A stretch of DNA of 29,100 bases, taken from the IMG/VR virus record IMGVR_UViG_3300023301_000065, positions 1 to 29,100 of that record. One strand, 5' to 3'. A model generated the notes under the pieces. It did no database searches and was not told the origin of the DNA. It saw only the letters and a list, made by a program, of their open reading frames with translations. The position numbers were made by a program, and so were the translations under genes. Every line of letters starts with the position of its first letter. Within the stretch, counting starts at the first letter, position 1. Source of the stretch: a virus. Shown here piece by piece: positions 1 through 29,100 of the stretch.

Positions 1-2
1 CT

Positions 3-83
3 ATAGAATTAAGTGGTCAACTTAGTTGTTATGTTGAAGAAGATATGCAAAAAATAATTACGCAATATCTAATAAGAAAATAA
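3..83 (+). CDS. C-terminal fragment of an upstream gene
   Basis: An open frame enters from the left edge and ends with TAA at 81-83, giving a 26-residue tail that ends QYLIRK. The start lies outside the window. The next gene begins 23 bases later behind its own AGGAGG-like site, so this is probably the preceding member of the same operon. Nothing in the tail identifies a family. Confidence 0.5.
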   Translation: MELSGQLSCYVEEDMQKIITQYLIRK

Positions 84-106
84 CATATGGAATTAGGAGG
101 AAATAA

Positions 107-790
107 ATGACTTACGTAATCAGTGACTTACATGGGGAATATGACTTATTTATAAAAATGTTAGAAAAAATTAATTTTTCCCCCGAAGATATTCTCTATA
201 TTTTAGGGGACGTAGTTGATAGAGGGAAAGAGCCAATTAAATTATTGCAATACATAATGACGCAATCTAATATGATAATGTTATTAGGTAATCATGAAGA
301 GTTTATGTTAAATTATTTTGAAAATGAGTATACAGATTATGGGGATTGGTTTAAAAATGGTGGGGCTTTAACATATAGACAAATACTTGCTGTAAGTCAA
401 AACGAACAAGAACGAATATTGAGCTATATTAAAAGGTGTAAGTTAACTTATCGTTTAAAAATAAACGGTAAATCTTTTATACTGTGCCATGCTGGCTTAG
501 AGCACAGTGAGGAAGGTGTTTTGTTGAGTACTCAATATAGAGACTACATATTATGGGCTAGAGACGAATTTATACATAATACAAAGATTGCCGACGAAGA
601 GAGCACGGTGATTTTTGGACATACCCCAACTATAACTATAAAAGTTTATAAAAGAGATAAAACTGGGATTTGGTTTGGTGATAATAGAATTGGAATTGAT
701 TGTGGAGCGGTATTCGGATATAAATTAGGGTGTTTAAGATTAAACGATATGAAAGAATTTTACGTTGTAAAGGGGGAAGATGTTGAATAA
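107..790 (+). CDS. PPP-type metallophosphatase (lambda phosphatase-like)
   Basis: This 227-aa protein has the metal-binding signatures of the calcineurin-like PPP family in order: SDLHG (residues 6-10), GDVVDRG (34-40), GNHEE (61-65), a CHAG histidine near 124 and FGHTP further on. Such phage enzymes hydrolyse phosphoserine, phosphothreonine or phosphotyrosine using two metal ions; the substrate cannot be read here. Length is normal for the family and all metal ligands appear present. The start follows AGGAGGAAATAA, one of the best ribosome sites in the window. The 3' end overlaps the next small ORF by 11 bases, suggesting coupled translation. Confidence 0.93.
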   Translation: MTYVISDLHGEYDLFIKMLEKINFSPEDILYILGDVVDRGKEPIKLLQYIMTQSNMIMLLGNHEEFMLNYFENEYTDYGDWFKNGGALTYRQILAVSQNEQERILSYIKRCKLTYRLKINGKSFILCHAGLEHSEEGVLLSTQYRDYILWARDEFIHNTKIADEESTVIFGHTPTITIKVYKRDKTGIWFGDNRIGIDCGAVFGYKLGCLRLNDMKEFYVVKGEDVE

Positions 791-953
791 AGAAAATAAA
801 ATTGATAAAGATATACAGCTAACATTTTTAGAATTAGAAGTATTACATAAATTATTGAGTAGGGTGACAACAAACTATATAGTAGATGTTCTAGGCATGA
901 CATTTCAAGAGGACGATTTACTATACAATGTTTACTGTAAGATAGATAATTAA
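780..953 (+). CDS. Small hypothetical protein (57 aa)
   Basis: A 57-residue frame starts with ATG inside the end of the phosphatase gene, directly after AAGGGGGAAG, and stops at TAA 951-953. The product begins MLNKENKIDKD and is Leu/Val-rich in the middle, compatible with a short helical domain. No family is recognised. The overlap with the upstream gene and the purine-rich site ahead of the start support translation. The next gene follows after 17 bases with its own AAAAGGGG site. Confidence 0.6.
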   Translation: MLNKENKIDKDIQLTFLELEVLHKLLSRVTTNYIVDVLGMTFQEDDLLYNVYCKIDN

Positions 954-970
954 TTAAAAGGGGAAATAGA

Positions 971-1297
971 ATGTATCAATGGCGATTAATGGATAATAAA
1001 AAAGAGTTTGAATATGGGCGAAATATGGCTAAACAAATGGGATTAGAATTTGTTAAGGATATAGACCTAAACTTATTAAAGTTACCTCACCCTTCAATCT
1101 ATATAGGTAACGAAGATTGCTTGAAATTTGCCTTAGGTGTCAAATTAGATTTAGCAATTGAATTACTAAAACAAGACCGTACTAAAGGTTATTTTGAGTT
1201 CAATGGACTTATGTATTGTAAGCTATACCCAAGTTACCGAAGTGTTCCAAATATTATTGTCGTTATGGACTTATATTTACATAACGTATTAAGTTAA
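971..1297 (+). CDS. Hypothetical phage protein (108 aa)
   Basis: ATG follows AAAAGGGGAAATAGA, the ribosome-site type used throughout this window. The 108-aa product is soluble, has no clear transmembrane stretch and shows no motif I can assign. Its position in a run of short early genes suggests an accessory phage function. Whether it is a single domain cannot be judged by eye. Confidence 0.65.
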   Translation: MYQWRLMDNKKEFEYGRNMAKQMGLEFVKDIDLNLLKLPHPSIYIGNEDCLKFALGVKLDLAIELLKQDRTKGYFEFNGLMYCKLYPSYRSVPNIIVVMDLYLHNVLS

Positions 1298-1333
1298 AAC
1301 GTAATAAAATGGGAAATTTATTAGGAGATTAAA

Positions 1334-1726
1334 ATGAGAGAAATTAAATTCAAGGCGTGGAGTGGCTTAACGATGTATGTTCCTGATTATATTGATTTTA
1401 CTGGAGGGTGCTACACGTCTTATAGTAGGTGGGATAGTGCGTCAGTAGAAAAAGACGAAAATAGTATTTTACTACAATGGACGGGTTTAAAAGACAAAAA
1501 TGATAAAGATATTTATGAGGGTGATATTTGTCAGCGTAAATATTTTAAAAATAACATAGAAGTTATTGAATTATATAAAATTTTTTTTGATGTTGGTATA
1601 TTTCAATGTGAAAAGATTAGTTCACCAGGTATGTCTTGTTCCTTAGGTTTCTATTGCACAAACGTAAATGTAATCATTGAAGTAATTGGAAATATTTTTG
1701 AGAACCCAGAATTTTTAAAAAATTAA
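1334..1726 (+). CDS. YopX-family protein
   Basis: The 130-aa product matches the layout of the YopX family, small proteins common in Bacillota phages: it opens MREIKFKAW, has a central QWTGLKDKNDKDIYEGDI block (about residues 48-65) and ends with VIGNIFENPEFL. The molecular role of YopX proteins is unknown. Length is typical. The start lies after TTAGGAGATTAAA. It is one of several small early genes here and probably belongs to the same transcript. Confidence 0.88.
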   Translation: MREIKFKAWSGLTMYVPDYIDFTGGCYTSYSRWDSASVEKDENSILLQWTGLKDKNDKDIYEGDICQRKYFKNNIEVIELYKIFFDVGIFQCEKISSPGMSCSLGFYCTNVNVIIEVIGNIFENPEFLKN

Positions 1727-1769
1727 CATTATATGAAGGACTTACTATTAATATAATCGTGGAGGAATT

Positions 1770-2033
1770 ATGGAAGAAAAAATAATTGAGTACAGAGGAT
1801 TAAAAATTGGGGATAATATTTTAATTTTAGATTGCTATGAAATAAAAGAAACATACGTTAAAGGGTTTTATAAGGATTTTGAACATGACGAATCAAATTC
1901 TATGATTACTTTTGTTGAGCATGAACACGGTTCAGACCCCTTTAACGACGTGTATACGGACGGATTTTACGCTAAATGTGGGGTACAACGGAAGAAAGAC
2001 GCTTATGACGCTTATGTTACAAGTGGATATTAA
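1770..2033 (+). CDS. Hypothetical protein (87 aa)
   Basis: ATG lies a few bases after GGAGGAATT, a strong ribosome site. The 87-residue protein is acidic and aromatic-rich, with His/Asp clusters such as FEHDE and VEHEHGSD in the middle. No family is recognised. The upstream intergenic stretch is about 40 bases and shows no promoter that I trust. Confidence 0.6.
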   Translation: MEEKIIEYRGLKIGDNILILDCYEIKETYVKGFYKDFEHDESNSMITFVEHEHGSDPFNDVYTDGFYAKCGVQRKKDAYDAYVTSGY

Positions 2034-2078
2034 TTCTAAATAAAACTAACAATTTATTAAGCAAAAAGAGGGTATAAA

Positions 2079-2144
2079 ATGAAAAATTTCAAAGATTTTG
2101 AGGAAGAAGGGAAAAATGATTATGGAAAACAATATAGAAATTAA
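2079..2144 (+). CDS. Very short ORF (21 aa), uncertain
   Basis: ATG follows AAAAAGAGGGTATAAA, a plausible ribosome site, and the frame gives MKNFKDFEEEGKNDYGKQYR before it ends. It overlaps the next gene in another frame, so it could be a short translated leader coupled to that gene, or a remnant. Only the ribosome site supports it. Confidence 0.3.
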   Translation: MKNFKDFEEEGKNDYGKQYRN

Positions 2145-2325
2145 TGGTTTATGGGAAAATATGAAAACAAAAAACAAATATTGGGTGATTGGTACCGCAA
2201 TAAATTGCACAAATAAAGAAGACGGTCAATTAATGGTTTTATATGGCTCTTCAATCTGTGATATAAAAATATTCGCAAGAGAGAAAAAGGAGTTTGAGGA
2301 AAAATTCGTTAAGGTTATGTTATGA
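2116..2325 (+). CDS. Small conserved-type phage protein (69 aa)
   Basis: I place the start at the ATG at 2116 because AGGAAGAAGGGAAAA sits directly before it; an upstream in-frame TTG at 2098 would add six residues. The protein has the pattern of small phage proteins of the DUF1653-like kind: a conserved W, a YWVIGTAINCTN segment, DGQLMVLY, then ending in REKKEFEEKF. That family link rests on pattern memory and is tentative. Function is unknown. Confidence 0.55.
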   Translation: MIMENNIEINGLWENMKTKNKYWVIGTAINCTNKEDGQLMVLYGSSICDIKIFAREKKEFEEKFVKVML

Positions 2326-2376
2326 TATGAAGAATCGATTAATAAACTATGTTAGAAATATGTGGAAGAGGAAATT

Positions 2377-2748
2377 ATGAAAACATTAAATATGATTCAA
2401 GACTGGAAAGAAAGTGGCTTTAAAAAGAAATATATACAAACAAATGCATGTACAAATTTACCAGTAACGGTGTTTAATAATGGTTGTGACGTTTTATTTA
2501 CTAGTGGTTTCAGTATTGAACCATTTTCAGACCCTAAAAAATGGTCAAAAATATTTTACATATCAAAAGAAAGTTTAGAAAACGAATGGGAAGAAATCGT
2601 AGAAGAATTTGAAATTAAAGGGGCAATAAAAAAAGCTCATGACGGTAACATAATGCTTTCTTTGAGTAGTGGCGTACGATTTATTGGCACAAAACAAACC
2701 TATTCAGAAATTGAGGTTTTAGGAAAATGGATTCAAGTATATATTTAA
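2377..2748 (+). CDS. Hypothetical protein (123 aa)
   Basis: The ATG at 2377 is preferred over an in-frame GTG at 2362 because GGAAGAGGAAATT precedes it at normal spacing. The 123-aa product is soluble, with no recognised motif. Its stop codon lies only two bases before the GTGA that marks the left edge of the IscB element. The element therefore landed just behind this gene without breaking it. Confidence 0.6.
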   Translation: MKTLNMIQDWKESGFKKKYIQTNACTNLPVTVFNNGCDVLFTSGFSIEPFSDPKKWSKIFYISKESLENEWEEIVEEFEIKGAIKKAHDGNIMLSLSSGVRFIGTKQTYSEIEVLGKWIQVYI

Positions 2749-2754
2749 TAGTGA

Positions 2755-3031
2755 ACTACCCACGACTAAAGTCGCAGGCTTCTAAAGCTAAGTTCACCAG
2801 ACTCAGTATCTAGAAACGGATACTACGATAGAAAGGTTATGATACCTACGGTTGACGCATCAGACCGTTGCACTGTCGCTTATAATTAAGAAGAACTGAG
2901 GAAAGGTTCGGTGTTATGAGTGTAAAAAGCTTTTTTATCATTGTCGAGATGGCGTCGGATTCTTATTATGGTAAAAGTAATAAGATACGCAAAACTTACC
3001 GCAAGGTAAAGTATTTATTAGGGGGCTAATT
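2755..3031 (+). ncRNA. Omega RNA / HEARO RNA of the IscB element
   Basis: The 277 bases between the element's left edge and the iscB start contain no credible ORF but several short complementary segments, starting with the CGAC/GTCG hairpin. The placement directly upstream of iscB and the opening sequence match known HEARO (omega) RNAs, which guide IscB. In studied systems the guide is the RNA 5' end, transcribed from DNA just outside the left edge. Here that would be the last roughly 16 bases of the flank ending in GTGA at 2754. Secondary structure beyond the first hairpin was not computed. Confidence 0.8.
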
Positions 3032-4294
3032 ATGGTTTATGTAATTAATTTTGACGGAACTCCGTTAATGCCTTGCACGTCAGTAATCGCAAGATTATTA
3101 TTAAAACAAGGTAAAGCAAAATGTATTAAAAGAACACCATTTACTATTAAACTTTTATATCAAACAACCAATTACACACAATATCTAACACTTGGAATTG
3201 ATACAGGAAGTAGTAAAATTGGTAGTGCTGTAGTAAGTGATAATGGCGGTGTTTTATATTTGTCAGAAGTTAAAATCAGAAATGATATTACTGACAAAAT
3301 GAAACAACGCAGTAAATATCGTAGGAATAGACGTAATAGGAAAACAAGATACAGAAAAGCAAGATGGGCAAATAGGAAAAATAGTATTAGGACAGTTAGA
3401 TTTTCACCTACAATGGTGAGTAAAATTAATAGTCATATTAGAGAATATAATTTTGTAAATTCAATTCTACCTATTAAACATACTATCCTTGAAACAGCAA
3501 CATTTGACGCACATGCATTGAAGAATCCTACGGTTTTGAGTAATAAGTGGTTATACCAAAAAGGTATTAATTATGGATTTGCTAATACTAAAGCCTATGT
3601 TTTAAATAGAGATAACCATACTTGCCAACATTGTAAAGGTAAAACCAAGGATAGCAAACTTGAAGTACACCATATTACATTTAGACGTAATGGTGGTTCT
3701 GACGATTCTGAAAATCTAAAAACACTCTGTAAAACATGTCATGATAATTTACATAGTGGATTAGTTAAATTAACTGGTGGCAAGTCAAAAGGACAATTAA
3801 AACACGCCACTCAAATGAATAGTATAAGAACACAGCTATTAAATATTTTACCATTTGTAGAAGAAACCTTTGGGTTTGTAACTAAGGAACATAGACAATT
3901 ACTAAATCTTCCAAAAGAGCACTATATGGATGCTATAGCTATTGCAAGCCAAGGTAAATATGTAGTCTTTAAAACGCAAGAAGTCATATTAAAAAAGTGT
4001 GTTTCACAAGGTGATTATCAACAAACAAAGGGTGTTAGGTCAGAACAAAGAATCCCAACTAATAAGATACAAGGATTTAGAAAGTTTGACAAGGTTAAGT
4101 ATCTAGGACATGAGTATTTCATTAAAGGTAGAATGTCAACAGGGTATGTAATTCTAATGGACATAGAAGGAAATAAGATAGAATTTTCAAACGCGCCAAA
4201 AGGAATGAAGACAGCAAAGACGAAAAATTTAACAAGAATAAGCAGTAGAAACACATGGTTGACACAAGCAAGACCGCTACAATTCATCCCATGA
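3032..4294 (+). CDS. iscB: IscB RNA-guided nuclease
   Basis: The 420-aa protein has the full IscB order: PLMP domain (PLMP at 11-14), RuvC-I (GIDTGSS, D57), Arg-rich bridge helix (about 93-116), RuvC-II (ILETATFD, E154), an HNH domain with C199/C201, H213-H214, N228 and H237, RuvC-III (KEHYMDAIAIA, H296 and D299), and a C-terminal domain with GFRKFDKVKY and FIKGRMSTGY blocks. IscB is the ancestor-type relative of Cas9 and cuts dsDNA guided by omega RNA. All catalytic residues appear intact. The ATG follows TTAGGGGGCTAATT. The stop codon lies inside the element's right-end hairpin. Confidence 0.96.
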   Translation: MVYVINFDGTPLMPCTSVIARLLLKQGKAKCIKRTPFTIKLLYQTTNYTQYLTLGIDTGSSKIGSAVVSDNGGVLYLSEVKIRNDITDKMKQRSKYRRNRRNRKTRYRKARWANRKNSIRTVRFSPTMVSKINSHIREYNFVNSILPIKHTILETATFDAHALKNPTVLSNKWLYQKGINYGFANTKAYVLNRDNHTCQHCKGKTKDSKLEVHHITFRRNGGSDDSENLKTLCKTCHDNLHSGLVKLTGGKSKGQLKHATQMNSIRTQLLNILPFVEETFGFVTKEHRQLLNLPKEHYMDAIAIASQGKYVVFKTQEVILKKCVSQGDYQQTKGVRSEQRIPTNKIQGFRKFDKVKYLGHEYFIKGRMSTGYVILMDIEGNKIEFSNAPKGMKTAKTKNLTRISSRNTWLTQARPLQFIP

Positions 4295-4307
4295 TTGAAA
4301 TCACGGG
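4288..4307 (+). repeat. Right-end hairpin of the IscB element
   Basis: CCCATGATT and AATCACGGG are complementary around a GA loop, with a single A/C mismatch at the fourth pair. The stem overlaps the iscB stop codon. Imperfect end palindromes of this kind are the sites recognised as single-stranded DNA by Y1 (HUH) transposases of IS200/IS605 elements. The minus strand of the mini-element at 23007-23026 carries the same stem plan with the mismatch at the same position. Confidence 0.75.
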
Positions 4308-4345
4308 TGTTCTTGTAGCTCATATAAATAAAGGGGAAATTAAAA

Positions 4346-4615
4346 ATGAAATTAGAAAGACAGCTTGTAAGATATATTGTATCATGTGACGAAGACGAAT
4401 ATGAAGACGAAGATGAAGACGAATATGAGGATGAAGACGAATATGAGGACGAAGACGGGGCACAATATATACTATACGACGTAGACAATAGAACTGAAAT
4501 AATGAGGGGCGACTATTATCACGATAAGGTTGAGGAAAAAATAGAAGGATTTTTAAATTGTCTTAGCTATTTAAATATTGAGTTCTCAATTGAAAGCACC
4601 ACTGTTAAAGAGTAA
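4346..4615 (+). CDS. Acidic repeat protein (89 aa)
   Basis: ATG follows AAAGGGGAAATTAAAA. Residues about 14-37 are almost only Asp, Glu and Tyr in DEYEDE-type units; the rest (YILYDVDNRTEIMRGDYYHD and beyond) looks like an ordinary globular phage protein. The acidic stretch probably grew by in-frame duplication of an 18-base unit, since neighbouring genes lack such bias. An acidic tract could mimic DNA, but that is speculation. No family is recognised. The antisense Ser-rich frame opposite the repeat is a shadow. Confidence 0.7.
   Translation: MKLERQLVRYIVSCDEDEYEDEDEDEYEDEDEYEDEDGAQYILYDVDNRTEIMRGDYYHDKVEEKIEGFLNCLSYLNIEFSIESTTVKE
4388..4458 (+). repeat. In-frame tandem repeat coding for DEYEDE units
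   Basis: Variants of the 18-base unit GACGAATATGAGGATGAA occur back to back, encoding alternating Asp-Glu and Tyr. Differences between copies are mostly silent C/T or A/G changes (GAC/GAT, GAA/GAG). This fits repeat growth followed by drift under selection for acidity. Copy number is likely to vary between related phages. Confidence 0.75.
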
Positions 4616-4658
4616 TATAAATTATAAACTTATATTAAGAAAACATTCGATAAACTTC

Positions 4659-4687
4659 TTGACATTATATCATTATTATGTTAATAT
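4659..4687 (+). promoter_or_regulatory. Sigma-70/SigA-type promoter before the 690-aa gene
   Basis: TTGACA at 4659-4664, a 17-base spacer and TAATAT at 4682-4687. Transcription would start near 4694, about 55 bases upstream of the ATG at 4750. The -35 is perfect and the -10 has one mismatch to TATAAT, so host polymerase alone should recognise it. It would drive the 690-aa and 126-aa genes up to the hairpin at 7236-7270. Confidence 0.8.
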
Positions 4688-4749
4688 AGAGAAGTAGAAT
4701 AAATAAGAGATATATAAATAAAAATATTAATAAATAAGGGGAAAAAGAT

Positions 4750-6822
4750 ATGGAGTTTTTACTATTAAAACAAGCAATGCAAGAAAACTTTAATAGAATG
4801 TCTAAAAATGCAACTCAATTATTTGAAGTTAACGTGGACAAAGAAGAATTATGGAATCTGTACTTAGATAGTTTCCCAGAAGGAACTAATGAGGTTTTTA
4901 GACAGAGAAGAGAGTATGATTGTAGCTGTTGTAGACATTTTATTAAAACTATTGGGAATGCGGTAGTTATTGAAAACAATAAAATACAAACTATTTGGGA
5001 CTTTAAGATTAATGACACTAAATTTCAAACAGTTGTAAATGCCTTATCCTCATATTTAAAGTCAAAAGTTATTTCAGACGTTTATGTCAGCAAACTTAGT
5101 AAAATAGGAACAGATAATAGCCATGAGCAATTACCAAACAAAGAAATAATCTCATGGAATCATTTTTACCTAGAACTACCAACTAAGTTTGTTAGTAAAA
5201 GCGATAAGTCTGAGGGTGACATTAAGGGGTCATTTAGAGATATTAAAAATGTATTTAAGAGGTCTTTAGACGAAATAACTGAGGAAAGCTTACTTACTGT
5301 ATTAGAACTTATTTCACAAAACTCTTTATATAAAGGTGAGGAATGGAACGTTGTATTGACCCAATTCCTTAAACACAAAAGAGTATATGACAAATTAAAG
5401 TCAGAAGGCGAAAAAAATAATTATACTTGGGAACAATCTGTTAAGGTTGGGGGCGTAATTGGTAAAATAAGAAATCACAGTATTGGAACGTTACTTGTTA
5501 ATATTAGCGAAAGTATGGAATTAGATTTAGCCGTTAAAAAATACGAAGCAATTGTAGCCCCAACCAACTATAAAAGACCAAAAGCAATATTCACTAAAAA
5601 AATGTTACAAGACGCTAAAAAGACAATTGAAGACTTGGGCTATTTAAATTCTTTAGGTAGAAGGTATGCTACCTTAGACGATATTGTTATAAACAATGTT
5701 ATGTTTTCTAATAAGGACTCCGCAAAAAGAATCGGTGTTTTAAGTGACCTAAGTGGTGTAAATGGTTTGGACGTTTTTGCTAAAATGGCTAAAGAAGTTC
5801 CAACAAATCCTAAAAAATTCTCTAAAGTTGAAGAAGTTTCTATCGGCGATTTTATTGCAAATGTGCTTCCAACCGCAAGTGAACTTGAGGTATTTTTAGA
5901 AAATAAACATTCTAGTAATATGGTTTCATTAATCGCACCAGAAAATAAAGAGGCAAAAACAATGTTTAAATGGAACAATTCTTTTGGATGGGCTTACTCT
6001 GGTAATATTACAGATAGCGATATGAAAGATAGAGTTAAGTCCGCTGGGGGTAATGTTGAAGGTGTATTAAGATTTTCTATTCAATGGAATGAAGTAGCGG
6101 ATGATAGAAATGATTTAGACGCACACTGTAAAGAACCTAATGGAAAACTTATTTACTTTGGAAATAAACTAGATTTCGCTACTACTGGACAGTTAGACGT
6201 TGATATAATTAGACCTACTATTGGGAAACCCGCTGTAGAAAATATTACTTGGATTGATAAAAATAAAATGCTAAGTGGGGTATATAAGTTTGCTGTTAAT
6301 TGCTTCTCTAATAATGGTGGTAGAACTGGATTTAGAGCCGAAATTGAGTTCGACGGTCAAGTATATTCTTTTGAGTATAATAAAGAATTAAAAAATAGGG
6401 AAACAATTGAGGTTGCGAGTGTTACTTTCAATAAAAGTACTGGATTTACAATTGAAGAAAAGTTACCGTCAAACGTATCTTCTAGGGACGTGTGGAATTT
6501 AACTACCAATCAATTTGTTCCAGTGTCCGTTGTTACATTATCCCCTAATTATTGGGACTTACAAGAAGGTATTGGTAATAAACATTACTTCTTTATGTTG
6601 AAAGATTGTATTAACCCAGAAATGCCAAATTCAATGTTCAACGAGTTCTTAAAAGAAGAATTAATGAAACATAAGAATGTTTTTGAAGCATTAGGTGGTA
6701 AAATGGCTGTAAAAGACGCAGACGACCAACTATCGGGGATAGGTTTCAGTTCAACAAAAAGAAATGATTTGTTAATAAAAGTCAAAGGTCAAACAGAAAG
6801 AATACTAAAAATCAAATTTTAA
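4750..6822 (+). CDS. Large conserved phage protein of unknown function (690 aa)
   Basis: ATG follows AAGGGGAAAAAGAT. I recognise the type as a recurrent hypothetical protein of Bacillota phages. Its N-terminus has a Cys cluster (CSCCRHF, about residues 58-64) that may bind metal. The middle is helical, with motifs such as KRPKAIFTKKM. The C-terminal third has a beta-rich domain with DLDAHCKEPNGKLIYFGN and QLDVDI, resembling Asp-rich, Ca-binding folds (DUF2135/TerD-like); this resemblance is weak. The gene has its own promoter and is followed after 23 bases by a coiled-coil protein that regularly accompanies it. The function is not known. Confidence 0.85.
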   Translation: MEFLLLKQAMQENFNRMSKNATQLFEVNVDKEELWNLYLDSFPEGTNEVFRQRREYDCSCCRHFIKTIGNAVVIENNKIQTIWDFKINDTKFQTVVNALSSYLKSKVISDVYVSKLSKIGTDNSHEQLPNKEIISWNHFYLELPTKFVSKSDKSEGDIKGSFRDIKNVFKRSLDEITEESLLTVLELISQNSLYKGEEWNVVLTQFLKHKRVYDKLKSEGEKNNYTWEQSVKVGGVIGKIRNHSIGTLLVNISESMELDLAVKKYEAIVAPTNYKRPKAIFTKKMLQDAKKTIEDLGYLNSLGRRYATLDDIVINNVMFSNKDSAKRIGVLSDLSGVNGLDVFAKMAKEVPTNPKKFSKVEEVSIGDFIANVLPTASELEVFLENKHSSNMVSLIAPENKEAKTMFKWNNSFGWAYSGNITDSDMKDRVKSAGGNVEGVLRFSIQWNEVADDRNDLDAHCKEPNGKLIYFGNKLDFATTGQLDVDIIRPTIGKPAVENITWIDKNKMLSGVYKFAVNCFSNNGGRTGFRAEIEFDGQVYSFEYNKELKNRETIEVASVTFNKSTGFTIEEKLPSNVSSRDVWNLTTNQFVPVSVVTLSPNYWDLQEGIGNKHYFFMLKDCINPEMPNSMFNEFLKEELMKHKNVFEALGGKMAVKDADDQLSGIGFSSTKRNDLLIKVKGQTERILKIKF

Positions 6823-6845
6823 AAATAAAAAGGGGAAATAAGAAA

Positions 6846-7226
6846 ATGGAAAACATGTTCGAATTTGCAATTAAAAATAAGTTGAGATTTGCTTTCAAAG
6901 GAATGGTATCAGTAGAGGACTTATATGATTTAACTGTTCAAAGTTTAGACTCAATTTTCAAAAGTCTTAATGCACAAGTAAAGCAAGTGAAAGAAGAAAG
7001 TTTATTGAACACAAAAAACCAAGCGGATAAGGTACTTGAAACTCAAATTGAGATTGTTAAGTATATTGTTAAAGGTAAATTAGAGGAAGAAAATACAAGA
7101 CTTCAAGCTAAAACTAAAAGAGAGCAAAAACAAAAACTTATGGCAATTTTGGCTTCTAAGCAAGACGAAGCATTACTAAGCAAGACATCAGAAGAAGTTC
7201 AAGCAATGATTAATGAATTAGAATAA
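6846..7226 (+). CDS. Conserved phage coiled-coil protein (126 aa)
   Basis: ATG follows AAAAAGGGGAAATAAGAAA. The protein opens MFEFAIKNKLRFAFKG, then VEDLYDLTVQSLDSIFKSL, and from about residue 75 it is a charged helix rich in Lys and Glu (KTKREQKQKLMAILASKQDEA), consistent with a coiled coil. I recognise it as a common partner of the preceding large phage protein. Its role is unknown. It is the last gene before a strong hairpin, so the two genes form one transcription unit. Confidence 0.82.
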   Translation: MENMFEFAIKNKLRFAFKGMVSVEDLYDLTVQSLDSIFKSLNAQVKQVKEESLLNTKNQADKVLETQIEIVKYIVKGKLEEENTRLQAKTKREQKQKLMAILASKQDEALLSKTSEEVQAMINELE

Positions 7227-7235
7227 GTTGTCTAT

Positions 7236-7270
7236 CTACATACTACGTATAATTTATATGTAGTATGTAG
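7236..7270 (+). terminator. Strong hairpin, probable terminator
   Basis: CTACATACTACGTATA (7236-7251) pairs with TATATGTAGTATGTAG (7255-7270) over 16 base pairs with one G-U pair and a three-base loop. It sits 10 bases after the stop of the 126-aa gene and is followed by a modest T-rich run (TATGTTTTATT). The stem is AU-rich, so termination may be partial, or the hairpin may protect the 3' end of the transcript. Confidence 0.6.
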
Positions 7271-7311
7271 TATGTTTTATTCAGTAAAATAGGTTTTAAT
7301 AGGGGGCTAAA

Positions 7312-7719
7312 ATGGAAAACATAGTAAAATTTTGTCCACATTGTAATAAAGTTAATAAGCCTTATTTTATCTACGGTTATTTTTGTACCGAGTGTCATAT
7401 GAATAGACAGCAATATCCAATAATAACTTTATGTGGAAGTACTAAGTTTAAAGAAGAATTTTTAGAGGCACAAAAAGAATTGACTTTACAAGGATATATT
7501 GTAATATCCGTAGGACTATTTGGTCATGCTGACGGTGATTATCAGACAGTTTTAACGGAAGAAGTTAAAACTATACTTGACGACATGCATAAAAAGAAAA
7601 TTGATATGTCACACGGTATATTTGTTATTAATAAATATAATTACATAGGGAATAGTACAAGAAGTGAAATTGAATATGCTGAAAGTAAAGGTAAGTTTGT
7701 TTTGTATATGGAAGAATAG
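7312..7719 (+). CDS. Nucleoside 2-deoxyribosyltransferase-like protein with zinc ribbon
   Basis: The N-terminal 30 residues form a CxxC...CxxC zinc ribbon (C8, C11, C25, C28). From about residue 37 follows ITLCGSTKFKEEF, then VGLFGH, DDMHKKKIDMSHGIFVIN and YIGNSTRSEIEYA. This is the pattern of phage proteins annotated as nucleoside 2-deoxyribosyltransferase-like. Such folds transfer or hydrolyse deoxyribose-base bonds; activity here is inferred. The start follows TAGGGGGCTAAA. It is the first gene after the hairpin and leads the DNA-modification block. Confidence 0.82.
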   Translation: MENIVKFCPHCNKVNKPYFIYGYFCTECHMNRQQYPIITLCGSTKFKEEFLEAQKELTLQGYIVISVGLFGHADGDYQTVLTEEVKTILDDMHKKKIDMSHGIFVINKYNYIGNSTRSEIEYAESKGKFVLYMEE

Positions 7720-7740
7720 GAAAATAGAATAAAAGAATTG

Positions 7741-7758
7741 CTTTTAAACGTTTAAAAG
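7741..7758 (+). promoter_or_regulatory. Perfect 18-bp palindrome upstream of the methyltransferase
   Basis: CTTTTAAACGTTTAAAAG is identical to its own reverse complement and lies 27 bases before the ATG at 7786. A fully symmetric site of this size suits a dimeric DNA-binding protein. It also overlaps the AATAAAAGAATTG motif found downstream of other genes, so it may instead act in the RNA. No promoter elements are clear next to it. Confidence 0.5.
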
Positions 7759-7785
7759 TTTATACATAATTATAAAGGGGAATTA

Positions 7786-8492
7786 ATGACGGAGATAAAT
7801 AAAATATATAATGAAGATTTTTTAAATAATAAATTAGACGCAAATTCAATAGATTTAATAGTTACTGACCCCCATATAAAACTATAACAGGTGGTGATAG
7901 TAATGGCGCTAATTCAGAACGCCCAAAAGGAATGTTAAGTGGAAATAGAAAATTATTTAAACACCAGAAACTTAAAATATCTGATTGGATGCCAGAATTA
8001 TATAGAGTATTAAAAGAAGGGTCACATTGTTACATATTCACTAATGTTTTGAATTTTGAAGAAATGTTAGCCGAGAGTAAAAAGGCTGGATTTAAATTAC
8101 ATAATTTATTAGTGTGGGAAAAGAATAATTGTACGCCTAGTCAGTTTTATATGAAAAATTGTGAGTATATTTTATTTCTAAGAAAAGGAAAAGCAAAATG
8201 GATTAATGATATAGGGGGTAGTAAAACCGTACATAAATTTAATAATATTATAGGGAACAAAAAGCATCCATGCGAAAAACCCGTTGACTTATTAAAATTA
8301 TACATAGCAAATAGTTCAATTGAAGGGAATGTTATATTAGACCCTTTTGCTGGCTCTGGAAGTACATTATTTGCGACAATGGGGTTGAAAAGAAACTATA
8401 TCGGGTTTGAAATAGACGCTGAATACTGTGAAATAGCCAAAAACAGATTATGTCAACTAGCCCCATTTTTACCAAATATGACGGAAGAATAA
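7786..8492 (+). pseudogene. Beta-class DNA methyltransferase, frameshifted in DPPY
   Basis: ATG at 7786 follows AAAGGGGAATTA and encodes MTEINKIYNEDFL...DLIVTDP before meeting TAA. One missing C in the CCCCC tract at 7869-7873 accounts for the break: with six Cs the frame reads DLIVTDPPYKTITGGD and runs on to TAA at 8490-8492, giving 235 aa. DPPY (motif IV) comes before DPFAGSGSTLFA (motif I, near the C-terminus), the beta-class order of N6-adenine or N4-cytosine methylases. As it stands the gene makes only a 33-residue peptide. Phase variation, a real mutation or a sequencing error are all possible. Confidence 0.88.
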
Positions 8493-8534
8493 AAGAACAG
8501 AATAAAAAAGTCGCTTTTAAATAAAAGGGGAAAA

Positions 8535-8741
8535 ATGAAAAAGTACATATTAACAGACAAAGAATTAAAACTATTGTTGCATGATAGTGTTCAGTTTAAT
8601 TATTTACAGTGTGTGGGGGTTGATAATTGGAACGGATATGACGAGGCACACGAGGCTTTAGAGTCTGACGGTTATGAAAATTATGCCGAAGTGGTTAAGG
8701 AATTATTAACACAATATGAAGAGTATAAAGTTAATGAATAA
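8535..8741 (+). CDS. Small phage protein (68 aa)
   Basis: ATG follows AAAAGGGGAAAA. The acidic 68-residue product contains VGVDNWNGYDEAHE (about residues 28-41), a signature I have seen in small phage proteins of unknown role. There are no transmembrane segments. Its stop codon lies inside an AATAAAA/TTTTATT hairpin repeat. Confidence 0.65.
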   Translation: MKKYILTDKELKLLLHDSVQFNYLQCVGVDNWNGYDEAHEALESDGYENYAEVVKELLTQYEEYKVNE

Positions 8742-8758
8742 AAGAGTTATTTTATTAG
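8737..8758 (+). repeat. AATAAAA...TTTTATT hairpin at gene end (copy A)
   Basis: AATAAAA, a six-base loop and TTTTATT overlap the stop codon of the 68-aa gene, followed by AG. The same arrangement recurs at 10379-10400 and, in longer form, at 11347-11372 and 11695-11724. Copies at gene ends suggest weak terminators or transcript-stabilising hairpins. Confidence 0.55.
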
Positions 8759-8800
8759 ACAGTAGCAAATTATTTAAAATAGTTAAAAGGGGAAATAAAA

Positions 8801-9632
8801 ATGAATAAAGAATATAAAAGTTTTTATAAAAAAGTAGGGGGTGGGGAAGGTGATAGGTGCAATTATCCCACTAGACTAGACGTTTATGGGTGTGGGTGTC
8901 AACATGATTGTTCATATTGTTATGCTAAAAGCTTATTAGACTTTAGAAAATTATGGGACGCTAAAAACCCAGCAATAGCGGATATAGATAAGAAAAATGA
9001 TACATAAGATTACAGAGGATACTACTGTAAGACTTGGTGGAATGACGGATTGCTTTCAACCATTAGAAAAAACTGTACGTAATACATATAATACGATTCT
9101 TGCTTTAAATGAAGTTAATAAGCCATATCTTATAGTAACTAAAAATGCTATGGTCGCCGACGACGAATATATTGCAATTATGAGAAAAGACTTAGCTCAT
9201 ATTCAAATCTCTGTCACTACAACGGACGACGAATTATGCAAAACTTATGAAAAAGCAAGCGTGTCGTCTGAACGTATTAAGGCAATTGAAAAACTATACG
9301 CTTTGGGATTTGACGTACAACTAAGATTATCCCCATTTATTCCACAATTTGTTGACTTTAAAATTATAAATAATGTAAAGTGCGACAAGATATTAATTGA
9401 ATTTTTAAGAGTTAATACATGGATAAAAAAATGGTTTGATATTGATTATTCCTCATATACTTTAAAAGAAGGGGGATATCGCCATTTGCTTTTAGAAGAC
9501 AAAATTGAGCACCTTAAGAAAATCACAAGCTTTAAAGAAAAAACAATTTGCGAAGACGTAAATGAGCACTATGAGTATTGGAAAGAAAACTTCAATGCGA
9601 ATAAAGAAGATTGCTGTAATTTATCAAAATAA
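8801..9632 (+). pseudogene. Radical SAM protein (spore photolyase-like), frameshifted
   Basis: The first frame (8801-9007) starts after AAAAGGGGAAATAAAA and contains GCGCQHDCSYCYAK, with C33, C37 and C40 forming the CX3CX2C iron-sulfur motif of radical SAM enzymes. The rest of the protein (ITEDTTVRLGGMTDCFQPLEK, then TKNAM and LRLSPFIP) lies in the +1 frame and ends at 9632. Removing one A from the AAAAA run at 8993-8997 joins both into a single protein of about 276 aa. The layout resembles the SPL/Rv2578c-type radical SAM proteins often carried by phages. The substrate is unknown. Two interacting polypeptides are possible but unlikely for a radical SAM barrel. Confidence 0.85.
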
Positions 9633-9654
9633 AATAAACTTAGGATAAAAAGTT

Positions 9655-10383
9655 ATGAAGTATGTAGGCAGTAAGAATAAAATATCAAAAGAGTTAGCAC
9701 CAATAATTCAGTCGTACATAAAAAGTGATACTGTAGGTTATTTAGAGCCATTTGTAGGTGGGGCAAATATGATTGATAAGATTCAATGCGGTAAAAAAGT
9801 AGGGTGTGATATTCATGAAGAACTAATTGAATTATTAAAGCAAGCACAAACAGATTACGATTTTCCACAACATATATCTGAGGACGAATATAATAATGTT
9901 CGTGTAAACAGAGATAGTTATCCTAAGTGGTATATTGGATTTATTGGATTTATGGCTACGTTTGGTGCAAAATACTATGGTGGATATGCAAGAAGTTTTA
10001 AGGCGGACAAAATAACACCTAGAAACCAATCAAACGAGTCTATTAGGAATCTTGATAAACAAAGACCTAATTTAAAAGGAATTGTATTTTTACATAAAAG
10101 TTTTCAAGAGTTACCTAAAAATAAAATAAAAGAATATGTAATCTACTGTGACCCACCATATGAAGGTACTACGAAGTATTCTACCAATGTATTTCCACAT
10201 AAAGACTTTTGGCAATGGTGTAGAGAAATGAGTAAAGATAATACGGTTTTAGTAAGTGAATATAATGCACCAAACGATTTTGAATGCATTTGGTCTAAAG
10301 TACACAAAACAAGTCTCAATACACAATCTGGTGAACAATCAGAAAGAGTCGAAAAACTGTTTAAATATAAAGCATGTAAATAA
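9655..10383 (+). CDS. Dam-like (D12 class) adenine DNA methyltransferase
   Basis: The 242-aa protein starts MKYVGSKNKISKEL, has the SAM-binding EPFVGGANM (31-39) and the catalytic DPPYEGTTKY (166-175), the alpha-class (D12/Dam) order. These enzymes methylate adenine N6 in short DNA sites, protecting phage DNA from restriction or marking it. It appears complete. The ribosome site TTAGGATAAAAAGTT is weaker than those of its neighbours. It follows the broken radical SAM gene by 22 bases and ends in another AATAAAA/TTTTATT hairpin. The specificity cannot be read from sequence. Confidence 0.92.
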   Translation: MKYVGSKNKISKELAPIIQSYIKSDTVGYLEPFVGGANMIDKIQCGKKVGCDIHEELIELLKQAQTDYDFPQHISEDEYNNVRVNRDSYPKWYIGFIGFMATFGAKYYGGYARSFKADKITPRNQSNESIRNLDKQRPNLKGIVFLHKSFQELPKNKIKEYVIYCDPPYEGTTKYSTNVFPHKDFWQWCREMSKDNTVLVSEYNAPNDFECIWSKVHKTSLNTQSGEQSERVEKLFKYKACK

Positions 10384-10400
10384 AAGAATTGTTTTATTAG
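10379..10400 (+). repeat. AATAAAA...TTTTATT hairpin at gene end (copy B)
   Basis: AATAAAA, loop GAATTG and TTTTATT overlap the stop codon of the Dam-like gene, exactly as at 8737-8758. The loop matches the AATAAAAGAATTG at 7728-7740. The conservation of spacing and position is more than base composition alone would suggest. Confidence 0.55.
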
Positions 10401-10521
10401 AGAATTTTATTGACGTGTTCTCAAATATTTTTCTTGAGAAATTCCGTAATATTCGTTGGACAGTATATTGATTGTTATTTAGAAATGGAAGAGTAGAATA
10501 ATACCGTAAAGGGGGTCTATT
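10401..10521 (+). other. Intergenic stretch with an inverted repeat
   Basis: No gene is seen. TTCTCAA (10418-10424) and TTGAGAA (10434-10440) form a perfect 7-bp inverted repeat with a 9-base spacer. An upstream TTGACG has no matching -10 at the right distance, so I do not call a promoter. AAAGGGGG at the end belongs to the next gene. Confidence 0.4.
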
Positions 10522-10683
10522 TTGAAAGAAATTAAATTCAAATTAAGAAAAACAGAAGGAATTAAATTATTACATAACAGTAAACAAGACGTTAAAACTC
10601 TATCGGAAGCATTAAATGTTTGCATAAATAAAATAAATGAGCTTGTTCAAGAAGTGAACGAGTTAAAAGAACAAGTAATTTGA
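10522..10683 (+). CDS. Small coiled-coil protein (53 aa), TTG start
   Basis: TTG follows AAAGGGGGTCTATT, the usual site type here at normal spacing. The product starts MKEIKFKLRKTEGIK and ends in a heptad-like helix (INELVQEVNELKEQV). It is probably a short coiled-coil, oligomeric protein. No family is assigned. Confidence 0.6.
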   Translation: MKEIKFKLRKTEGIKLLHNSKQDVKTLSEALNVCINKINELVQEVNELKEQVI

Positions 10684-10750
10684 TAAATACATATGTTAAC
10701 CATAATTGTCTCATTACCGAAATTGTGGGACATTAAAAGGAGAGTATGAA

Positions 10751-11329
10751 ATGTTTAATTTTTGGATTTTTAGTTTAATATTTATTATAGTATTAGTAAT
10801 TATTATGGTAGTGTTGGCTAATAAGTACGGTGACGAAGAGTTTTGGGGCGGTATTCTTACTATGATAGTAATTGTTTATTTCGGAATTTTCGTAATTACG
10901 AGTGCGGTTAATTATTTAAATACGTATGAAGTGAAAAGTTTCCAAAAAGGCTATGAATACGAATTAATATCGCTATCAGATAGTAAAGAGGTTAGTGGTG
11001 AATATTCGGACAGAGGAAATCTTCTTTTTAAATATGCGTCAGCACAAGTGGGGGAAGAAATTTTTTATTACGTTATTGTTGGTAATAATGAGAAGGGATA
11101 TTTAATGAAAAAATTCAACATTGGAAAAGTATATTTATTCTTTGACGAAGAAAACTCGCCAAAATATATTATTACTTATGAGACTAAAGTTTATCGACAT
11201 TATAGGAACTTCATGTTTGGGTACTTATTTAAAAACAGAAAAGATTACGTTGAAACAGAAGTAGTCAAAGAAGAATTACATATTCCTAATAATTCAGTCC
11301 AAGTTGAGTATAACATAGATTTGAAGTAA
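10751..11329 (+). CDS. Membrane protein with two N-terminal TM helices (192 aa)
   Basis: The ATG at 10751 is chosen because AAAAGGAGAGTATGAA precedes it; a longer in-frame start at 10706 lacks a ribosome site. Two hydrophobic helices lie at about residues 4-23 and 33-52. After these comes a soluble domain of about 140 residues with alternating charged and aromatic residues, followed by a Lys/Arg-rich end. The product is likely anchored in the host membrane. No family is recognised. Confidence 0.7.
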   Translation: MFNFWIFSLIFIIVLVIIMVVLANKYGDEEFWGGILTMIVIVYFGIFVITSAVNYLNTYEVKSFQKGYEYELISLSDSKEVSGEYSDRGNLLFKYASAQVGEEIFYYVIVGNNEKGYLMKKFNIGKVYLFFDEENSPKYIITYETKVYRHYRNFMFGYLFKNRKDYVETEVVKEELHIPNNSVQVEYNIDLK

Positions 11330-11346
11330 AATAGTGATATTTGCGA

Positions 11347-11372
11347 CCTAATAAAAAAAGCATTTTATTAGG
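11347..11372 (+). terminator. Hairpin CCTAATAAAA / TTTTATTAGG
   Basis: A perfect 10-bp stem with a six-base loop lies between the membrane-protein gene and the next gene. No T run follows, so efficient termination is doubtful. The stem contains the TAATAAAA/TTTTATTA core found at other gene ends in this window. Confidence 0.5.
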
Positions 11373-11393
11373 AAAATAGGGAAAGGAGAGAAT

Positions 11394-11729
11394 ATGGAAC
11401 ATATTTACGGAATTGACCAAAATGAGGACTTAAAGGCGTTATACGGCGAAGATTACGAAGAATGTAACCTTTTTAGGAAAATACTGTGGGGGTTTTTAAT
11501 GGACTTCGATATTGATATAAGAAGACTTAATTATATCATTCAAAACCCAATACCTATTACAATAAACGAGTATGAAGAATGGGGATTATTTAAAAATAAA
11601 GTTTGCGAATCCTCGTGTACTCATACTTGTGCCTCTAATGCTTTAATTGAAATAGATAGATTTGTAGTAAAATACCATTTAAAGTCAAATATACTATCTA
11701 ATAAAATGGATATTTTATTAGATAAATGA
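11394..11729 (+). CDS. Hypothetical protein (111 aa)
   Basis: ATG follows GGGAAAGGAGAGAAT, a strong site. The 111-aa product is acidic and has a Cys cluster (CESSCTHTCAS, about residues 71-81) that could bind a metal ion. No family is recognised. The last codons are part of a perfect 13-bp inverted repeat. The next gene starts 12 bases after the stop. Confidence 0.6.
   Translation: MEHIYGIDQNEDLKALYGEDYEECNLFRKILWGFLMDFDIDIRRLNYIIQNPIPITINEYEEWGLFKNKVCESSCTHTCASNALIEIDRFVVKYHLKSNILSNKMDILLDK
11695..11724 (+). repeat. 13-bp inverted repeat within a gene end
   Basis: TATCTAATAAAAT and ATTTTATTAGATA pair perfectly around a GGAT loop inside the last codons of the preceding gene. This is the longest member of the CTAATAAAA/TTTTATTAG hairpin set. 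Because it is coding, the repeat also fixes the protein's C-terminal residues. Confidence 0.6.
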
Positions 11730-11741
11730 GAAAGGGGTAAA

Positions 11742-11960
11742 ATGAGAGATATTAATCGTATTGAACCGTTTTTAGAGAAATTAGCCGAGTTATGGAAGCA
11801 AAGTCCAGATTTTAGGTTTGGACAACTTATTTATGTGTTAGCGGATAAACTTGATACTAACGATATTTTCTTTCCAGAAGAAGACGCTTGGATTGCTTGT
11901 TTTGAAGAATTAATTAAGGTAAAGGAAAAAGAAGGAAATGGAAATAGAGGCACAGTGTAA
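11742..11960 (+). CDS. DUF1040-like (YihD-like) phage protein (72 aa)
   Basis: The protein opens MRDINRIEPFLEKLAELWK, then DFRFGQLIYVLA and FFPEEDAW. This matches the small DUF1040-type proteins found in phages and bacteria, whose role is unknown. ATG follows GAAAGGGGTAAA. The 3' end overlaps the next frame by 23 bases, a sign of translational coupling. Confidence 0.75.
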   Translation: MRDINRIEPFLEKLAELWKQSPDFRFGQLIYVLADKLDTNDIFFPEEDAWIACFEELIKVKEKEGNGNRGTV

Positions 11961-12132
11961 AAGAATAGAAGAAGCTTTAAAAAAAATAGACATATCTTTA
12001 TATGACAGTTATGGTAAAATGCGTAGTTTCTTATTAGTTATGCAAGAACTAAATGTGGTATGGGGGTTGACCTCTAAAGAACAACAAAATGAAATTATTC
12101 GTAGTTTTAGAATGTGTTTGAGAATAAAATAA
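11938..12132 (+). CDS. Small hypothetical protein (64 aa)
   Basis: The ATG lies inside the end of the DUF1040-like gene after AAAGAAGGAA. The 64-residue product is helical by composition and ends in basic residues (RSFRMCLRIK). No family is recognised. Support comes from the ribosome site and the fit into the gene chain. Confidence 0.5.
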   Translation: MEIEAQCKRIEEALKKIDISLYDSYGKMRSFLLVMQELNVVWGLTSKEQQNEIIRSFRMCLRIK

Positions 12133-12150
12133 AAGAAGAAAGGATTAATT

Positions 12151-13449
12151 ATGTCGGCAAAAGTAAAAGACTTCGTAGAATCATTTGACATGGAAATACG
12201 AAAGCCCAAAATAAAAAATCATAGAGAGCCAGTAGTGCCTATTTTCGAAGTACTGTTAGTTAATGACTTAGACTTTGTAATTAGAAGAAAAACTAAAACA
12301 ACAGATAGAACGTTAGGAATATTATTAACTCAAGAGAATTTTTACTTGAAAAATAATAAAACAGACGAAATAAAAGTGCCAATAGAAACTGAAATAGCAA
12401 ACTTTTTTAGTTATGGGTATTTTAACATAACAAAAGAACTTGCGGAGGTTGATTGGGTTTTAGTAGACTTTACATATATGGATTATACTAGATTTTCAAA
12501 GGCAATAGTAAGTTTAATCAGGGATAAACTGAAAAGAGAGCTGTATAAAAACAAAATATTTGGAAATAAATATACTTATTATGGTAAATATATAGAAATA
12601 AACAAGAAATTAGGACTGCAAATATTTAAACAAAGCAAGCTGTCTTTAGATACAGGTTTTGCTGAATGTTTTAACATTTTAAAACTATATAGCTATGATA
12701 AAGCTATTTACTTTCTAGAAAAATCGGTTGACGCTAATGTTTGCTATACTTATACAAAGGATAACTATAGGCAAAATTGTCTTAGTGACCTATGTAAGAG
12801 ATATAATCTAGACATAAACAGATTGATTGATTATGTTTTTGAGGACTTATATCATCAAGGTATTTCCACTTGTAATGGTACTATATTAGATATATATTCA
12901 GATTATCTAAATATGCAATTGATGTATTATGGAAAGATAAAAGACAGATATCCTAAAGCACTTAAAACACAACACGACATTATGTCCTTACATTACTCTT
13001 TCTTTAAGAAGTTTAATAAAGAACAAATTCTAGACCACGTTAATTTTTCGTATAATCAATATGCTTATGATAATAAAGACTATTGTATTATACTACCAAA
13101 AACAACTCAAGATATTGTTAGCGAAGGAATAGCATTAAATCATTGTGTTGCTTCCTATGTTGATAAGGTTCTTAGTGGTAAATCTTATATTTGTTTTTTG
13201 AGAAGCATTGATAATCCTCAAGAATCTTTAGCAACAATAGAAATCGTTGGTGGTGTTATAATGCAAGCAAGAATAAGCTTTAACAAAATGCTTAGTGACG
13301 ATAGTTTTAGATTCTTAGTGAAATGGGCAATGGAAAAAGACTTAAAAGTTATGCCAAATATCATAGGTGACAGAAGTTCCGAGTTAAAAATTGAACTAGA
13401 AAAACAATTTAAAAAAATAATCTTAAAAGAAGAAAAAAAGGGGGAATAA
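12151..13449 (+). CDS. PcfJ-like protein (432 aa)
   Basis: The C-terminal part (about residues 310-410) contains YCIILPKTTQDIVSEGIALN followed by HCVASYVDKVLSGKSYI, then LATIEI and QARISFN. This is the PcfJ-like domain known from conjugative plasmids of Gram-positive bacteria and from phages. The N-terminal 300 residues are helical and not recognised. The biochemical role of the domain is unknown. ATG follows AAGAAAGGATTAATT. The gene stops two bases before the next ATG, so the two are probably translated together. Confidence 0.82.
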   Translation: MSAKVKDFVESFDMEIRKPKIKNHREPVVPIFEVLLVNDLDFVIRRKTKTTDRTLGILLTQENFYLKNNKTDEIKVPIETEIANFFSYGYFNITKELAEVDWVLVDFTYMDYTRFSKAIVSLIRDKLKRELYKNKIFGNKYTYYGKYIEINKKLGLQIFKQSKLSLDTGFAECFNILKLYSYDKAIYFLEKSVDANVCYTYTKDNYRQNCLSDLCKRYNLDINRLIDYVFEDLYHQGISTCNGTILDIYSDYLNMQLMYYGKIKDRYPKALKTQHDIMSLHYSFFKKFNKEQILDHVNFSYNQYAYDNKDYCIILPKTTQDIVSEGIALNHCVASYVDKVLSGKSYICFLRSIDNPQESLATIEIVGGVIMQARISFNKMLSDDSFRFLVKWAMEKDLKVMPNIIGDRSSELKIELEKQFKKIILKEEKKGE

Positions 13450-13451
13450 AA

Positions 13452-13787
13452 ATGCAATTTTATGGAAATTTTAATGGAAAAGAAATTAAAAGCGCATATG
13501 AGGGGTTAGTTGTTCTAAGACAAATGGGGAAAAGTGGGGAACTTCCAAAAACAGTAGATTTAACGAGTGCAAGAAAAGAAGTTATGAGCCATTTAGATAC
13601 TTGTCAATTAACAAGTAATACTTTCACAATGGAAGAGGTAGAAGCTTTTAATACAAGTAACTATACTATTGTTGACGTTGTTAAAAATGGAATGAAATTC
13701 TATACTTTGAAGAAAATGAAGAATGATGAAGGGTGTGATAAAGAAGATTATGGTTTTAATTGTGAAAATTGCTACAAAGACATCTAA
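13452..13787 (+). CDS. Conserved phage protein of unknown function (111 aa)
   Basis: The start at 13452 follows AAAAAGGGGGAATAAAA, which overlaps the end of the PcfJ-like gene. The product begins MQFYGNFNGKEIKSAYEGL and contains NYTIVDVVKNGMKFYTLKKM. It ends with a short Cys-containing acidic tail (CENCYK) that might bind metal. I recognise the pattern from phage genomes but know no function. Confidence 0.7.
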   Translation: MQFYGNFNGKEIKSAYEGLVVLRQMGKSGELPKTVDLTSARKEVMSHLDTCQLTSNTFTMEEVEAFNTSNYTIVDVVKNGMKFYTLKKMKNDEGCDKEDYGFNCENCYKDI

Positions 13788-13802
13788 AAAGGAGAGATAG
13801 AC

Positions 13803-14426
13803 ATGAAAGAAAATTTAACGGAAATAGTATTTATTTTAGACGAAAGTGGTTCAATGTATAATTTAGTAAATGATACAATAGGTGGTTTTAATAGCTTTAT
13901 AGACGCTCAAAAAGAGGAAGTGGGGGAGGCAAATGTAACAACTGTAGCTTTTAGTACTACTCATAGATATATTCATGAGGGCGTAAACTTAAAGGATTTA
14001 ATAGCCCTAAATAGTAAAGATTATCGCCCTAATGGGGGTACTGCTTTATTAGATACTATTGGGTCTACAATTTTAGATTTAGGGCGTAAATTAGATGAGT
14101 TAGGTGAAGGTTATAAACCTTCAAAAGTTATTTTTGTAATTACTACTGACGGTGAAGAAAATGCTAGTAGAGAATTCACAAGAGCAAAAATAAAGGAAAT
14201 GATTGAACTCCAAACTAATACCTATAACTGGCAATTCTTGTTTTTAGGTGCTAATATTGATGCTGTATCAACAGCGGAGTCATTTGGTATTTTACGAAGT
14301 TTTGCTTGTAATTATACCGCTAGTTCAGTTGGTACGGAAAGTGTTTATAGTGGACTAAGTAAAACAGTATCTAGTTATAGAGAAGGTGAGGCGGTCTTAG
14401 ACGGTTGGAGTGACGAAATAAAATAA
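13803..14426 (+). CDS. vWA-domain protein
   Basis: The 207-aa protein is essentially one von Willebrand factor A domain. It opens with a hydrophobic strand and the MIDAS motif DESGS (residues 13-17). It then has PNGGTALLD with the MIDAS threonine and VITTDGEEN with the second acidic site. All metal-coordinating positions seem intact. vWA domains bind partner proteins through a divalent metal; TerY-like stand-alone versions occur in stress and phage-defence loci. The ATG follows AAAAAGGAGAGATAGAC. The small membrane gene next to it is a possible partner. Confidence 0.9.
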   Translation: MKENLTEIVFILDESGSMYNLVNDTIGGFNSFIDAQKEEVGEANVTTVAFSTTHRYIHEGVNLKDLIALNSKDYRPNGGTALLDTIGSTILDLGRKLDELGEGYKPSKVIFVITTDGEENASREFTRAKIKEMIELQTNTYNWQFLFLGANIDAVSTAESFGILRSFACNYTASSVGTESVYSGLSKTVSSYREGEAVLDGWSDEIK

Positions 14427-14437
14427 GGGGGATAAAT

Positions 14438-14650
14438 ATGTTTTCAATATACGAAGCTTTTTTAGACGAGGAATATTTTCAAGAATTAGAAGACGCATCA
14501 AAAGAAGAACTGATTCAAATGTATAGGGATTTTGTTAGTTTATCTAATGACGTTTCTGTGAGTAATGTTAGTGTTGCTAGAAAACAAGGTTTTCTAACTT
14601 GTAGTATTATAGTAATAATTGCTATTTTTCTTGTGAATATATTAAGTTAG
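14438..14650 (+). CDS. Small tail-anchored membrane protein (70 aa)
   Basis: ATG follows AAGGGGGATAAAT. The N-terminal 45 residues are acidic and soluble. Residues about 50-68 form one hydrophobic helix (LTCSIIVIIAIFLVNIL), giving a C-terminal anchor. The gene lies 11 bases after the vWA gene. No family is recognised. Confidence 0.65.
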   Translation: MFSIYEAFLDEEYFQELEDASKEELIQMYRDFVSLSNDVSVSNVSVARKQGFLTCSIIVIIAIFLVNILS

Positions 14651-14678
14651 TAAAGTTGAACAAGATACGATAAAGTTA

Positions 14679-14707
14679 TTGACAAATGTTTGTGAATAGT
14701 GTATAAT
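14679..14707 (+). promoter_or_regulatory. Consensus SigA-type promoter of the replication operon
   Basis: TTGACA at 14679-14684, a 17-base spacer and TATAAT at 14702-14707 match the housekeeping consensus exactly. Transcription should start near 14714, leaving about 100 bases of leader before the 20-codon ORF and about 240 before the SSB-like gene. It is the best promoter in the window and would drive replication genes early in infection. Confidence 0.88.
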
Positions 14708-14814
14708 ATTATTATAGTCATTTAAATATATCGTACATATTGCACAAATGTTACACCCAAATCATTTATTGTTTTACAACATTATAAATAAATATTCTAA
14801 AAAAGGAGCCACCT

Positions 14815-14877
14815 ATGAAAATCAAAGATGGAGTTATTGTACCCATTAAAAGAAATAAATCTCCAGCACAATCTTGA
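14815..14877 (+). CDS. 20-residue leader-size ORF
   Basis: ATG sits behind AAAAAAGGAGCCACCT, an unusually strong Shine-Dalgarno site. The frame gives MKIKDGVIVPIKRNKSPAQS and ends with TGA. It is the first translatable frame after the consensus promoter, in a 300-base stretch with no larger gene (14651-14954). It may be a real microprotein or a translated leader. It has no run of one amino acid as in classical attenuators. Confidence 0.5.
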   Translation: MKIKDGVIVPIKRNKSPAQS

Positions 14878-14954
14878 GTTGAAATGAACATTAGACTACA
14901 CATACGCATATACAACATAATAAATAAAATCAAACTCTAAAGGGGAAATTAAAA

Positions 14955-15935
14955 ATGGAAGATAGTATTAAAAAATTAGTAAATCAAGTTAAATTGACAG
15001 GTGTTATTGCTGAATTAGAAGTAAGACAAGGCACTCAAAAAGCTAATCCTCAAAAAGGTTCAGTTGCAATGCCTTACATTAGCGTAAAAGGTGAAATTCA
15101 ATTTGGCGCTCAAAAATCAATGAGTAGAAGATTTGAAACATATGTCACTAAGTATAAGAAAAATGGGTCGGAAAATGGCTTATTTCAACCAACATTAAAT
15201 TTTATCTCTACAGCTAAAAGTGTTGCTAAAAGTAGTATGGAAGAAGCTACATTTATTTCAATTCAAGGTGAAATAAAAACAAATGACTATGTTAATAAAG
15301 ATAAGATTTTAAAAGAAGGACTTACTATCAAAGCTACGTTCTTTAACACTGTTGAGACCTATGATATTTCTAAAAGCAAATCGGAAAATCTAGCTACGTT
15401 AGGGGAGAGTAAAATTGACGTCGAAGGATATATTCAAAGTTACATCCCAGAAATTAAAGGTGAAGAAAGCACTGAAACTGGTAGATTGAAATTAAATATT
15501 TTAACAACGGATTTCTTTGGGAATATAATCCCTATTAAAAATATTATTGTGCCAAAAGAATTTTTTGAGGACTTCCAAAAGATTTACGGCGAGACTCAAA
15601 CAGCACTTTTCTTCTTATCATACCTTGCAAACAAAGCGGAGTCTAAAGTTGCTACGGTTGGTGGTTTAGGGGTACAAAGAACAACTGATGGAAAAACTTA
15701 TACTGAAATGGTTTTAAGTGGTGCAAATCCTGCTGTTGATTCAGATAGTGAAGTTGGTATTAGTGTAGAAGCAATTCAAATAGCATTGAAAGTTAGAAAA
15801 GAAATGTTAGACGAATTAGTTGTCAAGGGATATCAAGGCAAAGCTACAGCAAGTGCCCCTATGGGAATTGGTACTAAAGGTGGCGTTGTAGCCCCTAATA
15901 ATGACCTAGATGACGATGATGACTTACCTTTCTAA
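14955..15935 (+). CDS. SSB-like single-stranded DNA-binding protein
   Basis: The 326-aa protein ends in DLDDDDDLPF, the acidic tip with terminal Phe by which SSB proteins recruit replication and repair partners. The N-terminal two thirds are beta-rich (VKLTGVIAELEV, YISVKGEIQFG), fitting OB-like folds, though no specific family is certain. It is longer than cellular SSB (about 170 aa). It lies upstream of a Sak4-like ATPase and the replisome genes. ATG follows AAAGGGGAAATTAAAA. The stop codon lies inside a perfect hairpin. Confidence 0.72.
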   Translation: MEDSIKKLVNQVKLTGVIAELEVRQGTQKANPQKGSVAMPYISVKGEIQFGAQKSMSRRFETYVTKYKKNGSENGLFQPTLNFISTAKSVAKSSMEEATFISIQGEIKTNDYVNKDKILKEGLTIKATFFNTVETYDISKSKSENLATLGESKIDVEGYIQSYIPEIKGEESTETGRLKLNILTTDFFGNIIPIKNIIVPKEFFEDFQKIYGETQTALFFLSYLANKAESKVATVGGLGVQRTTDGKTYTEMVLSGANPAVDSDSEVGISVEAIQIALKVRKEMLDELVVKGYQGKATASAPMGIGTKGGVVAPNNDLDDDDDLPF

Positions 15936-15949
15936 GATAGAAAGGTAAG
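15923..15949 (+). terminator. Hairpin over the SSB-like stop codon
   Basis: CTTACCTTTCT (15923-15933) and AGAAAGGTAAG (15939-15949) form a perfect 11-bp stem with a five-base loop; the stop TAA begins in the stem. No T run follows. It might cut read-through and so lower expression of the downstream genes relative to SSB, or protect the upstream mRNA. Confidence 0.5.
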
Positions 15950-16049
15950 AAGTACATAAATAAGTATATAAATATACAAATATATAATCACATAAGTATG
16001 AACAATTAATAAAAATAAAAAATAAAACATATAAAATAAGGAGACATAA

Positions 16050-17042
16050 ATGGATTTTACACAACCAAGTATTACAATAGTAGAGAAGTCAGCAAAAGGT
16101 AAGAGTTTTTTCATATATGGGACAAATAGAACAGGCAAGACGGCAAATGCGGTTAAGTTCCCAAAACCTTTTGCGATTCCTTTTGAAAAAGGGTTAAATG
16201 CTATTGCGGGATTACCACACGAAATTCCTAATAAGTGGTCGGATACTAGAAATATTACTAAACAGTTCCAAAGACCAGAAGTTAAGGCACTATTTGATAC
16301 GATTATAGTTGATACGGCGGATAAAATGGGTGAAATGTTAATAAAGTATATTTGCTCAATACATGGTGTTTCCGCTATTGGTGACGCAAACAATGGCTTT
16401 GGTGCATATGGTGATATTACTAAATACCTTGCTGAGTTCATTGACCCATTGTTGAAAGAAGGATATACAGTAATTATTATTGGACACGAAAGTGAAAAAC
16501 AACTTACTGACCCGCAAACTGGCGAGAAATATACTAGAATTATGCCTAGAGGTGATAAGAGAGTTATTCAAGCTATTTCAGACGCGGTGGATATTATTGG
16601 GTATTGTCAACCTAATGGTTTTGATAGTGAATCAGGTGAAGAAATACTTTCTACAATCTATCTTAAAGACGCAAAGTTTTTCAAGGCTGGCTCTAGATGG
16701 GAATATATGCCTAATTCAGTTTCACCTTTTACCCCAGAAGGATTGACAAATGCATTAATTGAGGCTATTGAAAGACAAGAAAAAGAAGACGGTAGTGAAA
16801 ACTATGTTCAAGTTAAAAAAGTTGAAAGTGCCCCTGTTGCAATTAGTTATGATGAAGTTAAGGCTAGGTTAGGTGAGCTATATCGTGCTATTAAAGAGAA
16901 AACAGGTAATTATAACTTAGCTTTAGAGTTAACGGAGAATAAACTTGGCGAAGGTGTTAAGATTAACGATACAACTAAGAAACATCAAGAGATACTTGAA
17001 GAGTTGATTGACGATATGGAAGAAAGAGTAGCAACTTTATAA
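16050..17042 (+). CDS. Sak4-like RecA-fold ATPase (AAA_24 type)
   Basis: The 330-aa protein has a Walker A FIYGTNRTGKT (21-31), a Walker B FDTIIVDTAD (82-91) and a later IIIGHES strand, the layout of the phage Sak4/AAA_24 family of single-strand annealing or recombination ATPases. The final 100 residues are a helical tail. In phages such proteins often sit beside SSB, as here. ATG follows AAAATAAGGAGACATAA. Antisense frames over the 5' end are shadows. Confidence 0.85.
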   Translation: MDFTQPSITIVEKSAKGKSFFIYGTNRTGKTANAVKFPKPFAIPFEKGLNAIAGLPHEIPNKWSDTRNITKQFQRPEVKALFDTIIVDTADKMGEMLIKYICSIHGVSAIGDANNGFGAYGDITKYLAEFIDPLLKEGYTVIIIGHESEKQLTDPQTGEKYTRIMPRGDKRVIQAISDAVDIIGYCQPNGFDSESGEEILSTIYLKDAKFFKAGSRWEYMPNSVSPFTPEGLTNALIEAIERQEKEDGSENYVQVKKVESAPVAISYDEVKARLGELYRAIKEKTGNYNLALELTENKLGEGVKINDTTKKHQEILEELIDDMEERVATL

Positions 17043-17043
17043 A

Positions 17044-17071
17044 GTATAAGGTATAAGGTATAAGGTATAAG
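17044..17071 (+). repeat. Four tandem copies of GTATAAG
   Basis: Immediately after the Sak4-like stop codon the 7-base unit GTATAAG is repeated four times without change, then runs into CTATATAATATATAAACC. The units could be an iteron-like protein site, but four copies of a 7-mer in AT-rich DNA may also arise by slippage. It is not a CRISPR array. Confidence 0.7.
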
Positions 17072-17095
17072 CTATATAATATATAAACCTTTTGA

Positions 17096-17120
17096 GGACG
17101 GATACATATGTTATCTGTCC
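17096..17120 (+). terminator. Hairpin GGACGGATA / TATCTGTCC
   Basis: A 9-bp stem with one G-U pair and a seven-base loop is followed by TTTCTAAG. It lies 22 bases before the next start. The short T run makes it a weak terminator candidate; it could also partly shield the next gene's GAGGACG ribosome site. Confidence 0.45.
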
Positions 17121-17141
17121 TTTCTAAGAAAGTGAGGACGA

Positions 17142-17678
17142 ATGGCAAAAGTAAAGGCGAAGAAAGAAAGAAAGGTTAAATGCCCTAAATGTGGTGAATA
17201 TAACGAGAAAATTGTTACAATATTGTATAATAAAAGATACTATTGCGAAGCTTGTTTTGAAGCTACTAAGAATGCCGTAAAACAAGAAACAGATGATTAT
17301 AAAATCCTTATTTCATATGTGTGTAGTATTTATAATATAACTATCCCAGACGGTTTGATGTTTAAGCAAATTAAAGAGTTTAAAGATACTTTTGGCTACT
17401 CTTATAAAGGCATGAAAACAACATTACATTATTTTTACGAAATATTAGAAGGAAATGACACAGGTAATAGTAGGGGTCTTGGAATAATACCTTATGTGTA
17501 TAAAGACGCTGTAGACTTTTATAAAACTAAAAAATCAATTAAAGATAGTCTTACTAAAGTGGATATGGACGAATTAAATAATGATATTAAAATAATTACA
17601 ATCAATAAAAAGAGCATAAAACAAAAAGTGGAAGAAGATTATAAAAGACTAGTCTACATAGATATAGAGGAACTATAA
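17142..17678 (+). CDS. Zinc-ribbon phage protein (178 aa)
   Basis: A basic N-terminus (MAKVKAKKERK) leads into a zinc ribbon with C14, C17, C35 and C38. The remaining 140 residues are helical, with FGYSYKGMKTTLHYFYE in the middle, and have no family I can name. Basic residues plus zinc suggest nucleic-acid binding. Its place directly before the helicase, 20 bases apart, suggests a replication accessory role such as loader or regulator, but this is inference. Confidence 0.7.
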   Translation: MAKVKAKKERKVKCPKCGEYNEKIVTILYNKRYYCEACFEATKNAVKQETDDYKILISYVCSIYNITIPDGLMFKQIKEFKDTFGYSYKGMKTTLHYFYEILEGNDTGNSRGLGIIPYVYKDAVDFYKTKKSIKDSLTKVDMDELNNDIKIITINKKSIKQKVEEDYKRLVYIDIEEL

Positions 17679-17698
17679 GCACCGCAAAGGAGTAAAAT

Positions 17699-18385
17699 AT
17701 GACAGACAAAGAATTGGCTAGTTATTCAGATAAACAAGCTATTAGAGAAGTATTAGGAAGTTTTTTACAAGAACCCCAATTAATTAGAGAGTATAAAGTT
17801 ACTAAATCGGATTTCCCCGAAAGATTCCATAAAATAATTTTTGCGGGTATCACAAACCTATATAGAAATGGTATCGAGGAACTTGACGCTGTTGCTATAG
17901 ATGAGTATTTATCACATTATGAGATACAATACGAAGCTTTTAAAAAGAATAATAGAGGAATAGAGTTTATTGATAGTGTAAAAGAAATGTCTTTAACCTC
18001 AAATATTCAGTATTATTTTGATAGGTTGAAAAAGTTTTCCTTATTAAGAAGTTGTGTTAAAAATGGCTTTGACGTTTCATACTACTTTAATCCAAATGAA
18101 GTTGACCCTGTTACAATGGAAAATCAAAGAGATAGGTTAGACAATAGTACTAATAACGAAATAGTTGACTATCTTAAGAAGAATTTTTTAGAAGCTGTTG
18201 CACCTTTTATTATAGGAGCTGGAAGAGATTCTAAAAAAGCAGGTGTTAGTGGTATGGAACAGAAAGAAAGATGGAAAAATGATACAGCTTGGGGATTAGG
18301 TTATGCAAGTCTTTATATGACAACAGTTTTTCATGGAATTAGAAAAAGAAGATTCAATATTATGTCAGCAGGAACAGGGGTAGGT
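17699..18385 (+). CDS. DnaB-like replicative helicase, exon 1
   Basis: ATG follows AAAGGAGTAAAAT. This exon encodes residues 1-229: a helical N-terminal domain as in DnaB-type helicases, then FNIMSAGTGVG, the start of Walker A. After GGT (18383-18385) the reading frame leaves the protein pattern and stops at 18406. Joining to exon 2 at 19155 gives AGTGVGKT, an intact Walker A. The spliced protein is 532 aa, within the range for phage DnaB-like helicases. The enzyme would unwind DNA at the phage fork, working with the primase encoded just downstream. Confidence 0.88.
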
Positions 18386-18415
18386 AAACTCATTTTCAAT
18401 AAATAAAGGGGTATT

Positions 18416-18607
18416 ATGTTAGAAAAGACTAAAGAAAAGTATGATAAAGGTATGGTACTATATTTAAAAGGAGAATTAAGTTTAGTACAAATTAGTAAGA
18501 AATTAACGATACATAGAGGGAAGTTTACAGATTACATGAAACAAAATGGGATTGTAATAGTAAATAAACAAAATGAAGCTAGAAAATTGTCCCTAAAAAT
18601 TTATTGA
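18416..18607 (+). CDS. Intron ORF part 1: helix-turn-helix region of a homing endonuclease
   Basis: ATG follows AAAGGGGTATT. The 63-aa product has a helix-turn-helix-like segment (LSLVQISKKLTIHRGKFTDY, about residues 22-41), typical of the DNA-binding N-terminus of LAGLIDADG-type intron endonucleases. It ends with TGA that overlaps the TTG of part 2 (TTGA). The pair is either one gene broken by a frameshift or two coupled frames. Confidence 0.65.
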   Translation: MLEKTKEKYDKGMVLYLKGELSLVQISKKLTIHRGKFTDYMKQNGIVIVNKQNEARKLSLKIY

Positions 18608-18897
18608 ATCATTTTGTAAGAGGTTTTATAGACGGTGATGGTTCAATATTTATAAGTCAAGGAAGACCAAGATTCGCAATATATAGTGGTTCTAAAGGAT
18701 TTATCCCAGACTTGGTAAAGGAAATGGGTTGGAAACAACTCATAATAAGAAAAGATAAGCAAGCAGAAGTTTATACTACAGAATATAGTGGGAAACAAGT
18801 TTATTACATACTATCTCCTCTTTACGAAAATTCTAATATATATTTAGAAAGAAAATACACCAAATTTATTGAAATAAAAAAGTGCCGTCTTAAGTAG
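18604..18897 (+). CDS. Intron ORF part 2: LAGLIDADG homing endonuclease domain
   Basis: In the -1 frame relative to part 1, the product contains FVRGFIDGDGSIF (residues 4-16), the LAGLIDADG helix with its catalytic acidic residue. A beta-rich core follows (FAIYSGSKGFIPDL, YTTEYSGKQVYYI). At 97 residues it has one motif, so a dimer would be needed for cutting. Such enzymes cut intronless alleles and spread the intron. A TTG start overlapping the previous stop may allow coupled translation. The short linker between the HTH and the motif suggests a deletion-type frameshift. Confidence 0.7.
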   Translation: MNHFVRGFIDGDGSIFISQGRPRFAIYSGSKGFIPDLVKEMGWKQLIIRKDKQAEVYTTEYSGKQVYYILSPLYENSNIYLERKYTKFIEIKKCRLK

Positions 18898-19154
18898 TAA
18901 TACATAAGAATATAAGTGTGGTATTAAGCAGGAAAGTCCTCCCTCATAGAAAGGATAACCCGAACCGAAGTTTTGAACTTAAAAGTCAAAACAGGGGCAG
19001 AGCATAGAAATTGAAACTGTATCTTAAGGTACAGAATATAATATTTCCAAGAGTCCACGCCACCCAATCAAGTAATGTTGTGGGTGAAAAGATATGCCGA
19101 GCTAATCTGTAATGGATTAGAAGTAAGGATAAAAAGCCTTACGATAACAAACTG

Positions 19155-20066
19155 AAAACCCGATTATCTATAGCTAATTTAGCTACGATATGTGCCCCCG
19201 CAATTTACGATAAGCAATTAGGCAAATGGATTAGAAATCCAAATGGAACCGAAAATAGTGGACTGTATGTAGGCACAGAAATGGAGTTGCTTGAAGAAAT
19301 AGACCCTATTCTATGGGCATTTATGGCTGATGTCCCACAAGACCATATTGAATATAATACATATGAGGATGGCGAAGAAGCAAGAGTAGACGAAGCAATT
19401 CGGCTACTATGCGACGAAGGTAACATATGGCTAGAATATGTCCCAGAATACGATTTAATGACGTTAGAGGCAATCATAGAAGAACATAAGCTTAAACATA
19501 AGACATCACACGTTTTCTTCGATTATATCCACACAACAATTGAATTATTGAGCGAATTTGCTGAAAAATCAGTGGTTAAAATGGTTGTTAGAGAAGACCA
19601 GGTATTAGCACAAGTATCAACTACATTAAAACATTTTACAAGGAAATATGATATTTCTCTTGATACAGGGACACAAGTTTCTGGGGATTTTAAAAATGCT
19701 GATAATAGAGATAGCACGATTATTCGTGGTTCTAAAGCTATTGCGGATAAGGGGGATGGATGTTCTGTTGCTATGCCACCTACCGCTATAGAAATGAAGA
19801 AAATAGACGCAATATTAAGAGCAAGAATGGGAAGTCCAAAACCAAACTTAGTAATTTCCGTTTATAAAAACAGAGGGGGGAAATGGAATGACATTAAAAT
19901 TTGGTTATATGTTGATTATGGTACAATGAGAGTCTTTGACCTTTTTGTTACCGACAATGATTATAAATTAGATGGGGAAAAGGTTTTAGGATTAAATAAA
20001 ACATATATTAACATTGAAGAAGAAGGAATTGCGTTTGAAAAACCTACTGAGGTAAAAGTTTACTAG
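19155..20066 (+). CDS. DnaB-like replicative helicase, exon 2
   Basis: This exon supplies 303 residues, beginning KTRLSIANLATICAPAIYD, which completes Walker A. Walker B is HVFFDY (D near residue 352 of the spliced protein), followed by helicase motifs such as QVLAQVSTTLKHF and IRGSKAIADKGD, where the RGSKAIADK segment is typical of DnaB-type motif 4. The frame runs unbroken from 19155, before the first internal ATG at 19281. The stop lies 15 bases before the primase start. Confidence 0.88.
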   Translation, partial: KTRLSIANLATICAPAIYDKQLGKWIRNPNGTENSGLYVGTEMELLEEIDPILWAFMADVPQDHIEYNTYEDGEEARVDEAIRLLCDEGNIWLEYVPEYDLMTLEAIIEEHKLKHKTSHVFFDYIHTTIELLSEFAEKSVVKMVVREDQVLAQVSTTLKHFTRKYDISLDTGTQVSGDFKNADNRDSTIIRGSKAIADKGDGCSVAMPPTAIEMKKIDAILRARMGSPKPNLVISVYKNRGGKWNDIKIWLYVDYGTMRVFDLFVTDNDYKLDGEKVLGLNKTYINIEEEGIAFEKPTEVKVY

Positions 20067-20081
20067 AAGGAGCGTGATTTC

Positions 20082-21269
20082 ATGTTAAATAAAGACGATG
20101 TGCTAGAGAGATTTGAAACACAACATGTCTTGAAATTAATGGAAGAGGAAGGGGAGTATCCCTTTAAAACCGAGAGTGAAAAAGGTCAAATATGGTTTAA
20201 AACAATTTGTCATACTGGTGACCTAACTAAGAAAAGCAATAAATTATGCTATTTTGAGGAAAGCAAAACATTCTTTTGCTATACCGAATGTGGTTCAATG
20301 AGTATATTTAACTTCGTTATGCAAGTTAGAGGCGTAGAGTTCTCAAGTGCTGTTGAGTTTATTGGGGAGTTAGTTGGGATGAATCAGAGGGTTGGTCTTG
20401 GTATTACTAGTAATAGAAACAACCACAAAGAAATAAATTCAGAAATGAATATAATTAATAAATATACTAAAATGAGAAATAAAAAACCTAGCCCCCCTTT
20501 AACTGTTCTTAAAGGAATAAAAAATCCAAACATATTAGATTATTTTGAGAAAGACGTATTCTATGAGGGATGGTTAAACGAAGGTATTGGATTTAAAACT
20601 ATGATTGACTTCAATATTTTATGGTATGAGTCTCAAAAAGCGGTTATAATTCCACATTTTAATCAAAAGGGTAAAATAGTTGGTATTAGAAGAAGAAGCT
20701 TATTGGAAGAGAACGTAAAAAGTAAATATATGCCACTTATCCTAGAAGGTCAAATGTATGAGCACCCTTTAAATTCAAATTTATACGGTCTGTATGAACA
20801 TATACAAACAATTAAAAGATTAAGAAAGGTTGTTATTGTAGAGTCCGAGAAAAGTGTATTGTTGGCACATGAATATTATGGCGAAAATACTTTTGTTATA
20901 GCAACATGTGGTTTCAATATATCAAAGTGGCACATAAGGACGTTACTTTCTTTAGGGGTTGAAGAAATTATTATAGGGTTTGACAAAGATTTCGACATAA
21001 CTTCATTTGAAGACGCGGACGCTAAGAGTGCCGTTTTTAAACAGTTTCTTTCATATAAAAAAAGAATAATCTCATTAGCACAGAAATTAACCCCTTATTT
21101 TCGTACTTTTGTACTTTGGGATGAATATAAAAAGTTAGACGTTAAAGACTCCCCTTTTGATAAAGGACAAGAAGTCCTAGAGTTTTTAATGAAAAACAAA
21201 GTAGAAATGACAACAGAGATTGAAGGGTATGAAGAACCTAAAAAACAAACAAATAAAAGGAGAATATAA
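20082..21269 (+). CDS. DnaG-type primase (CHC2 zinc and Toprim domains)
   Basis: The 395-aa protein has an N-terminal zinc-binding domain with C43, H44, C56, C66 and C70 (ICHTG...LCYFEESKTFFCYTEC), followed by GSMSIFNFVM as in CHC2 folds. A Toprim domain begins near residue 248 with VVIVESEKSVLL (catalytic Glu) and continues to EEIIIGFDKDFD with the DxD-type metal site. It synthesises RNA primers for the phage fork together with the upstream helicase. ATG follows AGAAGGAGCGTGATTTC. No intron is seen in this gene, unlike its three replication neighbours. Confidence 0.9.
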   Translation: MLNKDDVLERFETQHVLKLMEEEGEYPFKTESEKGQIWFKTICHTGDLTKKSNKLCYFEESKTFFCYTECGSMSIFNFVMQVRGVEFSSAVEFIGELVGMNQRVGLGITSNRNNHKEINSEMNIINKYTKMRNKKPSPPLTVLKGIKNPNILDYFEKDVFYEGWLNEGIGFKTMIDFNILWYESQKAVIIPHFNQKGKIVGIRRRSLLEENVKSKYMPLILEGQMYEHPLNSNLYGLYEHIQTIKRLRKVVIVESEKSVLLAHEYYGENTFVIATCGFNISKWHIRTLLSLGVEEIIIGFDKDFDITSFEDADAKSAVFKQFLSYKKRIISLAQKLTPYFRTFVLWDEYKKLDVKDSPFDKGQEVLEFLMKNKVEMTTEIEGYEEPKKQTNKRRI

Positions 21270-21270
21270 G

Positions 21271-22716
21271 TTGGAAAAACTATATTGGAAAATAAAACAC
21301 GATTGTAAATTTGACGTAAATGACGATTATATGGAAACAATTCTAAAATCAAAAGGAATTGAGGATATTGGAAGATTTTTAAATGTAAATAAAAACGATA
21401 CTCATAGCCCATCTTTATTTAAAAACATAGATAAAGGATTAGATATATTTCATAATTCTTTAGGAAAAGGGAAGAAAATATATGTACAACCAGACAGTGA
21501 CGTAGATGGATATACATCGTCAAGTTATATGGTACAATTTATAGCGGATGTAAGTCCAGAAACAGAAGTAGTTTTTAGCGTTCACACAAATAAAGAACAT
21601 GGTCTATTATATAAAGATATTAAACATTTAGAGAACGTGGATTTATTTATAGTTCCAGACGCAAGTGTTGAGAGTGAAAAGGAATGCTTATTAATTAATG
21701 AGAATTTCACAGCGCCTATATTAATACTAGACCACCATGAGATTATTACTGAAATATTACCGTATACTACATTAATTAACTGTATGGACGGACAATACCC
21801 TAACCCCACATTATCTGGCGTAGGGGTTGTACATAAATTTTGTTTGGCTTATTGCGAGAAATATGGACTAAACGAAAACTATGCCAATCAATTTATAGAC
21901 TTAGTGGCTTTAGGTATGATAGCGGATAGTGTAGATATGAGAAACTTAGAAACTAGATACTATACTTTAGAAGGACTTAAAGAAGAAAATAGAAAAAACT
22001 TATTTATTAAAGAATTATCTAGTAAATTTGCTGACGATATGAAATTGGGACATACAATAACATCTTATGGTTGGGTTTTAGCCCCTAAAATTAACGGGTG
22101 CGTGAGATACGGCAAACCAGAAGAACAGTTAAACTTATTCAGAGCAATGTGCGGTGAAGTCGAAGATTCAGCATATCAACCTAGAAGACCAAATGGCTCA
22201 GATAAAAGTCTACCTAAACCACCTATTGAAACTCATTCATTGCAAAAGACTATGGCTAGAGTTAGTGCAAATGCAAAAGCAAGACAAGATACAGAAGTTA
22301 GAAAAGTTATGAAAGAAATTGACATTAAAATCGAATCTCAAAAATTACAGCAAGACTCAGTTATTATTGTAGATGGTACTGAATTATTAAAAAAGAAAAC
22401 TTTAAGTGGGTTGGTTGCTAACAAACTTACCAACAAATATAAAAGACCTGTTTTGATATTAAATAGAATGGGTGCCAAAAATGTAACGCTTAAGGAAGGG
22501 GCTGTGATTGAGGATATTGAAATTGGTGACGATAGTAATAATTATAATGACTCAAAACTTGAAAAAGCCGATGTTATTGTAAATGAAGATTCAACTAAAG
22601 AACTTAAAGACGATGATATTATATTTGGTGGTTCCGCAAGAGGGTATTCTAAAGGCAAAATTAAAAACTTAAAAGAATTTATGTTTTCTACTGGTTACTT
22701 TATTAAGTGTGCAGGT
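21271..22716 (+). CDS. RecJ-like DHH exonuclease, exon 1
   Basis: The start is TTG at 21271, one base after the primase stop, with AAAAGGAGAATATAAG before it; an upstream in-frame ATG at 21220 lies within the primase gene. The 482 residues contain the DHH-family motifs: QPDSDVDG (73-80), IVPDAS (127-132), LILDHHE (151-157) and GMIADSVDM. A DHHA1 domain follows, with FGGSARGYSKGKIKNLKEFM. The exon ends FIKCAG, just before the conserved His of the DHHA1 motif. RecJ-type enzymes degrade single-stranded DNA 5' to 3'. Confidence 0.88.
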
Positions 22717-22863
22717 TAACATCATGGCCTGAACATGCCTTTTCCTTATTATCGTAAGGGGTATATCCTATATTTGTATATGATATGCTAACGGGGAACC
22801 CTAAGTCTTAAATAGATATGGAAATCCCGTGGGAAAGTTGTTGTATGATTTCAAGAGGTTTAA

Positions 22864-23225
22864 TTGAAAAAATATATATATAAAATTACTAATAAGATTA
22901 ATGGAAAGTCATATGTAGTTCAAACAAGTAATCTAAAAAAAAGATTCCTAGACCATAGAAGAATGGCAAAAAATTCTTCGGCTATTTAAAAAAATTGTCA
23001 AAAACTCTCGTGAATTCATTCATGAGATGAATTGGCTTGAGCGGGAAGCACGTGACTTTAGTCATGTGTAGTTCACAGAGAGCAATAGTAAAGTATGGAA
23101 TAGAGAGTTTTATCTTTGAAATGATAGATTATGGGGAAAACTATAATGAACTAGAAAAAAATATATTAAAAAATAATTATATAACAACTAATCCTGTAAC
23201 GACTATTCCCTTAATAGGGAAGTAG
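22864..23225 (+). pseudogene. Intron-encoded GIY-YIG endonuclease, interrupted by an 86-bp insert
   Basis: TTG at 22864, behind AAGAGGTTTAA, opens MKKYIYKITNKINGKSYVVQ and continues for 41 codons with KRFLDHRRMAKNSSAI before the insert. After position 23072 the same frame continues SQRAIVKYGIESFIFEMIDY to TAG at 23223-23225. Without the insert the ORF would be 91 aa, a GIY-YIG domain without the usual C-terminal DNA-binding modules. The YIG half of the motif reads YVV instead of YIG or YVG, so activity was probably already lost. The 3' end reads into the intron's P7 region. Confidence 0.8.
22987..23072 (-). mobile_element. 86-bp palindromic mini-element (PATE-like) related to the IscB element
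   Basis: On the minus strand it begins directly after GTGA with ACTACACATGACTAAAGTCA, matching 18 of the first 20 bases of the IscB element's left end. Its other end has CTCATGAAT-GA-ATTCACGAG (23007-23026), the same plan as the IscB right-end stem with an A/C mismatch at the same place. It carries no ORF. Exact removal rejoins the GIY-YIG frame. Such miniature palindromic derivatives of IS200/IS605 elements are moved in trans by a Y1 transposase; none is seen in this window. Confidence 0.82.
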
Positions 23226-23360
23226 AGTCACTACTGATACGTGGCAAGGTTCTAGGAAACGAAGCCTTTGAAAATCGAAACGGGTGTGCATATTTTAAGT
23301 TTTTTACTGTAAAATATGTAAGAGATAGTCTGTGCCATTGGAAACAATGGATTCCACATG

Positions 23361-23882
23361 CACGCTGGAGCTTTTGGTATAGAGATTTGCGATAAAAACA
23401 TTGACAAAGTTAGAAATTTATGTAATAATAAGATAGGCAAGGAAGATTTAGTTACTGTTCATGAAGTAGATTATGAAATTAAAGCTTCAAACCTAAAAAA
23501 CTCAGCAATAAGCGAAGTTGCAGAGGCATATGCGATTTGGGGAAATCAAGTTGACGAGCCTAATTTTGTAATTACAGATGTTGACGTTGACGCAAAAGAT
23601 ATTAAAGGTTATGGGGAGCACAATGGTTTTATTAAATTTAAATTTAATGACGTTGACTTTATTAAAAATTATTGCTCAAAAGGGGATATAGATGAATTAA
23701 CGCAATCAGATAGAAACATCTTAGGGGAAAATAAAAAGAAACTTAAGATTACCATTATAGGACATTTTACATTTAATATGTACGAAGGTAATAAATATCC
23801 TCAAGTTAAAATATCTTCGTTCTATAGTGAGGAAAGACTAGAAAAAACAGAGGATGAATTATCTTTTGAAGATGTTTTTTAG
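23361..23882 (+). CDS. RecJ-like DHH exonuclease, exon 2
   Basis: This exon supplies 173 residues, starting HAGAFGIEICDKNID. With the last exon 1 residues it forms CAGHAGAFG, the DHHA1 substrate-binding motif. The rest includes a C-terminal domain with an acidic tail (EKTEDELSFEDVF). The internal ATG at 23358 lies in the intron's last codon and is not the true start. The stop lies 26 bases before the polymerase start, with AAGAAAGGAAAATT between. Confidence 0.86.
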   Translation, partial: HAGAFGIEICDKNIDKVRNLCNNKIGKEDLVTVHEVDYEIKASNLKNSAISEVAEAYAIWGNQVDEPNFVITDVDVDAKDIKGYGEHNGFIKFKFNDVDFIKNYCSKGDIDELTQSDRNILGENKKKLKITIIGHFTFNMYEGNKYPQVKISSFYSEERLEKTEDELSFEDVF

Positions 23883-23908
23883 AAAATTAAAAAGAAAGGA
23901 AAATTATT

Positions 23909-25375
23909 ATGCCTAGAGTTAATAAAGAATATATGAGCAATCATAATCATTGCGAAGACTCTAACTTCAAAATGAAAGATTCTGTAATTAGAGCCGAAGA
24001 TATTGTAAACCACGCAATTAAAATGGGATATAGTGGCGTTAGTATCACAGACCATGAAACATTATCATCACATATTAGAATTTCACAGAGATATCACTAC
24101 TTAATGGATTTGAAAAAGAAATATGACGACCCAGATATTGATAATACGTCGGAAGATGAAAAAGAAATGCAAAAAGAAATGTCACTGCTCGAAATCATGC
24201 CTAGCAACTTTAAATTGGGGCTAGGCAATGAAATCTACTTGATTGATGATATAGTAGATGTAACCGAAAACTATGTGAGTGGTGTAACTAAATACTTCCA
24301 TTTTGTATTGCTTCCTAAAAATGCAAAAGGTCACGAACAATTAAGACAAATATCATCTTCCGCTTGGGGTAATTGGTTTAGACAAAATGGGGTTGAAAGA
24401 GTGCCTACTGTGAAAAGTGACCTAGTAAGTATTATAGGTGAGAATAAAGGAAATTTAATTTCTACTAGTGCTTGTCTTGGGTCGGAATTTAGTAAATTAA
24501 TTCTTGATTATGCATATGGATATGAAGGTTCAAAGGTCAAACTACATAGATTTATAACGTGGTGCATAAATACTTTTGGGAAAGAAAACTTTTTTATTGA
24601 GTTACAACCAACTTTTGAAATGCCCCAAGAGGATTTTTTAACTAGTCACCCACAAATAATAGCTAATGTTAATGCTGTTAAAATTGCTAAAGCATATGGG
24701 TTAAGCACTACAGTTACTACAGACTCTCATTATTTGAAAAAAGAACATAGGAAAATTGTGCATGAAGCATATCTACATTCAGACGAAGATAATTCAAACA
24801 ATAGAGAACTTGGTGACTTTTATGCAACAACTTATATGATGAGTAAGAATGAATTGTATGATTTATTGTGTAACCATTTAGAAGAAGAAGACGTTATAAA
24901 TGCTTTTAAAGGAACAATGTTAATACATGATATGATTGAAGATTATGACCTTCATCAAGACGTTATTGTGCCTAGAGATAAGAATATTCCAGAATTTGAC
25001 GTTAAAGGTTTATTTGAGGATTGGTATGAAGAATGTCCTTATATAAAAAAATTTGCTGAATCAGAGGACGTCCAAGAGAGATATTTTTTGTACAAGTGTG
25101 AAGAGGGGTTTTTGAATAAAAGACAAGAGTTTAATGACGTGAACATAAAAAGAATTAATATAGAAATGGAAGAAATATGGGAAGCTAGTAATAGAATTAA
25201 CATGAGAATTGCCCCTTATTATATATTAGTTGAAGTTTTAGTTAATAAAATAATGTGGAATATATCTTATGTTGGGGTAGCACGAGGTAGTGTGACTGGA
25301 TTTTTTGTCGCATATTTGATGGAAATAACGCAAATGAATCCAATAAAATATGACTTACCACATTGGAGACACCTT
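23909..25375 (+). CDS. dnaE: DNA polymerase III alpha (DnaE type), exon 1
   Basis: ATG follows AAGAAAGGAAAATTATT. The 489 residues begin with a PHP domain: MSNHNHCEDSNF and GYSGVSITDHETLSSH carry the His/Asp metal ligands. A later VTTDSHYLKKEHR segment completes the PHP site. The palm begins near the end, with ISYVGVARGSVTGFFVAYLM and NPIKYDLPHWRHL. No 3'-5' exonuclease domain precedes the PHP, so this is DnaE-like rather than PolC. After CTT at 25373-25375 the frame reads KVA and stops, leaving out the expected catalytic PDIDLD block. Confidence 0.88.
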
Positions 25376-25720
25376 AAAGTAGCTTAAATTTTAAACTTTT
25401 ACGCTCTCATGAGAGATATCAAAGTTTAAAGTCATTAGAAAAATACAATAGGGGAATATTATAGTAATATAATATGTTAAGTTTTGTGAACACGTTGGTT
25501 ACGTGGTGTTTAGTTAATTCTATGCTAACGGTGAAAGTCTAAGTCCGAAAAGATATGATAATACCGTGCCAAGCAAAAATAAAAAATATTTTTGAAGGTG
25601 TAACGACTATCCCAAAGGGGAGTAAGATGGATAATAACCACCATTTGAAGCGCAAAACACCCAATCATTAAGTTGAGGGTGAAGATATAGTCTAGCCTTT
25701 ATGGAAACATAAAGTATAAG
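25376..25720 (+). ncRNA. Group I intron 1 of dnaE (345 nt, no ORF)
   Basis: The core has GCTAACGGTG...ATACCGTGCC (P4-P6), P7 CGACTA (25604-25609) with TAGTCT (25688-25693), P8 CACCC/GGGTG, the AAGATATAGTC joint and a P9 hairpin CTTTATG-GAAA-CATAAAG. It contains no ORF. The ends are inferred from protein continuity: exon 1 ends in T and the intron in G at 25720. I could not find a clean P1, so the borders may shift by a few bases (for example T25374 with G25722, which also keeps the frame). Confidence 0.82.
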
Positions 25721-25747
25721 CGAAGCAAATTAAGACCAGAGTTGCCT
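25721..25747 (+). CDS. dnaE: dnaE mini-exon 2 (27 nt)
   Basis: Only nine codons, CGA through CCT, encode RSKLRPELP. They link HWRHL of exon 1 with DIDLDSE of exon 3, giving the DnaE sequence RPELPDIDLD. The exon is bounded on both sides by group I introns. Its 3' end TTGCCT is well supported by P1 pairing of intron 2; its 5' end is less certain by about two bases. Confidence 0.8.
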
Positions 25748-26768
25748 GAACAATATTGGGCATTGAGTGTGAACCTCGCTAGAGGGTGTGTATAGATAAT
25801 CATATCTATATGCTATCGGTATCAGTTGAATAAGACTTCTATACATGCCTTACAAGGGGATTATAGATATAAAAAAGACGAAGCCACTGACTAAGAAAGC
25901 CTAAAGTCCTATTTTAATAGGATAGTTGGTAATACCGAGCCAAGTTACAGTACAATATATCTCGATATAAAGGGGATATAAAATGAGCGAAAGATTAGCG
26001 ATAATTTATAAAATAACAAATATTAAAAATAATTACATATATGTTGGTTCTACAACAAAAACACTAGAAGAAAGATTTTGTGCACACCTTCATAAGTCAA
26101 AGACAGATTTTGATAAATATCTTCTATATAGTGACCTATTGGAACAAGACGAAAAAGATTTTATAATGGTTGCTTTAGATACTAGTTTGATTAAGCATCG
26201 TTTTATAATTGAGGCATATTGGACTAAAAAATTACTAGAAGAGGGAAATGCTATGTATAATATGAAACAAGGTAATACGCACACGCAAAATACAAAGCAA
26301 AGACTATCTGAATCAAGACAAGCAAGTGGGTTTGATTATTCTTCTAATGAGTTTAAAGATAAAATGAGATTAGCAACCTCTGGAATAAATAATGGTATGT
26401 ATGATAAGAAAGACGAAAATGCCGTAAATGGTAGGATAGTTGTTGCATTGGACGATAATGGTAATGTATTTAAAACATTTAATTCAGTTAAAATGGCAAC
26501 TCAATTCTTAAATACAAAAGGACATACCGCATTAGGTAAAGCTTGTAGAAACAACGAGAAATATAAAGGATACTATTGGAAAAAAGAATGGGTTAATCGC
26601 TGATATATTGTACGATAAAAGGTTTAACGACTATTCCGCAAGGAAGTAGATGTAGATTTAAGCACTACATCGAAGCGCATTCACTATTTATTAAAGATAA
26701 ATAGAAGATATAGTCTAATCCCACTATTAAATTAGTGTTAAAGTATCTCGAAAGAGAGGGTATAAATG
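25748..26768 (+). ncRNA. Group I intron 2 of dnaE (1021 nt)
   Basis: P1 forms between exon TGCCT and intron GGGCA, with the splice-site U-G. P10 forms between ATATT just before that guide and the first bases of exon 3, GATAT. P7 is CGACTA (26628-26633) with TAGTCT (26711-26716), followed by a P9 region containing CACTA/TAGTG and TCTC-GAAA-GAGA hairpins. The intron ends in G at 26768. Splicing restores CCT-GAT, that is PDIDLD, the catalytic Asp motif. It carries a GIY-YIG endonuclease gene in a peripheral loop near P6. Confidence 0.92.
25983..26603 (+). CDS. GIY-YIG homing endonuclease with NUMOD modules
   Basis: ATG follows ATAAAGGGGATATAAA, inside intron 2. The 206-aa protein opens with the GIY-YIG domain: IIYKITN (7-13), YIYVGSTTK (18-26), then EERFCAHLH with the catalytic Arg and FIIEAYW with the catalytic Glu. 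Between about 110 and 145 lies a NUMOD3-like stretch (KQRLSESRQ, NNGMYDKKDENAVNG). The C-terminus is NUMOD1-like (RIVVALDDNGNVFKTFNSV, then GYYWKKE). Both bind DNA. It appears complete and is likely to drive homing of this intron into intronless polymerase genes. Confidence 0.9.
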   Translation: MSERLAIIYKITNIKNNYIYVGSTTKTLEERFCAHLHKSKTDFDKYLLYSDLLEQDEKDFIMVALDTSLIKHRFIIEAYWTKKLLEEGNAMYNMKQGNTHTQNTKQRLSESRQASGFDYSSNEFKDKMRLATSGINNGMYDKKDENAVNGRIVVALDDNGNVFKTFNSVKMATQFLNTKGHTALGKACRNNEKYKGYYWKKEWVNR

Positions 26769-29100
26769 GATATAGATTTAGATTCAGAGTCGTCAAAAAG
26801 GCAACAAATATTCCAAGCAATGAAAGATTATTATGGGGTACTTAATGTTTTAAATATTCTTACTTTAAGAACAGAAGGGACTAAAAGTGCTTGTTTAACG
26901 GTTTGTAGAGGTTTTAATATAGACACTGATACTTCACAAGCAATAGCGGATATGATTCCCTTTGAACGTGGGGCAAATTGGTCTTTAAATGATTGCTTTA
27001 AAGGAAATGAGGAAAAGGGAAGAGGTAAACTTACTGAGTTTATAGACGCAATAGCAAAACATGAGGGTTTGAAAGAGGCAATGTTTTTGATAGAAGGTTT
27101 GGTTTGTGGAAGGTCAATTCATGCTTCTGGTGTATATGTTTTCGATAATGGATACTTACTTCAAAATAGTAGAATGAAAGCCCCTAATGGTACTGATATT
27201 ACGTGTTGGACTATGAATGATTCGGATTATTGTGGTGGGTTGAAAATAGACGTTCTTACAATCCAAGCTTTAGATAAAATACATATTACAATGGATTTAC
27301 TAGCTGAACATGGATTGATAGAACAACAACCAACAATGAAAGAAACTTATAATAAATATATCCATCCAGACGTTTTAGAATATGAAAATAAAGAAATGTG
27401 GGAAATGTTGGGTGAGAATAATTTAATAGACGCTTTCCAGTTCGATACTGATGTTGGTAGTGACGCGGTAAGAAAGGTTAAACCTACAAATATTTTAGAC
27501 TTAGCTGTAGCAAATAGTCTAATGAGGCTTATGGCTGATTTAGGAAATGAAAGCCCCATTGACACCTACGTTAAGTTTAAAAACAATATTACTCTTTGGT
27601 ATAATGAAATGAGAGATTTTGGGCTTAACGAAGAAGACGTTAAAGTAGTTGAAAAACATTTATTAAAATTATATGGGGTTGCTGATACTCAAGAAGTTGT
27701 AATGCAAATGGTAATGGACGAGAAAATTAGTGGTTTTGATATTCCTTTAGCGAATAAAGTTAGAAAAATTATAGCAAAAAAGAAAGCCTCTGAAATAGAT
27801 AGCATGAGAGAATTCTTTTATAAAAAAGCTAAAGAAATAAACCCAACTTCGAAATTAGCCGAATATATATGGGGGGTACAAATTAAACGTCAACTTGGCT
27901 ATAGTTTTAGTCTCAATCACACAATGCCATATTCAGCAATATGTGTACAAGAAATGAATTTAGCACATAGATATAATAAGATATTTTGGAATACAGCTTG
28001 TTTAACGGTAAACGCTGGAGCCGATGAAGATAATGACAATAATAAAACGACTCAATACGGGAAAATCGCCAAAGCTATTAGTGAAATTAGAGGTAAAGGA
28101 CAATTAATGACATTACCAGATATCAATACAGCTAAATTTGGATTCACACCAAATCTTAACACGCAAGAAATAATTTTTGGACTTAAAGGAATTTGTGGTA
28201 TCGGGGACGACACCGCTCAAGCAATAATTAGTAATAGACCATATACAAGTTTAGACGATTTTATGAATAAAATGAACATATATAAAAACGAAGAAACAGA
28301 AAATAAGTTTGGGAATAGTGCTGTTATAACCTTAATAAAAGGTGGTGCTTTTGATAATTTAGAAGGTAAATCTAGGGTTGAAATCATGAAAGATTTTATT
28401 TTGAAAATATCAGACCCCTCTAAAAAATTGACAGCAATTCATATTCCTCACCTAGCTAAATTAAATGTATTTACTAAACAGCAAAAAGCATATGAAGTAA
28501 GACTTTACAAATTCAAAAAATACGCTTGTTCAAAAGAGTTTTTTGTTAAGAAAACAGGTAAAAGCGATAGTAGTAGTTATTATAGACTTGAAACACAATT
28601 TTCACTTCCATTCTTCTATCAACATTTCGAAACAAATATGTTAGAAGACAAAGATTACTATTATGACGATATTGGAAATGTAGTTGTAAAAAAGGGAAGT
28701 TTAGATAGAGAATATGATAAGCTTATGAAACCTTTTAATGAGTTGATTTTAAGCAATCCTAAGAATTTAGATTTAATTAATAGAGTTAAATTTGATGAGT
28801 TATGGATGAAACATGCGGTGGGAACCTCTTCTAAATGGGAAATGGACGCATTAAGTTTTTACTATGGCGTTCATGAATTATCACATGTTAATAAAGAAGA
28901 GTATTTAATCTCAAACTTCTTTGATTTACTAGAAGTACCAACAGGTACACAAACATATTTTTGGAGAGGAAAAGAAAAAGTTAGGTTTACTCTTTGTAGG
29001 ATTTGTGGTACAGTATTAGATACCGATAAGAATAAAAACACAGTAACATTATTGACACCAGAAGGTGTTGTAATGATTAAATACTATAAAGGGAATTTTG
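26769..29100 (+). CDS. dnaE: DNA polymerase III alpha (DnaE type), exon 3 (runs off the window)
   Basis: The exon opens DIDLDSESSKRQQIF, with the two catalytic aspartates of the DnaE palm, and stays open for 777 codons to the window edge. It includes GLKIDVLTIQALDKI, FQFDTDVG and SLNHTMPYSAI, typical of the palm and fingers, and a helix-hairpin-helix-like region (GLKGICGIGDDTAQAI). A late segment with CRICGTVLD and TLLTPEGVVMIKY looks like the OB-fold domain. The spliced protein exceeds 1270 aa. With helicase, primase and RecJ it completes a phage-encoded replisome. Confidence 0.92.

What the first reader, a model, noticed from the sequence alone, without database searches (positions are those of the whole stretch)
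2755..4327. Apparently intact IscB and omega RNA element in a phage early region
All RuvC and HNH catalytic residues, the PLMP domain, the bridge helix and the C-terminal domain are visible, and the upstream 277 bases fit an omega RNA. No transposase is present. An RNA-guided nuclease in a phage genome could act as a homing-type element, as a weapon against co-infecting phages or plasmids, or be a passenger. It lies cleanly between two genes without damaging either.
Basis: partly seen in the sequence, partly recalled or inferred. Interest (0 to 1): 0.75.

Follow-up and report, generated by a model that had tools for sequence, protein, structure and literature searches.

The report
Phage-borne IscB guide-RNA nuclease element
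A phage fragment carries an apparently intact small transposon without its own transposase that encodes an RNA-guided DNA cutter (IscB, a Cas9 ancestor) and its guide RNA; it probably cuts copies of the same site that lack it, and its ends match those of a different, widespread transposon type that could move it.

Summary
An uninterrupted 420-aa IscB (3032-4294) lies behind a strong omega RNA hit (HEARO RF02033, 2751-2959, 107.8 bits). D57, E154, H213, H214, H297 and D300 are all present, and 39 of 63 consensus RNA pairs show compensatory changes. dN/dS against the closest relatives is about 0.15-0.17.

The element spans about 2751-4322. On its right is TATAAA, found next to the right end of nearly all relatives checked and containing ATAAA, the best reported TAM of OrufIscB. 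In C. difficile phages that lack a related element, the guide sequence runs directly into TATAAA. So the guide (2735-2750) most likely targets the window's own empty site. No exact guide+TAM target was found in 2.9 million viral contigs.

Close cellular relatives mostly carry tnpA; this copy does not, and two near-relatives sit in 130-135 kb viral contigs without any Y1 transposase. Its terminal hairpins match IS200/IS605 tnpA-tnpB elements rather than its iscB-tnpA relatives, which suggests mobilisation in trans. Miniature omega-RNA-only elements occur too.

IscB/HEARO in viral genomes is already published, so this is a new member of a known kind; the borrowed ends are the fresh part. The window's own empty allele was not found and nothing was tested at the bench.

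The parts
2377..2748 (+). left neighbour gene, no known family, stop codon 2 nt before the element
   Evidence: ORF; no homologue in viral contigs, genomes or phages
2735..2750 (+). inferred 16-nt guide AAGTATATATTTAATA (left flank, 3' end of the neighbour gene)
   Evidence: position by homology with IscB omega RNA architecture; unoccupied alleles of related C. difficile elements read guide + TATAAA; sequence
2751..2959 (+). omega RNA scaffold (HEARO, RF02033)
   Evidence: 107.8 bits; alignment; covariation
2763..2774 (+). left-end hairpin CGACTAAAGTCG, tnpA-tnpB (GAC-TAAA-GTC) type, inside the omega RNA
2960..3000 (+). 3' part of omega RNA, conserved hairpin beyond the Rfam model
   Evidence: alignment and consensus fold
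3032..4294 (+). iscB, 420 aa, PLMP, RuvC-I/II/III, RRXRR bridge helix, HNH, C-terminal TAM-interacting region
3200..3202 (+). RuvC-I catalytic D57
3491..3493 (+). RuvC-II catalytic E154
3668..3673 (+). HNH H213-H214
3920..3931 (+). RuvC-III H297..D300
4276..4319 (+). right end: outer stem GCTACAA/TTGTAGC and hairpin CATGATTGAAATCACGGG (4290-4307)
4323..4328 (+). TATAAA: putative TnpA target / IscB TAM, outside the element
   Evidence: OrufIscB TAM NTAAA in PMC13180657
4346..4615 (+). right neighbour gene, acidic small protein, weak PHROG transcriptional-regulator hit

Best explanation
This is a non-autonomous IS200/IS605-type element made of an omega RNA and iscB. A Y1 transposase supplied in trans placed it 5' of a TATAAA motif in a short intergenic spacer. 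The DNA left of the element thereby became the guide. IscB loaded with that guide cuts copies of the site that still lack the element (guide followed directly by TATAAA), for example sister genomes after excision or a co-infecting related phage, and recombination with a filled copy restores or spreads the element: a guide-directed homing and retention mechanism. The filled site is immune because the TAM is moved away from the guide. Shown here: family, intact catalytic residues, RNA structure, ends, conserved TATAAA, selection on the protein. Inferred: TAM function, cleavage, homing, trans mobilisation.
For: IscB and HEARO; catalytic residues; fold; covariation in 39 of 63 pairs. TATAAA within 130 nt after the last element gene in 18 of 18 relatives against 22% of control windows, and ATAAA at 16-20 nt from the right-end hairpin in 14 of 14. 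OrufIscB best TAM is ATAAA (PMC13180657). Unoccupied C. difficile phage alleles read guide + TATAAA while pCD1602_4 carries the element there. dN/dS 0.15-0.17 with L002, L007, L097. Related copies at different sites in other viral contigs. Right end shared with tnpA-tnpB elements; both hairpin cores of that type. TnpB gene drive in plasmids is a published precedent (PMC11870625).
Against: The window's own empty allele was not found, so the guide target is inferred. The C. difficile pair is not a clean empty/filled pair: the filled phage also lacks about 1.65 kb beside the element. L007 has AATAAA, not TATAAA, at the expected distance. TATAAA is common in AT-rich phage spacers. No expression or cleavage data.
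Confidence: 0.75

Rival explanations
1. A weapon against co-infecting phages or plasmids: the guide targets foreign DNA, giving superinfection exclusion.
For: An active nuclease in a phage could do this; cutting a related phage that lacks the element would also hurt that competitor, so the two ideas overlap.
Against: The guide is the local flank (3' end of the neighbour gene) and no exact guide+TATAAA match exists in 2.9 million viral contigs. Relatives carry different local guides.
Confidence: 0.08
2. A neutral passenger or decaying transposon copy without function for the phage or itself.
For: It lacks tnpA, and some relatives are decayed (L006 and L005 iscB frameshifted; L195 omega RNA with an iscB stub).
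Against: Uninterrupted ORF, all catalytic residues, folded omega RNA and intact ends here; dN/dS 0.15-0.17. Selection may, however, have acted mostly before it entered this phage.
Confidence: 0.15
3. Domesticated RNA-guided regulator, like TldR in prophages, using the guide for binding without cutting.
For: [quoted passage not shown]
Against: RuvC and HNH residues are intact, the guide follows the insertion site instead of being conserved, and transposon ends are kept.
Confidence: 0.02

Closest known systems
IscB / HEARO (OMEGA) RNA-guided nucleases, e.g. OgeuIscB, OrufIscB
   Same: PLMP, RuvC, RRXRR, HNH, upstream HEARO omega RNA, ATAAA beside the right end
   Different: compact (420 aa), carried by a phage, no tnpA; TAM not measured
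iscB-tnpA elements of Desulfosporosinus, Spirochaetia and others (L097-L100, L102-L104) and Clostridioides phage pCD1602_4 (L096)
   Same: up to 78% IscB identity for L097; same layout omega RNA-iscB-right hairpin-TATAAA
   Different: they keep tnpA downstream of iscB and have CCTAAAGG-type end hairpins
IS200/IS605 tnpA-tnpB elements (L185, L186, L188; E. faecium plasmid NZ_CP017794)
   Same: right-end sequence (left end in tnpA sense) and GAC-TAAA-GTC hairpins at both ends, ATAAA beside it
   Different: encode TnpA and TnpB, no iscB or HEARO
HEARO nucleases in viral genomes (PMC9755519) and HEARO in Silviavirus staphylococcal phages (PMC13346280)
   Same: IscB/HEARO systems in phages, mostly without TnpA nearby
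   Different: other phages; ends, TAM side and empty sites were not described in the passages read
TnpB gene drive of IS200/IS605 in plasmids (PMC11870625)
   Same: the proposed logic: nuclease guided to the element-free site
   Different: TnpB with TnpA on plasmids, shown experimentally

Membership tests
IscB (OMEGA) nuclease | IscB family profile above curated cut-off | tested here: met
   NF040563 328.9 bits, cut-off 175
IscB (OMEGA) nuclease | PLMP motif, split RuvC with HNH insert and catalytic residues | tested here: met
   D57, E154, H213/H214, H297/D300 invariant
IscB (OMEGA) nuclease | IscB fold | tested here: met
   best PDB matches are IscB complexes, E 2.9e-24; model pLDDT 76 with weak stretches
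IscB (OMEGA) nuclease | HEARO omega RNA directly upstream | tested here: met
IscB (OMEGA) nuclease | guide-directed DNA cleavage with a 3' TAM | not testable with these tools
   TATAAA at the predicted place only
IS200/IS605 element | subterminal hairpins at both ends | tested here: met
IS200/IS605 element | own Y1 TnpA (autonomy) | tested here: not met
   none in the 29.1 kb record; hence filed as non-autonomous; the record is a fragment
IS200/IS605 element | insertion beside a fixed short motif without target duplication | tested here: inconclusive
   TATAAA side consistent in relatives; no empty allele for the window
homing element | nuclease targets the element-free allele of its own site | tested here: inconclusive
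   supported by the C. difficile relative, not shown for the window

The most novel reading that the evidence does not exclude
The phage IscB elements have swapped their ends: they lost tnpA and carry tnpA-tnpB-type hairpins at both ends, so a TnpA from a different IS605 lineage (about 30% identical) mobilises them, while omega-RNA-only miniatures exploit IscB in trans. This would make IscB a freely exchangeable guide-directed homing module among phages.
Probability: 0.45. Interest if true: 0.65.

Novelty: new member of a known kind. Interest (0 to 1): 0.42.

Why it matters
It gives a compact, apparently intact phage IscB with defined ends, a predicted guide and a predicted TAM, so RNA-guided homing between phages becomes directly testable. 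If the shared ends mean trans mobilisation, they explain how iscB elements without tnpA still reach new sites, which bears on why most IscB genes are found without a transposase.

Tried and rejected
Direct empty site for the window: searches with the left neighbour gene in viral contigs, genomes and phages, with its conserved end as a DNA pattern, with the right neighbour gene and with guide+TATAAA all gave nothing; the accessory region 1-4.7 kb is hypervariable among about 80 relatives that share the 690-aa gene. An empty site for relative L002 through its DNA ligase neighbour: closest ligases 56% identical, no shared upstream gene. A single origin of the tnpA-less phage copies: AU test rejects one clade, p 0.008, so tnpA was lost more than once or the ends recombined. 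The shared right end was absent from GenBank phages.

Full report
What was checked. The window is a 29.1 kb virus record of IMG/VR. Rfam HEARO matches 2751-2959 on the plus strand at 107.8 bits, above the 83-bit cut-off, and the ORF 3032-4294 encodes a 420-aa IscB. All RuvC and HNH catalytic residues are present and invariant among 25 relatives, they align with the OgeuIscB structures, and the predicted fold matches IscB-omegaRNA-DNA complexes first. The model is only moderately confident (mean pLDDT 76; stretches 107-120 and 173-194 below 50).

The RNA. In an alignment of 16 relatives the consensus fold has 63 pairs, of which 39 show compensatory changes. The alignment to the Rfam model has a handful of non-standard pairs. 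The first stem pairs GTGAAC (2751) with GTTCAC, so the scaffold begins at 2751 and the guide lies just upstream, in the last codons and stop of the left neighbour gene: AAGTATATATTTAATA, 2735-2750. The guide position is by analogy with known IscB omega RNAs (established knowledge), not measured.

The ends. The right end is a hairpin, CATGATTGAAATCACGGG (4290-4307), inside an outer stem GCTACAA/TTGTAGC whose outer pairs differ between copies yet stay paired. The iscB stop codon lies inside this hairpin. Next to it stands TATAAA (4323-4328). Among 18 relatives, TATAAA occurs within 130 nt after the last element gene in all 18, against 22% of control windows; counted from the right-end hairpin, ATAAA stands 16-20 nt away in 14 of 14; L007 reads AATAAA there. 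Relatedness inflates these counts, but the members span from about 40 to 78% IscB identity. OrufIscB prefers ATAAA as TAM (PMC13180657), so TATAAA is the likely TAM.

Empty site. None was found for the window itself. A diverged relative in Clostridioides phage pCD1602_4 (L096, with HEARO, iscB and tnpA) gave a partial test: two related C. difficile phage or plasmid records without the element there (L124, L182) read the same left flank running directly into TATAAA. The pair is not clean, because the occupied phage continues at another TATAAA about 1.65 kb further on and lacks the genes between.

Transposase and the borrowed ends. Most close cellular relatives carry a Y1 tnpA after iscB; the window, L002, L006 and L007 do not. 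The 135 kb and 130 kb contigs of L002 and L007 hold no Y1 transposase at all, nor does the window. A scan of viral contigs with the window-type right end found seven stretches. Two are L002 and L007, one is an omega-RNA-only element (L189), and four are IS605-type elements with TnpA and/or TnpB on the opposite strand (L185, L186, L188, L190). The same end beside annotated tnpA and tnpB occurs in an E. faecium plasmid. Both hairpin cores of the window copy are of the GAC-TAAA-GTC kind found in tnpA-tnpB elements, whereas iscB-tnpA relatives have a C-G pair there. The two TnpA types are about 30% identical. The simplest reading is that the phage elements are mobilised in trans by the tnpA-tnpB type of TnpA; this is inference. 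The AU test rejects one clade for the four tnpA-less phage copies (p 0.008), so tnpA was lost repeatedly or ends were exchanged.

Selection. dN/dS of iscB is 0.15-0.17 against L002, L007 and L097, with synonymous sites near saturation, so the exact value is soft; the direction (strong constraint) is not. Related copies sit at different places in viruses that do not share the window's conserved 690-aa gene.

Mechanism. Insertion 5' of TATAAA turns the left flank into the guide; the RNP then recognises only element-free copies of the site, where guide and TAM are joined; breakage there and repair from a filled copy restores or spreads the element. TnpB does this in plasmids (PMC11870625). New sites cannot be reached this way, so occasional TnpA in trans is needed. 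A targeted weapon against unrelated phages has no support: no exact guide+TATAAA site in viral contigs and only weak, 4-mismatch matches inside the window.

What is known. HEARO/IscB in viral genomes, and rarely beside TnpA, was reported in PMC9755519, and HEARO in staphylococcal Silviavirus phages in PMC13346280. The find is therefore a new member of a known kind. The shared ends with tnpA-tnpB elements, and omega-RNA-only miniatures (L189; L193 in a 284 kb contig that also holds two iscB copies), were not met in the papers read; that is not proof of novelty.

Noticed in passing
L189:968-1321 (83 kb viral contig) and L193:1900-2260 (284 kb contig): Omega-RNA-only miniature elements: HEARO plus right-end hairpin plus TATAAA-like flank, without iscB inside; the 83 kb contig has no iscB or Y1 transposase, the 284 kb contig has two iscB copies elsewhere.
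   Followed up: partly
window 25387-26766: Group I intron (RF00028, 66.4 bits) with a GIY-YIG homing endonuclease gene interrupts the DNA polymerase III alpha gene.
   Followed up: partly
window 18406-19281: DnaB-like helicase gene is split at its Walker A motif; a weak LAGLIDADG-type ORF lies between the halves, probably a degenerate intron; no Rfam intron hit.
   Followed up: no
window 22719-23358: RecJ-like gene seems split in a similar way, with a short endonuclease-like ORF at 23037-23225 that matches no Pfam family.
   Followed up: no
L096 against L124, about 1.65 kb: Beside the iscB-tnpA element of Clostridioides phage pCD1602_4 the genes between two TATAAA motifs (Fic-like and a HipA-like ORF in L124) are missing, as if the element had caused an adjacent deletion.
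   Followed up: partly
L182:3572-3679: Fragment of an omega RNA 93.6% identical to that of L096 in a C. difficile plasmid-phage, apparently a remnant.
   Followed up: no
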